In this document: in pieces, positions 1-64,000 of the stretch
Layout: every line of letters begins with the position of its first letter
Numbering within the stretch: position 1 is the stretch's first letter
Assembly: GCA_913055805.1 (NCBI GenBank)
Contig: CAJXLF010000008.1
Span: 1-64,000 of the forward strand
Reading direction: 5' to 3'
Origin: an uncultured Salinisphaerales bacterium
GTDB lineage: Bacteria > Pseudomonadota > Gammaproteobacteria > Nevskiales > CAJXLF01
DNA: 64,000 nucleotides
Translations under genes and position numbers: made by a program
Notes under the pieces: generated by a model
Told to the model about the DNA's origin: nothing
The model's input: the letters and a program-made list of their open reading frames with translations, nothing else
Database searches by the model: none

Positions 1-346
<346 letters not shown>

Positions 347-424
347 TATAACGCTCAAGCATTTTTGAGTGCCTGACCAGACAGTGTCAGTTGTTCGACA
401 TTCCCAATTGTTAAGTTTTAGCTA

Positions 425-543
425 TGCCTGGTGGCATTAGAGCATTGGAACCACCCGATCCCATACCGAACTCGGAAGTGAAACGATGCATCGCCGATGG
501 TAGTGTGGGGCTTCCCCATGTGAGAGTAGGTCACCGCCAGGCT
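425..543 (+). rRNA. rrf: 5S ribosomal RNA
   Basis: The gene starts TGCCTGGTGGC and ends CACCGCCAGGC, so the two ends pair to form helix I. The interior carries the conserved CCGAACTCGGAAGTGAAAC block and the GATGGTAGTG loop E/helix V region. It is about 119 bases, normal for bacteria. A strong intrinsic terminator lies just downstream. The last 24 bases of gene plus flank recur at 713. Confidence 0.97.
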
Positions 544-555
544 TTTAAATAAACG

Positions 556-590
556 ATCCCCAGCTCGTTAGAGCTGGGGATTTTTTATTT
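556..590 (+). terminator. Intrinsic terminator of the rRNA operon
   Basis: An 11-bp perfect stem (ATCCCCAGCTC paired with GAGCTGGGGAT) with a GTTA loop is followed by TTTTTATTTT. It lies 13 bases after the 5S gene and would end the rrn transcript. Confidence 0.93.
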
Positions 591-604
591 TCAGGGTTAG
601 CTAT

Positions 605-701
605 GTCCTGCTCGAACGCAGTGACAAATCTGTATGGAACAGATTTGGTCAGTGAGCAAAGCGAACTGCCCTGAGGCGAAGCCGAGGGCGAGTATCAGGA
701 C
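605..701 (+). repeat. Structured spacer between 5S gene and its partial copy
   Basis: A closing stem GTCCTG/CAGGAC (605-610 with 696-701) encloses a perfect 9-bp hairpin (CAAATCTGT/ACAGATTTG, 625-647) and a nested hairpin (GCCCT-GGC-gaa-GCC-AGGGC, 668-689). No reading frame of interest is present. The design, several hairpins inside one closing stem, resembles a compact mobile or RNA element rather than random spacer. Similar multi-hairpin spacers occur beside tRNA-Thr (20620) and tRNA-Gln (61033). Confidence 0.55.
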
Positions 702-712
702 GATACGAGCAA

Positions 713-736
713 AGTAGGTCACCGCCAGGCTTTTAA
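713..736 (+). repeat. Partial copy of 5S rRNA 3' tail
   Basis: Twenty-four bases are identical to 525-548, that is the last part of the 5S gene plus five bases of its flank (TTTAA), at an offset of 188 bases. A second terminator follows. It is a remnant of a duplicated 5S end and is too short to form a 5S molecule. Confidence 0.9.
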
Positions 737-742
737 TTGAGA

Positions 743-776
743 AAGCCCCTGACTAAGTCAGGGGCTTTTTTTATTT
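743..776 (+). terminator. Second intrinsic terminator after the partial 5S copy
   Basis: An 11-bp perfect stem (AAGCCCCTGAC/GTCAGGGGCTT) with a TAA loop is followed by TTTTTATTTT. The stem sequence differs from the first terminator at 556, so this is not a simple tandem duplication of the same terminator. Confidence 0.92.
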
Positions 777-871
777 TCCGTACCAGGGCATATCGCTTAA
801 GTTTCCGTGCAAGAAGCCGATAGGGTTTACAGGCGTCTTTAACCTGTTCCATACAATGCACGGACCACGCG

Positions 872-2341
872 ATGAAGGTAGAACCCGCAAAGATCATGAA
901 GTCGGCGACGGCCCTGCCGAGTTTGCCTGCCATAGCTACCCAGATCATCGAGTTGGCGCGCGATGAAAATGCCTCGATAGGAAAAGTCGCCAATCTGGTC
1001 AACAAAGACCCTGCCATTGCCTGTAAAGTCCTGCGCATGGTGAATTCACCGCTGTACGTGAAGCCTCGTCAGGTGGAAATCGTCCATCAGGCGATTGTAA
1101 TTATGGGTCTGAAGCAGACTATCTCTATTGCCCTGTCGTTTTCGCTGGTTGCAGCTATGCAAAAAGAGGCAGGCAATGGACTCGATTACACGTATTTCTG
1201 GAAGCGCACACTACTCGCTGCCACAGCAGCCAAGGTGCTCGGTGAATTCGTAGGCGTTCAGGACTTGGAAGAACTGTTCCTGGCGGCATTGTTGCAGGAT
1301 GTCGGCATGCTGGCTGTAGATCGTGCCGAGCCCGATTTTTATGCGGAACTGGGTGATGCGCAGTACAAACACGACGAACTCGTTGCTTATGAAAAGGCGC
1401 GCATGGAAATGGATCACGCCGAGCTGGGTGCCGAGATACTGAAAACATGGAATCTCTCAGAGCGCACCTGGATAGTGGTGCGGAACAGTCACAATGCAAA
1501 GCGTCTCCCGGAACAGAGTCTGTATGGAAAATTTGCGCGTGTGGTGGCGCTTTCCGGCGTAGTGGCAGATTTGTTCGTCAATAATGGCGACAGGGAATCC
1601 TTCGTCAAGCTGGGACACCTGGCCTATAACTATCTCAATTTCGACCACGAGAACTTTCAGAAGGTTATTGAGCGCATCGCCGGGCTGATTCCGGATATCG
1701 AGTTGCTTTTCTCTACCAGCCTGGTGCCTGCAGGTGCAGCAGATTCCATACTTGAACAGGCTCGTGAAATTCTTGTTGGCCGCAATATCGATGCGCTCCA
1801 GAAAGTGGACAGGCTACAGCACGCAACCAAGGCGCTTGATAGCCGATACCAGATACTCGAGACCTCGGGTTATCACGACCCGATTACAGCCCTGTATAAC
1901 CGCAGTTACCTTGATCGCTATCTGGAAGGCGTCATCACGGCTTCCAGAAAGACAGGAAAGCCGGTCACGCTGGTCATGATTGTTACGCAGGGTTTGCGTA
2001 AGGCAAATGCAGACTACGGGCACCAGGCCGGTGATCAGATGTTACGGGTGGCGGCCAGGGCTATCAAACGCTGTCTTCCCGATTCTGCCGTAGTGGCGCG
2101 CTATGCCGGTGGTGAATTCGTCGCTGTTGTGCCGGGCATGAACGCTGCGCAGGTGCAGGAACGTTGCAAACCTCTGCAACAGGAGCAGGCCTGTGAGTTT
2201 ATTGCCAACGGTGAAAGAAAGGACCTGGAGATGCGACTTGGCCTGGGCATGGTCACACAGGGCGATGGGCAGGATTTTATCAATCATCAGGCGTTCTTCA
2301 GGGCACTGGAGGCCAAGATGTCGGGCCGCCAGGCCGCGTAA
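872..2341 (+). CDS. HDOD domain protein with degenerate GGDEF domain
   Basis: A 489-residue predicted cytoplasmic signalling protein. The N-terminal 200 or so residues match the HDOD family (LPSLPAIATQIIELARDE, then VNKDPAIACKVLRMVNSPLY). The C-terminal third looks like a GGDEF domain: DPITALYNRSYL resembles the D-x-LTGL-NR motif and RYAGGEF sits at the active-site position. There the usual GG[D/E]EF reads AGGEF, so the metal-binding acidic residue is replaced by Gly. Diguanylate cyclase activity is therefore doubtful (inference), and the domain may serve as a sensor or an interaction surface. It starts at ATG and stands alone after the rrn terminators. Confidence 0.85.
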   Translation: MKVEPAKIMKSATALPSLPAIATQIIELARDENASIGKVANLVNKDPAIACKVLRMVNSPLYVKPRQVEIVHQAIVIMGLKQTISIALSFSLVAAMQKEAGNGLDYTYFWKRTLLAATAAKVLGEFVGVQDLEELFLAALLQDVGMLAVDRAEPDFYAELGDAQYKHDELVAYEKARMEMDHAELGAEILKTWNLSERTWIVVRNSHNAKRLPEQSLYGKFARVVALSGVVADLFVNNGDRESFVKLGHLAYNYLNFDHENFQKVIERIAGLIPDIELLFSTSLVPAGAADSILEQAREILVGRNIDALQKVDRLQHATKALDSRYQILETSGYHDPITALYNRSYLDRYLEGVITASRKTGKPVTLVMIVTQGLRKANADYGHQAGDQMLRVAARAIKRCLPDSAVVARYAGGEFVAVVPGMNAAQVQERCKPLQQEQACEFIANGERKDLEMRLGLGMVTQGDGQDFINHQAFFRALEAKMSGRQAA

Positions 2342-2452
2342 AACAGCTGCCTGATCCGAACATGCTCACCTACGTTGCAAATAGCCGATTACTGACACGA
2401 AGAGTGGTGTTTTTATGCTGCACAGCGGCATAGGAAAGCGTACACTTGTTTT

Positions 2453-3340
2453 ATGGTCCAGTTGCAAAGTCAGATACAAGAACAGGCACGGCGTGAAACG
2501 CCGGTTGCAGAACACAATTTTCTGATATGGGCGGGACGCTTGTTACCGGCACGTATAAGTGCCTGGTTTATCGAGCGCTTTCTCCAACCGCCCAGCACGG
2601 CGAGTCTGGCTGCTCAAATGCCGCCCCGGAAAGCTGCCGCCATCGTTGAGCACTTGTCTACCGACTATCTCGTTAATGCCACACGCTGTATTGAACCTGA
2701 CCAGTTGCAAGCGTTGCTGCTGTTGATTAGCCCCGAGACGACAGGCCGGATTGCCAAGTATCTGGCAGATGATCGGGCCTTTGCCGAAATGAGCGGCCTG
2801 GTTGCCTACCTTTCGCCGCGTTCCATAACTTCAGTGGTCAGGGTGCTGTATTCGGGCGATGATCTGCTCAAGATTGCAACGCAGGTGGAAGACAAATATC
2901 TGCTGGCGCCAGCCATTGCACATTTGCCGACAAAGCGACTTCCCGGCCTGTTCAGTGCAGCCGAGACCGATGACAACTGGCAGGTGATTTTCGACATTGT
3001 TGAAGCCTTGGATGCATCGACCAAAAGGCAGCTAGGCGAGCGGCTGGCGGATCTGGCGCATACAGACATGACTGACCTCCTGTGGGCCTCTCTGCGGCTG
3101 AATACCTGGTCGCAATTGCTGGTTATATGGCAATCATTGAGCGGCCATGCGCGCGAACGCCTGGCTGCCAATATCGCCAATCAGGAGGAAGGCCTGCATC
3201 TGAAGTTCATCGAGGTGGCCGAACAACAGGGACGAATGCAGTCTCTTCTGAAACTGATCAGCGATATGCCGCTGGCCGACCAGCGCCGGCTGGTGCGTTT
3301 GGCGGGGCGAAAGGGAATACGCATCACCTCAGTTCTGTAA
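2453..3340 (+). CDS. Uncharacterised all-helical repeat protein
   Basis: A 295-residue protein I do not recognise. It has no signal peptide and no clear membrane segment. It is rich in short helices with repeated features such as MPPRKAAAIVEHL, ISPETTGRIAKYL and MPLADQRRLVRLAG. These resemble the FliG/MgtE-N type of superhelical repeat, a resemblance in pattern only. It lies between the HDOD protein and the transporter, same strand, with gaps of 111 and 25 bases, so it could be co-transcribed with the transporter. No catalytic motif is evident. Confidence 0.7.
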   Translation: MVQLQSQIQEQARRETPVAEHNFLIWAGRLLPARISAWFIERFLQPPSTASLAAQMPPRKAAAIVEHLSTDYLVNATRCIEPDQLQALLLLISPETTGRIAKYLADDRAFAEMSGLVAYLSPRSITSVVRVLYSGDDLLKIATQVEDKYLLAPAIAHLPTKRLPGLFSAAETDDNWQVIFDIVEALDASTKRQLGERLADLAHTDMTDLLWASLRLNTWSQLLVIWQSLSGHARERLAANIANQEEGLHLKFIEVAEQQGRMQSLLKLISDMPLADQRRLVRLAGRKGIRITSVL

Positions 3341-3365
3341 TTGTGCAATAACACCCGGCTACTAA

Positions 3366-4292
3366 ATGCTGACAGCGTTGACTCGCCTGTTTCCTGTATG
3401 GGCATTGTTATTTTCGGCTTACGCCCTTTGGCAACCTGAATGGCTGTCAGACCAGAAATCACTCATTGTTCCCTGCCTGATGTTGATCATGTTCGGCATG
3501 GGAATGACCCTGACGGCCAGTGATTTCGCGTATGTCCTGCGGCGCCCATGGCTTATTCTGCTGGGCGTTTTTCTCCAGTTCCTGTGGATGCCCTTGCTCG
3601 CCAGCATGCTGAGCCTTGCGTTGAAACTTCCGCAAGACCTCATGGTGGGTATGGTGTTGGTGGGCAGCGTGGCTGGAGGTACGGCATCAAACGTCATCTG
3701 TTACCTGGCGCGGGGTGACGTGGCATTATCAATTTCGATGACGCTGGTATCGACTCTGTTGGCCGTAGTGGTTACACCAGCCCTGACCTGGCTCTATGTA
3801 GGCCACGGCGTGTCAGTGCCTGTATTAGATATGTTATTGAGTTTGCTCAAGATAGTGCTCTTTCCGGTAGTTGTCGGGATGACTGTCAACCGGCTCTTCG
3901 GTCGGCGTATGCAGGCGATACAGACGCTTTTCCCGCTGTTATCCGTGGTCGCAATTGTCTATGTGATCGGGATAATCGTCGCGCTCAATGCCGGAGGGCT
4001 GGCAGAGATGGGTATCACCCTGGCTTTGGCAGTGATGCTGCATAACGCCGGTGGTCTGATCAGCGGTTACGGTTGTGCCCGTATGCTGGGGCAGTCACCG
4101 CAGGTGAGTCGCACCATCGCCATTGAAGTAGGGATGCAGAATTCGGGATTGGCGGTTGCCCTGGCCACTCAGTATTTTACGGCCAAGGCAGCACTTCCCG
4201 GGGCACTATTCAGCATCTGGCACAACATTTCGGGCTCTTTGCTGGCCGCCTGGTGGTCACGTTCCCCCAGGACCGGTGACGAACCCGCCTGA
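3366..4292 (+). CDS. Bile acid:sodium symporter family (BASS) transporter
   Basis: A 308-residue inner-membrane protein with nine or ten hydrophobic segments throughout its length. The stretch GGTASNVICYLARGDVALS is the hallmark of the SBF/BASS family, where it forms part of the sodium-coupled substrate site. Bacterial members move organic anions such as pantoate, pyruvate or sulfonated compounds as well as bile acids, so the substrate cannot be assigned. The C-terminus ends one base before the convergent small gene on the other strand. Confidence 0.88.
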   Translation: MLTALTRLFPVWALLFSAYALWQPEWLSDQKSLIVPCLMLIMFGMGMTLTASDFAYVLRRPWLILLGVFLQFLWMPLLASMLSLALKLPQDLMVGMVLVGSVAGGTASNVICYLARGDVALSISMTLVSTLLAVVVTPALTWLYVGHGVSVPVLDMLLSLLKIVLFPVVVGMTVNRLFGRRMQAIQTLFPLLSVVAIVYVIGIIVALNAGGLAEMGITLALAVMLHNAGGLISGYGCARMLGQSPQVSRTIAIEVGMQNSGLAVALATQYFTAKAALPGALFSIWHNISGSLLAAWWSRSPRTGDEPA

Positions 4293-4293
4293 G

Positions 4294-4572
4294 CTAATCC
4301 AGACGAAAACCGAACTGGATCCAGGCGTCGTTATGGTAGTGGCGATGCCGGCGATAACGCGGGTAGTAGTGGCCACAGCGGGCATGGTGGCGGTGGCCAT
4401 AGCGGTGCCCGCGATAATAATCGCGCCGGTGGCGGCGGTGACTATTGTGGCCGTGACCGTAACTGTAATGTCCGTAATGCCCGGACCTGAAACTGTCGTG
4501 GGCACTGGCCGTGCCGGAAAGCGCGAAAATTCCAAGAGCCAGGCAAAAAGCCGTGATATAACGCAGTTTCAT
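4294..4572 (-). CDS. Small secreted His/Tyr/Arg-rich protein
   Basis: A 92-residue protein with a good Sec signal peptide (MKLRYITAFCLALGIFALSG, cleavage probably after ASA near residue 24). The mature part is very rich in His, Arg, Tyr and Gly, for example GHYGHYSYGHGHNSHRRHRRD, and ends in a short amphipathic tail (AWIQFGFRLD). The composition suggests metal binding or a structural surface role, but this is inference. It is transcribed divergently from the ECF sigma factor gene, with about 150 bases between them. An ATG start preceded by GGAGATAAATC on its strand supports the reading. Confidence 0.72.
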   Translation of the reverse strand: MKLRYITAFCLALGIFALSGTASAHDSFRSGHYGHYSYGHGHNSHRRHRRDYYRGHRYGHRHHARCGHYYPRYRRHRHYHNDAWIQFGFRLD

Positions 4573-4661
4573 GATTTATCTCCGGGCGGCTGACTGATAC
4601 ACGATCAGCTTGCTCTTGCGTAGCTGAATACTGGCTGAATGATGTGTTGCTACTGGTCCGG

Positions 4662-4688
4662 GAATGCGCGATAAAAATCGCGGCATTC
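4662..4688. promoter_or_regulatory. Inverted repeat upstream of ECF sigma gene
   Basis: GAATGC-GCGAT, an AAAA spacer and ATCGC-g-GCATTC form an 11-bp dyad with one bulged base. It ends 37 bases before the sigma factor ATG, in the divergent spacer. There is no T-tract, so it is more likely an operator or mRNA hairpin than a terminator. Function is inferred from position only. Confidence 0.4.
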
Positions 4689-4725
4689 ATTGCAATGTAA
4701 ATGCGTTGAGGCGGGTCTTTTCAGC

Positions 4726-5250
4726 ATGAGCAGCAAACAAAAGCGTTTTGAACTGATGGTCGGTGCCCTCACCGATGATCTGTATCGCTACGCCTATTGG
4801 CTTTGCCGTGATCCGCATCTGGCGGAAGACCTGGTGCAGGAAACTTTATTGCGGGCCTGGCGCTTTATGCACCAACTGCGCGATAGCAAGGCCGTGAAAG
4901 CCTGGCTGATTACTACCCTGAGGCGTGAGCATGCCCGGATTTATGAACGCAAGCGCCTGGATATTGCCGATGTGGATGAGGAAATTGTCGAGGATCCGCA
5001 ATCGCAGGACGTATTGATGGAGGTGGATCGCAACAAAATGCGCCAACAGATAATGGCTCTGGAGATTGAATACCGTGAGCCCCTGGCCCTGCAGGTGATA
5101 TTCGGCTACTCGGTCAAGGAAATATCAGCCGCGCTGGAACTTTCCCCCAGTGCGGTCATGACGCGCCTGTTCCGGGCGCGCAAGCGCGTGCTCGACCAGT
5201 TTGGCGAAGGGCTGGTTCCCGATGAACTGTTGCAGGAGGGGGGCGCATGA
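4726..5250 (+). CDS. ECF-type RNA polymerase sigma factor
   Basis: A 174-residue sigma-70 family protein. Region 2 is seen in LVGALTDDLYRYAYWL-like sequence followed by DLVQETLLRAWRF. Region 4 is a helix-turn-helix in YSVKEISAALELSPSAVMTRLFRARKRV. The ATG at 4726 is preferred over an upstream TTG because it has GAGGCGGG upstream and matches family length. It overlaps the next gene by four bases (ATGA), so the two are translationally coupled. The partner is a DUF3379 protein, which is a frequent neighbour of this sigma group and probably its regulator. Confidence 0.92.
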   Translation: MSSKQKRFELMVGALTDDLYRYAYWLCRDPHLAEDLVQETLLRAWRFMHQLRDSKAVKAWLITTLRREHARIYERKRLDIADVDEEIVEDPQSQDVLMEVDRNKMRQQIMALEIEYREPLALQVIFGYSVKEISAALELSPSAVMTRLFRARKRVLDQFGEGLVPDELLQEGGA

Positions 5251-5987
5251 ACTGTCTGGACGTACGCCGCATCTGTCTGACGGAGCCGACCAATCGCAGC
5301 CCCCGTCTGTTAATGCATATTTATTCCTGCAAATGCTGCCAGCAATATCGTCGACGCATACTGGAAGCCGAGGAAAAGCTGAAGACGGCGATGGACGTAA
5401 CAGTGCCGGAAGGTCTGGATCGCAAGATCGCCTTTGAAGGTAGTTTCGAAAAGCCCTCGGCACATAGCTGGCCGAGGTGGCAGGCCATGGCAGCGACGGT
5501 CATGGTGTCGGTAGCATTGGGCGTGATATTGCATGCCGTGGGCAGCAAACCCAATGTCGTGCCGGAACTGGCGCGCCATATGATGGAAGACCCCTTGCAC
5601 ATGCTGCCGACCCAGACCGATGCGGCTCAGCGCCTGGCTATGGTCATGCGGGATATCGGTGGGCAGTGGCAGGGAGAGTACCCGGAAAATCTGACTCATG
5701 CCCGTTTGTGCCCGGTGCGGGGGCGAGCGTCTGCGCATCTTGTAGTTCAAGGGGAACGCGGCCCGGTCACCGTCTTTCTCATACCAGGTACGGATGCCCG
5801 TAACGAAAACGGCCTGAAGCAGGCGCAGCTGGTTGCCGTGTCAGATCTGCACGGTGGCAGCATAGCGCTGTTTGGTTATGAAGGTGAGAACCTGGCGGTG
5901 ATTGAGGCCCAGTTCCAGCAGCATGTGAGCTGGAAGCAAAGTCTTGCGGCGCGGCAGGAGGCCATTCAACTGGCCCGGTATCGATAG
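5247..5987 (+). CDS. DUF3379 family protein, probable anti-sigma partner
   Basis: A 246-residue protein. The N-terminal part carries MNCLDVRR and a CKCCQQYRRR cysteine cluster around residues 28-36, like the zinc-binding anti-sigma arrangement. One hydrophobic segment (WQAMAATVMVSVALGVILHAVG, about residues 77-98) would anchor it in the inner membrane, leaving the C-terminal half in the periplasm. The DUF3379 assignment comes from this layout and from linkage to an ECF sigma gene. It overlaps that gene by four bases. The regulatory role is inferred. Confidence 0.8.
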   Translation: MNCLDVRRICLTEPTNRSPRLLMHIYSCKCCQQYRRRILEAEEKLKTAMDVTVPEGLDRKIAFEGSFEKPSAHSWPRWQAMAATVMVSVALGVILHAVGSKPNVVPELARHMMEDPLHMLPTQTDAAQRLAMVMRDIGGQWQGEYPENLTHARLCPVRGRASAHLVVQGERGPVTVFLIPGTDARNENGLKQAQLVAVSDLHGGSIALFGYEGENLAVIEAQFQQHVSWKQSLAARQEAIQLARYR

Positions 5988-6033
5988 AGGAACCAGCGGG
6001 GTATAGTCTCAACTCAACCTGGCCGGGGAATGC

Positions 6034-6654
6034 ATGATGAATCTCTACGACCGCTTTTTGCTGCCCTATCTGCTGGACTTTGCCTGTGGCATGAAGGACA
6101 TCACGCATCAGCGTGAAAAAGTGGTACCCATGGCGCATGGCAAGGTGCTGGAGATCGGAATAGGCACCGGTCTGAATATGCAGCATTATGACAAGGGCCG
6201 AGTCGAGAAGATCTGGGGGCTGGATCCTGCCATGCAGATGCACCGGCTGGCGGCCAAGCGGATTGCTCGTGCCGGGCTGGATGTCGAACTGGTCGGGCTG
6301 CCGGCAGAAGAAATTCCCATGCGAGATGCCAGCTTCGACACGGTGGTCTGTACCTATACCTTGTGCACCATCCCGGACCCTGTACAGGCTCTCGGTGAGA
6401 TGCGGCGTGTACTCAAGCCGGGTGGACGCCTGATTTTCTGCGAACATGGCAAGGCTCCGGATGCGTCCGTGCAGCGCTGGCAGGATCGCCTGAATCCTAT
6501 CTGGAAGCCCATAGCGGGTGGTTGCAACCTCAACCGCCCGGTGCCCAGTCTGCTGGAACAGGGCGGATTCGACGTGCAGGAACTCGACACCATGTATCTC
6601 AAGGGGCCACGCCCCCTGACCTTCAACTACTGGGGCACGGCAATCGCAGGTTAG
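6034..6654 (+). CDS. Class I SAM-dependent methyltransferase
   Basis: A 206-residue protein with the SAM-binding motif I VLEIGIGTGLNMQHY (about residues 38-52), an acidic motif II (WGLDPA), and motif III-like VLKPGGRLIFCEHGK. This is the Methyltransf_11/UbiE-like type. The substrate is unknown. Related proteins annotated as phospholipid or quinone methylases have similar features. It starts at an ATG after GGCCGGGGAATGC and is not tightly coupled to the upstream DUF3379 gene. Confidence 0.87.
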   Translation: MMNLYDRFLLPYLLDFACGMKDITHQREKVVPMAHGKVLEIGIGTGLNMQHYDKGRVEKIWGLDPAMQMHRLAAKRIARAGLDVELVGLPAEEIPMRDASFDTVVCTYTLCTIPDPVQALGEMRRVLKPGGRLIFCEHGKAPDASVQRWQDRLNPIWKPIAGGCNLNRPVPSLLEQGGFDVQELDTMYLKGPRPLTFNYWGTAIAG

Positions 6655-6670
6655 TCGCTGGGTATCGGTT

Positions 6671-7054
6671 TCAGGTCGTTGGCCATTGCCAGGCAGCGAT
6701 CAGCAAAGCGAGCCAGCCGGCCATAAGCGCGGTGCCGCCGAAAGGTGTGATGATGCCCAGTTTGCTGATCTGGGTAAGTGTCAGCAGGTACAGGCTGCCG
6801 CTGAACAGCAAAATACCGGCAGTAAAGGCGCCTGAGGCGAATTTAAGCCCTGCCAGTTCCGGGCGCTGGATTTGCAACACTGCGACCAGCATCAACGCCA
6901 GGGCATGATAAAGCTGATATTCCACGCCGGTTTTCCAGGCATTGAGCAGTTGTTCGCTTACCTGGCCACGCAGAGCGTGACTGCCAAAGGCGCCCAGGGC
7001 AACTCCGCTCAAACCTGCCATGGCGGCGACGATCAGGGCGTAACGGGCCGGCAT
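6671..7054 (-). CDS. DUF423 family small membrane protein
   Basis: A 127-residue protein with four hydrophobic segments and the conserved DUF423 (YgdD) signature GVALGAFGSHALRGQ followed by WKTGVEYQLYHALALM. Its biochemical role is not known. Its ATG shares one base with the stop codon of the upstream small lipoprotein gene (TGATG), so the two form a translationally coupled pair on the minus strand. Confidence 0.9.
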   Translation of the reverse strand: MPARYALIVAAMAGLSGVALGAFGSHALRGQVSEQLLNAWKTGVEYQLYHALALMLVAVLQIQRPELAGLKFASGAFTAGILLFSGSLYLLTLTQISKLGIITPFGGTALMAGWLALLIAAWQWPTT

Positions 7055-7239
7055 CAGTTTGTCTCTGCCTCGGCCGCTTCACGCCGCCGCTTGTCGGCTT
7101 CCTGAAGCGTCTGTTCCACTTCGCGGGCCTTATCCATGGTCTGCATCTGTTCCTTCCAGACATGTTCGCCGTCTTCAATATCCTGCTGGCCGCAGGCGCT
7201 TGCCAGCATGGCCATGATCAATACCAAGACACGTTGCAT
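7054..7239 (-). CDS. Small lipoprotein
   Basis: A 61-residue protein with a lipoprotein signal peptide: MQRVLVLIMAMLASACGQQD has the lipobox LASAC with Cys16. The mature part is short, charged and helical (KAREVEQTLQEADKRRREAAEAE), probably coiled coil. No family is recognised. It overlaps the DUF423 gene by one base, and the start lies 75 bases from the divergent ATPase gene. The lipobox and coupling make it a likely real gene. Confidence 0.7.
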   Translation of the reverse strand: MQRVLVLIMAMLASACGQQDIEDGEHVWKEQMQTMDKAREVEQTLQEADKRRREAAEAETN

Positions 7240-7313
7240 GTGTTTCTCCCAAAGTGATGGTCAGTCTACCCGAGCCATGAGCCAGCGAACTCTGATCCTA
7301 TACAATCCTGCTG

Positions 7314-7991
7314 ATGAAAACACCGATTCTGCTGAGCTGGAGCAGCGGCAAGGACAGTGCATGGACGCTGTATCAGCTGCAACAATCCGAGATTTATGAA
7401 GTGGCTGGCCTGGTGACAACCGTCAACCAGGCCTTCGAGCGGGTGGCCATGCATGCCGTGCGGATAGCGTTGTTGCGGGCGCAGGCGGATGCCGCCGGCT
7501 TGCCGCTGCATATCATCGAACTGCCCTGGCCCTGTAGCAACGAAGAATATGAGCAGCGCATGGCGGCCTTCATAGCCAAGGTCAGGGAGATGGGTATTGG
7601 CCACATGGCCTTTGGCGACCTGTTTCTTGAAGACGTGCGCCAATACCGCGAGCAGCAACTGGCGGGCACCGGCATCACCCCTGTGTTTCCCCTGTGGGGG
7701 CAGCCGACATCAGAGCTGGCCCAAAGCATGGTGGCGGCGGGCTTGCAGGCAGTATTGACCTGCGTGGATCCAGGCCAGTTGGCGCAGGAGTTTGTCGGCC
7801 GTGATTTCGATGCCGGGTTGCTGGATGATCTGCCTGCCGCGGTTGATCCCTGTGGCGAGAACGGTGAATTCCACAGTTTTGTCTTTGCAGGCCCGATGTT
7901 TCAGCATGCCATACCCTTAAGGAAGGGCCAGGTGGTTGAGCGGGATGGTTTCGTTTTCGCCGATCTGTTGCCCGCCGATGAGGTAAGCTGA
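7314..7991 (+). CDS. Dph6-like ATP pyrophosphatase (PP-loop protein)
   Basis: A 225-residue protein with the PP-loop motif SWSSGKDSAWTLY at the N-terminus, where ATP is bound and adenylated. Later conserved pieces are FGDLFLEDVR and the C-terminal DPCGENGEFHSFVFAGPMF, typical of the MJ0570/diphthine-ammonia-ligase-like family. Archaeal and eukaryotic members make diphthamide. Bacteria lack that modification, so the bacterial substrate is unknown. ATG start, stand-alone. Confidence 0.88.
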   Translation: MKTPILLSWSSGKDSAWTLYQLQQSEIYEVAGLVTTVNQAFERVAMHAVRIALLRAQADAAGLPLHIIELPWPCSNEEYEQRMAAFIAKVREMGIGHMAFGDLFLEDVRQYREQQLAGTGITPVFPLWGQPTSELAQSMVAAGLQAVLTCVDPGQLAQEFVGRDFDAGLLDDLPAAVDPCGENGEFHSFVFAGPMFQHAIPLRKGQVVERDGFVFADLLPADEVS

Positions 7992-8069
7992 TTACCCCCT
8001 GAAGTGCCTGAAACCGGCATTTATGCTAGCCTGCGCGCCCTTCGCGGGACTATGAATACGGAGTAACCC

Positions 8070-9815
8070 ATGGCGAGCTACAAGGCCCCCACCCAGGACA
8101 TCCTGTTTGTCCTCAACGATATTCTCAAGATCGACGAATTGACCGCCATTGAGCGTTTTGCCGATGCCAGCCCGGACATCGTGGCGGGTGTGGTGGAAGA
8201 AGCCGCCAAGGTGATCGAAGAGGAAATCGCCCCTCTGAATCACAAGGGCGATGAGATCGGCTGTAAATATGCCGACGGGGAAGTGGACGTACCACCGGGT
8301 TATGTCGAAGCCTACAAGCTGTTTCAGGAAGGCGGCTGGATCGGTCTGGCCAACGAGCCGGACTTTGGTGGCCAGGGCCTGCCGTTTGTGTTGTCCAAAG
8401 TGGTTGGCGAAATGGTCTGCGGCGCTAACGTAGCCTTCGAGCTCTACATCGGTCTGACCCAGGACTGTTATGAAGCCATCATGGCCAACGGCAGCGACGA
8501 GCAGAAACAAACTTACTGTCACAAGCTGGCCACGGGCGAATGGACTGGCACCATGTGCATGACCGAGCCGCAGGCCGGGTCTGATGTGGGTGCGGTCAAG
8601 GCCAAGGCCATTCCGCAGGAAGACGGTAGCTACGCTATTGAAGGCGGCAAGATTTTCATCACCTCCGGCGAGCACAGGATGGCGGATAACATCATCCACT
8701 TCGTGCTGGCGCGTCTGCCGGATTCGCCCCCGGGCGTAAAGGGCCTGTCGACTTTCGTGGTGCCCAAATATCTGGTCAACGAAGATGGTTCGCTGGGTGA
8801 GCGCAATGCCGTCAAGGCCGTGTCCATCGAGGAAAAGATGGGCATGCACGGCTCGGTCACCTGCACCATGGCTTTCGACGGCGCCAAGGGCTGGCTGGTG
8901 GGCAAGCCCAACCAAGGCATCCAGAACATGTTCGTCATGATGAATCTGGCGCGCATCATGGTCGGCTTCCAGGGACTGGGCCTGTGTGAACTGGCGACCC
9001 AGAACGCTATCAACTATGCGCGTGAACGCGTTCAGGGCAAGGCCTACAACGGTAGTAATCTGATCGTCGAGCATCCGGATGTGCGCCGTACCCTGATGCA
9101 CATGAAAGCCATCACCGAAGGCGGGCGTGTGCTGGCCTATGAGATTTCGAAGTATCTCGACCTGGCCACGCACCATGCCGACGAGGCGGTACGGGAAGAG
9201 GCGCAGGACTGGGTGGAACTGCTGACCCCTATCCACAAGGCTTTTCTTACGGACTCCGGCGTGGAACTCGCCAGTATGGCCATCCAGGTCTACGGCGGTC
9301 ATGGCTACATCAGCGAGCATGGTATTGAGCAGATTGCCCGCGATGCCAAGATATGTTGTCTTTATGAAGGCACCAACGGTATCCAGGCGATGGACCTGGC
9401 GCGCCGCAAGCTGTTGATGCATAACGGCCGTTTGCCGCAGCGCTTCTTTGATGCCGTTAATACCGCTATAGAGGGCGCGGATGCTGATCTCGCATGGCTC
9501 ATCGGACCGCTGGCCAAGGCTGTCGGGGAGCTGAAAGCGACAACCGACTGGATTCAGAACAGCTTCAATAACGATCCGAACGATGCCGGCGCCGGAGCCG
9601 CGGATTACCTGCGTGGCTTTGCCCTGACGCTGCTGGGTTACAACTGGTTGCGCACGGTACAGGCGGTGGCTGGCCGTGATGACGACTTTGCCCGGGCCAA
9701 GCGGGCAACGGCTAAATTCTTCGCCCAACGGCTGCTGCCGGAAGTGCAGGGGCGTTGCGAGATGGCGCGCGCTGGCAGTGAAGACTTCATGTCACTGAGT
9801 GCCGCAGCCCTTTAA
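8070..9815 (+). CDS. Acyl-CoA dehydrogenase, DmdC-like
   Basis: A 581-residue FAD flavoenzyme. Features in order: the N-terminal helical domain; MCMTEPQAGSDVGAVK, the FAD and substrate-binding beta-domain motif, near residue 168; KIFITSGEH; and CCLYEGTNGIQAMDLARRKL near residue 428, containing the catalytic Glu of the family. A C-terminal extension follows. Length and motifs match the long acyl-CoA dehydrogenases related to 3-methylmercaptopropionyl-CoA dehydrogenase (DmdC), and the true substrate could be another acyl-CoA. GGAG lies upstream of the ATG. The opposite strand also reads open over this gene, a side effect of codon use. Confidence 0.92.
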   Translation: MASYKAPTQDILFVLNDILKIDELTAIERFADASPDIVAGVVEEAAKVIEEEIAPLNHKGDEIGCKYADGEVDVPPGYVEAYKLFQEGGWIGLANEPDFGGQGLPFVLSKVVGEMVCGANVAFELYIGLTQDCYEAIMANGSDEQKQTYCHKLATGEWTGTMCMTEPQAGSDVGAVKAKAIPQEDGSYAIEGGKIFITSGEHRMADNIIHFVLARLPDSPPGVKGLSTFVVPKYLVNEDGSLGERNAVKAVSIEEKMGMHGSVTCTMAFDGAKGWLVGKPNQGIQNMFVMMNLARIMVGFQGLGLCELATQNAINYARERVQGKAYNGSNLIVEHPDVRRTLMHMKAITEGGRVLAYEISKYLDLATHHADEAVREEAQDWVELLTPIHKAFLTDSGVELASMAIQVYGGHGYISEHGIEQIARDAKICCLYEGTNGIQAMDLARRKLLMHNGRLPQRFFDAVNTAIEGADADLAWLIGPLAKAVGELKATTDWIQNSFNNDPNDAGAGAADYLRGFALTLLGYNWLRTVQAVAGRDDDFARAKRATAKFFAQRLLPEVQGRCEMARAGSEDFMSLSAAAL

Positions 9816-10590
9816 TCACACCGATATGCTGGGCCGGCAAGTCAGGCTTGCCGGCCCGCCACAGCGTATCGTTTCGCTCTGTCCCTCGATTACCGAAACG
9901 CTGTTCGTGCTGGGGCTGGATGCGCGTATTGCCGGGCTGACACGTTACTGCATACATCCCGAAGATCGCGTACAGGGCAAGGCGTCAGTGGGCGGTACCA
10001 AGCGACTGAAGTTCGAAGTTATCGAAGCGCTGCAACCCGATCTGATTATCGCCGAGAAAGAAGAGAATAACCGCGGGGATGTTGAGCGCCTGGCGGAACA
10101 GTATCCCGTATACGTGACCGAAGTGGTGGATATTCCGGGCGCCTTTGACATGATCGAGCGCCTGGGACAAGTCTGCGGCGAGGCCGACAAGGCACGGCAA
10201 CTGGCGGCAGCCATTGATGGCGCCTGGCAAAAGCTGCCTGTGTTGTCAGAGTCCTTGAAAGTGGCTTATCTGATCTGGCGCAAGCCGTTCATGGCGGCAG
10301 GTTCGGGCACCTTCATAGACGCGGTGTTGCAGCGACTGGGCTTCGACAATGTATTCGCCGGTGCTGACCGTTATCCGGAGTTCACACTGCAAATGCTGGC
10401 GGCTGAAAATCCCGACGTGGTTTTGCTCAGCTCGGAACCTTATCCCTTCCGCGACAAGCACCAGATCGAACTGGAAATGCTGTTGCCACAGGCTGACATC
10501 ATGTTGGTGGATGGGGAGGCTTTCAGCTGGTACGGCTCGCACATGCTTGATGCCGCCCGCTATCTGGAGCGCTTTTTACGCCTGTTGTAA
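9799..10590 (+). CDS. Cobalamin-binding protein, BtuF-like, without signal peptide
   Basis: A 263-residue protein of the helical-backbone metal-receptor family: RIVSLCPSITETLFVLGLDARIAG at the N-terminus, GGTKRLKFEVIEALQPDLII, then the second lobe. A GTG start inside the end of the dehydrogenase gene gives a 17-base overlap and keeps the family's N-terminal D-x-LGR piece. An internal ATG at 9826 is the alternative. No signal peptide is visible, unlike E. coli BtuF, so a periplasmic role in B12 uptake is uncertain. No btuC or btuD genes are adjacent. Confidence 0.82.
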   Translation: MPQPFNHTDMLGRQVRLAGPPQRIVSLCPSITETLFVLGLDARIAGLTRYCIHPEDRVQGKASVGGTKRLKFEVIEALQPDLIIAEKEENNRGDVERLAEQYPVYVTEVVDIPGAFDMIERLGQVCGEADKARQLAAAIDGAWQKLPVLSESLKVAYLIWRKPFMAAGSGTFIDAVLQRLGFDNVFAGADRYPEFTLQMLAAENPDVVLLSSEPYPFRDKHQIELEMLLPQADIMLVDGEAFSWYGSHMLDAARYLERFLRLL

Positions 10591-10764
10591 CTGCCGTTGC
10601 CGACGTTCCTCGGCGCGCAAGAGAATTTGGCGTTTTTCTTCTTCGCTGGCTGTCAGCCATGCACCGACTTCGTCCAGCGAGCGGCCGCAACCGAGACAGA
10701 TGTCCTGCTCATTCAGTTCACAGATGCTCACGCAGGGTGATTCAACGGTCGATCGGGTAGTCAA
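10576..10764 (-). CDS. DUF1289 family small protein
   Basis: A 62-residue protein with the DUF1289 cysteine pattern CVSICELNEQDICLGCGRS, four Cys that probably bind a metal, followed by a charged helix. Its stop region overlaps the convergent cobalamin-binding gene by 15 bases. Its start overlaps the stop of the upstream PAP2 gene by four bases (ATGA), indicating one transcript. Function unknown. Confidence 0.85.
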   Translation of the reverse strand: MTTRSTVESPCVSICELNEQDICLGCGRSLDEVGAWLTASEEEKRQILLRAEERRQRQLQQA

Positions 10765-11570
10765 TTAAAATTTCCTTCCATGCTCAGTCGCCAACTGCCA
10801 TTGCCAGCGTTCGCACTAAGGCGCATTTTATTTCCTGTGTAAGGCGTAATAAAGGCATCGTTCAGAAAGATGCCGAACAATCGTCCTATCGAATAGCCTA
10901 CGAGCAGATCAGAAGGATGGTGCTTGTTGGCTTCCACACGTGCCCAGGCAGTCATGCCGGCGAGCGTGTAAAAGCCGCCCTTGGCGAACAGTTTGGCCGT
11001 ATCATCAATACCCATGGCATCCACGTTGCGGCTGGCTATGGCGGCATGCATGGAGGCTCGCAGGGCGTGGGCCGAGGGGAAGCTTTTGTCATTGGAACCA
11101 TCCGGTCGTTCCCGGTTGAATGGTTTTTTGGCGTTTTCTGAAATTGTGTAACTGCTTTTCGTGATCAGGTATGTTGCCGTCAGGCCTTTGCCCTTGTTGA
11201 ATAGCCATTCTCCGGGCGTTTCGCCGCTCGGTGTGACTAAGGCAGTCGCATACACAAGCGCCTCTGTTGCGTCGAGCCAATCGTCACTTGCGTCGCTTGC
11301 CGCTCGAGTGCTGTCGAACATGAGATCCTTGTCGACTGCCCAGTCAGTGATTTTGTCATCGGCATCCAGTGTTACTATGGCGCCAGCGGCAATGAGCGGC
11401 CCCCAAGTCTGGGGGTCTGAGAAAGCGTTTTTGGCGGCTTCGCCCACGGCACGCCATCCCGGTAGCGGGCTGGCATCTTCCCCCCAGTGCTTATGGTGTT
11501 GTACGCAGCCATTGCTCATCAGCAAGCTCAAGGATGCTAGTGCGCTGATAAAAGTGTAAGAGCGTCTCAT
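10761..11570 (-). CDS. PAP2-family phosphatase lipoprotein
   Basis: A 269-residue protein. The N-terminus is a lipoprotein signal (LSLLMSNGC, Cys near residue 22). The PAP2/acid-phosphatase motifs are present: KPFNRERP (K-x6-RP), FPSAHA (PSGH type with Ala for Gly) and ARVEANKHHPSDLLVG (SR-x5-H-x3-D type with Ala for Ser). Members remove phosphate from phosphatidic acid, undecaprenyl pyrophosphate or similar lipids. The lipobox suggests an outer-membrane or periplasmic location. A run of nine G sits directly before the ATG in place of a normal Shine-Dalgarno (see the entry at 11572). Confidence 0.85.
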   Translation of the reverse strand: MRRSYTFISALASLSLLMSNGCVQHHKHWGEDASPLPGWRAVGEAAKNAFSDPQTWGPLIAAGAIVTLDADDKITDWAVDKDLMFDSTRAASDASDDWLDATEALVYATALVTPSGETPGEWLFNKGKGLTATYLITKSSYTISENAKKPFNRERPDGSNDKSFPSAHALRASMHAAIASRNVDAMGIDDTAKLFAKGGFYTLAGMTAWARVEANKHHPSDLLVGYSIGRLFGIFLNDAFITPYTGNKMRLSANAGNGSWRLSMEGNFN

Positions 11571-11571
11571 G

Positions 11572-11580
11572 CCCCCCCCC
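11572..11580 (-). promoter_or_regulatory. G9 tract in ribosome-binding position
   Basis: On the minus strand nine consecutive G lie one base before the ATG of the PAP2 lipoprotein gene, and no AGGA-type site is seen further upstream. The tract must act as the Shine-Dalgarno, or set its spacing. Homopolymers of this length are prone to slipped-strand length change. Confidence 0.6.
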
Positions 11581-11623
11581 TGTTTCTTGGTATGCAGTCA
11601 GAATAACAGCTACCGATTCCGGT

Positions 11624-12394
11624 CTATAGGATGCTGTCGATGGCTGCGGAAAAATTATCCACAATAGCGAGGGGAGCCATAGTCGCTGTTTCATCTTCCG
11701 GCCGGAATTTCCCGGTTCTTACCAGGATGCCATCAATCCCTGTGGCCTGTGCGCCGCCAATATCGTTCTCCAAGTCATCGCCGATTATGACGGTTTCTGC
11801 TGCGCTTTTGTCCACGGCATGCAGGGCAGCCCGGAAGAAGCTGGCGGCGGGTTTGCCGGTAAACACGGCTCGTCGGCCACTGGCATATTCCAGGGCGCGG
11901 ACGAAGGGCCCCATGTCCAGCGACAGGCCGTCATCTTCTTTGAAATAACGGTTGGCGCCCATGGCGATGAGGGGCGCGTCGCCATTATTTGTGAGTACAC
12001 GAAAGGCGGCATTCATACGTTCATAGGTGAAATTCTGGCCGGCGTCGCCAACCACCACCGCATTCGGATTCTGGCAATCCAGGTCGTCAAATTCATCTTG
12101 CAGGTCGGGATGAATCAACAGGTATGGGCGTAGTCTGTGTTGTTGCACATAAGCATGCGCCGCGGAGGCGGCTGTCATGACACGCTCGGGAGCAATATCG
12201 TAGCCCATGTGCTGCAGATTACGACACAGGCTGTCCCGCGTTTGCCGTGTGGTATTGGTCAGGAAACAATGCGGCAGGCCGCTATCCAGGAGGTGTTGAT
12301 AGGCTTCAACGCTGCCGGGTACGGCGTGCTCGTCGATATACAGTACGCCGCTGAGGTCGATGATGGCTGCCATGTACTTGTGTTTTCCCGTCAT
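11624..12394 (-). CDS. HAD-family hydrolase, NagD/LHPP-like phosphatase
   Basis: A 256-residue HAD phosphatase. Motif I is IDLSGVLYID (aspartate nucleophile; the usual second Asp is Ser-Gly in this subgroup). Motif II is FLTNTTR. Motif III/IV is GKPAASFF and VIIGDDLENDIGGAQATG. The DLSGVLY form matches the TIGR01458/LHPP-like group (phospholysine phosphohistidine pyrophosphatase-like). The substrate is not established. It lies 53 bases upstream of the PAP2 gene on the same strand. Confidence 0.87.
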   Translation of the reverse strand: MTGKHKYMAAIIDLSGVLYIDEHAVPGSVEAYQHLLDSGLPHCFLTNTTRQTRDSLCRNLQHMGYDIAPERVMTAASAAHAYVQQHRLRPYLLIHPDLQDEFDDLDCQNPNAVVVGDAGQNFTYERMNAAFRVLTNNGDAPLIAMGANRYFKEDDGLSLDMGPFVRALEYASGRRAVFTGKPAASFFRAALHAVDKSAAETVIIGDDLENDIGGAQATGIDGILVRTGKFRPEDETATMAPLAIVDNFSAAIDSIL

Positions 12395-12523
12395 GCCCGA
12401 CCCCCGCTGTCGGCCGTTAGTGTTACAAGCCTAAACCTAACAAAGTCCCCTTGCACCGTATGAAAAACCGCAAGGAGCAGGCGGGCTGTGTTACTCTCTC
12501 GCGGCTGCAAAAAGCTCAATGCC

Positions 12524-13408
12524 ATGTCCGCCATTCTCGAAGTTCGCAATCTCATCAAGCATTACCCCAACGTTCAGGCTGTGAACGGCATCAGTTTTAC
12601 TGTGGGCAAGGGCATGTGTTTCGGTTTGCTCGGCCCCAATGGCGCCGGCAAGACCACCACCGTGGAAATCATGGAAGGCATCCTGCCTCCGACTTCGGGC
12701 GAAGTGCTGTACAAGGGCGAGCCCCTGGGCAGACGTTTTCAGGAAGAGGCCGGCATTCAGTTTCAGAATACCGCCCTGCAGGACTATCTGACCGTGGCGA
12801 ATCAGCTGAATCTGTTTGCCAGCTTCTATCAGAAAACCATGCCGATGGACGAGCTGATCGAGGTCTGTGCCTTGCAGCCGTTACTGGAGCGGGATTCAGC
12901 CATGCTGTCCGGCGGTCAGCGACAGCGGTTATTACTGGCTATCGCGCTAGTTAATGATCCCCAGGTATTGTTTCTGGATGAGCCGACCACGGGCCTGGAT
13001 CCGCAGGCGCGGCGCAATTTCTGGGAGCTGGTGGAGCGCATCAAGGCGCGCGGCAAGACGGTGATTCTCACCACACATTACATGGAAGAGGCCTACCGGC
13101 TCTGCGATGAGATCGCCATCATGGACCACGGCAAGGTCATTGCCCGGGGATCGCCGGGACATCTGCTCACCGAACACTTCAATGACAGTGTGATTGAGTT
13201 GCCGGCCGAGGATTTCCGGCTGGATGCTGAACAATTCCCGTTGAAGGTGCTGAGCAAGCGGGGGGCAGTGGAAATCGTCACCGATGACGTGGAAGCGGCC
13301 GTGAGTGCACTGCTGAAACACGGGGTGTCGCTCAGTCGCATGGTGGTGCGGCCGCGTACGCTGGAAGACCTGTTCCTCGAATTGACCGGCAAGGAGTTGC
13401 GGGGATGA
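12524..13408 (+). CDS. ABC transporter ATP-binding protein
   Basis: A 294-residue ATPase of the ABC-2 exporter type. Walker A is GPNGAGKTTT, the signature is LSGGQRQRL, Walker B is [12 protein letters not shown] and the H-loop is in TTHYMEEA. A C-terminal extension with DLFLELTGKELRG is usual for DrrA/CcmA-like exporters. The ATG at 12524 (MSAILEVRN) is preferred to a start 12 codons earlier because the domain begins there. It overlaps the permease gene by four bases (ATGA). The substrate is unknown; antibiotic, lipid or polysaccharide export are options. Confidence 0.92.
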   Translation: MSAILEVRNLIKHYPNVQAVNGISFTVGKGMCFGLLGPNGAGKTTTVEIMEGILPPTSGEVLYKGEPLGRRFQEEAGIQFQNTALQDYLTVANQLNLFASFYQKTMPMDELIEVCALQPLLERDSAMLSGGQRQRLLLAIALVNDPQVLFLDEPTTGLDPQARRNFWELVERIKARGKTVILTTHYMEEAYRLCDEIAIMDHGKVIARGSPGHLLTEHFNDSVIELPAEDFRLDAEQFPLKVLSKRGAVEIVTDDVEAAVSALLKHGVSLSRMVVRPRTLEDLFLELTGKELRG

Positions 13409-14433
13409 ATCCGGGAGCTTCATTGCGGCGCATAGTGGCGCTGACCAAGGTTCGCAACCTCGAATTCCTGCGGGACCGTTCTTCGCTGGGCTGGAATATC
13501 GTGCTGCCCATCCTGCTGGTACTGGGTCTGTCGCTGCTGTTTTCCGGCGGCGGCAAGCCATTGTACAAAGTGGCGGTGGCAACACAGGCACAGGTGCTTA
13601 CGGCCGAGCTGCATCCCTTTCTGGATACCCGCTATGTGGACTTTATCCGCATTGACAGTGCCGATGCCTACATGGACAAGTTGATCCACCACAAGGTGGA
13701 TATGATGATCGATCTGCAAAGCGGCCAGTATTGGGTAAACGAGTCGTCGCCCAAGGGTTACACACTGGAACGCATGCTGGTCGGTACGCAGGGGCCAGCC
13801 TTGCAGCGCAGTGTGGTCGACGGCGAAGAGATTCGTTATGTCGACTGGCTGGTGCCCGGCATTCTTGGCATGAACATGATGTTCTCCTGCCTGTTCGGAG
13901 TGGGCTATGTGATCGTGCGCTACCGCAAGAACGGTTACCTGAAACGTCTCAACGCCACACCGCTGACCGCCTTTGAATTCATCTGTGCCCAGGTGCTGTC
14001 CCGCCTGTTGCTGATCATCGGCATTACGGTGGTGATTTTCGGCGGTACCGTCTGGTTGCTTGATCTGCGTATGCAGGGCAGCTATCTGGATCTGTTCATT
14101 CTCACCCTGGTGGGCGCGGTCGCCATGATTGCGCTGGGGCTGAGCGTATCCGCCCGCGTTACCAGCGAAGAACTGGCCGGCGGGCTGCTTAACGTGCTCA
14201 GCTGGCCCATGATGTTTCTCTCCGGGGTATGGTTTTCCCTTGAGGGGATGAGTCCATTGCTGCAGCGTGCGGCTGATATCTTCCCGCTGACGCATCTGCT
14301 CAATGGCGCGCGCGCCATCATGCTGGACGGGGCCGGACTTGGTGATGTGTTGTATCCGCTCGTTGCGCTGCTGGTCATGACGCTCGTGTTCATGCTGCTG
14401 GGCGCCACCTGGTTCAAGTGGACGTCAGAATAA
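13405..14433 (+). CDS. ABC-2 type transporter permease
   Basis: A 342-residue membrane protein. One hydrophobic segment near residue 25 is followed by a large soluble domain, then five membrane segments from about residue 150 (GILGMNMMFSCLFGVGYVIV onwards). This is the ABC2_membrane_3 layout used by DrrB/YhhJ-like exporters. It forms a complex with the ATPase encoded just upstream, and the ATGA overlap implies coupled translation. Confidence 0.9.
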   Translation: MNPGASLRRIVALTKVRNLEFLRDRSSLGWNIVLPILLVLGLSLLFSGGGKPLYKVAVATQAQVLTAELHPFLDTRYVDFIRIDSADAYMDKLIHHKVDMMIDLQSGQYWVNESSPKGYTLERMLVGTQGPALQRSVVDGEEIRYVDWLVPGILGMNMMFSCLFGVGYVIVRYRKNGYLKRLNATPLTAFEFICAQVLSRLLLIIGITVVIFGGTVWLLDLRMQGSYLDLFILTLVGAVAMIALGLSVSARVTSEELAGGLLNVLSWPMMFLSGVWFSLEGMSPLLQRAADIFPLTHLLNGARAIMLDGAGLGDVLYPLVALLVMTLVFMLLGATWFKWTSE

Positions 14434-14453
14434 GTTCGCGTTAACTTGCCCGT

Positions 14454-15275
14454 ATGGAGTGGGCAGGCTTCCTCGACTATATAAAGACCATTTACAGCGA
14501 ACCGCTGTTCTGGCTGTTTCCGGTGGGTTCTACCGTGATCGGTATTGTGGCGTTCCAGGTTTGGGCCCTGCCCATGACCTGGCTGGCTTGGAAGGATTTT
14601 CCATCCCTGCGTAAATACCGTATCCAGGACCGTAAGATCGATGTCGGATACTGGATGAAAGCCAGCTACCGGAGCATGGCCGTCAACTACAGCGTGGGTT
14701 TTGTCTCCATCGTGCTGAGCTGGCCGCTGCTGCGCCTCAGCGGTGTGCACGCCGGTCCGCTGCCCGCCTGGTACGTGATCGTCGCCCAGGTGCTGTTCTT
14801 TATCGTGCTGGATGATTTTCTCTACTACTGGATGCACCGGGCGATGCACACCCGCTGGCTGTTCAAGCATGTGCATGCCTACCATCATCGCGTACGCACA
14901 CCCTGCGCCGTGGCCGGTAACTACCTGCATTGGGGCGAATACCTGGCGACCATCTCCCTGATTCTGGTGGGGCCGGTGCTGCTGGGGGCGCATGTACTGA
15001 CGCTGTGGATCTGGGTGGTGGTGCGGCAGCTGGAAGCGGCCGACGGGCATTTCGGTTATGACCTGCCCTGGAATCCGCTGCGCTTCCTGCCGCTCTATGA
15101 CGGCACCAGCTACCACGACTTTCACCATGGCCGCTTCAAGGGCAACTTTGCCGGCGCCCTGGGTTACATGGACAAGCTGTTCGGTACCCGCTCGGACGGC
15201 TACGACCGTTACGAAGCGCTGAAAGAGGAGGGGGCCGCCCCTGCCGAAGCCTGGCAGGGGTCGACCGGCAAGTAG
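14454..15275 (+). CDS. Sterol desaturase / fatty acid hydroxylase family protein
   Basis: A 273-residue membrane protein with the di-iron histidine clusters of the superfamily: DFLYYWMHRAMH, FKHVHAYHHRV and YHDFHHGRF, set between hydrophobic segments. Enzymes of this family hydroxylate or desaturate sterols, fatty acids, carotenoids or ether lipids. The substrate cannot be read from sequence. It begins 20 bases after the permease gene and may share its transcript. Its stop is three bases from the stop of the convergent SDR gene. Confidence 0.88.
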   Translation: MEWAGFLDYIKTIYSEPLFWLFPVGSTVIGIVAFQVWALPMTWLAWKDFPSLRKYRIQDRKIDVGYWMKASYRSMAVNYSVGFVSIVLSWPLLRLSGVHAGPLPAWYVIVAQVLFFIVLDDFLYYWMHRAMHTRWLFKHVHAYHHRVRTPCAVAGNYLHWGEYLATISLILVGPVLLGAHVLTLWIWVVVRQLEAADGHFGYDLPWNPLRFLPLYDGTSYHDFHHGRFKGNFAGALGYMDKLFGTRSDGYDRYEALKEEGAAPAEAWQGSTGK

Positions 15276-15278
15276 GGC

Positions 15279-16175
15279 CTAGCTCAGGAAAGCGGTCATG
15301 ATCTCCTGGATACCCAGGGTGGTCAGCGGTTCTTTGGGCTGGATCAGATCGTTCCACTGGTCGCGGATGGCTTCTGGGCTGAGGTTTTCGCCCGCGTTGA
15401 GACCGGCGCTGCGCTGCCACTTCAGGCGGAAAACCCGGCCCGCGCCCACTTCGAAAACATCGCCGTTGGCTTCGCAGCCTTCGCTGCACAGGTAGCCGAT
15501 GACCTGGGCCACGTATTCCGGCTTGAGCTGGGCCAGCACTTCCGGCGGCAGGATGGTTTCGGTCATGCGCGAAGCGCCCAGCGGGGCGATCATGTTGGTG
15601 CGCACGTTGTACTTGGCACCTTCCTGCGCCAGTGTCTGGCCCAGACCCACCAGGCCCATCTTGGCAGCGCTGTAGTTGGCCTGGCCGAAGTTGCCGAACA
15701 GGCCGGCATGCGAGCTCACCATGACCAGGCGGCCGTAGTTCTGTTCGCGGAACCGTTCCCACACGGCCTTGCTCATGCAGAAGGCGCCGCGCATGTGCAC
15801 GCTGTGCACCGCGTCCCAGTCGTCTTCGGTCATTTTGGCAAAGGATACGTCGCGCAGAATACCGGCGTTGTTGATGACGCCGTGCACGCTGCCGAAGGCC
15901 TCCACGCCGGCCTGCACAATGGCCTGGGCGCCGTCCATGGTAGTGACGGTGTCGTGATTGGCCACGGCGTTGATGCCATCGGCCTTGAGTTCTTCGGCAA
16001 ATTTTTCGGCCGCGCTGGTGTCGGCGCCTTCGCCGGTCACACTGCTGCCCAGGTCATTAATCACCAGATTGGCGCCACGCGAGCCCAGCAGGCGGGCAAA
16101 AGCGCGCCCCAGGCCGCCGGCGCCGCCGGTGATAATGATAGTCTTGCCGTCGTAGCGTATTGTGTCCGTGCTCAT
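15279..16175 (-). CDS. Short-chain dehydrogenase, MFE2-like
   Basis: A 298-residue SDR. The cofactor motif TGGAGGLGRAFARLL (TGxxxGxG) is at the N-terminus, NNAG near residue 106, and the catalytic Ser-x12-Tyr-x3-Lys in the VSSHAGLFGNFGQANYSAAK region. The VINDLGSSVTGEGAD stretch is typical of the (3R)-hydroxyacyl-CoA dehydrogenase part of peroxisomal multifunctional enzyme type 2 and its bacterial single-domain relatives. A role in beta-oxidation or steroid side-chain degradation is plausible, in line with the acyl-CoA dehydrogenase nearby. Stand-alone on the minus strand. Confidence 0.9.
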   Translation of the reverse strand: MSTDTIRYDGKTIIITGGAGGLGRAFARLLGSRGANLVINDLGSSVTGEGADTSAAEKFAEELKADGINAVANHDTVTTMDGAQAIVQAGVEAFGSVHGVINNAGILRDVSFAKMTEDDWDAVHSVHMRGAFCMSKAVWERFREQNYGRLVMVSSHAGLFGNFGQANYSAAKMGLVGLGQTLAQEGAKYNVRTNMIAPLGASRMTETILPPEVLAQLKPEYVAQVIGYLCSEGCEANGDVFEVGAGRVFRLKWQRSAGLNAGENLSPEAIRDQWNDLIQPKEPLTTLGIQEIMTAFLS

Positions 16176-16292
16176 CTGGTTGTCCTGTTTGCAATGGATA
16201 AAACGGACTTAAGTTAAGAACGAGCCGCCGACCGGTCAACCGGCCGGGTAAGTTGGATTTTCTCTCTCGAGTTTCATGATTGCTGGAGTTGC

Positions 16293-18086
16293 ATGATCGA
16301 ATACCGCATTCGCCCGGCCCAGCCGCTGGCGCATCTCTTTGAAGTGACTTGCCGTATCGCGCAGCCGAATTCCGACGGCCAGGTGCTGGCCCTGCCGGCC
16401 TGGATTCCCGGCAGTTACCTGGTGCGCGACTTCGCGCGCAATATCGTGAGCATCCGCGCGCAAGACGACGACGGTCCTGTGGCCATCATCAAGCTGGACA
16501 AGCAGACCTGGCGGGCGGAGCCGGCCAAGGGCACGCTGGAAGTGGTCTATGAAATCTATGCCTATGACGAGTCGGTACGCACCGCCTACCTGAACGAGAG
16601 TCGCGGCTTTTTCAACGGCACTTCGGTGTTTCTGCGCGTGGCCGGGCAGGAGCAGGCAGCCTGTCTGGTGGCCATTGAAGCGCCACAGGGTGATGCCTTC
16701 AGCGAATGGCATGTGGCGACCACGCTGCCGGCTACCCAGGTCGACGCGCGGGGCTTTGGCCGCTACCGGGCTGAAAACTATGCTGACCTGATCGACTACC
16801 CGGTAGAGATGGGCGAATTCGACCGGGTGGAATTCGAGGTCGGTGGCGTGCCGCACAGCATGGCACTCTGCGGTGAGCATAATACTGATACCGGACGCCT
16901 GGCTTCTGACTTGCAGAAAATCTGCGAAGCGCAGCAGACCATGTTCGGTGGCACACCGCTGCAGCGTTATCTGTTTCTGACCTTGGTCAAGACCCAGGGC
17001 TACGGAGGGCTGGAGCATCGCGACAGCTCGGCGCTGATTTGCAGCCGTAAGGATCTGCCGCCGACCGGCCTGGGCAAGGCTACGCCGGAATACCATCGCT
17101 TCCTGGGGCTGTGCAGCCATGAGTATTTTCATCTGTGGAACGTGAAACGCATCCGCCCGCCGGCGGTGGCGGCATCGGATCTGGCCGCCGAGGCGCCGTT
17201 TCGTGATCTCTGGGCCTATGAAGGCATCACCTCCTATTACGACGAACTGATGCTGCTGCGGGCCGGGGTGATCGAGCCGCAGGCCTTTCTGGATGAACTG
17301 GCTGTGACCTTGACGCGTGTGTGGCGCACGCCCGGCCGCTTCCGGCAGTCGCTGGCCGAGTCCAGTTTCGACGCCTGGACCAAGTTCTACAAACAGGACG
17401 AAAACGCGCCCAATGCCATTATCAGTTACTACGCCAAGGGTGCGGTGGTAGCGCTGTGTCTGGATCTGCAGCTACGTCTTGATTCGGCAGGCAAGGTGAG
17501 CCTGGACGATGTCATGCGCACGCTCTGGCGCCGGCATGGCAGCCGCGACGAGCCGGTTCCCGAGCATGGTATAGAAGCCATAGTGAACGAACTGGCCGGA
17601 TGCCCCTGTTTGGATTTCTTTTCCCGCTATGTACACGGCACAGAAGATCCTCCGGTGGCCGAGTTGCTGGCTGCCTTCGGCATCGACGCCAACCTCAGGG
17701 CGCGTACGGGTTTGATGGATGCGGGCGGCCCGGGCGGTGGTGCTGCCGCCAGCAGCAATGCGGACCTGGGAGTCGTAACGGCGCAGGAACAGGGGCGCGA
17801 AATCATCAAGATGGTGCTCAATGGCCGAGCCGCAGAGGCGGCGGGGCTGCAACCGGGAGATGAACTGGTGGCGATCAACCGGCAACGGCTTGTGCCGGGC
17901 GGGCTGGACGGATTTCTGAACAGTGCCCGGGCGGGCGAAAACTGGCAGCTGCAGGTGTTCCGCGACGACAGGTTGCTGGAAAAAGTTCTGACGCTGGGCG
18001 AGAAGCCGCTGGATACATGGGAGCTCATATTGGGCGCCAAAGCGGGTGATGAGCTGCAAGCCAGGCGCCAGGCCTGGTGGAGTTAG
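16293..18086 (+). CDS. M61-family glycyl aminopeptidase with PDZ domain
   Basis: A 597-residue metallopeptidase. After an N-terminal beta-rich domain, HEYFHLWNVKRIRP carries the HExxH zinc site near residue 275, and WAYEGITSYYDEL supplies the third ligand Glu. A PDZ domain follows near residues 490-560 (GRAAEAAGLQPGDELVAINRQ). No signal peptide is seen, so it is probably cytoplasmic. Members release N-terminal Gly or Ala from peptides. Divergent from the SDR gene. Confidence 0.92.
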   Translation: MIEYRIRPAQPLAHLFEVTCRIAQPNSDGQVLALPAWIPGSYLVRDFARNIVSIRAQDDDGPVAIIKLDKQTWRAEPAKGTLEVVYEIYAYDESVRTAYLNESRGFFNGTSVFLRVAGQEQAACLVAIEAPQGDAFSEWHVATTLPATQVDARGFGRYRAENYADLIDYPVEMGEFDRVEFEVGGVPHSMALCGEHNTDTGRLASDLQKICEAQQTMFGGTPLQRYLFLTLVKTQGYGGLEHRDSSALICSRKDLPPTGLGKATPEYHRFLGLCSHEYFHLWNVKRIRPPAVAASDLAAEAPFRDLWAYEGITSYYDELMLLRAGVIEPQAFLDELAVTLTRVWRTPGRFRQSLAESSFDAWTKFYKQDENAPNAIISYYAKGAVVALCLDLQLRLDSAGKVSLDDVMRTLWRRHGSRDEPVPEHGIEAIVNELAGCPCLDFFSRYVHGTEDPPVAELLAAFGIDANLRARTGLMDAGGPGGGAAASSNADLGVVTAQEQGREIIKMVLNGRAAEAAGLQPGDELVAINRQRLVPGGLDGFLNSARAGENWQLQVFRDDRLLEKVLTLGEKPLDTWELILGAKAGDELQARRQAWWS

Positions 18087-18152
18087 GGCGGATGCGTCGG
18101 GGCGCTGCTAGAATGTGCGCCCGACTGGCGCTAACAGGGCCTGAACAAGACC

Positions 18153-18806
18153 ATGATTGATGCACTGATCAAGATTCTGCTGGCTTATATGCTGGGCTCC
18201 CTCATGGGCGGCCTGCTGATTGGCCGTTTGCGTGGCCATGTGGATATCCGCCAGCAGGGCAGTGGTAATGCCGGTGCGACCAATGCCTGGCGGACTCAGG
18301 GGCCTGTATTCGGCATTGCCGTATTTGTCATCGACATCGCCAAGGGTGTGATTGCGGCGTTACTGCTGCCTGAGCTTCCCATTCCTTTCCTGGAGTCCAG
18401 TTCGGCGCTGGGCAGTTGGCTTCCCTACCTTTGTGGTCTGGCCGCGGTTGTCGGGCATCTGTATCCGGTTTTTTTCAGTTTCCGCGGTGGCAAGGGCGCC
18501 GCTACGCTGATAGGCATCATGTTCTGTCTGATGACGCCACTCATGCCGTTGGCGGTACTGGTCTGGCTGGGAACCTTGCTGATCACCGGTATGGTCGGGC
18601 TGGCCACCATGCTGGCCATTGCGGCTGTGGCCGTGCTGGCGAATATGCATGCCTTCTTTTCGCCGGCGGGTGTATTCAGCCTGCTGGCCCTGGCGCTGAT
18701 TCTGTATACCCATCGGGCCAACATTCAGCGTATGCGCGAGGGTAACGAAAACCGCTTCAACAAAGTCCGCATTACCTACTGGCTCGGCGGCAAGCGCTCC
18801 GAATAA
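18153..18806 (+). CDS. plsY: Acyl-phosphate:glycerol-3-phosphate acyltransferase PlsY
   Basis: A 217-residue inner-membrane enzyme with five hydrophobic segments. It transfers the acyl group from acyl-phosphate to glycerol-3-phosphate, the first step of phospholipid synthesis. The family motifs are clear: GSGNAGATNAWRTQG (phosphate-binding loop near residue 35) and FRGGKGAAT near residue 110. A TAGAAT box 40 bases upstream may be a -10 element. It is followed after nine bases by birA. Confidence 0.95.
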   Translation: MIDALIKILLAYMLGSLMGGLLIGRLRGHVDIRQQGSGNAGATNAWRTQGPVFGIAVFVIDIAKGVIAALLLPELPIPFLESSSALGSWLPYLCGLAAVVGHLYPVFFSFRGGKGAATLIGIMFCLMTPLMPLAVLVWLGTLLITGMVGLATMLAIAAVAVLANMHAFFSPAGVFSLLALALILYTHRANIQRMREGNENRFNKVRITYWLGGKRSE

Positions 18807-18815
18807 AAACCGGTC

Positions 18816-19814
18816 ATGGACAAGAATCACGTCCTCATTCGTCAGCTCGCGGACGGGCGCTGGCACTCCGGGGAAGCCGTGGCGGAGGTGCTTGGCGTCA
18901 GCCGGGCGGCGGTCTGGAAACGTTTGCGAAACCTGGAATCCCTTGGCTTGCAATTCGAATCGCAAGCCGGAAAAGGCTATCGCCTGGCGCAGCCGCTGGA
19001 GCTTCTGGATGCCTCGAAAATTCTCGAGGTCTTGAATGACGGGCAATCTGTGACCTTGAAGCATCTGGAAGTCCTGTCGGAAGTTGATTCTACCAATCGT
19101 TATCTGGCAGAGGCGGCCGCGCGGCATGAGATACAGGCGCCTGCGTTGTGCCTTGCCGAGTTTCAGAGCGCGGGCCGTGGCCGCCGCGGCCGCGAGTGGC
19201 TATCTCCCTTTGGCGCCAATCTCTACGCTTCTTTCCTCTGGCGATTTGAGGACATGCCGGCCGATTTGCCGGCGCTGAGTCTGGCGGTAGGCGTGTCAGT
19301 CGCCGGTTGTTTGCGGGCGATGGGTTTTGCCAATGTGGGTCTGAAATGGCCCAATGACTTGTGGGCGGGCGGGCGCAAACTTGGCGGTATTCTGATCGAA
19401 CACCGGGGCGAAACCGGTGGCCCTTGTCAGGTCGTGGTGGGTCTGGGGCTGAATTACGCCATGTTGCCGTCGCGGGCAGCGGCAGTCGATCAGCCCTGGG
19501 TCAGTCTTTCTGCGTTGGCAGCTGAAGCAGGCAGGCCGCTGCCGGGCAGGAATGTATTGGCCGCAGCTGTGGCAAGCGCCTTGCTCAAGGGCCTTGCCGA
19601 TTTTGAAGCCTGCGGTTTCGAGTCATTCCGGCTGCAGTGGGCCGACTTCGATATATGTCTGGGCAAGGTCATCCGGATTGAACAGCAAGGCGTCTGGCAG
19701 GAGGGCGAGTCACTGGGCGTTGATCGTGACGGCGCGCTGCTGGTGCGTATGCGCGGCGAGCGCCAGCGTTTCGTATCCGGTGACGTCAGTTTGCGTCCGG
19801 TGTCTGCGTCATGA
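18816..19814 (+). CDS. birA: Bifunctional biotin ligase / biotin operon repressor BirA
   Basis: A 332-residue protein. The N-terminal winged helix (SGEAVAEVLGVSRAAVWKRL) is the DNA-binding part that represses biotin synthesis genes. The central domain has the biotinyl-AMP site GRGRRGREWLSPFG and KWPNDLW. The C-terminal small domain is complete. It activates biotin and attaches it to acetyl-CoA carboxylase. It overlaps coaX by four bases (ATGA), the birA-coaX pairing found upstream of the tufB tRNA region in Pseudomonas. Confidence 0.96.
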   Translation: MDKNHVLIRQLADGRWHSGEAVAEVLGVSRAAVWKRLRNLESLGLQFESQAGKGYRLAQPLELLDASKILEVLNDGQSVTLKHLEVLSEVDSTNRYLAEAAARHEIQAPALCLAEFQSAGRGRRGREWLSPFGANLYASFLWRFEDMPADLPALSLAVGVSVAGCLRAMGFANVGLKWPNDLWAGGRKLGGILIEHRGETGGPCQVVVGLGLNYAMLPSRAAAVDQPWVSLSALAAEAGRPLPGRNVLAAAVASALLKGLADFEACGFESFRLQWADFDICLGKVIRIEQQGVWQEGESLGVDRDGALLVRMRGERQRFVSGDVSLRPVSAS

Positions 19815-20551
19815 GGCTGCTGATTGATGTCGGCAACACCCGTATCAAGGCTGCAGTACAGAGCGGCACGGGCCTGCAGTTGCTGCCGGCACAGGCCTAT
19901 GTTGATCAGGGGCTGGACCAGGCCCTGAATGCCTGGTCGATGCCTGACCAGGTTGAGGATTGCTGGGTAGCCAGTGTGGGTCATCAGGATCTGCACCCTG
20001 TCATTGATGACTGGGCGCGCGAGCAGGGAACGCAGGGGGTGCACTTTGTTGTCAGTGAGGCAGGTGCCTGCGGAGTGAGCAATGCCTATGAGCAGCCCGG
20101 CAATCTGGGCGTGGACCGCTGGCTTTCCATTATTGCCGCTCATCATCGGGCCGCAGGACCCGCCGTAGTGGTCAGTGCAGGAACCGCCGCTACGATTGAT
20201 GCCGTGGATGCTGCGGGCCGTCATCTGGGTGGGTTGATTACGCCCGGTCTGGCCACCCAGCGCCGCGCGATGCTGGATCACACCCAGGTACGGGCCAATG
20301 CCCTGAACGAAGCGCCGGCCTTGCTGGGCAACAGCACTGATGCCTGTGTCAGTTTCGGTACCCTGCATGCGTTGGCGGGTTACATCGACCGTGTCAGCGG
20401 CCGACTGGCGGCTGACGGTCAGCCCTGGCGGCGCCTGATGACCGGTGGCGATGCGGAGGTGATTGCGCCTCTTTTGCAGGGTGAGTGGGAAATTGCGCCC
20501 AATCTGGTGCTGGAAGGGTTGGGCATTCTTGCCCAGTCGGCCGCAGATTAA
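19811..20551 (+). CDS. coaX: Type III pantothenate kinase
   Basis: A 246-residue kinase of the ASKHA fold. It phosphorylates pantothenate as the first committed step of coenzyme A synthesis. Motifs: LLIDVGNTRIK (phosphate 1 loop), GVDRWLSIIAAHH, and VSAGTAATIDAVDAAGRHLG (phosphate 2 loop). It is coupled to birA by a four-base overlap. The promoter of the downstream tRNA-Thr region starts at the base after its stop codon. Confidence 0.96.
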   Translation: MRLLIDVGNTRIKAAVQSGTGLQLLPAQAYVDQGLDQALNAWSMPDQVEDCWVASVGHQDLHPVIDDWAREQGTQGVHFVVSEAGACGVSNAYEQPGNLGVDRWLSIIAAHHRAAGPAVVVSAGTAATIDAVDAAGRHLGGLITPGLATQRRAMLDHTQVRANALNEAPALLGNSTDACVSFGTLHALAGYIDRVSGRLAADGQPWRRLMTGGDAEVIAPLLQGEWEIAPNLVLEGLGILAQSAAD

Positions 20552-20580
20552 TTGATCCGGCCTGCCTGCGGCTCTAGAAT
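20552..20580 (+). promoter_or_regulatory. Sigma-70 promoter of the tRNA-Thr region
   Basis: TTGATC (20552-20557), a 17-base spacer and TAGAAT (20575-20580) make a strong sigma-70-type match. The GC-rich stretch GCCGCC right after the -10 is the discriminator type linked to stringent control of stable RNA genes. The first tRNA-like sequence begins 20 bases later, but it is the truncated tRNA copy at 20601, not the full gene. Confidence 0.75.
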
Positions 20581-20600
20581 GCCGCCTCCTCAAGAGGTAT

Positions 20601-20619
20601 GCCGGCGTAGCTCAGTTGG
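20601..20619 (+). pseudogene. Truncated 5' copy of tRNA-Thr
   Basis: Nineteen bases (GCCGGCGTAGCTCAGTTGG) are identical to the first 19 bases of the full tRNA-Thr at 20743: acceptor strand, D-stem and half of the D-loop. The match then stops abruptly. It sits at the expected distance from the promoter at 20552, so it looks like the original 5' end, with the structured spacer following it. Confidence 0.88.
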
Positions 20620-20742
20620 GCGAAGTGGTTAAAAGCAAAGCACGGCTTTGCGCCGCAGAGCGACGCGATATGGAAGTCGCGGCTGGTGGTTGGAGGAGTG
20701 CGGGTGCGACGCCATGGATGGCGGCTGTCAAGTTTCTTATGT
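20620..20742 (+). repeat. Structured spacer inside the tRNA-Thr transcription unit
   Basis: A 123-base segment separates the truncated tRNA copy from the intact tRNA-Thr. It contains three hairpins: GCAAAGC-acg-GCTTTGC (20635-20651), GCGAC/GTCGC (20660-20680) and CGCCAT-gg-ATGGCG (20710-20723). The last resembles the CGCCAT-gg-ATGGCG hairpin beside tRNA-Gln at 61096. No coding frame is evident. It would be transcribed with the tRNA. Confidence 0.6.
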
Positions 20743-20796
<54 letters not shown>

Positions 20797-20818
<22 letters not shown>

Positions 20819-21100
20819 GCTTTTTCGACCCCCCGGACTTTTGCGGTCGTTCAGGGGCATCGCAAGGCTGCGACCTGTCGCAGGTTATTCGGCCCGTCCC
20901 TGGGCCTCACCCTTCGGGCTCCCTGCGGTCGTTCGATTTTGTTCCGGACAAAATCGTCGACTCCTGTCGCCGGCTCCAGCTTTTTCGACCCCCCGGACTT
21001 TTGCGATCGTTCAGGGGCATCGCAAGGCTGCGACCTGTCGCAGGTTATTTGGCCCGTCCCTGGGCCTCACCCTTCGGGCTCCCTTCTGACGCTCGATTTT
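20797..21100 (+). repeat. Two 160-bp tandem repeats, each starting with tRNA-Thr 3' end
   Basis: The unit starting at 20797 is repeated from 20957 with period 160. Each copy begins with the last 22 bases of tRNA-Thr, T-arm half through CCA. The copies differ at two positions over about 128 bases and then diverge near 20925/21085, and the second copy fades near 21100. Each unit holds hairpins (GCGACCTGTCGC; GGCCC/GGGCC), and the first ends in a perfect 9-bp hairpin (CGATTTTGT/ACAAAATCG, 20934-20956). The 178-bp repeats after E. coli tyrT have the same plan. Confidence 0.92.
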
Positions 21101-21229
21101 TGTCCAGGCCGGCTTGCCGTGAGGGCGCTTGGTCTGCTGTTTTTGCCGCTGGTGGCAGGCGAAAGGCGTTTATTGATTGCCACAGAGTAAAAAATACGGT
21201 TGAAATCAGTATTTTTCGCGGAAATGCGG

Positions 21230-21258
21230 TTGACATGAGGGGCGCATTTCACAACAAT
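21230..21258 (+). promoter_or_regulatory. Sigma-70 promoter before tRNA-Tyr
   Basis: A perfect -35 box TTGACA (21230-21235) is followed after 17 bases by AACAAT (21253-21258) as -10. A GC-rich discriminator (ACGCGGC) precedes the likely start about 12 bases before tRNA-Tyr. It would drive tRNA-Tyr, tRNA-Gly, tRNA-Thr and tuf independently of the upstream tRNA-Thr promoter. Confidence 0.7.
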
Positions 21259-21277
21259 ACGCGGCTTGCATTTTCCC

Positions 21278-21362
21278 GGTGGGGTACCCAAGCGGTCAAC
21301 GGGATCAGACTGTAAATCTGACGGCTCAGCCTTCGTAGGTTCGAATCCTACCCCCACCACCA
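21278..21362 (+). tRNA. tRNA-Tyr (anticodon GTA)
   Basis: An 85-base class II tRNA with a long variable arm. Acceptor GGTGGGG pairs with CCCCACC, the anticodon loop is CTGTAAA with GTA, the T-loop is GTTCGAATC, and CCA is encoded. It corresponds to tyrU of the E. coli tufB operon. Confidence 0.97.
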
Positions 21363-21445
21363 GGCAAAACGTGTTGTTTTTGTGAGGTTTTTTGCCGCCA
21401 GGCAACACATGGGGTGCGGGTTTGTATCCGGTACGTGCCGGCCAG

Positions 21446-21519
<74 letters not shown>

Positions 21520-21580
21520 AATTGGAGTATGATGCACGCCGCAAATGACTGGGCGGTGGCATGAAACTAACAGGGTTTTG

Positions 21581-21656
<76 letters not shown>

Positions 21657-21706
21657 CAACAGTTTTGATGACTTTTTGATAAAGAAAGCGACTCGGGAGT
21701 TGCCAG

Positions 21707-22897
21707 ATGTCCAAAGAGAAGTTTGAACGCACGAAGCCGCATGTAAATGTGGGGACGATTGGTCACGTGGACCATGGTAAGACGACGCTGACGGCGGCGC
21801 TGACTGTGGTGCAGGGTAAGAAGTTTGGTGGTGAGTCGAAGGCTTACGACCAGATTGACAATGCGCCGGAGGAGAAGGCGCGTGGTATTACGATTGCCAC
21901 GGCGCACGTGGAATACGAGAGTGACGCACGTCACTACGCGCACGTGGACTGCCCGGGCCATGCGGACTACGTGAAGAACATGATCACGGGTGCGGCGCAG
22001 ATGGACGGTGCGATTCTGGTATGTAGTGCGGCCGACGGCCCCATGCCGCAGACGCGCGAGCACATTCTGCTGGCCCGCCAGGTGGGCGTGCCCTACATTG
22101 TCGTGTTCCTGAACAAGGCCGACATGGTAGACGACGCCGAGCTGCTGGAGCTGGTGGAAATGGAAGTGCGTGATCTGCTGAGCAGCTACGACTTCCCGGG
22201 TGACGACACCCCGATTATTGTGGGTTCTGCCCTGAAGGCGCTGGAAGGCGACGAGAGCGAAATTGGCAGCCAGGCGATTGACAAGCTGGTCGAAGCGCTG
22301 GACACCTACATCCCCGAGCCGGAACGCGCCATTGACGGTGCCTTCTTGATGCCGGTGGAAGACGTGTTCTCCATCTCCGGTCGCGGCACCGTGGCTACGG
22401 GTCGTGTGGAGCGTGGTGTGGTGAACGTGGGCGACGAAATTGAAATCGTCGGTATCAAGGACACTGCCAAGACCACCGTGACCGGTGTGGAAATGTTCCG
22501 CAAGCTGCTGGATCAGGGTCAGGCGGGTGACAACGTGGGCATTCTGCTGCGTGGCACCAAGCGTGAAGAGATTGAGCGTGGTCAGGTGCTGGCCAAGCCG
22601 GGCAGCATTACCCCGCACACCAAGTTTGAGTGTGAGGTGTACATCCTGAAGAAAGAAGAAGGTGGGCGTCATACCCCGTTCTTCAAGGGCTACCGCCCGC
22701 AGTTCTACTTCCGCACCACGGACGTGACGGGTGCCTGTGAGTTGCCGGATGGCACCGAGATGGTGATGCCGGGTGACAACGTCAACCTGAAGGTTGAGCT
22801 GATTGCGCCGATCGCGATGGAAGAAGGCTTGCGCTTCGCCATCCGCGAAGGTGGCCGTACCGTCGGCGCCGGCGTCGTCGCCAAGATTATCGAGTAA
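21707..22897 (+). CDS. tuf: Elongation factor Tu
   Basis: A 396-residue GTPase that delivers aminoacyl-tRNA to the ribosome. G-motifs: [10 protein letters not shown] (P-loop), [12 protein letters not shown] (switch I), DCPGHADYV (G3), [10 protein letters not shown] (G4) and SALKALEG (G5). Full family length. Upstream neighbours are those of tufB (tRNAs), while the downstream neighbour, rpsJ after 28 bases, is that of tufA. The gene is thus a hybrid junction between the two usual tuf sites (see findings). Codon use is strongly biased, as in highly expressed genes. Confidence 0.98.
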
Positions 22898-22925
22898 GGC
22901 CTGAGGCTTCATCGGAGTTAGGAAT

Positions 22926-23240
22926 ATGTCCGCCAGTCAGAACATCCGCATTCGTCTCAAGGCTTTCGATCATCGCCTGATCGACAAGTCTGCCCGCGAA
23001 ATCGTGCAGACCGCCAAGCGCACAGGCGCTCAGGTGAAGGGCCCGATTCCGCTGCCGACGAAGAAGGAAAAGTTCACCATCCTGATCTCGCCGCATGTGA
23101 ACAAGGATGCGCGCGATCAGTATGAAATTCGCACCCACCGCCGCCTGATGGACATTGTGGAGCCTACCGAAAAAACGGTAGATGCCCTGATGAAGCTTGA
23201 TCTGGCAGCAGGTGTCGACGTACAGATCAAGTTGCAGTAA
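22926..23240 (+). CDS. rpsJ: 30S ribosomal protein S10 (NusJ/NusE)
   Basis: A 104-residue protein with [14 protein letters not shown] at the N-terminus and [25 protein letters not shown] at the end, both characteristic of S10. It binds the 30S head and also joins NusB in transcription antitermination. ATG preceded by GGAGTTAGGAAT. First gene of the S10 cluster. An unusually long 116-base gap separates it from rplC. Confidence 0.98.
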
Positions 23241-23276
23241 CTCCGGGGGCTTCCCGGGGTAGCAAAAAGGATTAGA

Positions 23277-23295
23277 GCCGCGTATGATGCGCGGC
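23277..23295 (+). promoter_or_regulatory. Hairpin in the rpsJ-rplC spacer
   Basis: GCCGCG-tatgatg-CGCGGC is a perfect 6-bp stem in the only long gap of the S10 cluster, followed by CTTTAAAA rather than a T-run. It could be an mRNA processing or autoregulatory element. In E. coli the L4-binding leader lies before rpsJ instead. Low certainty. Confidence 0.35.
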
Positions 23296-23356
23296 CTTTA
23301 AAACTCGTTGAACTATCGTCCGCCAGGGGCGTGACGACAAGCAAGAGGTTAGAAAC

Positions 23357-24133
23357 ATGGCTATCGGACTGATTGGCCGAAAATGTGGCATGACTCGCGT
23401 GTTTACCGAAAACGGTGTTTCCGTGCCGGTGACCGTGATTGAGGTCGAGCCGAACCGCGTGACCCAGATCAAAACCGTCGATACTGATGGTTATGTTGCT
23501 GTGCAGGTCACTGCCGGTGAGCGCCGCGCAACGCGCGTGACCAAGGCTATGGCCGGCCACTTCAAGAAGGCCGCAACCGAAGCGGGTCGCGGTCTCTGGG
23601 AATTTCGTCTCGAAGACGGCGAAAACCTGCCTTCCATTAAAGAGTTGATTGAGCAGCAGGCTGCCCAGCCCGCGCCCAAGGCGGAAGCCGAGGGTGAAGA
23701 GGCAGAGGCATCCGAAGAGGCTCAGGAAACTGCCGAAGCTGAACCCCAGTACGAAGAGCGTCCGGCTCAGGTGGGTGATGCCATTACTGTTGACATGGTC
23801 TTCGAGAATGGTCAGATCGTTGATGTAACGGGCACCTCCATCGGTAAAGGCTTCGCCGGCACCATCAAGCGTCACAACTTCAGCTCCCAGCGTATGTCCC
23901 ACGGTAACTCGCTGTCGCATCGCGCGCCGGGTTCCATTGGCCAGAACCAGACCCCGGGTCGCGTGTTCAAGGGCAAGAAGATGGCGGGGCAGATGGGTAA
24001 CGTACGCAGCACTGTCCAGAATCTGGAAGTGGTCCGCGTCGATGCCGAGCGCAACCTCCTGCTCATCAGGGGTGGCGTGCCAGGTGCCAAGGGCGGTGAT
24101 CTGATCGTGCGTCCCGCCGTCAAGCAGAAATAA
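23357..24133 (+). CDS. rplC: 50S ribosomal protein L3 with acidic insertion
   Basis: A 258-residue protein; E. coli L3 has 209. The ends match well: [20 protein letters not shown] at the start, and [48 protein letters not shown], the long loop reaching the peptidyl-transferase region, in the second half. The extra length is one insertion at about residues 91-137, rich in Glu, Ala and Gln ([15 protein letters not shown]). It falls between the FRLEDGE and [11 protein letters not shown] segments. Reading frame and flanks are intact, so this is a natural extension rather than a frameshift. Confidence 0.97.
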
Positions 24134-24145
24134 CGGGGCATCATC

Positions 24146-24751
24146 ATGGAATTGAAAGTACAAGGTCAGAAGGCTGCTCTGAAGGTTTCTCCGGAACTGT
24201 TCGGCGCAGAATTCAACGAGGCGCTGGTGCACCAGGTCGTGACGGCCTACATGGCCGGCGCGCGTGCGGGCACCAAGGCACAGAAAAATCGTGCGGATGT
24301 CAGTGGCGGTGGCCGCAAGCCCTGGCGCCAGAAAGGCACCGGTCGCGCCCGTGCCGGCACCATCCGCAGCCCCATCTGGCGCGGGGGCGGCAAGACTTTC
24401 GCTGCTGTGCCGCGTGACTTCAGTCAGAAAGTTAATCGCAAGATGTATCGCGCAGCCATGCGCAGCATTGCTGCCGAGCTGGTGCGTCAGGAGCGTCTTA
24501 TTGTGGTCAAGGGTCTGGAGCTCAAGGAGCCCAAGACCAAGCTGGCCCTGGCCGAGCTGGCCAAGCTGGATGCCAGCAATGCGCTGATTGTGACCGCTGA
24601 TCTGGATATGAATCTGGGCCTGGCTACGCGCAATCTGCCCAACGTGGCGGTTTGCACGGTGGGCGACCTGAACCCGGTCGCGCTGGTGGGCTACGAGAAA
24701 GTGGTGATGACTGCCGATGCAGTCAAGCAGTTTGAGGAGGCCCTGTCGTGA
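24146..24751 (+). CDS. rplD: 50S ribosomal protein L4
   Basis: A 201-residue protein. [33 protein letters not shown] is the L4 extended loop that lines the exit tunnel. In E. coli L4 also represses the S10 operon. Its stop overlaps the GTG start of rplW (GTGA), so the two are coupled. Confidence 0.98.
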
Positions 24752-25044
24752 ATCAGGAGCGAATCATGCAGGTGCTGTTAGCGCCGCACATTACCGAGAA
24801 AACCAGCATGGTCGCCGAAAAGGGCAACCAGGTGGCTTTCCGGGTGTTGCCGGATGCTACCAAGACCGAGATCAAGCAGGCTGTCGAGTCGCTGTTCAAG
24901 GTCAAGGTGCGCAGCGTCACCACTGTGAACATGAAGGGCAAGAACAAGCGCTTTGGTGGCCGTCTGGGTCGCCGCAGCGACTGGAAGAAAGCCTATGTGA
25001 GCCTGGCCGAAGGTCAGGAGCTGGATTTTCTGAACGCTGAGTAA
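24748..25044 (+). CDS. rplW: 50S ribosomal protein L23
   Basis: A 98-residue protein. [19 protein letters not shown] aligns with the E. coli start [20 protein letters not shown], which favours the GTG at 24748 (overlapping the rplD stop, with GAGGAGG seven bases upstream) over an ATG at 24766 that also has a usable AGGAG. L23 sits at the tunnel exit and docks trigger factor and SRP. Confidence 0.96.
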
Positions 25045-25078
25045 GCGTTCGTAACTGGTATAGACAGGCGGACTAGCC

Positions 25079-25906
25079 ATGGCATTACAGAAAGCCAAAC
25101 CGACATCACCGGGGCGCCGGTTTGTTGTCCAGGTGAAGACCGAAGGCCTTCACAAGGGCAAGCCGCACGCTGCCCTGCTGGCCAAGAAGTCCAAGACCGG
25201 TGGTCGCAACAATCAGGGCCGTATTACCACCCGTCATCAGGGTGGTGGCCACAAGCAGCGCTACCGCGTGATTGACTTCAAGCGCAACAAGGACGGCGTG
25301 CCGGGCCGTGTTGAGCGTCTGGAATACGATCCGAACCGCAGTGCGCGTCTGGCCCTGGTGCTGTACGCGGACGGCGAGCGTCGTTACATCATTGCACCCA
25401 AGGGATTGCAGGAAGGCGCACCGCTGATGAGTGGTACGGACGCTCCGATCAAGCCAGGTAATGCCTTGCCGCTGCGTAATATCCCGGTGGGTACCACGGT
25501 ACATTGCGTGGAAATGCGTCCTGGCAAGGGCGCGCAGCTTGGCCGCAGCGCCGGCACCGCCATCCAGTATGTGGCGCGTGAGGGCGAGTACGCTACGTTG
25601 CGCCTGCGTTCCGGCGAGATGCGCAAGGTGGCGCTGGATTGCCGCGCCACGGTGGGCGAAGTGGGTAACTCTGAACACAGCCTGCGCAAGCTGGGCAAGG
25701 CCGGCGCTACACGTTGGCGCGGTATTCGCCCGACTGTGCGTGGTGTGGCCATGAACCCGGTTGACCATCCCCATGGTGGTGGTGAGGGCCGTACTTCGGG
25801 TGGCCGTCATCCGGTCAGCCCCTGGGCGATGCCCACCAAGGGTTACAAGACCCGCAAGAACAAGCGGACTGACGGCATGATCGTGCGCCGTCGCAACAAG
25901 CGTTAA
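25079..25906 (+). CDS. rplB: 50S ribosomal protein L2
   Basis: A 275-residue protein of full family length. Conserved blocks include [19 protein letters not shown] and the C-terminal [21 protein letters not shown], which contains the His needed for peptidyl-transferase centre assembly. ATG start with GGCGGA upstream. Confidence 0.98.
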
Positions 25907-25921
25907 GAGTAGAGGTTAGGC

Positions 25922-26191
25922 ATGCCACGTTCCCTCCGCAAAGGACCGTTTATTGACCTGCATCTGGCCAAGAAGGTCAGTGAGGCTCAGGACAGCAAGG
26001 TCAAGCGACCGATTAAAACCTGGTCCCGTCGTTCCATGGTCTCTCCGGACATGGTGGGTTTGACCATTGCCGTTCATAACGGCCGTCAGCATGTGCCGGT
26101 TTTCGTGACCGAAAACATGGTGGGCCACAAGTTGGGCGAATTTGCACCGAGCCGGACCTTCAAGGGCCATCTCGGCGACAAGAAGGCTTAA
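25922..26191 (+). CDS. rpsS: 30S ribosomal protein S19
   Basis: An 89-residue protein with [14 protein letters not shown] at the start and [22 protein letters not shown] at the end, typical of S19 in the 30S head. The gap to rplB is 15 bases and to rplV 10 bases. Confidence 0.98.
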
Positions 26192-26201
26192 GGACGCAGT
26201 T

Positions 26202-26534
26202 ATGCAGACGACAGCGAAACTCAGAATGGCGCGTGTATCGCCGCAGAAAGCCCGCCTGGTGGCTGACCAGGTGCGTGGACTGCCGGTCGAGCGTGCCCTG
26301 CAGACCCTGCAGTTCAGCCCCAAGAAGGCAGCGCACCTGATGAAGAAGGTGCTGGAATCGGCGATTGCCAATGCTGAACACAACGATGGCGCCGATGTGG
26401 ACGAATTGAAGGTCAAGGCGGTTTTTGTAGATCAGGCGCCTGTGATGAAGCGTATCAAGCCACGCGCCAAGGGCCGTGCCGATCGTATCCTCAAGCGCAG
26501 CAGCCACATTACCGTGGTTGTGGCGGACGAGTAA
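26202..26534 (+). CDS. rplV: 50S ribosomal protein L22
   Basis: A 110-residue protein. The start [26 protein letters not shown] is family-typical, so the ATG at 26202 is chosen and an in-frame start 20 codons earlier is rejected. The exit-tunnel hairpin [22 protein letters not shown] is complete. Confidence 0.98.
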
Positions 26535-26546
26535 GAGAGAAGAGCT

Positions 26547-27224
26547 ATGGGTCAGAAAGTAAATCCGACCGGTTTTCGCCTTGGCGTTACCGCTGACTGG
26601 ACCTCCCGCTGGTTTGCCGAGCGTGGCACCTACCGTGAGATCCTGGCCAGTGATATCCAGGTGCGTGATTTCCTGCAGAGCGAGCTGAAGAACGCTTCCG
26701 TCAGCAAGATCCAGATCGATCGTCCGGCCAAGAGCGCTCGTATCACCATTCACACAGCCCGTCCCGGCATCGTGATTGGCAAGAAGGGTGAGGACATTGA
26801 GCGCCTGCGCAAGAAGCTGGAAAGCATGCTCAAGGTTCCAGTGCATGTGGCTGTGGAAGAGGTGCGCAAGCCGGAACTGGACGCCAAGCTGGTCGCTGAA
26901 AGCGTGGCCCAGCAGCTGGAACGTCGCATCATGTTCCGCCGTGCCATGAAGCGCGCTGTGCAGAATGCCATGCGCCTGGGCGCCGGTGGCATCAAGATCC
27001 AGGTCGGTGGTCGTCTGAATGGCGCTGAAATTGCCCGCACCGAATGGTATCGCGAAGGCCGTGTGCCGCTGCATACCCTGCGCGCGGACATTGACTACGC
27101 CACCGCCGAAGCCTCTACCACCTATGGTGTGATCGGCATCAAGGTGTGGGTATTCAAGGGTGAAATTTTCGAACCTCTGCGCGAAGCGCCGGCTGAAGAA
27201 GCCGAAGCGCCGGCAGAGAGTTGA
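26547..27224 (+). CDS. rpsC: 30S ribosomal protein S3
   Basis: A 225-residue protein with the N-terminal [13 protein letters not shown], the KH-domain GXXG-type loop in [16 protein letters not shown] and the C-terminal S3 domain. The last nine residues are acidic (EEAEAPAES), a common kind of tail for S3. It lies at the mRNA entry site. Confidence 0.98.
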
Positions 27225-27252
27225 TCGACAGGATTAACGGGAGTCTCGCGCC

Positions 27253-27666
27253 ATGATGCAGCCGAAACGGACCAAGTACCGTAAGCAAATGAAAGGACGT
27301 AACCGCGGCCTGGCCCAGGTGGGCAACCGCGTGAGCTTTGGCGAATACGGGCTGAAGTGTCTGGATACGGGCCGGATTACGGCGCGCCAGATCGAAGCCG
27401 CCCGTCGCGCCATGACCCGCCACATCAAGCGTGGCGGCAAGATCTGGATTCGTGTGTTCCCGGACGTGCCGGTGACCAAGAAGCCTATCGAAGTGCGTAT
27501 GGGTAAGGGTAAGGGCAATGTCGAGTACTGGGTGTGCAAGGTGCAGCCGGGCCGCATGCTTTACGAAATGGAAGGTGTGTCCGAAGAAGTTGCCCGCGAG
27601 GCTTTCCGCCTGGCGGCCGCCAAGTTGCCGGTGAAGACCGCATTTGTTAACCGGACGGTGATGTGA
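27253..27666 (+). CDS. rplP: 50S ribosomal protein L16
   Basis: A 137-residue protein. [17 protein letters not shown] aligns with the E. coli start MLQPKRTKFRKMHKGRN, supporting the first of two adjacent ATGs. The conserved [20 protein letters not shown] is present. The stop codon shares one base with the ATG of rpmC (TGATG). Confidence 0.97.
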
Positions 27667-27851
27667 TGAAGGTCGAAGAATTGCGTAACAGGTCGGCCAG
27701 TGAACTGGCTGATGAACTGCTGGCGCTGCGCAAGGAGCAATTCAACCTGCGTATGCAGCTGGCCACCGGGCAGCTGGCCCAGACACATCGTCTGCAGCAG
27801 GTGCGCCGCAATATTGCGCGCGTCAAGACTGTGATGAACGAGCAGGCCTGA
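27666..27851 (+). CDS. rpmC: 50S ribosomal protein L29
   Basis: A 61-residue helical protein starting [19 protein letters not shown], with [16 protein letters not shown] in the middle as in other L29 proteins. The ATG at 27666 is chosen because it matches the family start; a GTG one codon earlier is possible. Overlaps rplP by one base. Confidence 0.97.
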
Positions 27852-27865
27852 GGGGTATAGAGGCG

Positions 27866-28135
27866 ATGAGCGAAGCTAAGGAAATGCGCACGATTACCGG
27901 TCGTGTAGTAAGCGACAAGATGGACAAGACCATCACGGTTGCTATTGAGCGTCGTCTGATGCACCCGCTGTATGGCAAGACGGTGCGTCGCACTACCAAG
28001 GTGAGTGCGCATGACGAAAACAATGAGTGCCGGACTGGCGATATGGTGGTGCTGACTCAGTGCCGCCCGCTGTCGAAGTCCAAGCGCTGGAAACTGGTCA
28101 AGGTGGTCCCGGCGGCTGCCGTGGACCAGGCTTGA
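27866..28135 (+). CDS. rpsQ: 30S ribosomal protein S17
   Basis: An 89-residue OB-fold protein: [49 protein letters not shown] and the C-terminal [13 protein letters not shown] are S17 blocks. It is the last gene of the classical S10 operon and is followed after 24 bases by rplN. Confidence 0.98.
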
Positions 28136-28159
28136 GCTTAAGGCGGACGGGGTAGAACC

Positions 28160-28525
28160 ATGATTCAGATGCAGACCATGCTGGACGTTGCCGACAACAG
28201 CGGTGCGCGCCAGGTGATGTGCTTTAAGGTGTTGGGCGGCTCCAAGCGCCGCTATGCCCGGATTGGCGATGTCATCAAGGTAACTGTCAAGGACGCCATC
28301 CCGCGCGGCAAGGTCAAGAAGGGTGAGGTGTACAACGCCGTTGTGGTCCGTACCCGTAAGGGCGTGCGGCGCCCCGACGGTTCGGTGATCCGCTTCGACA
28401 GCAACGCCGCGGTCCTGTTGACCGGCAAGCTGGAGCCCATCGGTACCCGTATTTTCGGCCCGGTAACCCGCGAATTGCGCGAGAAGTACATGCGCATTAT
28501 TTCGCTGGCACCGGAAGTACTCTAA
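28160..28525 (+). CDS. rplN: 50S ribosomal protein L14
   Basis: A 121-residue protein. [21 protein letters not shown] is the conserved start, and SLAPEVL at the end is standard. It is the first gene of the spc operon in E. coli. No promoter or terminator is obvious in the 24-base gap after rpsQ, so read-through is likely. Confidence 0.98.
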
Positions 28526-28537
28526 GAGTAGGCAGCT

Positions 28538-28864
28538 ATGCGTAAGATCAAGAAAGGTGACGAGATCGTCGTCATTGCCGGAAAAGACAAGGGTCGTCGT
28601 GGCCAGGTCATCCGTGTACTGGACGAAAAGCGTCTGGTCGTGGAAGGCGTGAACATGGCCAAGAAACACGTCAAGGCCGACCCGAACCGCGGCATTGCCG
28701 GCGGTATCGTGGACAAGGAAATGCCGATCCAGGTTTCGAACGTCATGCTGTTCAACAGCGAGTCCGGCAAAGGTGATCGTGTGGGTTTCAAGTTTGTCGA
28801 GAAGGACGGTAAGCAGCGCAAGGTGCGCGTGTTCAAGTCCAACGGCAACCTGGTCGACGCCTAG
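28538..28864 (+). CDS. rplX: 50S ribosomal protein L24
   Basis: A 108-residue protein with the KOW motif in [21 protein letters not shown] at the N-terminus. It starts early 50S assembly. Gap of 12 bases after rplN and 11 bases before rplE. Confidence 0.98.
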
Positions 28865-28875
28865 GAGTAAATGAG

Positions 28876-29415
28876 ATGGCGAGACTGAACGATATTTACA
28901 AATCCGAAGTGGTTCCAAAACTGATGGAACAGTTCGGTTATACCAGCCCGATGCAGGTGCCGCGTATTACCAAGATCACCCTGAACATGGGTGTGGGTGA
29001 GGCAACCAGCGACAAGAAGCTGATTGATGCGGCTGTCCGGGATATGGAACAGATTGCAGGTCAGAAGGCGGTTGTGACCAAGGCCCGTAAATCTGTTGCC
29101 GGCTTCAAGATTCGTGAAGGCTGGCCGATCGGCTGCAAGGTCACCCTGCGCCGTGATCGCATGTATGAATTCTTTGACCGGCTGGTCAATGTGTCGCTGC
29201 CGCGTATCCGCGACTTTCGTGGCATGAATCTCAAGTCCTTTGATGGACGCGGCAACTACAGCCTGGGTATTACCGAGCAGATCGTGTTTCCTGAAATCGA
29301 CTACGACAAGGTCGATCGCCTGCGCGGTATGGATATTACGATTACGACCAGCGCCAAGACCGATGAAGAAGGTCAGGCATTGCTGGAAGCCTTCAACTTC
29401 CCGTTTCGCAAATAA
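28876..29415 (+). CDS. rplE: 50S ribosomal protein L5
   Basis: A 179-residue protein, the family length. [20 protein letters not shown] and the C-terminal [23 protein letters not shown] blocks are L5 hallmarks. It binds 5S rRNA in the central protuberance. Confidence 0.98.
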
Positions 29416-29433
29416 GCGGGGGAGAGAGTAGAT

Positions 29434-29739
29434 ATGGCGAAGAAAAGCATGATTGCCCGTGAAGTAAAGCGTGCCAACGCGGCGCGCCGTTTTGCGGCCA
29501 AGCGTGATGAGCTGCGGGCCAAAATCCGCGATCCGAAGCTTAGCTATGAGGAGCGTTACGAAGCGGTGCAGGCCCTGCAGAAGCTGCCGCGTGATGCCAG
29601 CCCCCATCGTCAGCGTAATCGCTGTCACGTGACGGGTCGTCCGCGTGCGTACTACCGCAAATTCGGTCTGGCCCGTAACAAACTTCGTGAAGCCGCCATG
29701 CGTGGTGAAATTCCCGGTCTGGTTAAGTCCAGCTGGTAA
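29434..29739 (+). CDS. rpsN: 30S ribosomal protein S14
   Basis: A 101-residue protein of the long, zinc-free type: [39 protein letters not shown] has a single Cys rather than the CxxC pairs of the short zinc form. Located between rplE and rpsH as in E. coli. Confidence 0.98.
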
Positions 29740-29758
29740 AACATAGGGTATCGATATC

Positions 29759-30157
29759 ATGAGTATGACTGACCCCGTCGCCGACATGCTGACCCGCATT
29801 CGCAACGCTCAGATCGCGAACAAGAAGCGTGTGGTTATGCCGGCTTCCAAGCTGAAGATTGCGATTGCCAATGTGCTCAAGGACGAAGGCTATATTGCCG
29901 ACTACAGCACCGTTGATGGTGAGCACAACAAGCGTGACCTGAGCATGGATCTTAAGTATTTCGACGGTCGCCCGGTGATCGAGCAGATTGAGCGCGTGAG
30001 CAAGCCGGGTCTGCGTGTTTACAAATCCAAGGACGAGCTGCCCGAAGTTATGGGCGGCCTGGGTATTGCCATTATTTCCACTTCGAGTGGCGTGATGACC
30101 GATCGCGCTGCCCGCAAGCTGGGTAAGGGTGGCGAAATCCTGTGCATTGTTGCCTGA
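29759..30157 (+). CDS. rpsH: 30S ribosomal protein S8
   Basis: A 132-residue protein starting [18 protein letters not shown] and ending [33 protein letters not shown]. In E. coli S8 is the translational repressor of the spc operon, acting near rplE. The gap to rplF is 10 bases. Confidence 0.98.
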
Positions 30158-30167
30158 GGCAGTTGTT

Positions 30168-30695
30168 ATGTCGCGTGTAGCTAAGAACCCGATCCCCATG
30201 CCATCCGGCGTTGAGCTGAATGTCGGCGATGGGCAGGTCAATGTGAAGGGCAGCAAAGGCGCCCTGCAGATGAACCTGCCGGCCGGAATCGGCATCAATG
30301 TGGCCGATGGCAAGGCCAATATCGAAGTCAGCGATGGCGCCACCATGGCCATGGGCGGCACCGTGCGCGCTCTGGTCAGCAATATGGTGACCGGTGTCAG
30401 CGACGGCTTTGAGCGCAAGCTGGAACTGGTTGGCGTGGGTTACCGCGCACAGGCCCAGGGCAAGAATCTGAACCTGACGCTGGGTTTTTCACATCCGGTG
30501 AATTATCCGGTGCCGGAAGGCATAACGATTGAAACGCCGAGCCAGACCGAGATTCTGGTCAAGGGTGTCGACAAGCAGCAGGTGGGTCAGGTCTCTGCCG
30601 AGATCCGCGCCTATCGGCCGCCGGAGCCTTACAAGGGCAAAGGTATCCGCTATGCCGACGAACGTGTTCTTCGTAAAGAAGCCAAGAAGAAATAA
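30168..30695 (+). CDS. rplF: 50S ribosomal protein L6
   Basis: A 175-residue protein. The start [17 protein letters not shown] fixes the ATG at 30168 instead of an earlier in-frame codon. The C-terminal [19 protein letters not shown] is the L6 signature near the GTPase-associated centre. Confidence 0.98.
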
Positions 30696-30729
30696 CTTCC
30701 GGCTTCATTAAAGACGAGATAGGACGACC

Positions 30730-31083
30730 ATGGACAAGAAAACAACCCGGCTACGGCGCGCACGCCGTACCCGCGCAAAGATTGCCGAACTGGGTGAGCA
30801 TCGCCTGACGGTGCATCGCACGCCGAAGCACATCTATGCGCAGATTATCGATCCCGCCGGCGGCCAGACCCTGGTGTCTGCCTCGACGATGGGCAAGGAC
30901 TTGCGGGCCGAGCTCAAGGCAACCGGTAATGCCGAAGCCGCAGCGTTGGTTGGCAAAACCCTGGCGGAAAAAGCCAAAAAAGCCGGTATCGAACGAGTCG
31001 CTTTCGATCGTTCGGGTTTCCGTTACCACGGTCGCGTCAAGGCGCTGGCCGATGCGGCACGTGAAAACGGTCTGCAGTTCTAA
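30730..31083 (+). CDS. rplR: 50S ribosomal protein L18
   Basis: A 117-residue 5S-rRNA-binding protein: [26 protein letters not shown] at the start and [22 protein letters not shown] at the end. Gap of 34 bases after rplF and 10 bases before rpsE. Confidence 0.98.
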
Positions 31084-31093
31084 GGGCTGACTT

Positions 31094-31603
31094 ATGAGCA
31101 CGAATTTTGAAAACGGCAGCAACACGCCGGAACTGAACGAAAAGCTGGTCGCGGTTAACCGTGTGGCCAAAACCGTCAAGGGTGGCCGCCAGTTCACCTT
31201 CACCGCGCTAACCGTGGTGGGCGATGGCGAAGGCCGCGTTGGCTTTGGTTACGGCAAGGCCAAGGAAGTGCCTCTGGCCATTTCCAAGGCCATGGACAAG
31301 GCCCGCAAGAACATGGTGAGCATCCATCTCAAGGAAGGCACCATTCAGCACAAGAGTGTGGGCACTCACAGTGCGACGCGTGTCTTTATGCGCCCGGCCT
31401 CCGACGGTACCGGTGTGATTGCCGGTGGCGCCATGCGCGCCGTGTTCGAAGTGGCCGGTGTGCAGAACGTGCTGGCGAAAATCTACGGTTCGCGTAACCC
31501 GGTCAACGTGGTCAAGGCGACCGTGAATGCGCTGGCGGATATGCGCGACCCGGAATCGATCGCTGCCAAACGTGGCAAGACGGTCGAAGAAATTCTCAGC
31601 TAA
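31094..31603 (+). CDS. rpsE: 30S ribosomal protein S5
   Basis: A 169-residue protein with [38 protein letters not shown] and the C-terminal EILS end. It takes part in decoding fidelity. The N-terminus is slightly longer than usual, with an Asn-rich lead ([14 protein letters not shown]). Confidence 0.98.
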
Positions 31604-31617
31604 GCAGGAACTGAGCG

Positions 31618-31812
31618 ATGGCGAAGAAAAAAGTTGAAACCCTGCGTGTGACCCAGATCAAGAGTTCTGCCGGCCGGTTGAAGAATCATCAGGCCTGCCT
31701 GCGGGGCCTGGGCCTGCGCCGCATCCACCACACGGTGGAAGTGGCTGCGACCCCGGAGAATCTGGGCATGATGAATAAGATCAGCTACATGCTGAAGGTT
31801 GAGGAAGCCTAA
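31618..31812 (+). CDS. rpmD: 50S ribosomal protein L30
   Basis: A 64-residue protein: [33 protein letters not shown] covers the L30 ferredoxin-like core. It ends one base before the rplO start codon (TAAGATG). Confidence 0.97.
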
Positions 31813-31813
31813 G

Positions 31814-32254
31814 ATGAAACTGAATACGCTCAAACCGGGCGCCGGTGCCAAGCATGCCGGCAAGCGTGTTGGCCGCGGGCCGGGTTCCGGCCTGGGCAAA
31901 ACCGCGGGTCGCGGCGTCAAGGGCCAGAAGTCCCGTTCAGGTGGATTCCACAAGAGCGGTTTCGAAGGCGGCCAGATGCCATTGCAGCGTCGCCTGCCGA
32001 AGATCGGCTTCCGTTCGCGCACCAATCCGTTCAATGCGGAAGTGCGTCTGGATACCCTGGCCAAGGTTGAGGCCGAGACGGTGGATCTGGCTGCTCTGCA
32101 GGCGGCGGGTGTTGTACCCAAGCGCGTACATCGTGTGAAGGTGATTGCCACGGGTGAGCTTGGCAAGGCCGTGACTGTGGCCGCAGATATTGCAGTGACC
32201 AAAGGTGCCCGCGCGGCTATTGAAGCTGCTGGCGGCAAGATACTCGAAGCCTGA
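31814..32254 (+). CDS. rplO: 50S ribosomal protein L15
   Basis: A 146-residue protein. [34 protein letters not shown] is the conserved L15 start, which fixes the ATG at 31814. The C-terminal domain is complete ([15 protein letters not shown]). Confidence 0.98.
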
Positions 32255-32274
32255 AGGGAATAGCAGAGAGCATC

Positions 32275-33621
32275 ATGGCGAAACGACCCGCACTGAATCC
32301 TGGAGCCGCTAGCGGCGCTGGCATGCCCGACTTGTCCAAGTTGGGAGACCTGCGCTCGCGTCTGCTGTTCCTGCTCGGTGCCCTGATCGTCTATCGCATT
32401 GGCTCTTTCATCCCGGTGCCGGGTATTGACCCGCAGGCGTTGGCGCAGATGTTTGATGCGCAACGCGGCACCATCCTGGACATGTTCAACATGTTTTCCG
32501 GCGGTGCGCTGGAGCGCCTGAGTCTGTTTGCCCTGGGCATCATGCCCTACATTTCCGCCTCTATCATCATGCAGCTGCTGACCGCGACGGTGTCATCGCT
32601 GAAAGAGATGAAGAAAGAGGGCGAAGCCGGACGCCGCAGGATTACCCAGTACACCCGTTATGGCACGCTGGCGCTGGCGAGCTTTCAGGCGACCGGTGCG
32701 GCAATCGCGCTGCAGAATCAGGGCGTGGCGTTGGCGCCGGGTTTTGGTTTTGTGTTTACGGCAGCTGTCTCGCTGGTAACCGGCACCATGTTCCTGATGT
32801 GGCTGGGCGAGCAGGTGACCGAACGCGGTATCGGTAACGGTATTTCTATCATTATCTTCGCCAGTATTGTGGCCGGACTGCCGTCCGCCATCGGCGGTAC
32901 GCTGGAGCTGGTGCGTACTGGTGAAATGAACCCCGCAGGTGCGCTGTTCCTGTTTGCCCTGGCCCTGGGCGTGACGGCCTTTGTGGTGTTCATGGAGCGG
33001 GCCCAGCGCCGTATCCCGATTCAGCATGCGCGCCGCCAGCAGGGGCGTAATATGTACATGGCGCAGACCCAGCATCTGCCTCTGAAGCTGAACATGGCAG
33101 GTGTGATTCCACCGATTTTTGCTTCCAGCATTATCCTGTTCCCGGCCACGATGGTGCGTTTCATGGGCGAGGGTGCGGTGAGCACCTGGGTCGCCAATGC
33201 GCTTTCCCCGGGACAGCCGATCTACGTGATCATGTATTCACTGATGATCGTGTTCTTCTGCTTTTTCTATACCGCGCTGGTGTTTGACTCGCGCGAAACG
33301 GCCGACAATCTGAAGCGCTCCGGCGCCTTTATCCCGGGTGTGCGCCCGGGTATCCAGACCGCCAATTACGTGGATAACGTGCTGACCCGCCTGACTGTGG
33401 CCGGCGCTGCCTACATTACTGCGGTCTGCCTGTTGCCGGAACTGTTGATCGTTTACTGGAATGTGCCGTTTTATTTCGGCGGTACTTCACTGCTGATTAT
33501 CGTTGTGGTGGTCATGGACTTCATGGCGCAGCTGCAGGCTCATCTGATGTCTCATCAGTATGAGGGGCTGCTGAAAAAAGCCAATCTCAAGTCGCATGGC
33601 CGTGCCGGCACTGTCCGCTAA
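32275..33621 (+). CDS. secY: Preprotein translocase subunit SecY
   Basis: A 448-residue inner-membrane protein with ten hydrophobic segments. It forms the channel of the Sec translocon. Recognisable parts: [13 protein letters not shown] after the first segment, the plug region [33 protein letters not shown], and [15 protein letters not shown] in a cytosolic loop. Position between rplO and rpmJ is standard. Confidence 0.98.
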
Positions 33622-33645
33622 CCAGTTTTATTTAGGAGTGAAGCG

Positions 33646-33759
33646 ATGAAAGTTCGTGCTTCAGTGAAAAAAATCTGCCGTAACTGCAAGGTGATTCGTC
33701 GCCATGGCGTGGTGCGTGTCATCTGCACGGATCCCCGCCACAAGCAGCGGCAGGGTTGA
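33646..33759 (+). CDS. rpmJ: 50S ribosomal protein L36
   Basis: A 37-residue protein, [20 protein letters not shown] then [13 protein letters not shown]. It has the three Cys and one His that bind zinc (C-x2-C ... C-x4-H), so it is the zinc-containing form. AGGAGTGAAGCG precedes the ATG. It lies between secY and rpsM as in E. coli. Confidence 0.97.
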
Positions 33760-33762
33760 GTT

Positions 33763-33787
33763 ACCAGGGGTTCCTGGTTGATTTTTG
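33763..33787 (+). promoter_or_regulatory. Weak terminator-like hairpin before the alpha operon
   Basis: ACCAGG-ggtt-CCTGGT followed by TGATTTTT lies in the 115-base gap between rpmJ and rpsM. It may end part of the spc transcript or belong to the alpha-operon leader, which in E. coli is the target of S4 autoregulation. A second hairpin (CGGCA/TGCCG) follows at about 33798-33825. Confidence 0.4.
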
Positions 33788-33874
33788 GGCCTGAAATCGG
33801 CAAAATTGCGCGTTTTGCGCTGCCGCATTCCAGGCAGGTTTGATCCTCGTTAAAAGAGTCGAGTGAGGTAATAA

Positions 33875-34231
33875 ATGGCACGTATTGCAGGTGTCAATAT
33901 CCCCGCCAACAAGCATGCGGTAATCGCTTTGCGGTCCATTTATGGCGTTGGTCCTGCGCGCGCACGCGATATTTGTGTTGCCGCCAATGTCCAGCCGGAT
34001 ACCAAGGTGCGCGATCTGAACGACGGTGAAGTCGAGGCTTTGCGTACCGCAGTGGCCCAGTATGCGGTGGAGGGTGACCTGCGCCGTGAAATTTCTATCA
34101 ACATCAAGCGTCTGATGGACCTGGGCTGTTATCGCGGCCTGCGCCATCGTCGCGGACTGCCGGTTCGTGGTCAGCGTACCCGAACCAATGCCCGTACCCG
34201 CAAGGGTCCGCGCCGTCCGATCCGCAAATAA
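33875..34231 (+). CDS. rpsM: 30S ribosomal protein S13
   Basis: A 118-residue protein: [25 protein letters not shown] at the start and [20 protein letters not shown] near the end. It is at the head of the alpha operon (rpsM-rpsK-rpsD-rpoA-rplQ). GTGAGGTAATAA precedes the ATG. Confidence 0.98.
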
Positions 34232-34247
34232 GCAGTAGGATTTGAAC

Positions 34248-34637
34248 ATGGCTGAAGCCTCTACTCGCGCGCGCAAGCGCAGCAAAAAGAACGTGCAGGA
34301 CGGTATTGCCCATATCCATGCCACGTTTAACAACACGATCATCATGATCACCGACCGCCAGGGCAACGCTCTGGGCTGGTCTACTGCCGGCGCCTGCGGT
34401 TTTCGCGGTTCGCGCAAGAGCACGCCTTTCGCTGCCCAGGTGGCGGCCGAGAAGGCAGGCGCTGCAGCGGCCGAACACGGCGTCAAGAGCCTTGAAGTGC
34501 GCGTCAAAGGGCCAGGTCCCGGTCGTGAAGCGGCCGTACGCTCCCTGAACGCCAATGGTTTCAAGATCACCCATATCACGGATGTGACGCCTATACCGCA
34601 TAACGGTTGCCGTCCACCCAAGCGGCGCCGCGTTTAA
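34248..34637 (+). CDS. rpsK: 30S ribosomal protein S11
   Basis: A 129-residue protein: [47 protein letters not shown] and the C-terminal [13 protein letters not shown] are S11 hallmarks. The ATG at 34248 follows GTAGGATTTGAAC. Confidence 0.98.
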
Positions 34638-34671
34638 GCGTCCCCAGATTTAGCGACAGGATTCGACGAAC

Positions 34672-35295
34672 ATGGCCAAGTACACCGGTCCCAAGTGTAA
34701 GCAATCCCGCCGTGCCGGCACCGACCTGATGCTCAAGGGTCGCGGCCGTTCGGTGGAAACCAAGTGCAAGCTGGAAACGCCTCCAGGCATGCATGGTGCT
34801 TCCCGCCGCCAGCGTCTGTCTGATTACGCGCTGCAGCTGCGTGAGAAGCAGAAGCTCCGTCAGATGTACGGTGTGCTGGAGCGCCAGTTCCGTAACTATT
34901 ACCAGCGCGCTGCGCAGAGAAAGGGCGCCACCGGCACCCTGCTGCTGCAGATGCTGGAAAGCCGCCTGGATAACGTGGTTTATCGTATGGGATTTGGCAC
35001 TACGCGCGCCGAAGCCCGTCAGCTGGTCTCCCACAAGGCTATTGCCGTGAACGGCCAGACCGTCAATATTCCTTCCTACCAGGTGAAGGCGGGTGATGTG
35101 GTGACAGTGCGTGAAAAAGCGCGTCAGCAGACCCGTATCCAGACCTCCGTTGAGGTTGCCTCCCAGATCGGTTTCCCCGAATGGGTCGAGGTCAATGAGA
35201 AGAAGCTTGAAGGTGTATTCAAGCAGATTCCGGACCGGGATCAGATTCTCCCGGACATTAATGAAAACCTGGTCGTCGAGTTGTACTCGAAGTAA
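34672..35295 (+). CDS. rpsD: 30S ribosomal protein S4
   Basis: A 207-residue protein with the S4 RNA-binding domain [33 protein letters not shown]. The N-terminus ([18 protein letters not shown]) carries Cys but not the full four-Cys zinc site of some S4 forms. In E. coli S4 represses the alpha operon. Confidence 0.98.
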
Positions 35296-35331
35296 TCGCG
35301 CCAGCGAAACAGAATTTACGAGGAAACACGC

Positions 35332-36330
35332 ATGCAGGGTTCTGTTACCGATCTTCTCAAGCCACGCCTGGTCAATGTAGAGCAGGTTACCGCCAATCGC
35401 GCTCGCGTCACTCTGGAACCGCTGGAGCGCGGTTATGGGCACACGCTGGGCAACGCCCTGCGTCGCATTCTGCTTTCGTCAATTCCCGGTGCTGCAATCA
35501 CCGAGGTGGCGATTGATGGCGTGCTGCATGAGTACACCACTGTGGAAGGTATGCAGGAAGACGTCGTAGACGTGCTGCTGAACCTGAAGAACGTGGCGGT
35601 GTGCATGCATGCCCACGACGAGGTGGAGCTGCGACTGGCCAAGAGTGGTGCGGGCGTGGTGACGGCCGCTGATATCGTGGTGGATCATGACGTTGAAATC
35701 GTCAATCCCGACCACGTGATCGCCAATCTCACCAGCGGCGAGCTGAACATGACGCTGAAAGTATCACGTGGCCGTGGCTATCAGCCGGCCCAGAGCAAGG
35801 CGCCTGGTGAGGAAGAGGGCAGCGACGCCATCATTGGTCGTCTGCGTCTGGACGCTTCCTTCAGCCCGGTTCGCCGTGTGAGCTACCAGGTGGACGCCGC
35901 CCGTGTTGAGCAGAAGACCAACATGGACAAGCTCATTCTGGACGTGGAGACCAACGGCAGCATCGAGGCGCAGGAAGCTGTGCGTCAGGCAGCCAATATC
36001 CTGCGTGACCAGCTCAGCGTATTCGTCGAACTCAAGGGCGATGAAGTGGTCGAGGAAGATGCGGGTTCGGACTCCGAGAGCGTCAATCCTGTACTGCTCA
36101 AGCCCATCGAGGAGCTGGACCTGACCGTGCGTTCCACCAACTGCCTGAAGGCAGAGAACATCTATTTCGTGGGTGATCTGGTGCAGCGTACCGAAACCGA
36201 GCTGATGAAGACGCCGAACTTCGGCAAGAAGTCGCTGAACGAAATTTCCGATGTACTGGCGCAGCATGGTCTGAGCCTGGGTATGACCCTGGAAAACTGG
36301 CCGCCGGCAAACCTGCAGAAAGCCAGCTGA
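35332..36330 (+). CDS. rpoA: RNA polymerase alpha subunit
   Basis: A 332-residue protein. The N-terminal dimerisation domain includes [28 protein letters not shown]. The C-terminal domain, which contacts UP elements and activators, includes [44 protein letters not shown]. Full length and in its normal position between rpsD and rplQ. Confidence 0.98.
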
Positions 36331-36371
36331 GCTACGCCTGAACTGATAACGAATTAGCAAAGAGATTAGCC

Positions 36372-36761
36372 ATGCGTCATCGCAAAACTGGTACCAATCT
36401 GGGTAGAGACACCGCGCACCGCGAAGCGATGCTGCGCAATATGTCTTCTTCCCTGTTCAAGCACGAACTGATCCGCACCACTCTGCCCAAGGCCAAGGAG
36501 CTGCGCCGTATTGCCGAGCCGCTGATTACTCTGGCCAAGGAAGACAGCATGGCTAACCGCCGCCAGGCTTTTGATCGCCTGCGTGACAAGGAAATGGTTG
36601 GCAAACTGTTTAACGAGCTGGGTCCGCGTTATCAGGCCCGTCCTGGCGGCTACCTGCGAATCCTGAAATGCGGCTTCCGTCCGGGTGACAATGCCCCGAT
36701 GGCACTGGTCGAACTGGTCGATCGTCCCGAGACGGCGGCTGAAGCAGTCGATGTGGAATAA
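36372..36761 (+). CDS. rplQ: 50S ribosomal protein L17
   Basis: A 129-residue protein: [24 protein letters not shown] at the start and [27 protein letters not shown] near the end. Last gene of the alpha operon, followed by a bidirectional terminator. Confidence 0.98.
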
Positions 36762-36777
36762 GCGGTCGTCACCGCGA

Positions 36778-36806
36778 AAAAAAGCCGGGCCAAGCCCGGC
36801 TTTTTT
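36778..36806. terminator. Bidirectional intrinsic terminator after rplQ
   Basis: A 10-bp perfect stem (AAAGCCGGGC/GCCCGGCTTT) with a CAA loop has an A-run on the left and a T-run on the right. It can end both the ribosomal transcript and the convergent thioesterase transcript. Confidence 0.93.
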
Positions 36807-36830
36807 GTGTCTGGCAGTTACAGCTGTCAG

Positions 36831-37316
36831 TCAGATTGAAGACGCAGTTTTTTCCGCGGCATAGGTGGCTTGCAGGCGCGCTGCTACCTGGTTGTCATAT
36901 TCAACTACAACATCAAGTGTAATGCGTGACTTGCCGCGTTTTTGCAGTGTCCGGGTGAATTTGTCCCAAGCGCTGTTTTCCGGTTCGATGCAGCAAGATG
37001 TGAAATTGCCGCGTATTGCGCGTTCGTAACTGATTTCACTTTTTTGCACGACGATTGAGCAATTGATGCCGGCGCTTCTTGTGCGCGTGTGCAGCAATGC
37101 CCAGCCAGCCAGTACTGCTAGGCTGGCGATGCTGCCGCCGAAAGCCGTGCCATGCAAATTGGCATTGGCTTCAAGGGGAGCCGACAGGCAAAGTCCCGGC
37201 GGCCCCAGCTCTGCCACACCAACCTGCATATGCCGCGTCAGCGGGATTTGTTCGTGAAAAAAATTTTCCAACGCTTTCGCTTCCACCTCATCTCCCTCGA
37301 CTTTCTGATGATCCAT
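36831..37316 (-). CDS. Thioesterase domain protein (YiiD C-terminal type)
   Basis: A 161-residue protein beginning MDHQKVEGDEVEAKALENFF. The hotdog-fold core is seen in LHGTAFGGSIASLAVLAGWALLH, with the Asn-x3-Gly-Thr-x2-Gly-Gly arrangement used by the YiiD_C/PaaI-like group. An upstream TTG (37385) would add 23 residues, but the added part does not look like the family. The substrate is unknown, and acyl-CoA or acyl-ACP are typical. It lies between the terminator and the divergent DUF1302 gene. Confidence 0.82.
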   Translation of the reverse strand: MDHQKVEGDEVEAKALENFFHEQIPLTRHMQVGVAELGPPGLCLSAPLEANANLHGTAFGGSIASLAVLAGWALLHTRTRSAGINCSIVVQKSEISYERAIRGNFTSCCIEPENSAWDKFTRTLQKRGKSRITLDVVVEYDNQVAARLQATYAAEKTASSI

Positions 37317-37440
37317 TATCCCATGCTGGCGGCTTGTGCCGGGCCGACTTGGCTTTTCCCGCAGTTTCCGCAACAATGGGTGCAACGGCCTTGAGCCGAA
37401 AAACGATTAAAAACCACCGATATGTGTGGAGGAGAGCAAA

Positions 37441-39855
37441 GTGGGAAACCTTGTCCATGGCCCGAAATGGGGCCGGTGCGCACGCGCGTTCTTTTTTGCC
37501 GCCCTGGCAACCGTTTATTCCTTACCCAGTTCCGCCATTATTTTTGACTGGGATGTTGGCGAAGGTGTATCGGGCACTATCAATACCGCGATTACTTTTG
37601 GCGCTGGTTGGCGAATGGAGGATCGTGCTGATCATCTGATTGGCTTCGGTAACCTTGATCCAACCGTCTGTGATGTGCGTGTTTGTCAGGGTGTGTGGCA
37701 AGAAGATACTCAGCCCAACGCACAGCGTTTGAATGTGCCCGGTGCATTCTCTAACAATGGTGACGACGGTAATCTGAACTATGACAAGTACGATGTTACT
37801 CAGGCGCCGTTCAAAATACTGCAGGATATAAATATTACATATGGTGATTTCGGCTTCTTCGGTCGTTGGAATGCTTTCTACGACTATGTGAACTACGACT
37901 TTCGCGAATACCATCCCAACAGGGCGGATAACAATACACCGGCAAACGGACCGAGCGTGGTCGATGCTTCATTCAGGGACGCCATCGAAGATGTGTTGGG
38001 TGTCCCCATTTCTTTGCCTGGTCCTGGTGTGGTGGGCACGCCTACATTGAAATTCGGCGAAGTGAAGCGGCCCAAGCGTGAAGATGACGAAACCCTGGAG
38101 CAAATAGGTGCGGATATTAATTTGTTCGACGCCTATATATACGGGGACTTCGATATTTTTGATCGTTCGCTGAGGTTGCAGTTGGGTCGTCAGACCGTGA
38201 ATTGGGGTGAGAGCACGGTGCTGGCGATTAATTCCTTGAACCAGGTGAATCCGCCGAACGTAAACAACCTGTTCCGGGTTGGCGCTGATTTGGCTGAAGT
38301 GTTTACGCCTGTTGGCATGCTCTATGGCGCTGTCGGTATTACCGAAAACATCAATCTTGAAACTTTTTACCAATATGAATGGGAGCCTCTGGAAATTCCG
38401 GCGCCGGGTTCCTTCCTGTCCTTTATTGATCTTGGTACCAACAATGCGGCAGATGCGTTGACCTTGGGTTTCGGTGGGCCGTTCGAGGACCAGCGTACGG
38501 AGCAGGGCCACCCTGGCGACAATGTGCTCTCTACAATTACCAATACTACAGGGCGCCTGTTCCGTCTGCGTGACAACGAGCCCGAAGATGGCGGCCAATA
38601 TGGCCTGGCCCTGCGTTACTACGCCGAGTGGCTCAACGAAGGTACAGAACTGGCTTTCTATTACATGCGCTATCACAGTCGTTTGCCATATGTCAGTGTT
38701 TACGCGACGGATGCGAGTTGCTCACGAAGAGAGGGTAACGATTTCGGCATTGATGCGATTACTACCGTCGACTTTGCGGCTCTGGCCTGCCCCGATTTGC
38801 CACTTGCCTATCAATTGGCAGGATTGCCAACGACCATGGCGACCAGTAACGCCATACCTTTCGATACCGTTCGTATTCAGTTGGAATACCCTGAGGATAT
38901 AGATCTGTATGGCGTGAGTTTCAATACGGCCTTTGGTGATCTGGCAATCCAGGGGGAGGTGGCCTACCGTCCCGACCTGCCTATTCAGATCGATGCCGAG
39001 GATCTGATATTCGCCGGATTCCAGCCTTCACTGGGGCGTTGCTACAATCCTGATGGCTCGCCGCGCTGTGGCGGACCCATTGGGACACCTACTAGTGGGC
39101 CAGGCACTTTCAGTCTGGCGGCTCCAATTGGCGGTGATTACACTGGCGCTGCGCGGTCCTTCCCGAGCTACACGGTTGCCTACCGTGGCCTGCAGCACGA
39201 GGAAATCGCCCCGAACGCTTATATTCGCGGTTGGGAAAACTTCGAGTCCTATCAGTTCAACATTGGTGGCACCTACATCTACAAGCCGCCCGGACCGATC
39301 GCCAGGATGCTGGGCGGTATGGACCAGATGATCATCTTCTTCGAGTTGGGTGCGCAATATGTGCCGGATCTCACCGGGCCTTGCGAATTGCCGTTGGAGG
39401 CGCCCGGCACTTTCACACACCCCGGCCCGGGCGCGGATGGCACGGGTACTCCGGAGGGGGGCGGCCGCCAGTGCGTGCCCGGAGGCGCAACGATCGACCA
39501 GCGTAATGCCGACGGTTCTGACGGTCTGCGTTTCAACCCCACTCAGCAGATAGATGGTTTCCCGGATGATTTCTCTGCCGGTTATCGAATCGTCCTTATT
39601 CCGCGCTGGGAAAGCGTGTTGCCGGGCGTGGGCATCCAGCCGATTATTATCTTTGGTGATGATGTGAAGGGCACTTCACCCGGACCCGCTGAGTCCTTCC
39701 TGGAAGGACGCCAGACCATCGTTACGAATTTCGAAATCCGCTACAAGGAACACTGGAGTATCACTCCGGGTTATACATGGTTCCGCGGGGCCGAGCCTTA
39801 CAATCAGCTCAGTGACCGCGATTATGCCAGCCTGTTTGTGAAGTACGCTTTCTAG
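37441..39855 (+). CDS. DUF1302 family outer-membrane protein, copy 1
   Basis: An 804-residue exported protein. The GTG at 37441 is chosen because GGAGGAG lies six bases upstream. The signal peptide has its hydrophobic core in FFFAALATVYSLP and a likely cleavage after SSA (residue 32). The mature protein starts IIFDWDVGEGVSG and ends SLFVKYAF, with a terminal Phe as expected for a beta-barrel inserted by BAM. Alternating aromatic strands (QTVNWGEST, YRPDLPIQIDAED, YTWFRGAEPYNQ) support a barrel. DUF1302 proteins are exported proteins of unknown function, often linked with hydrocarbon use. The paralogue copy 2 follows. Confidence 0.85.
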   Translation: MGNLVHGPKWGRCARAFFFAALATVYSLPSSAIIFDWDVGEGVSGTINTAITFGAGWRMEDRADHLIGFGNLDPTVCDVRVCQGVWQEDTQPNAQRLNVPGAFSNNGDDGNLNYDKYDVTQAPFKILQDINITYGDFGFFGRWNAFYDYVNYDFREYHPNRADNNTPANGPSVVDASFRDAIEDVLGVPISLPGPGVVGTPTLKFGEVKRPKREDDETLEQIGADINLFDAYIYGDFDIFDRSLRLQLGRQTVNWGESTVLAINSLNQVNPPNVNNLFRVGADLAEVFTPVGMLYGAVGITENINLETFYQYEWEPLEIPAPGSFLSFIDLGTNNAADALTLGFGGPFEDQRTEQGHPGDNVLSTITNTTGRLFRLRDNEPEDGGQYGLALRYYAEWLNEGTELAFYYMRYHSRLPYVSVYATDASCSRREGNDFGIDAITTVDFAALACPDLPLAYQLAGLPTTMATSNAIPFDTVRIQLEYPEDIDLYGVSFNTAFGDLAIQGEVAYRPDLPIQIDAEDLIFAGFQPSLGRCYNPDGSPRCGGPIGTPTSGPGTFSLAAPIGGDYTGAARSFPSYTVAYRGLQHEEIAPNAYIRGWENFESYQFNIGGTYIYKPPGPIARMLGGMDQMIIFFELGAQYVPDLTGPCELPLEAPGTFTHPGPGADGTGTPEGGGRQCVPGGATIDQRNADGSDGLRFNPTQQIDGFPDDFSAGYRIVLIPRWESVLPGVGIQPIIIFGDDVKGTSPGPAESFLEGRQTIVTNFEIRYKEHWSITPGYTWFRGAEPYNQLSDRDYASLFVKYAF

Positions 39856-39877
39856 CGTCATTTTTTCAGCTGATTCC

Positions 39878-39913
39878 CGCCCTCCCCGGCTAGCCGCGGG
39901 AGGGCGTTTTTTT
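39878..39913 (+). terminator. Intrinsic terminator between the DUF1302 genes
   Basis: A 9-bp stem CGCCCTCCC/GGGAGGGCG, with an inner CGGCTAGCCG palindrome, is followed by TTTTTTT. The two DUF1302 genes are thus probably separate transcripts. Confidence 0.85.
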
Positions 39914-39952
39914 GTACAGATAATTATTTCTTTGCACGGCGTCATTTTTTGT

Positions 39953-40000
39953 CCTCAATGGGCGGTTGACCCTCCCTGACCGCGCGTTTAATAATTGAGG
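39953..40000 (+). promoter_or_regulatory. Putative promoter of DUF1302 copy 2 with flanking inverted repeat
   Basis: TTGACC (39966-39971) and AATAAT (39990-39995), 18 bases apart, look like -35 and -10 boxes. The pair is bracketed by CCTCAAT (39953-39959) and ATTGAGG (39994-40000), a 7-bp inverted repeat that could be an operator. Read by eye; moderate certainty. Confidence 0.5.
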
Positions 40001-40064
40001 CGCTTTCCCGGCAGGATCGCTCGTAGAAAAAATCGACCCGCCAGGCGTGCGTAGAGGAGGAGTT

Positions 40065-42470
40065 ATGTACCAAAAGGATTTGGGCGTGCCGGCGTGGCAC
40101 TCTCGTGCCGTGCTTTTTTTCAGATTTCTGTGTTTGTTACCGCTGCTGGTCTGGGCGTTACCGGCTCAGGCGATCCTGTTCGACTGGGATATCGGCGAGG
40201 GCGTAACCGGCAAGTGGAATACCGCAGTGGTGCTCGGGGCTTCCTGGCGCATGGAAGACCGTGCCACGCACCTGATCGGCAAGGCCAATCTCGATCCAGG
40301 GGTCTGTCCGGTCAAAACCTGTCAGGGTATTTTTCAGGGCGATATTGAGCCTAACCTGACGGCGGTTCGTGCGCCGGGTGCGTTCTCCAACAATGCGGAT
40401 GATGGCAACCTCAACTACGACAAGCACGATTTAACCTCTGGTCTGCTAAAGATTTTTACCGACCTAGAGTTGAGCTATGGGGATTACGGGTTTTTTGGTC
40501 GTATCTACGCTTTCCATGATGAGGTCAATAAGGACTTCGAAGAGTTTCATCCTAACCGAATCCGGGTAGGTACTGTGCCAACCGGCCCCCCCGCACTGGG
40601 CAGTGCCGGGCGGGATGCAATCGAGAACCTGCTGGGCATTCCCATTTCTCTGCCGACACTACCCTTGGGCGTGCCTACCTACGGCCCTGGTGACCGCTTC
40701 AAACGTGATCGTAACGATGACGAGATACTGCGGCAGATTGGTCAGGATATTCGGCTGCAGGAAGCTTACTTCTACGGCTATTTCCCGCTGCCAGGTGATC
40801 GTGAATTACAGCTGAAAGTCGGGCGCCAGACCGTTAACTGGGGCGAAAGCACGGTTGCGGTCATCAACAGCCTGAACCAGATTAATCCGCCGAACGTGAA
40901 CAATCTGTTTCGCGTCGGCGTTGATCTGGCGGAAGTTTTCGAACCGGTAGGGTTGATTTATGGCACCTTCGGGCTGACTGAAAACGTCACTTTTGAAGGC
41001 TTCTACCAGTACGAATGGCGTCCGGTGGAAATTCCCGCACCGGGTTCCTTCCTGTCGTTTATCGACATCGGCACCAATGATGCGGTCGACTTCATCAATG
41101 CCAATTTCTCCAAGGGTGCGGAGGATGAGTCCGGTACCGGTGCGCCTCAGGACAACGTGCTCGCCCTGGTCACGAATACCAGCGGCAATATCAAACGACT
41201 GGACGACAACGAGCCTGAGGATGGCGGGCAGTTTGGCATGGCCATTCGCTACTATGCCGAGTGGTTGAACAATGGCACCGAGCTGGCGTTTTACGCCATG
41301 CGCTATCACAGCCGCTTACCCTATGTGAGTTTCTATTCCGCGGATACTTCATGTGCCAAGCGTGAAGGCAATCCGATGGGCATAGATGCCACGGATACGG
41401 TCAGCCTGTTGCTGGCCTGTCCGGATCTGCCGCTGGTGCATCACATCACGGGCGACACTGCCAGCGCCCAGGACGATATTCTGGCCCTGGATACGGCCAA
41501 GATACTGCTGGAATATCCGGAAGATATCGATCTCTACGGTATCAGCTTCAATACTGCGTTCGGCGACCTGGCTCTGCAGGGTGAAGTGGCCTACCGTCCC
41601 GACCTGCCGGTGCAGGTGGATGCGGAGGATCTGGCGTTTGCCGCGTTCCAGCCGACGCTGGCGCGCTGCAGTCCGTTCGACACCGCGCCTGCCTGTCAGG
41701 GTACGCTGACCTCCGGTCCCAATTCCTTTACCCTGCTGGCGCCATTGGGCGGTGACGTGGTGGGTGCGTCTCGTGCCTTCCCCAGTTATGTATTGCCGTA
41801 TCGTGGTCAGCAGCTGGAGGAATTTCCGGGCAACACCTATATCCGTGGCTGGGAAACTTTTGAAGCCTTCCAGTACAACATCGGCGGCACCTATATCTAC
41901 AAGCCGCCCGGCAACATTGCCAAGCTGCTCGGAGGCATGGACCAGATGATCATGTTCTTCGAACTGGCAGCTACGCATGTGCCGGATCTGCCCGGTCCCT
42001 GTGAATTGCCGCTGGAGGCGCCAGGCACCTTCACGCATGCCAGCGCCGGCGCTGACGGCACGGGCACGGCCCAGGGTGGCGGGCGCGTGTGTAATCCCAC
42101 GGGGACTGACTTCCGCGCCAACGCGGATGGCACCGACGGGCTGCGTTTCAACCCCACCCAGCAAACTGACGGATTCCCGGATGACTTCTCCTGGGGTTAC
42201 CGCCTGGTTCTGATCCCGCGCTGGGAAAGCATCCTGCCGGGTGTCAGTATCCAGCCCATTATCATCTTTACCGATGACGTGAAGGGTACGGCGCCGGGGC
42301 CAGGTGAAAACTTCCTGGAAGGACGTCAGCAGCTCAGTACCACGTTCGAAGTCCGCTACAAGGAACACTGGAGCGTGACGCCGGGCTATACATGGTTCCG
42401 GGGTGCAGAGCCTTTCAATCAACTGTCGGACCGAGACTTTGCTTCGATTGCCGTGAAGTACGCGTTCTAG
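40065..42470 (+). CDS. DUF1302 family outer-membrane protein, copy 2
   Basis: An 801-residue paralogue of the preceding gene. The ATG at 40065 follows GAGGAGGAG. The signal peptide core is LFFRFLCLLPLLVWALPAQA, cleaved after AQA (residue 36). The mature start ILFDWDIGEGVTG and the C-terminus SIAVKYAF mirror copy 1. Long shared stretches include NPPNVNNLFRVG, IPAPGSFLSFID, EPEDGGQ, MRYHSRLPYVS, LEYPEDIDLYG, FNIGGTYIYKPPG-like and SDRDFAS. A conserved Cys pair near residue 80 (VCPVKTCQG; VCDVRVCQG in copy 1) may form a disulfide. Divergence is concentrated in likely loops, for example the segment before the conserved LEYPEDIDLYG stretch. Function unknown. Confidence 0.86.
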   Translation: MYQKDLGVPAWHSRAVLFFRFLCLLPLLVWALPAQAILFDWDIGEGVTGKWNTAVVLGASWRMEDRATHLIGKANLDPGVCPVKTCQGIFQGDIEPNLTAVRAPGAFSNNADDGNLNYDKHDLTSGLLKIFTDLELSYGDYGFFGRIYAFHDEVNKDFEEFHPNRIRVGTVPTGPPALGSAGRDAIENLLGIPISLPTLPLGVPTYGPGDRFKRDRNDDEILRQIGQDIRLQEAYFYGYFPLPGDRELQLKVGRQTVNWGESTVAVINSLNQINPPNVNNLFRVGVDLAEVFEPVGLIYGTFGLTENVTFEGFYQYEWRPVEIPAPGSFLSFIDIGTNDAVDFINANFSKGAEDESGTGAPQDNVLALVTNTSGNIKRLDDNEPEDGGQFGMAIRYYAEWLNNGTELAFYAMRYHSRLPYVSFYSADTSCAKREGNPMGIDATDTVSLLLACPDLPLVHHITGDTASAQDDILALDTAKILLEYPEDIDLYGISFNTAFGDLALQGEVAYRPDLPVQVDAEDLAFAAFQPTLARCSPFDTAPACQGTLTSGPNSFTLLAPLGGDVVGASRAFPSYVLPYRGQQLEEFPGNTYIRGWETFEAFQYNIGGTYIYKPPGNIAKLLGGMDQMIMFFELAATHVPDLPGPCELPLEAPGTFTHASAGADGTGTAQGGGRVCNPTGTDFRANADGTDGLRFNPTQQTDGFPDDFSWGYRLVLIPRWESILPGVSIQPIIIFTDDVKGTAPGPGENFLEGRQQLSTTFEVRYKEHWSVTPGYTWFRGAEPFNQLSDRDFASIAVKYAF

Positions 42471-42495
42471 TCTCAGGCAGGGCGCTGAAAGATAT

Positions 42496-42685
42496 ATCCA
42501 CAGATTACACAGATTACACAGATTAAATCGGAGAAATGTCATTCCGCACATGAGGCAAAGCCTCGTGATGCGAAATCCACGGGCACTGACGTCAGGCGCA
42601 TGTGGATTCCGGACAAATTCCTCCGGAATTTTCCGGAATGACGAATCTTACAAACAAATCTGTGTCATCTGTGTAATCTGTGGAT
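42496..42685. repeat. 190-bp nested inverted-repeat element
   Basis: 29-base outer arms (42496-42524 and 42657-42685) match as inverted repeats with one mismatch. Each arm is itself built of ATTACACAG-type short repeats. Inside are further dyads: GTCATTCCG/CGGAATGAC (42538/42634), AATCCAC/GTGGATT around a TGACGTCA palindrome (about 42574-42608), and CCGGAATTTTCCGG. No reading frame. The form is that of a non-autonomous MITE-like or REP-like element placed between convergent genes, and it may also act as a terminator for both. Confidence 0.85.
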
Positions 42686-42695
42686 CAACCCTTCA

Positions 42696-45575
<2,880 letters not shown>

Positions 45576-45623
45576 GCTCAGCCAGAGTTCCGCAGGGAAA
45601 CCTGTTACTATACGTCTCTCCCG

Positions 45624-45651
45624 AGAGGCTGCGCAAAGCCTCTTTTTATTT
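45624..45651 (+). terminator. Leader terminator before the MFS gene
   Basis: AGAGGCT-gcgcaa-AGCCTCT followed by TTTTATTT is a textbook intrinsic terminator reading in the plus direction. It ends 18 bases before the GTG start of the MFS gene. Only transcripts heading into that gene can meet it, so it may act as an attenuator. Confidence 0.7.
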
Positions 45652-45669
45652 GATGCATCCGTATTCGCC

Positions 45670-46869
45670 GTGACGCCGATTGAACGCCGCGCCACCGCTT
45701 CCTTGGCGCTGATTTATATCTTTCGCATGCTGGGCCTTTTCCTGGTTCTACCGGTATTGGCGCTGTATGCAGACGATCTTGATGGTTCAACTGCATTCAA
45801 GATCGGCCTGGCAGTGGGCGCCTATGGCCTGACCCAGGCGTTGCTGCAGATGCCATTTGGCCTGGCCTCAGACAGGCTGGGCCGCAAGCCGGTGATTGTC
45901 TTTGGCCTCTGTCTGTTTGCTGCTGGGAGTCTGCTGGCCGGCTTGGCACGGGATATTGACTGGATCATCGCCGGGCGCGCTTTGCAGGGCGCCGGTGCGA
46001 TTGCAGCGGCAGTGAGCGCCTTGCTGGCCGATTTAACGCGCGACAGCGTGCGTACACGAGCGATGCTGGTGCTCGGCGTAAGCATCGGCGCCTCATTCGC
46101 CCTGTCTCTGATTCTGGGCCCTGTGCTCAATACCTGGATTGGTGTGCCGGGCATTTTCCTGCTCACGTCCGTGCTGGGATTGATCGCCATTCCGCTTGTT
46201 CTGTGGGTGGTGCCGGCCGCGCCCGAGCCGATTCGTACCGGCGATCATTTCCTGATCAGCCTCAGGCGCGTGCTGGGTGACGGTAATCTGCTGCGGCTGG
46301 ATGCCGGCATTTTCATACTGCATGCGATTTTGACGGCCAGTTTTATCGCCGTGCCGCTTTCGCTGCGCAACGAGGCAGGCCTGGCGACGGCCGAGCACTG
46401 GAAGGTTTATCTGCCGGTCATGCTGGTTTCATTATTCGGCACCATGCCGCTGATTCATGTGGCCGAACGGCGCGGACATTTCAAGGCGGTTTTTCTGGCG
46501 GCCGTGACCCTGCTCGGTCTGGCGTCGCTGGGTATGGCCTGGGGGCATGCGCAGTTACTGGCGCTGGTCAGCGGGCTGTTTGTATTCTTCGCCGCCTTCA
46601 ATATGCTGGAGGCAAGCCTGCCATCGCTGATATCGCGTATGGCGCCCGCCGCGGATAAGGGGGCTGCGCTGGGCGTATATTCCAGCGCCCAGTTCATGGG
46701 GGCCTTCTGCGGAGGCGTTATCGGGGGCGCCCTGCTGGGCTGGTCAGGGCTGACCGCGGTATTTCTGGCGGCTGCCGTGATGACCATCTGCTGGCTGGCC
46801 CTGGCCTGGCGTCTCAATCCGCCACCGGCCCGGGATACGGCAACGGCAATTGAGGGCTTGTCTGAATAG
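45670..46869 (+). CDS. MFS transporter
   Basis: A 399-residue inner-membrane protein with twelve hydrophobic segments. The family A-motif is seen in [16 protein letters not shown] after segment 2, and [19 protein letters not shown] is typical of drug/H+ antiporter-like members. GTG at 45670 ([22 protein letters not shown]) is the best start since the first membrane helix begins soon after; earlier in-frame codons lie inside the uvrA 5' end. The gene between uvrA and ssb is an MFS transporter in Pseudomonas as well. Substrate unknown. Confidence 0.9.
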
Positions 46870-46892
46870 GCGTTATTGTCGCCCAGGTTGGG

Positions 46893-46898
46893 TATAAT
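46893..46898 (+). promoter_or_regulatory. Putative -10 box of ssb promoter
   Basis: A perfect TATAAT lies 125 bases before the ssb start codon, just after the MFS stop. The -35 region is weak (GCGTTA at 17 bases), so certainty is limited. No E. coli-type LexA box (CTGT-N8-ACAG) is visible in this spacer. Confidence 0.45.
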
Positions 46899-47022
46899 CC
46901 AATGTTCGCGAATTCCTGCGTTGCGCGCAGTGATGAGTCAAGTGAGTTTCCCGGAAAAAGCAGGGGGTTGAGAGACTTTTCTGTCCGGGCCTGAGTTGTA
47001 ACAGTGAGAGTTGGGAGGAGTT

Positions 47023-47475
47023 ATGGCGCGCGGCGTCAATAAAGTGATTCTGGTAGGCAATCTTGGTAAGGACCCGGAAAATCGTTATCTGGCCAGTGGA
47101 ACCCCTGTTTCCAATGTCGTGCTGGCGACTTCCGAGGGCTGGAAGGACAAGCAGACCAACGAGCTGAAAGAGCGTACCGAATGGCACAACATCGTGTTCT
47201 TCGGCAAGCTGGCCGAAATTGCGGGCGAGTATCTGCGCAAGGGCAGTCAGATATACGTGGAAGGCAGTCTGCGCACCCGCAAGTGGCAGGATCGTGATGG
47301 ACACGACCGCTATACTACGGAAATCGTAGCCAATGAGTTGCAAATGCTTGGCAGTCGTCCGGGTGGTTCATCCGGCGGTTCGGCAGGTTACGACAACGAA
47401 CGCTCACAGAGCTCTCAGGGCCCGGCGCCAGTGCCGATGAGCGATGAGGGTTTCGACGACGACATTCCGTTCTAG
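47023..47475 (+). CDS. ssb: Single-stranded DNA-binding protein
   Basis: A 150-residue protein. The OB-fold starts [18 protein letters not shown], followed by [26 protein letters not shown] Gly/Ser-rich linker leads to the acidic tip DDDIPF, which recruits partner proteins. GGGAGGAG lies upstream of the chosen ATG; an upstream GTG in frame is rejected. Confidence 0.97.
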
Positions 47476-47514
47476 TGCCGGCGTTACGCTTCACGTTTAT
47501 TCCGACAGTTACTT

Positions 47515-48495
47515 ATGAAAGCCGTAGTTTGTAAAGCATTTGGCCCGCCCGACCAGCTGGTCGTGGAGGATGTGCCGTCTCCCAGTCCCCGTGAAACCGA
47601 GGTGAAGATCGCGGTGCACGCCTGTGGCGTGAATTTTCCCGACACACTGATCATTGAGGGCAAATACCAGTTCCGGGCCGAACCGCCATTTACCCCGGGT
47701 GGCGAGATTGCCGGAGAGGTGCTGGAAGTGGGTGAGCGGGTCAAGCATCTGCGCGCGGGGGACCGTGTGATGACGGTGGTGCCCTACGGTGGTTTCGCCG
47801 AGGAAGTGGTGGTGCCGGCGATGGGCTGCTTCCCGTTTCCCAAGGATATGGAATACACCGCGGCGGCTGCGTTCCCGATGGCCTACGGAACTTCCTACTA
47901 CGCCCTGAATCAGCGTGCGCAGCTCAAGAAGGATGAAACCCTGCTGGTGCTGGGTGCGGCCGGCGGTGTGGGTCTGGCCGCAGTGGAACTGGGCAAGTGC
48001 ATGGGGGCGCGTGTCATAGCCGCCGCCAGTTCTGACGAGAAGCTGGAAATCTGCAAGAAGCACGGCGCTGATGAAGTGATCAACTACAGCGACGGCAAGC
48101 TCAAGGACAAGGTCAAGGCGCTGACCGCCGGACAGGGTGCTGACGTGATCTATGATCCGGTCGGTGGCGACCTTTTCCAGCAGTCCCTGAGTTGCATCAA
48201 CTGGAACGGCCGTATTCTGGTCATCGGTTTCGCCAGTGGTACCATTCCCGAGGCGGCTGTTAATCGTGCGCTGCTCAAGAGTTGTTCCATTGTGGGGGTG
48301 TTCTGGGGCGCATCCATGATGCGTGAGCCGCAGGCCAATCAGGACAACTTTGCCCAGCTGGATACCTGGTTCGGTGAGCATCGCATCCAGCCGCATGTTT
48401 CCAAAGTCTATTCCCTGGATCAGGCGCCGCAGGCCATGCTGGACATGGTGGCGCGCAAGGCCATCGGCAAACTGGTGGTCAAGGTCCGCGACTGA
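47515..48495 (+). CDS. NADPH:quinone oxidoreductase family protein
   Basis: A 326-residue medium-chain reductase without the catalytic zinc ligands. The N-terminal GroES-like domain (ACGVNFPDTLIIEGKYQ) precedes the Rossmann domain with LVLGAAGGVGLAAVELGK (AAGGVG cofactor motif). Members reduce quinones or enoyl-type substrates with NADPH. It lies 39 bases after ssb and 11 bases before miaB. Confidence 0.9.
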   Translation: MKAVVCKAFGPPDQLVVEDVPSPSPRETEVKIAVHACGVNFPDTLIIEGKYQFRAEPPFTPGGEIAGEVLEVGERVKHLRAGDRVMTVVPYGGFAEEVVVPAMGCFPFPKDMEYTAAAAFPMAYGTSYYALNQRAQLKKDETLLVLGAAGGVGLAAVELGKCMGARVIAAASSDEKLEICKKHGADEVINYSDGKLKDKVKALTAGQGADVIYDPVGGDLFQQSLSCINWNGRILVIGFASGTIPEAAVNRALLKSCSIVGVFWGASMMREPQANQDNFAQLDTWFGEHRIQPHVSKVYSLDQAPQAMLDMVARKAIGKLVVKVRD

Positions 48496-48506
48496 CCCGC
48501 TAGCTT

Positions 48507-49874
48507 ATGGTTGATCGAGTTTACGTACAGACCTGGGGTTGCCAGATGAACGAGTACGACTCCACTAAAATGGTGGACGTACTCGCAGAATCCAGTGGTG
48601 CCATTCAGGTGGATGATCCTGCCGAAGCGGACATCGTTCTGCTCAATACCTGCTCGGTGCGTGAAAAAGCCCAGGAGAAGGTGTTCTCGCAGCTTGGCCG
48701 CTGGAAGGCTCTCAAACAGAAAAAACCCGGGATGATCATCGGTGTGGGCGGCTGTGTGGCGAGCCAGGAAGGCGGCGCCATTCGTGAACGCGCACCCTAT
48801 GTGGATCTGGTGTTCGGGCCGCAGACGCTGCATCGCCTGCCCGGCATGATTGCCGAGCTGCGCAGCCGTGGGCAGGCAGTCATCGACATCTCCTTCCCGG
48901 AGATCGAGAAATTCGACAACCTGCCGCCGCCACGCAAGGAAGGCCCGACTGCCTATGTGTCGATCATGGAGGGCTGCAGTAAGTACTGCACCTTCTGTGT
49001 GGTGCCTTACACCCGGGGTGAGGAAGTCAGCCGTCCGCTGGACGATGTGTTGCTGGAAGTGGCGCAACTGGCTGAAGCCGGCGTGCGCGAAGTCACGCTG
49101 CTGGGGCAGAACGTCAATGGTTATCGGGGTGCGATGGCGCAGTCCGCGGATGAGGCCGATCTCGCTTTGCTGATTCGTTATGTGGCCCGTATCGACGGTA
49201 TTGAGCGCATCCGTTTTACGACCTCGCATCCACTGGAATTCAACGACCAACTGATCGAGGCCTTCGCCGAGGAGCCCAAGCTGGCCGGCTATCTGCATCT
49301 GCCGGTGCAGTCCGGGTCAGACCGGATTCTGGCGCTCATGAAGCGAGGCCACACGGCCCTGGAATACAAGGCCCGCATTCGCCGTTTGCGCGATGCGCGC
49401 CCGGATATCAGCCTGTCGTCCGACTTTATTGTCGGTTTCCCCGGTGAAACCGAACGCGACCATCAGGCCACCATGAAACTCATTGAAGATGTGGGTTTCG
49501 ACCAGGCTTACAGCTTCATCTACAGCCGCCGGCCCGGCACGCCTGCCTCGAATCTTCCCGATGACGTGCCTCTGGAGGAGAAAAAGCGTCGTCTGGCCGA
49601 ATTGCAGGCGCGCATCAACGAATTGGGCGAAGCCTATAACAACAGGATGCTCGGCAGCGTGCAGCGCGTCCTGGTAGAGCGCCCGGCCAAGAAGTTCGCC
49701 GGCCAGTTTGCGGGACGCACGTCCAGTAATCGCTGGGTGAATTTCGAAGGGCATGAGCGTCTCATCGGGCATTTTGTCGATGTGCGGATTACCGAAGTAC
49801 TGCCTAATTCCCTGCGTGGACGGGTGGTGACCTCGGCTGGCGGTAAACCGGAGGACGATCAGGCAGCTGCCTGA
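48507..49874 (+). CDS. miaB: tRNA-2-methylthio-N6-dimethylallyladenosine synthase MiaB
   Basis: A 455-residue radical-SAM methylthiotransferase. The UPF0004 N-terminal domain supplies three cluster Cys ([29 protein letters not shown]). The radical-SAM cluster is in [15 protein letters not shown] (C-x3-C-x2-C). A TRAM domain is at the C-terminus ([12 protein letters not shown]). It adds the ms2 group to i6A37 in tRNA. First gene of the miaB-ybeZ-ybeY-ybeX-lnt series. Confidence 0.97.
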
Positions 49875-49882
49875 TAACACTC

Positions 49883-50887
49883 TTGAGCAGCGAACCCGCC
49901 CTGATTACTGCCGAATGGGAAGTCGAGCCGCTGGACAATGCGCGGCTTGCGAATCTCTGTGGCCAACTGGACGAGCATTTACGCCAGGTTGAGCGGCGGC
50001 TGGCCGTGGAAATAGACCACCGTGGCGGCCTGTTCCGCATCAACGGTCCCGAAATCGGTGTGCAGCAGGCGCAGGCAGTGCTTGAGACACTTTATGCAAG
50101 CTCTGAATCCGAGGTGCTCAATCCCGAGCGTGTACATCTGGCGATTCAGGAGCATAGCCACCCGATGGCGGCGCCGCGTACTGCCGGCCAGCCGGAGTCG
50201 GACAGCGACCTGCTCATACGTACCCGCCGTGGCGTGATCCGGGGGCGCAGTATTCATCAGCGCGAATACCTGCGCGCCATTCAGCAGCACGATATCAATT
50301 TCGGTATTGGCCCGGCCGGTACCGGTAAAACCTATCTGGCTGTGGCTTGTGCGGTGCATGCGCTGGAGCGTGATGAAGTGCGGCGCCTGGTGCTGGTGCG
50401 TCCGGCAGTTGAGGCCGGTGAGCGCCTCGGCTTTCTGCCCGGTGATCTGGTGGCCAAGGTCGACCCCTATCTGCGGCCGTTGTATGACGCACTCTATGAA
50501 ATGCTCGGTTTCGAACGTGTCGCCAAACTGCTCGAGCGCAACGTCATTGAAGTGGCACCGCTGGCGTTCATGCGGGGACGCACGCTCAATGAGGCGTTTA
50601 TCATCCTGGACGAAGCCCAGAATACGAGTATCGAGCAGATGAAAATGTTTCTGACCCGTATTGGCTTCGGCTCCACGGCCGTGGTCACGGGCGATGTCAC
50701 CCAGATCGATCTGCCGCGTCATCAGGTATCCGGGCTTAAACATTGCATGCAGGTTCTGCATGAAGTGCCCGGCATCAGTTTTACCCGCTTCGATAACCGT
50801 GATGTGGTGCGCCACCCTCTGGTGCAACGCATCGTCAAGGCCTATGAGACGCATGAGGCACAGAACGGCGATGATGCAGGCCACTGA
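49883..50887 (+). CDS. ybeZ: PhoH-like ATPase YbeZ
   Basis: A 334-residue PhoH-family protein. Walker A is GPAGTGKTYLAVA and Walker B is EAFIILDEAQN. The N-terminal part carries the KH-like region. The likely start is TTG at 49883, eight bases after the miaB stop; no strong Shine-Dalgarno is visible. It overlaps ybeY by 17 bases. In E. coli YbeZ works with YbeY in RNA metabolism. Confidence 0.94.
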   Translation: MSSEPALITAEWEVEPLDNARLANLCGQLDEHLRQVERRLAVEIDHRGGLFRINGPEIGVQQAQAVLETLYASSESEVLNPERVHLAIQEHSHPMAAPRTAGQPESDSDLLIRTRRGVIRGRSIHQREYLRAIQQHDINFGIGPAGTGKTYLAVACAVHALERDEVRRLVLVRPAVEAGERLGFLPGDLVAKVDPYLRPLYDALYEMLGFERVAKLLERNVIEVAPLAFMRGRTLNEAFIILDEAQNTSIEQMKMFLTRIGFGSTAVVTGDVTQIDLPRHQVSGLKHCMQVLHEVPGISFTRFDNRDVVRHPLVQRIVKAYETHEAQNGDDAGH

Positions 50888-51338
50888 GTGTCCGCTGGTC
50901 GTTGAAGTGCAGCGCCAGATCGAGACTCGCGACCTGCCTGCCGATGCCGATTTCTGTAACTGGGCACGGGCGGCCGCGACCGCGGCCGGCGCCAGCGGCG
51001 AACTGGTGCTGCGTGTGGTCGATGAACAGGAGTCGGCCCAGTTGAACGGCCAGTATCGTGACAAGCCGTATGCTACCAATGTGTTGTCTTTCCCCGCCGA
51101 TCTGCCGGAGGAGGTAGGTGAGGCGGTGCTCGGTGATATCGCCATCTGTGCGCCGGTCGTCCGCCGTGAGGCTCGGGAGCAGGGTAAGACCCCGGATGCT
51201 CACTGGGCGCATATGGTGGTGCACGGGGTCTTGCATCTTTGCGGATATGACCATATTCAGGAGGCGGACGCCGAAGAGATGGAGCAGCTTGAAACTGCTA
51301 TCCTCAACAAACTCGGTTTCGCCGATCCATATAAATGA
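50871..51338 (+). CDS. ybeY: Endoribonuclease YbeY
   Basis: A 155-residue zinc endoribonuclease involved in 16S rRNA maturation and ribosome quality control. The zinc motif is HMVVHGVLHLCGYDH. TNVLSFPADLPEE and LGDIAIC are conserved. One of two adjacent ATGs (50871 or 50874) inside the end of ybeZ is the start. Confidence 0.95.
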   Translation: MMQATECPLVVEVQRQIETRDLPADADFCNWARAAATAAGASGELVLRVVDEQESAQLNGQYRDKPYATNVLSFPADLPEEVGEAVLGDIAICAPVVRREAREQGKTPDAHWAHMVVHGVLHLCGYDHIQEADAEEMEQLETAILNKLGFADPYK

Positions 51339-51354
51339 ACAGGCCCTATTAACC

Positions 51355-52248
51355 ATGAACAACGGACCGGACGACAAGGAACCCGGATCAAGTCAGAACG
51401 AGGCGCAGCAGGACTCATGGATGCGGCGTCTCGGTAAATCTCTTTCCGGACCACCGCGCACCCGCGAGGAATTGCTGGCGGTGCTGCAAGAGTCTCAGGA
51501 TGAGGGGCTTCTGGACCACGATGCCATGGCCATGATTCAGGGCGTGTTCGAGGTTTCGGAGACCCAGGTGCGCGACATCATGGTGCCACGCGCGCAGATG
51601 GTTGTTCTGGAGCGTGATGCCGCACCGGCAGACATGCTGCCCGAGGTGATTCGATCGGGCCACTCCCGCTTCCCCCTGATCGGTGAAAACAAGGACGAGG
51701 TGGTCGGCATCCTGCTGGCCAAGGATCTTCTGCGCCTGGCGCTGGAAAAGGGCAATGGTGAGGCGCGGGAATTCGATATCCGCAAAGTGATGCGCCCGGC
51801 GGTTTTCATCCCGGAAAGCAAGCGTCTGGACGTGCTGTTGAAGGAGTTTCGCAGCAGTCGTAATCATATGGCCATTGTGGTCGATGAATATGGCGGCGTG
51901 GCCGGTCTGGTCACGATTGAAGACGTGTTGGAAGAAATCGTTGGCGACATCGACGACGAATATGACGAAGCCGAGGGCGCCTTTGTGCTGCGCCAGGGCG
52001 AGGACCGTTTCCTGGTGCGGGCGTTGACGCCGATCGAGGAATTCAACCGCTATTTTGGCAGCAGCTTCAGCGACGAAGAGTTCGACACCGTGGGTGGCTT
52101 CGTCATTCATGCCTTCGGACACATGCCCAAGCGTGGCGAAAGTACCGTGATCGAGCGTTTCCTGTTCCAGGTGCAACGTGGCGATAACCGCCAGGTGCAT
52201 CTTTTCCAGGTGAGTGTCGTGCCAGAAGGTGATTCCGGAACCAGCTAG
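51355..52248 (+). CDS. ybeX: CorC/HlyC family protein with CBS domains (YbeX)
   Basis: A 297-residue cytoplasmic protein. Two CBS domains (VRDIMVPRAQMVVLE and IRKVMRPAVFIPESKRL) are followed by the CorC_HlyC transporter-associated domain (EEFNRYFGSSFSDEEFDTVGG). In E. coli YbeX (CorC) affects cobalt and magnesium efflux and ribosome metabolism. The ATG at 51355 follows ybeY by 16 bases. Confidence 0.95.
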   Translation: MNNGPDDKEPGSSQNEAQQDSWMRRLGKSLSGPPRTREELLAVLQESQDEGLLDHDAMAMIQGVFEVSETQVRDIMVPRAQMVVLERDAAPADMLPEVIRSGHSRFPLIGENKDEVVGILLAKDLLRLALEKGNGEAREFDIRKVMRPAVFIPESKRLDVLLKEFRSSRNHMAIVVDEYGGVAGLVTIEDVLEEIVGDIDDEYDEAEGAFVLRQGEDRFLVRALTPIEEFNRYFGSSFSDEEFDTVGGFVIHAFGHMPKRGESTVIERFLFQVQRGDNRQVHLFQVSVVPEGDSGTS

Positions 52249-52257
52249 CCGTATTGC

Positions 52258-53778
52258 ATGAAAAAACTGGCCGAAATTACCGGGAAGTCCTGGCTGCGTT
52301 ATCTCTGTGCCCTGTTTCTGGGTGTGCTGACGACCCTGGCTTTTGCGCCTTTTAACGCAGTCTGGTTGTTGATACTGACTCTGTCGGGGCTGGTTGCCCT
52401 GTGGTCCTCCTCGGCACCGCGTCAGGCTTTCTTCCTCGGATGGTGGTTCGGTGTTGGACATTTCGCCACGGGACTCTACTGGGTGGTCATCAGTACCTAT
52501 GTTTATGGAGGTGCGCCACTGTGGATATCCGCCATCATGGTCAGCCTGCTGGTCAGTTATTGCGCACTTTATCCGGCCCTGGTGGGTTATGCCGGTCGTC
52601 GCTGGGCCTGGTCGCCGTTGCCCTGGGCCTCTCTGCAACTGCCATTATTGTGGGGTCTGGCGGAATTGCTGCGCGGCTGGATCGGCACGGGCTTCCCCTG
52701 GCTGAGTCTGGGGTATGCCGGACTTGAAACGCCGCTCCTGCGGCTTGCGCCGATAGCGGGTGTGTTCGGCATCAGTGCCGCTTTTATCTTTCTCGCGGCT
52801 TCTCTCTGGCTATTGCTGGCGGGCCAGGGACGTACGCGCCTGGCTGCCCTGGGCGGGCTGTTCCTGCTGCCGGCTACGCTGTATCTGTTGCCCGCACCGG
52901 GACACTGGACGGTGCCAGTGGGCGAGCCGCTTTCCGTGGGGCTGGTGCAGGGCAACATCGCCCAGGAAGACAGATGGCGCCCGGCCATGCTCAAACCCAC
53001 GCTGGAGCGCTATATGCAACTCAGCGGGGAACTGCCGGATGACACGCGTCTGATCATCTGGCCCGAGGCGGCGGTGCCGGCCCTCTACCAGCATGTTGAG
53101 GAACATTTCTTCAAGCCACTTCACAGTTGGGCGGAAGGGCGCCAGGCCACGGTTCTGGGCGGGGCGCTGCGCTTGCGTGAGGATGACCGCATTATCAATA
53201 CCCAGTTTCCAGTAGGGCTGGACAGCGGCTCCATGTATATCAAGCGGCATCTGGTGCCTTTTGGCGAGTTCTTCCCGGTGCCGGACTTTATCCGGGTATT
53301 CATGGAAGGCATCAATGTGGGTTATGAAGATATCGCGGCTGGCCCACGCGAGCAGGCCCTGGTGGAGGTGGCGGGTTACAAACTGGGCATTTCCATCTGT
53401 TTCGAGGATGTTTTCGGCCGCGATATACGGCGTGACCTGCCGGAGGCGGATATTCTGGTCAATGTGACCAATGACGGCTGGTTCGCGGATTCTTCGGCAC
53501 CGCATCAGCATTTGCAGATTGCGCGTATGCGCGCGGTGGAAACCGGGCGTCCGCTGTTGCGTGTATCCAATCGCGGCGTCAGTGCGCATATCAGGACCGA
53601 TGGGCAGCTGCAGGCCGCGACCGGGTTTCTGGCGACCGAGTGGGTATTTACGACGGTTTCTGCGCATCAGGGCGTGACGCCTTATGTGCGCCGGGGAGAC
53701 TGGCCACTGTGGCTGGCGGGGATGCTGGTTCTGCTGGGATCGATGTCGATACGCAGACATTCAGGCAAAGGCGCTTAA
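52258..53778 (+). CDS. lnt: Apolipoprotein N-acyltransferase
   Basis: A 506-residue inner-membrane enzyme that adds the third acyl chain to lipoproteins. The N-terminal half has about seven hydrophobic segments. The C-terminal half is a nitrilase-like domain with the Glu-Lys-Cys triad in IIWPEAAVPA, KRHLVPFGEF and GISICFEDVF. It lies 9 bases after ybeX, so it is part of the same operon. Confidence 0.97.
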   Translation: MKKLAEITGKSWLRYLCALFLGVLTTLAFAPFNAVWLLILTLSGLVALWSSSAPRQAFFLGWWFGVGHFATGLYWVVISTYVYGGAPLWISAIMVSLLVSYCALYPALVGYAGRRWAWSPLPWASLQLPLLWGLAELLRGWIGTGFPWLSLGYAGLETPLLRLAPIAGVFGISAAFIFLAASLWLLLAGQGRTRLAALGGLFLLPATLYLLPAPGHWTVPVGEPLSVGLVQGNIAQEDRWRPAMLKPTLERYMQLSGELPDDTRLIIWPEAAVPALYQHVEEHFFKPLHSWAEGRQATVLGGALRLREDDRIINTQFPVGLDSGSMYIKRHLVPFGEFFPVPDFIRVFMEGINVGYEDIAAGPREQALVEVAGYKLGISICFEDVFGRDIRRDLPEADILVNVTNDGWFADSSAPHQHLQIARMRAVETGRPLLRVSNRGVSAHIRTDGQLQAATGFLATEWVFTTVSAHQGVTPYVRRGDWPLWLAGMLVLLGSMSIRRHSGKGA

Positions 53779-53847
53779 AAATATATTACGAAGAAGAACA
53801 GGGGGAACTCTGCGCCTTTGCGTGAAGCATGATTCCTGCTGAAGCCC

Positions 53848-54216
53848 TTATTTTTTCTCTTCTTCCTCTTCCTTGCGTAGCCAGCGCTGCAATTCCACAC
53901 GACTTTCGTCAGAGGCGTCGATCAGGCTCTGCAGCATACGTCGCTCCAGCGTGCGGATATCCAGTTTCAGCCATTCCAGCAGATCATCTTCGGTTTCGCC
54001 CAGTTCATGGGCTATCTGGCTGATCCTGTGTTCAGTGCGCTCAAAGCGATCCTGGGCGATCTCCCGTAATCGTTCGATGGCCTGATAGATTTGCGGCGGG
54101 GCGTTCACCGTTGCCTCGTGCAGGCGCGTACGCATGCGCTCAACGGCTTGCATCAGGCTGCGCGTGGCATCGCCTTCGTAGTCGCCTGACAGGTTGTTAT
54201 CGTCTTTTTCGCTCAT
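53848..54216 (-). CDS. Helical protein in the ybeL position, without zinc ribbon
   Basis: A 122-residue soluble, strongly charged, all-helical protein. AGGAG precedes the ATG on its strand, a good ribosome site. The pattern ELGETEDDLLEWLKLDIRTLERR vaguely resembles the helical N-terminal part of YbeL (DUF1451), which sits between lnt and leuS in E. coli. It contains no Cys, so the C-terminal zinc ribbon of that family is absent, and the end is a Glu/Lys run. The assignment to that family is tentative; it may be an unrelated small protein. Confidence 0.65.
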   Translation of the reverse strand: MSEKDDNNLSGDYEGDATRSLMQAVERMRTRLHEATVNAPPQIYQAIERLREIAQDRFERTEHRISQIAHELGETEDDLLEWLKLDIRTLERRMLQSLIDASDESRVELQRWLRKEEEEEKK

Positions 54217-54295
54217 GGGCTTCTCCTGCCCGATAAAATTACTCTCCGGTCCGGTTGCTGTCCATCTCTGGGCACTGGCAGCGGCCCTGCGGTAA

Positions 54296-56923
<2,628 letters not shown>

Positions 56924-56959
56924 GCCTGTCGGCACTTATTCGACGTTAAGGGAGCGCGC

Positions 56960-57454
56960 ATGCGTTTAGCTCAGGGGACAATTGTTGCCGTCATGCTGTT
57001 GCTGGCGGGCTGTGGGTTCTACTTGAAAGGCAAGCGACCTTTGCCGCCCGAATTGCAGGATGTGCGCATCAACAACACGGCCAGTCCGGTGGTGGAAAGC
57101 GAGCTGGAGCGGGCCCTGCGCACCGAGGTCGAGCGAAGAGGCGGACGTATCGCCGCGATTGCCAACGCCAGCGTGATTCATATCTCCTCGGTTAAGGAAG
57201 ACGAGCAGATTCTGTCACTTGGTGTGGATGGCAAGGCCATTGAATATCTGCTCACCATTACGGTTGAATTCGAGCTGTTGTCCGGCGGCAAGCCGGCAGT
57301 TCCAAGGCAGTCAATGACGGTTTACGAGGAATACAGCTTCGACAAGCGTGAAATTATTCCGGCCGAGCACGAGAGTCAGGAAATTCGCGATGCCATGTAC
57401 CGCGAACTGGCGGAGCTGATCATGCTGCGGCTGGAGACGTCACTCAGCTCCTGA
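56960..57454 (+). CDS. lptE: LPS-assembly lipoprotein LptE
   Basis: A 164-residue outer-membrane lipoprotein that plugs LptD. The signal is AVMLLLAGCGFYLKGK with lipobox LAGC and Cys19, followed by the typical GF-x-LKG start of the mature protein. The position after leuS is standard. In many relatives holA (DNA polymerase III delta) comes next; here the next gene is on the other strand and unrelated. Confidence 0.93.
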   Translation: MRLAQGTIVAVMLLLAGCGFYLKGKRPLPPELQDVRINNTASPVVESELERALRTEVERRGGRIAAIANASVIHISSVKEDEQILSLGVDGKAIEYLLTITVEFELLSGGKPAVPRQSMTVYEEYSFDKREIIPAEHESQEIRDAMYRELAELIMLRLETSLSS

Positions 57455-57497
57455 TCACGTTATTCCTGCGCAAGGTTGTCCATTCGGGCATCCCTTT

Positions 57498-58751
57498 TCA
57501 GGCGTTTCCGGAATGACCGTTGAGTTGCTGTCGCAACAGGCTTACCGGATGCAACACCGGAATCTCCAGCCCGGCTTGCTTGATCTGGGCCTTGAGCTGC
57601 ATGGCACACCCCACATTTGAAGTCAGCACCATGTCCGGCGCCTGCGTCTGAATGGCTTGCCGTTTTTTCTCGCCGAGCTTGTCGGCCATCTCCGGCTGGG
57701 TGATGAAGTAATTGCCGGCCGCGCCACAGCAGCTGCTGTTATCACTGAGCGGCTTCAGATCAATGCCCGGAATCTCACGGATGATGTCATAGACCGAAGC
57801 CTGTTGGCGTAGCACATTGCGCAGCGTGCAAGGGTCGTGCACGGCGATGCGGGCCTCGAGTGGCCTGAAGGTCAGCTTTTTGATGCCCGACTTTGCCAGG
57901 AAGCTGCTGATATCAAAGACTTTTCCAGAGAATTCTCCTGTTTTTCCGTCCTTTAGCATGACATCGTATTCCGCCAGTTGAGCAGTACAGCCGCTGGCAA
58001 TGCCCACGATGGCTTCGTAATTACCGGCAAAAGCGCGAAGGTTCTGTGCACCCAGTGTATGGGCCCTGGAGAGATCGCCGTTATGCTGGTAAAGCGCGCC
58101 ACAACAACCCTGTGACGTCGGGACATCCACTTCGTAGCCGCAGGCATTCAGTACCTGTACGGCATCCCTGAGTGTGCCGCCTTCCAGCCATTCACTGACA
58201 CAGCCCGTGAACAGGGCAACGCGCCCAACCGACCTCCGCGGGGTGCTTGGTCGCGGGCGGCCCGGGCGGGTAATCGTTGGCAGCATGTATTCCAGCCGCG
58301 CCAGGCGGGTTTTGCCCAGCAGGTGGCTGTGGCGCAGCAGCCTTTGCAGCCCCAGCCGCTGATACAGCCACAATCCCCAGCCTGACAGTCTGCGCAGTGA
58401 TCTTGAGATCAGCACTGCAGTGAGCAGTTTGCTGACCATGGGAGGTTGATTGATGCGCTGTTGCGACAACATTTGTCGACCCTGGTCGATCAGCTCGCCA
58501 TAGGGTACGTCGGCCGGGCAAACGACTTCGCAGGCACGGCAGGTCAGACACTGATCCAGGTGCTTTTCCAGCTGGCCGGAGGGTTCGAGCATGCCGTTGG
58601 CCAGTCCCTGCATGAGCATGATGCGTCCGCGCGGTGATTCAGCCTCATTCTGCGTGACCTGGTAGGTCGGGCAATGCGGCAGGCACAGGCCGCACTTCAC
58701 GCAGCGGTCTGCGAGGTCCAGCGGGTAGGTGTGGGTAGCGTCCTGATTCAC
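57498..58751 (-). CDS. Glycolate oxidase iron-sulfur subunit-like protein (GlcF type)
   Basis: A 417-residue protein. Two 4Fe-4S motifs are near the N-terminus: CVKCGLCLPHCP and CLTCRACEVVCP. Two CCG domains follow (SQGCCGALYQHNGD and NSSCCGAAGNYF), typical of GlcF and heterodisulfide-reductase subunit B-like proteins. In E. coli GlcF works with GlcD and GlcE in glycolate oxidation. Neither partner is adjacent here, so the electron donor is uncertain; it may pair with a flavoprotein encoded elsewhere. Divergent from the DUF481 gene. Confidence 0.88.
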   Translation of the reverse strand: MNQDATHTYPLDLADRCVKCGLCLPHCPTYQVTQNEAESPRGRIMLMQGLANGMLEPSGQLEKHLDQCLTCRACEVVCPADVPYGELIDQGRQMLSQQRINQPPMVSKLLTAVLISRSLRRLSGWGLWLYQRLGLQRLLRHSHLLGKTRLARLEYMLPTITRPGRPRPSTPRRSVGRVALFTGCVSEWLEGGTLRDAVQVLNACGYEVDVPTSQGCCGALYQHNGDLSRAHTLGAQNLRAFAGNYEAIVGIASGCTAQLAEYDVMLKDGKTGEFSGKVFDISSFLAKSGIKKLTFRPLEARIAVHDPCTLRNVLRQQASVYDIIREIPGIDLKPLSDNSSCCGAAGNYFITQPEMADKLGEKKRQAIQTQAPDMVLTSNVGCAMQLKAQIKQAGLEIPVLHPVSLLRQQLNGHSGNA

Positions 58752-58790
58752 GTATTTCCAGAAATGCTGCAGTGCAATATAAATATCTTA

Positions 58791-58796
58791 TATAAT
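58791..58796 (+). promoter_or_regulatory. Putative -10 box before the DUF481 gene
   Basis: A perfect TATAAT lies in an AT-rich stretch (AATATAAATATCTTATATAAT) that stands out from the GC-rich surroundings, 42 bases before the DUF481 start. No good -35 is seen at 16-18 bases. The AT-rich palindromic stretch could serve either divergent gene. Confidence 0.45.
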
Positions 58797-58837
58797 GATA
58801 CTCTCAGCATAACAATCCATTTCCCGAGAGGTTTGCA

Positions 58838-59587
58838 ATGCGACTATTCACCATAGCCGCTATCAGCTTTGTTTGTGCCTTTTCTGCCATGGCTGAGGAG
58901 CTGCCGGCAGAGAAGACGGCGGTTGCCGAAGAGGGCACTGGCGCCTGGTCCGGCAATGCCGATATCGGTTACAGCGCCAGCGATGGCAACAGTGAAACCG
59001 AAAATCTCAACTTTATCGGCAAAATCGAGTATCTGAAGGGGCTGTGGACGCACGGCCTGATGCTGGGCGCCGTGCGCGAGGACGACAACGGCACTACCAA
59101 GGCCGAGCGCTACGAAGCGGCCTACAAGGTGGAGCGCGCACTGTCCGAAGTGAGTTACCTGTTCGGTAACCTGGAATATGAGCGTGACGAATTTGGTGGC
59201 GTCTACGAGCGCACCTCGGAAACCGTAGGTTACGGCCGCAAGTTGTTCGATAGCGAAACGCATCGCATGGAGGCCGAAATCGGCGTGGGTGCGCGTCAGA
59301 ACGAGCTGCAGGACGGCACCATGGAAGATGATGCCATCGTGCGCATGGGCGCCGCTTATGAGCGCGATATCAGCGAATCAGCCCTGTTTAACCAGGATCT
59401 GGTGGTGGAGGCCGGCGAGGCCAATACCTATGCCGAGGCCATCAGCGCGCTGAAGCTACGCATCAACGGCAATTTGTATGCGAAACTTTCCTATACGGTG
59501 AAACACAACGACACCGTACCCGCGGGCACTGAAAATACCGATACCTATACAACGGTGAGCCTGTCCTACGAGTTCGGCAAGCATTAA
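58838..59587 (+). CDS. DUF481 family outer-membrane protein (YdiY-like)
   Basis: A 249-residue exported protein. The signal peptide LFTIAAISFVCAFSAMAEEL is cleaved after AMA. The mature part has repeated amphipathic beta-strands with alternating aromatics and the YSASDGNSETENLNF-like motif at the start of the domain. It ends SLSYEFGKH. Members are predicted salt- or stress-linked barrel proteins of unknown function. ATG after GAGAGGTTTGCA. A 2Fe-2S protein gene follows after five bases. Confidence 0.87.
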   Translation: MRLFTIAAISFVCAFSAMAEELPAEKTAVAEEGTGAWSGNADIGYSASDGNSETENLNFIGKIEYLKGLWTHGLMLGAVREDDNGTTKAERYEAAYKVERALSEVSYLFGNLEYERDEFGGVYERTSETVGYGRKLFDSETHRMEAEIGVGARQNELQDGTMEDDAIVRMGAAYERDISESALFNQDLVVEAGEANTYAEAISALKLRINGNLYAKLSYTVKHNDTVPAGTENTDTYTTVSLSYEFGKH

Positions 59588-59592
59588 CAGAC

Positions 59593-59910
59593 ATGAGCGC
59601 AAGCTATTACGACAAACATGTATTCATGTGCTGCAACCTGCGGGAAGACGCTTCCCGGCCCTGTTGCGCCAACCGCGGCTCACGCGAGCTGCGGGATTAC
59701 GCCAAGGCGCGCATCAAGGAACTGGGCCTGAACGGGGCAGGGCGGGTGCGTATTAACATGGCCGGCTGCCTGGACCGCTGTGAGGAGGGTCCGGTCATGG
59801 TGGTGTATCCTGAAGAGGTCTGGTACACCTATTTTGATGAACATGACGTTGATGAAATCATCGATAGTCATCTTGCAGGTGGAAAACCCGTGGAGCGTCT
59901 GAGAATCTAG
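59593..59910 (+). CDS. Thioredoxin-like 2Fe-2S ferredoxin
   Basis: A 105-residue protein. The four-cysteine pattern is spread over HVFMCCNLREDASRPCCANRG and INMAGCLDRCEEGPVMVVYPE, which fits the thioredoxin-fold 2Fe-2S ferredoxin group (related to NuoE C-terminal domain). It is an electron carrier of unknown partner. It starts five bases after the DUF481 gene, so the two are probably co-transcribed even though one is exported and the other cytoplasmic. Confidence 0.88.
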   Translation: MSASYYDKHVFMCCNLREDASRPCCANRGSRELRDYAKARIKELGLNGAGRVRINMAGCLDRCEEGPVMVVYPEEVWYTYFDEHDVDEIIDSHLAGGKPVERLRI

Positions 59911-59946
59911 CTCCGGCAGAGCAAGCAGCCTTCCCCTAAAGAACCC

Positions 59947-59975
59947 TTGCCAAGCAGGTCCTTCTTCTGTACTAT
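59947..59975 (+). promoter_or_regulatory. Promoter of rplM-rpsI
   Basis: TTGCCA (59947-59952), a 17-base spacer and TACTAT (59970-59975) form a strong sigma-70-type match. A GC-rich discriminator and a small hairpin (CGCGC-tct-GCGCG, about 59989-60001) follow in the leader, ahead of a seven-T run. Confidence 0.7.
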
Positions 59976-60021
59976 TTCGCGCCTTTCCGCGCTCTGCGCG
60001 TTCAGCTTTTTTTGTGGAACC

Positions 60022-60453
60022 ATGAAGACTTATTCCGCCAAACCCGGTGAAGTACAAAGTGACTGGTTTGTGATCGATGCCGACGGCAAGATTCTTGGCC
60101 GCCTGGCGACCGAGATCGCGCATCGCCTGCGCGGCAAACACAAGCCCGAGTACACCCCGCACGTCGATACCGGCGACCACATCGTTGTGATCAATGCGGA
60201 CAAGATCCGTGTGACAGGCGGTAACAAGCCGACACAGAAGACGTATTACAGACACTCCGGCTATCCGGGCAACCTCAAGAGCATTACGCTTGAGCAGCAG
60301 CTCGAAAAAGCGCCGGAGCGCGTCATTGAAACCGCAGTCAAAGGCATGCTGCCCAAGAATCGTCTTGGCCGCGCCATGTTCAAGAAACTGCGTGTATATG
60401 CCGGTGCCGAGCACCCGCACAGTGCCCAGCAGCCTCAGGCGCTGGAACTCTAA
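60022..60453 (+). CDS. rplM: 50S ribosomal protein L13
   Basis: A 143-residue protein starting [29 protein letters not shown], with [15 protein letters not shown] and [13 protein letters not shown] as further L13 blocks. The ATG at 60022 matches the family start. It forms an operon with rpsI 43 bases on. Confidence 0.98.
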
Positions 60454-60496
60454 CCCGTCCCGGCAACTCGCCAGCAAGTTTTAGCAGAGCACTCTC

Positions 60497-60892
60497 ATGG
60501 CAGAAACCCAGAACAACTACGGTACCGGTCGTCGCAAGACTTCTACAGCCCGCGTCTTCATCAAGCCGGGCAGCGGCCAGATCACTGTGAACAAGCGCAG
60601 TCTGGACGAGTACTTCGGCCGCGAAACCGCCCGCATGGTCGTGCGTCAGCCGCTGGAACTCACCGAGTCGGTTGACCGCTTCGACATCGTCGCTACCGTC
60701 AAGGGCGGCGGCCCCAGCGGCCAGGCCGGCGCCATTCGCCATGGCCTGACCCGTGCCCTGATGGACTATGACGAAGGCCTGCGCAGCACTCTGCGCCAGG
60801 CTGGCCTGGTCACCCGCGACGACCGTCAGGTTGAGCGCAAGAAGGTTGGTCTGCATAAGGCGCGTAAACGTCCGCAGTACAGCAAGCGCTGA
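60497..60892 (+). CDS. rpsI: 30S ribosomal protein S9
   Basis: A 131-residue protein: [21 protein letters not shown] at the start, [19 protein letters not shown] in the middle, and the C-terminal [18 protein letters not shown] whose last residues reach the P-site tRNA. tRNA-Gln follows after 19 bases and may be on the same transcript. Confidence 0.98.
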
Positions 60893-60911
60893 CAGTTCAC
60901 TACCGAACCCC

Positions 60912-60985
60912 TGGGGGTTCGTCTAATGGTAGGACTGCGGACTCTGACTCCGCCAGTGGGGGTTCGAATCCCTCACCCCCAGCCA
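60912..60985 (+). tRNA. tRNA-Gln (anticodon CTG)
   Basis: A 74-base cloverleaf with encoded CCA. Acceptor TGGGGGT pairs with ACCCCCA, with the weak U1-A72 pair typical of tRNA-Gln. The anticodon loop CTCTGAC contains CTG, and the T-loop is GTTCGAATC. Flanked by rpsI and by a terminator. Confidence 0.95.
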
Positions 60986-60991
60986 AAACAG

Positions 60992-61023
60992 AAACACCCG
61001 CCCTTGTGGCGGGTGTTTTGTTT
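60992..61023 (+). terminator. Intrinsic terminator after tRNA-Gln
   Basis: An 11-bp perfect stem (AAACACCCGCC/GGCGGGTGTTT) with loop CTTGT is followed by TGTTTT. It lies six bases after the tRNA. Confidence 0.88.
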
Positions 61024-61032
61024 TGTGCGGCA

Positions 61033-61126
61033 GGAGGAGGGTGAGACCCCAACGCGGGGTTCGATTAACAATCACAGGGATGTGATTGTTAATGAGCGCC
61101 ATGGATGGCGCGAGTAATCCCTCTCC
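61033..61126 (+). repeat. Cloverleaf-like structured spacer after tRNA-Gln
   Basis: A closing stem (GGAGGAGGG at 61033-61041 with CCCTCTCC at 61119-61126, one bulge) encloses three perfect hairpins: ACCCC-aacgc-GGGGT (61046-61060), a 12-bp stem TTAACAATCACA/TGTGATTGTTAA with GGGA loop (61065-61092) and GCGCCAT-gg-ATGGCGC (61096-61111). The 3' strand of the closing stem is part of the partial tRNA-Gln copy. No coding frame. Confidence 0.65.
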
Positions 61127-61136
61127 CCCAGCCAAA
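61116..61136 (+). repeat. Partial copy of tRNA-Gln 3' end
   Basis: Twenty of 21 bases match 60967-60987: the T-loop exit, the acceptor 3' strand, CCA and two flanking A. The offset is 149 bases. A second terminator follows, as at the 5S locus. Confidence 0.85.
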
Positions 61137-61137
61137 C

Positions 61138-61170
61138 ACAAAAAAGCCCGCCTAGTGCGGGCTTTTTGTT
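61138..61170. terminator. Bidirectional terminator between tRNA-Gln region and ltrA
   Basis: An 11-bp perfect stem (AAAAAGCCCGC/GCGGGCTTTTT) with loop CTAGT has an A-run on one side and a T-run on the other. It can serve both the tRNA-Gln side and the convergent LtrA gene. Confidence 0.9.
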
Positions 61171-61188
61171 TGTAATGTAAGTTGCCCT

Positions 61189-62361
61189 TCAGGCTGGGGC
61201 TTGTCTACAGGCAACCTGACTACGCACCACAACGCTGAGCACGGTAAGGGCGGCGACTCCCTCCAGCGCCAGGGCGGGCGTTACCAACAGGATGAGTACG
61301 CTGAAGACAGGTAATACATGTCGCATGGGGCCGGCCAATACGAAGCGGTCCCGCACGAACCAGAGGCCGATCAGGTACAGGGCGACGGGAGCCGCGACCG
61401 CATAGTTGCCCGCGAGCAGGCTGATATGCGCGTGGTGGGTGATTACGTCCACCAGTACGCCGAAGCCGGCGCCAACGGCCGCACCACTGGCGTAGATCAG
61501 CAGATGCCCGTAGCCCCAGGTGAAGGCGAGTGCCCGCCGTTCTTCCTGTAGCTGGTCTTCCTTGGAAAAATACAGCCACCACATCGAGAACAGAATGACC
61601 AGCGATGCCAGCGCCAGCTGCAGCAAGGCCACATCGAAGTGTTCGCCTGTGGCCTTGCCTAACGCCATCGAACCCGCCAACAGTGTCTCACCCAGCACGA
61701 TGATATTGAGCAGGCCATAACGTTCGATAATGTGATGCCGGTGCCAGGTGGTAGTGCCCTGACGTTCGGCCAGAACCGGTACCGAGAGCTCGATAATGAC
61801 GCCCAGCCCGAAGAAGAGGTAGAACGATGTTTCGGACAACAGGGGCTGGCCCAGCATCAGGCCAACCCAGTACGCCTGTGCCAATGAGATGCCTGTGGCA
61901 TACGCGAGTGCCGTTCTGCGATGCCCAGGGTCGTGGCTGGCGGCGCGCAGCCACTGGGCCACCATGGCCAGCCGCATGACGACATAGCCGATAACGATCA
62001 GCCGTAAATCCAGGGATTCGAAGAAAGGCTGAATACCCGCGGCCATGGCCAGGGCGCCGGCCATGTTGACCATGGTCAGGATGCGAAACGGGGCGTCATC
62101 GTTATCGTAGGCCGAGGCGAACCATGTGTAGTTCATCCAGGCCCACCAGATGGCGAAAAATGCTCCGGCAAACTTGATCAGGCCGTCCAGCACATGAGCC
62201 TCGGCAATGGCGTGATGCAAGCCGGCAGCCGCCGCGGCGATGGCAATCACCGAGACCAGATCGAACAACAACTCCAGTGGCGTCGCGGCGCGATGGGTTT
62301 CGTCTGGATCACGCGGGGGCATCGGCCGGCTGCTCAACAGCTTTCCAATCATGTTCGTCAC
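61189..62361 (-). CDS. Low temperature requirement protein A (LtrA) family
   Basis: A 390-residue inner-membrane protein with about ten hydrophobic segments. The family start is clear: RAATPLELLFDLVSVIAIAAAA, with FDLV near residue 33, and then WWAWMNYTWFASAYDNDD. HHIIERYGLLNIIVLGETLL in the middle is a strong LtrA motif. The molecular role is unknown; the name comes from a Listeria phenotype. It starts six bases after the DoxX gene on the same strand. Confidence 0.9.
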   Translation of the reverse strand: MTNMIGKLLSSRPMPPRDPDETHRAATPLELLFDLVSVIAIAAAAAGLHHAIAEAHVLDGLIKFAGAFFAIWWAWMNYTWFASAYDNDDAPFRILTMVNMAGALAMAAGIQPFFESLDLRLIVIGYVVMRLAMVAQWLRAASHDPGHRRTALAYATGISLAQAYWVGLMLGQPLLSETSFYLFFGLGVIIELSVPVLAERQGTTTWHRHHIIERYGLLNIIVLGETLLAGSMALGKATGEHFDVALLQLALASLVILFSMWWLYFSKEDQLQEERRALAFTWGYGHLLIYASGAAVGAGFGVLVDVITHHAHISLLAGNYAVAAPVALYLIGLWFVRDRFVLAGPMRHVLPVFSVLILLVTPALALEGVAALTVLSVVVRSQVACRQAPA

Positions 62362-62367
62362 TTGGGG

Positions 62368-62742
62368 TCAGGGTGTTTGTTTGCGTTGTTTCATATCCAT
62401 TCCGGCCAGGAGCAGGAAGGCGCCGACGATGGCCATGTTCTTGGCGAAATGCAGCAACTGGCCGTGAACCTGTTCCGGTTCCACGGCCCAGAAAGGGTGT
62501 GAGCCGATCGCGTCGACGAGCATAAGCAGCGCCATGATGCTGGCCAGCCAGCGCAACTGCCAGCCCGCAGCAATCAAAATGCCGGCCAGTACTTCCAGCC
62601 CGCTGATGACCAGCACTCCCGTGGAGAAACTGCTGGCCGATTCCAGTAAACCGAAGCCGATCAGCAGGCGTTCACCGCCGATGACGACGAAAATACTGGC
62701 GATCAGAATACGGCCAACTGTGATCAGAAACTGATTGGTCAT
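62368..62742 (-). CDS. DoxX family membrane protein
   Basis: A 124-residue protein with four hydrophobic segments: ILIASIFVVIGGERLL, VLVISGLEVLAGILIAAGW, LASIMALLMLVDAIGSH and FAKNMAIVGAFLLLAG. The last, FAKNMAIVGAFLLL, is typical of DoxX/YphA-type proteins. Possible roles in redox homeostasis are known only for a few relatives. It is paired with ltrA (six-base gap). Confidence 0.85.
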   Translation of the reverse strand: MTNQFLITVGRILIASIFVVIGGERLLIGFGLLESASSFSTGVLVISGLEVLAGILIAAGWQLRWLASIMALLMLVDAIGSHPFWAVEPEQVHGQLLHFAKNMAIVGAFLLLAGMDMKQRKQTP

Positions 62743-62764
62743 TATTCTCCCCTGTCAAAGATAT

Positions 62765-62790
62765 GCCCCGCCCACAATAACGGGCGGGGC
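62765..62790. other. GC-rich inverted repeat upstream of doxX
   Basis: A perfect 9-bp dyad, GCCCCGCCC/GGGCGGGGC with an eight-base loop, lies 22 bases before the DoxX start on the minus strand. No T-run follows on either strand. It may be an operator, an mRNA hairpin, or the old terminator of the decayed SDR gene. Confidence 0.5.
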
Positions 62791-62828
62791 AGGTTCATTC
62801 CAAGTGCTCGCCGGTTTCAAGGCGTCGT

Positions 62829-62927
62829 TTAGCCGCCGTTGGCGAAGATGGGCTGGCTCGTGATCCACCAGCCATCGGTTAACAGGAATTTCACGATCGG
62901 AACAATATCCTCGATCTTGGCAACGTG
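62829..62927 (-). pseudogene. C-terminal remnant of a short-chain dehydrogenase
   Basis: On the minus strand, 32 codons ending in TAA read VAKIEDIVPIVKFLLTDG then WWITSQPIFANGG. This is the standard SDR C-terminus (PEDIA-x-IV-x-FLxSD...WITGQxIxxNGG). A TGA stop stands immediately upstream in frame, and no N-terminal Rossmann part or start is present in the short spacer to the AraC gene. The gene has been lost except for its last segment. Confidence 0.82.
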
Positions 62928-62956
62928 TCAGATGAGGGAGGCGAGTCGAACTGCAT

Positions 62957-62984
62957 GTGAAATTTAGCCATGCCGGCCTATACT
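62957..62984 (+). promoter_or_regulatory. Putative promoter of the AraC-type regulator gene
   Basis: TATACT (62979-62984) is a good -10 match, 27 bases before the ATG. GTGAAA (62957-62962) at 16 bases is a partial -35. Moderate to low certainty. Confidence 0.4.
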
Positions 62985-63011
62985 GCATAAGGAACATTAC
63001 TTAAATCTGGT

Positions 63012-63845
63012 ATGTATTCAGCTATTCAGCCGGGCCTTAATTCGGTGTCTAACACCGAGCTAATTCAATATCGGGAGCTGGGAGTTGCCGAGCCTCTCAG
63101 CCGGTATGTGGATAAGCTTTGGTATCTGGATGCCAGCCGTCTTGGACGGAGGATTATTCCGTACCACGTCGTTGCCGATGGTTGTGCTGATATTTACTTT
63201 GATTGCGGGGGTCAGGCGGCTCCTATGCTTACGTATTCAGCAAGTACGCCTTTAACCATAGGCGTACCAAACGTTCGGATCCTGGGAGCGCGTTTACTGC
63301 CTGGCACGGTGTCGCTCCTGACCCATCATGTGCATCTGCGTGATCTGGCAGGTAAAAGCGTTCCGCTCCTCGAATTGCTGGGCGAACGCTCACCTCTGAT
63401 TCGGTTTTCAAAATCACTACCTTCAATTCGAGGCATAGAAAATACGCTTTCCGAGTTGGGCGCTTCATTAGAGCGATCCATCCTTGCCAGTCACGGGTCT
63501 GGTGAACCGTTGTTGGCATCCAGTTTTTCCACCTTAATAGCATCTTCGTTGGATATGTCGCGTCCGCATGAAGCTCTATATCAGGTGCGTCAGGTGGGGG
63601 AGCGGCAGGGACGAAGATTGCTGATCGAACAGACCGGACTTCCGCCCAAGCGCCTTGCCCGGGTTGTGCGGTTTCAAAGAGCGCTGGCCGCGATTATCAA
63701 TTCTCCGCAACGGACGTTAGCGGATATCGCTATGGATGCAGGTTATTTTGATCAGCCGCATTTCACACGCGAGGCGAACCTTCTGTCAGGGATGACCGCC
63801 AGCCAGATCAAATCTTTGCAAGTCCGAAATATACAAGCCAAATAA
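63012..63845 (+). CDS. AraC-family transcriptional regulator
   Basis: A 277-residue protein. The C-terminal 100 residues hold the two helix-turn-helix units: LLIEQTGLPPKRLARVVRFQRAL and TLADIAMDAGYFDQPHFTREANLL, the latter a clear AraC signature. The N-terminal part (ELGVAEPLSRYVDKLWYLD, then IPYHVVADGCADIYFD) resembles the DUF6597 sensor domain found in many small-molecule-responsive AraC regulators. The inducer is unknown. It precedes a flavoprotein gene by 47 bases, its probable target. Confidence 0.9.
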   Translation: MYSAIQPGLNSVSNTELIQYRELGVAEPLSRYVDKLWYLDASRLGRRIIPYHVVADGCADIYFDCGGQAAPMLTYSASTPLTIGVPNVRILGARLLPGTVSLLTHHVHLRDLAGKSVPLLELLGERSPLIRFSKSLPSIRGIENTLSELGASLERSILASHGSGEPLLASSFSTLIASSLDMSRPHEALYQVRQVGERQGRRLLIEQTGLPPKRLARVVRFQRALAAIINSPQRTLADIAMDAGYFDQPHFTREANLLSGMTASQIKSLQVRNIQAK

Positions 63846-63860
63846 TCAGCGGGTGGCCAC

Positions 63861-63890
63861 ACTGCTTCCAGAAAAGTTTTCTGGAGCAGT
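63861..63890 (+). promoter_or_regulatory. Hairpin covering the ribosome-binding site of the flavoprotein gene
   Basis: ACTGC-t-TCCAGAAAA, a single G and TTTTCTGGA-GCAGT form a 14-bp dyad with one bulge. Its right arm includes the GGAG ribosome site used by the GTG start at 63893. It could be a protein-binding operator or an mRNA hairpin that limits translation. Confidence 0.55.
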
Positions 63891-63892
63891 GA

Positions 63893-64000
63893 GTGGATCA
63901 GTTTGAGTCGAAAGAAAATCTGCCCGTTGCAGTCGTGGGGGCAGGGCCCGCTGGATTGGCGGCAGCCCGTGCGCTGAAAAACGAAGGGCTGCCATTCGAA
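63893..64000 (+). CDS. FAD/NAD(P)-binding flavoprotein, N-terminal part (cut by window edge)
   Basis: Thirty-six codons to the edge. After MDQFESKENL comes PVAVVGAGPAGLAAARALKN, the GxGxxG dinucleotide-binding motif of flavin monooxygenases and related oxidoreductases. GTG start with GGAG seven bases upstream and an in-frame TGA just before it. The family (flavin monooxygenase, pyridine nucleotide-disulfide oxidoreductase or amine oxidase) cannot be decided from this piece. Confidence 0.8.
   Translation, partial: MDQFESKENLPVAVVGAGPAGLAAARALKNEGLPFE

Follow-up and report, generated by a model that had tools for sequence, protein, structure and literature searches.

A palindromic element in the T-loop of copied tRNA 3′ ends and the rtT-type repeat behind tRNA-Thr of an uncultured Salinisphaerales bacterium

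A 160 bp tandem repeat carries the 3′ end of tRNA-Thr(UGU)

The window analysed here is a 64,000 nt stretch of the genome of an uncultured Salinisphaerales bacterium (assembly GCA_913055805.1, contig CAJXLF010000008.1, positions 1 to 64,000) in which an intact tRNA-Thr(UGU) gene is followed by a tandem repeat, tRNA-Tyr and, further on, tuf (Table 1). TRF reported a sole array there, at 20797-21100, with a period of 160, 1.9 copies, zero indels and a score of 566, and a repeat search of the window returned copies at 20797-20945 and 20957-21105, spaced by 160 bases and 95% identical; the two methods thus agree with a first-pass annotation of this DNA, which had proposed two units with an exact period of 160 bases. 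Alignment of the units confirmed its further statements that both open with the last 22 bases of tRNA-Thr (TCGACTCCTGTCGCCGGCTCCA), CCA included, and that there are exactly two mismatches between them over the first 128 bases. Beyond these 128 bases unit 2 diverges and breaks off within its insert. The first TCGACTCCTGTCGCCGGCTCCA is supplied by the gene itself, so the array contributes one extra tRNA-Thr 3′ end, and the number of units may be a minimum in this draft assembly. The tail had also been described as hairpin-rich, which the folding energies bear out modestly (z = -2.0 for 20819-20956 and z = -1.4 for 20819-20978) and no further.

We also noted a duplication on the 5′ side of the gene, where the first 19 bases of tRNA-Thr recur 142 bases upstream within a 20-nt exact repeat. 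The approximately 120 nt that follow this copy hold palindromes such as CGCCATGGATGGCG, read by eye, and together the fragment and the following sequence look like a degenerate reverse copy, in the D-loop, of the element described below, a reading left unsupported by covariance models R1 and R2, which gave no match at the upstream copy.

Table 1. Coordinates, strand and supporting evidence of the features discussed in the window.
Feature	Position	Strand	Evidence
Element E, reverse, behind 5S rRNA gene	621-714	-	R1 30.4 bits, E=1.4e-7; R2 41.2 bits, E=6.7e-7
5S rRNA 3′-end copy, AGTAGGTCACCGCCAGGCTTTTA, 23 nt (original 525-547)	713-735	+	Sequence; 5S 427-542 by Rfam
tRNA-Thr 5′ end, upstream copy (19 bases plus one)	20600-20619	+	20-nt exact repeat (with 20742-20761)
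Intact tRNA-Thr(UGU) gene	20743-20818	+	ARAGORN; Rfam tRNA 70.2 bits
Repeat unit 1: tRNA 3′ end, spacer, T-stem palindrome, E	20797-20956	+	Repeat search, TRF, unit alignment
hp0 palindrome TGCGAC-CT-GTCGCA, then GGTT; T-stem 5′-strand copy plus inverted repeat	20869-20886	+	Sequence
Element E, complete	20887-20956	+	R1 match 20883-20960, 94.3 bits (R1 partly built from the same copy)
Parts of E: hp1; CCCTTCGGG; hp3	20891-20906; 20910-20918; 20934-20956	+	Within complete Thr E
Extra tRNA-Thr 3′ end with CCA	20957-20978	+	22/22 identical
Repeat unit 2, truncated	20979-21105	+	Repeat search, unit alignment
Element E, second Thr copy, 3′ part lost	21043-21096	+	R1 55.5 bits; R2 49.4 bits
Element E, reverse, behind tRNA-Gln(CUG) (60912-60985)	61061-61119	-	R1 29.6 bits, E=2.6e-7; R2 26.8 bits
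tRNA-Gln(CUG) 3′ end, extra copy	61114-61134	+	18/21 identical

Tails with the same insert across the genome

A downstream search at all tRNA loci of the genome found an extra copy of the gene's own 3′ end behind 11 of 43 tRNA genes (Thr-UGU, Phe, Gly-CCC, Lys-CUU, Gln-UUG, Gln-CUG, Leu-UAA, Leu-GAG, Arg-CCG, Val-GAC and Ser-GGA); by our own estimate, the chance of a 17/21 match within about 400 bases is roughly 1/20,000. In the tails an element of approximately 70 nt that they share, here called E, interrupts the copied 3′ end at the T-loop (GGTT^CGA). Covariance model R1, which was built from seven copies from this genome only, including the Thr copy and no E. coli sequence, identified E behind eight of these eleven genes (Thr, Phe, Gly, Lys, Leu-UAA, Ser-GGA and both Gln) and also at tRNA-Asn, next to an eroded 3′ copy. 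A BLAST search of the whole genome with the Thr unit, which is independent of R1, hit two other places, behind tRNA-Phe and tRNA-Gly(CCC). The 5S rRNA gene of the window likewise has an rtT-like tail (gene and tail together at 427-760), with a second terminator-like hairpin after the 3′-end copy. A 5S-like junction of similar kind was seen in another family (L386).

Anatomy and orientation of element E

In the tails the copied tRNA sequence opens with 7-14 nt of the T-stem 5′ strand, ending in GGTT, is interrupted by E and resumes with CGANTCC...CCA of the same tRNA. E itself comprises A(C/T)TC, hairpin 1 (of the GGCC-RTCCNT-GGCC type), CCCTTCGGG, a variable hairpin and hairpin 3, the loop of which is TCC(C/G)G. 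Among the R1 matches that were read with their flanks, 56 loci have E immediately next to a tRNA 3′ half that is 80% or more identical; the loci analysed were taken from the best-scoring model matches. The T-stem 5′-strand copy is often palindromic with an inverted repeat of its own, and such hp0-type hairpins occur at 15 of the 56 loci against 1.7 expected.

Behind both tRNA-Gln genes E is reversed, giving GGTTCGA...GAGTAATCC. Reverse E was found at 15 of 26 loci with a CGAATCC T-loop, in which TTCGAA is palindromic, and at 1 of 30 loci with other T-loops (Fisher p = 9e-6), so that the reverse orientation is almost confined to palindromic TTCGAA, which fits a DNA target that is read directionally. 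The stems are 96.8% paired and contain 570 double changes against 154 in shuffles, counts that come from a model-fitted alignment and thus lean towards structure. G-U pairs make up 1.4% of E stem pairs and 5.8% of those in the tRNA stems of this genome, a rarity that may partly reflect the model used for collection and that suggests DNA palindromes rather than RNA stems. Template switching can keep palindromes symmetric without selection.

E also occurs as a plain insertion in copies of tRNA genes, in the T-loop of a tRNA-Glu pseudogene (L037, 1505-1650) just upstream of an intact tRNA-Glu(CUC) and in the D arm of a 5′ copy of tRNA-Ser. The possibility that E is a chance feature of base composition was excluded by the model E-values and the BLAST matches.

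Distribution among other genomes

Within the order R1 matched 45 of 61 genomes, with up to 36 matches per genome, and model R2 gave matches in 127 of 274 genomes from the class and in 56 of 200 from the phylum, another class included. A pattern scan of named genomes revealed tRNA-linked cases in, among others, Rheinheimera (Arg), Phytobacter (Tyr), Amphritea (Ser, three units), Thioalkalivibrio (Ser), Alteromonas (Lys) and Salinisphaera (Arg). Only 13 of the 87 pattern matches were tRNA-linked under a strict test, and E therefore occurs elsewhere too. Several genomes contain many near-identical dispersed copies. In one relative (G002; L117, L122, L123, L124 and L131), inverted pairs of E-like palindromes 136 bp apart lie within a dispersed repeat of MITE-like kind with TTGGAATGACC-like inverted ends. 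The orientation rule, the paired stem changes with few G-U pairs and the existence of dispersed copies and plain insertions together point to a palindromic element that acts at the DNA level.

In several genera we also observed E between shared flanks, ATATCGCGGAAAGYTACTCG ... TTTGTCATGCCG, loosely conserved at some sites (L179, L184, L186, L192 and L193); these sites are away from tRNAs and apparently near the end of a protein gene. A different tandem repeat within a tRNA operon was seen between tRNA-His and tRNA-Lys (L011, 1693-1925), where two near-identical units carry the hairpin GGTACATGGAAGTACC.

Relationship to the rtT repeats of E. coli

The tyrT/rtT repeats of E. coli have long stood out as odd and, to our knowledge, have no accepted origin. 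At tyrT-tyrV of strain MG1655 the reverse arrangement, GGTTCGA...CCCGAAGGG...GAGTAATCCTTCCCCCACCACCA, is present in the spacer as well as in all three tail repeats, and R1 finds all four tyrT/tyrV repeats, with E in reverse and E-values of 1e-5 to 1e-3. The first-pass annotation had likened the Thr array to the plan of the tyrT locus, and the 160-bp units behind tRNA-Thr with its 3′ end bear this out; its judgement that the repeat sequence looked unrelated to that of E. coli proved wrong, as the tyrT/tyrV insert is the same element in the opposite orientation. The same judgement is countered by the Rfam RtT model (RF00391), which matches a sister tail in this genome, the reverse-oriented tail of tRNA-Gln(UUG), at 55.6 bits (cut-off 45). 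Elsewhere RtT matched Tyr and Ser tRNA tails above the cut-off and Lys and Arg tails just below it. The Thr tail lies outside RF00391, with no RtT match on either strand of 20560-21280 at E up to 1, and tRNA was the sole match in an Rfam search of this tail; the model apparently misses it because the insert is turned round.

The Thr tail shares with rtT (RttR) the tandem units behind a tRNA, a T-loop-to-CCA end in each unit and a palindromic insert between the T-arm halves, here as tandem units with one extra 22-nt tRNA 3′ end and a truncated second unit, and R1 together with the BLAST matches to the Phe and Gly tails identifies the insert as the one in E. coli tyrT. It differs from rtT in the orientation of the insert, the absence of a match to the Rfam model and the host tRNA, which is Thr, whereas small-RNA processing and an RNA product (RttR) are annotated only for the E. 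coli relative. By their shared organisation, the tyrT/rtT repeats of E. coli and the Thr tail are cases of one widespread bacterial pattern. Our search of the open-access literature found nothing on such tails beyond rtT that came closer than PMC4986893, PMC2965389 and PMC12306157.

Persistence and turnover of the tails

At 51 loci the copied 3′ half was 97% identical to that of the gene and the next 21 bases after CCA 70% identical (p = 4e-8). These next 21 bases had fallen below 60% identity at 22 loci, 20 of which nonetheless retain 85% or more of the 3′ half. This survival of the copied 3′ ends beyond that of their flanks suggests selection, gene conversion or a duplication with its end point at CCA. 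Within one genus, two species are unlike in the set of tRNAs that bear tails and in unit number, so tails come and go, and the variation in copy number among relatives that the first-pass annotation had proposed to look for was thus found. No clean pair of occupied and empty sites at base resolution was found, the empty sites within a genus having diverged too far.

Origin of the Thr tail

The Thr array is an rtT-type tail in which E lies in the T-loop of a tandem, truncated duplicate of the 3′ portion of the tRNA, immediately after the intact gene. We consider it probable that E is, or once was, a mobile palindrome of REP/MITE-like character that inserts at TTCGA in the conserved T-loop; an insertion into a single-copy tRNA gene would survive only where a partial duplication left an intact gene, and the tail would then grow by unequal exchange into tandem units of 140-185 bp. 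The plus strand between tRNA-Thr and tRNA-Tyr has no strong terminator-like site and a single weak match, at 21028, which makes co-transcription of the tail with tRNA-Thr probable, and the predicted cutting at each CCA would release RNAs of approximately 140-160 nt, by analogy with E. coli RttR.

REP/BIME and MITE-like repeats are short, palindromic, multicopy and mostly intergenic, and E resembles them in its dispersed near-identical copies in several genomes, but differs in its preference for the T-loop of tRNA copies with a duplicated 3′ end and in the lack of a clear correlation with Y1 transposases here. No mobilising enzyme emerged: the number of Y1 transposases, the candidate considered, correlated weakly with that of E across 61 genomes (rho 0.21, p 0.10), the genome studied here has one Y1_Tnp match, and of the nine E-richest genomes three have zero Y1 transposases. 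In the literature, rtT-like elements that lie upstream of several genes of enterobacteria are reported to be BIME members (PMC2965389), and rttR is listed as one of the REP-containing small RNAs (PMC12306157).

The near-identity of the Thr units and the truncation of the last are what ordinary slippage gives, and a passive local tandem duplication involving no special element was the null explanation offered in the first annotation. We find it hardly credible, since the same element occupies the same T-loop position behind many different tRNAs, across many families and also in E. coli, its orientation follows a rule and the 3′ halves are conserved beyond the spacer; the proportion of tRNA genes with tails and the excess of 3′-half over post-CCA identity disfavour it also. 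The stretch from T-loop to CCA of a tRNA is the classic attachment block of tyrosine integrases, found duplicated behind an intact tRNA as it is in the tails, and the tails could on that account be attR remnants of small or lost tyrosine-integrase islands. A relative (G003; L223 and L155) has a tyrosine-integrase-like gene, recognised by eye, directly after tRNA-Val(GAC) and, at a distance of about 9 kb, a 3′ end of tRNA-Val accompanied by E, a layout as if an island had entered between tRNA-Val and its tail. Such scars are nevertheless a quite improbable source, because the tails consist of units of about 140-185 bp without integrase, gene or cargo, share one conserved insert in both orientations across many tRNAs, and have counterparts behind 5S rRNA and on the tRNA 5′ side. 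The Thr unit matched 0 of 72,556 plasmid and 50,697 phage records, and no integrase is adjacent to the Thr repeat, the nearby ORFs of the window being birA-like, coaX-like and tuf only, as named by reading.

Selection for an RNA function also seems unlikely to explain the tails, if less so than island scars. Released RNAs that end in a tRNA 3′ end with CCA would act as small RNAs or sponges, or as decoys of tRNA-binding enzymes, in keeping with the retention of copied 3′ halves at the loci where adjacent bases have eroded and with the annotation of the E. coli relative as the small RNA RttR. In PMC4986893 a connection with amino-acid limitation and the stringent response is attributed to Bosl and Kersten (1991). 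Against this stand the occurrence of both insert orientations, which would yield RNAs wholly different in sequence, the avoidance of G-U pairs in the stems, the patchy presence of tails inside one genus and the fact that the unit folds only slightly better than shuffled sequence.

Insertion of a mobile palindrome into a duplicated tRNA end, which we prefer for the Thr array, may be one instance of something broader. We offer only tentatively the idea that E belongs to a class-wide family of palindromic DNA specialised for the T-loop of stable-RNA genes, which would duplicate the 3′ end including CCA on entry and be tolerated or kept because the copied ends would be of use, with E. coli rtT as one reverse-oriented member. 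The same insert at the same T-loop position behind many tRNAs and 5S rRNA, in both orientations as governed by the palindrome of the target, turns the rtT oddity into a testable class and opens the questions of what moves E, why the 3′ ends are kept and whether the tails affect tRNA output.

Gene order at tuf and a further repeat in the window

At 21707-23240 of the window, rpsJ-like and rplC-like genes come directly after tuf. The tRNA-Thr/Tyr/Gly/Thr genes usually stand ahead of the tufB copy, with secE-nusG-rpoBC-fusA intervening, and no rpoB domain was found anywhere in the assembly; the order from tuf to the rpsJ-like gene is probably an assembly join of two tuf copies, with the intervening segment lost. 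A 9-bp perfect repeat, present three times, was also seen at 42499-42525 (CACAGATTA).
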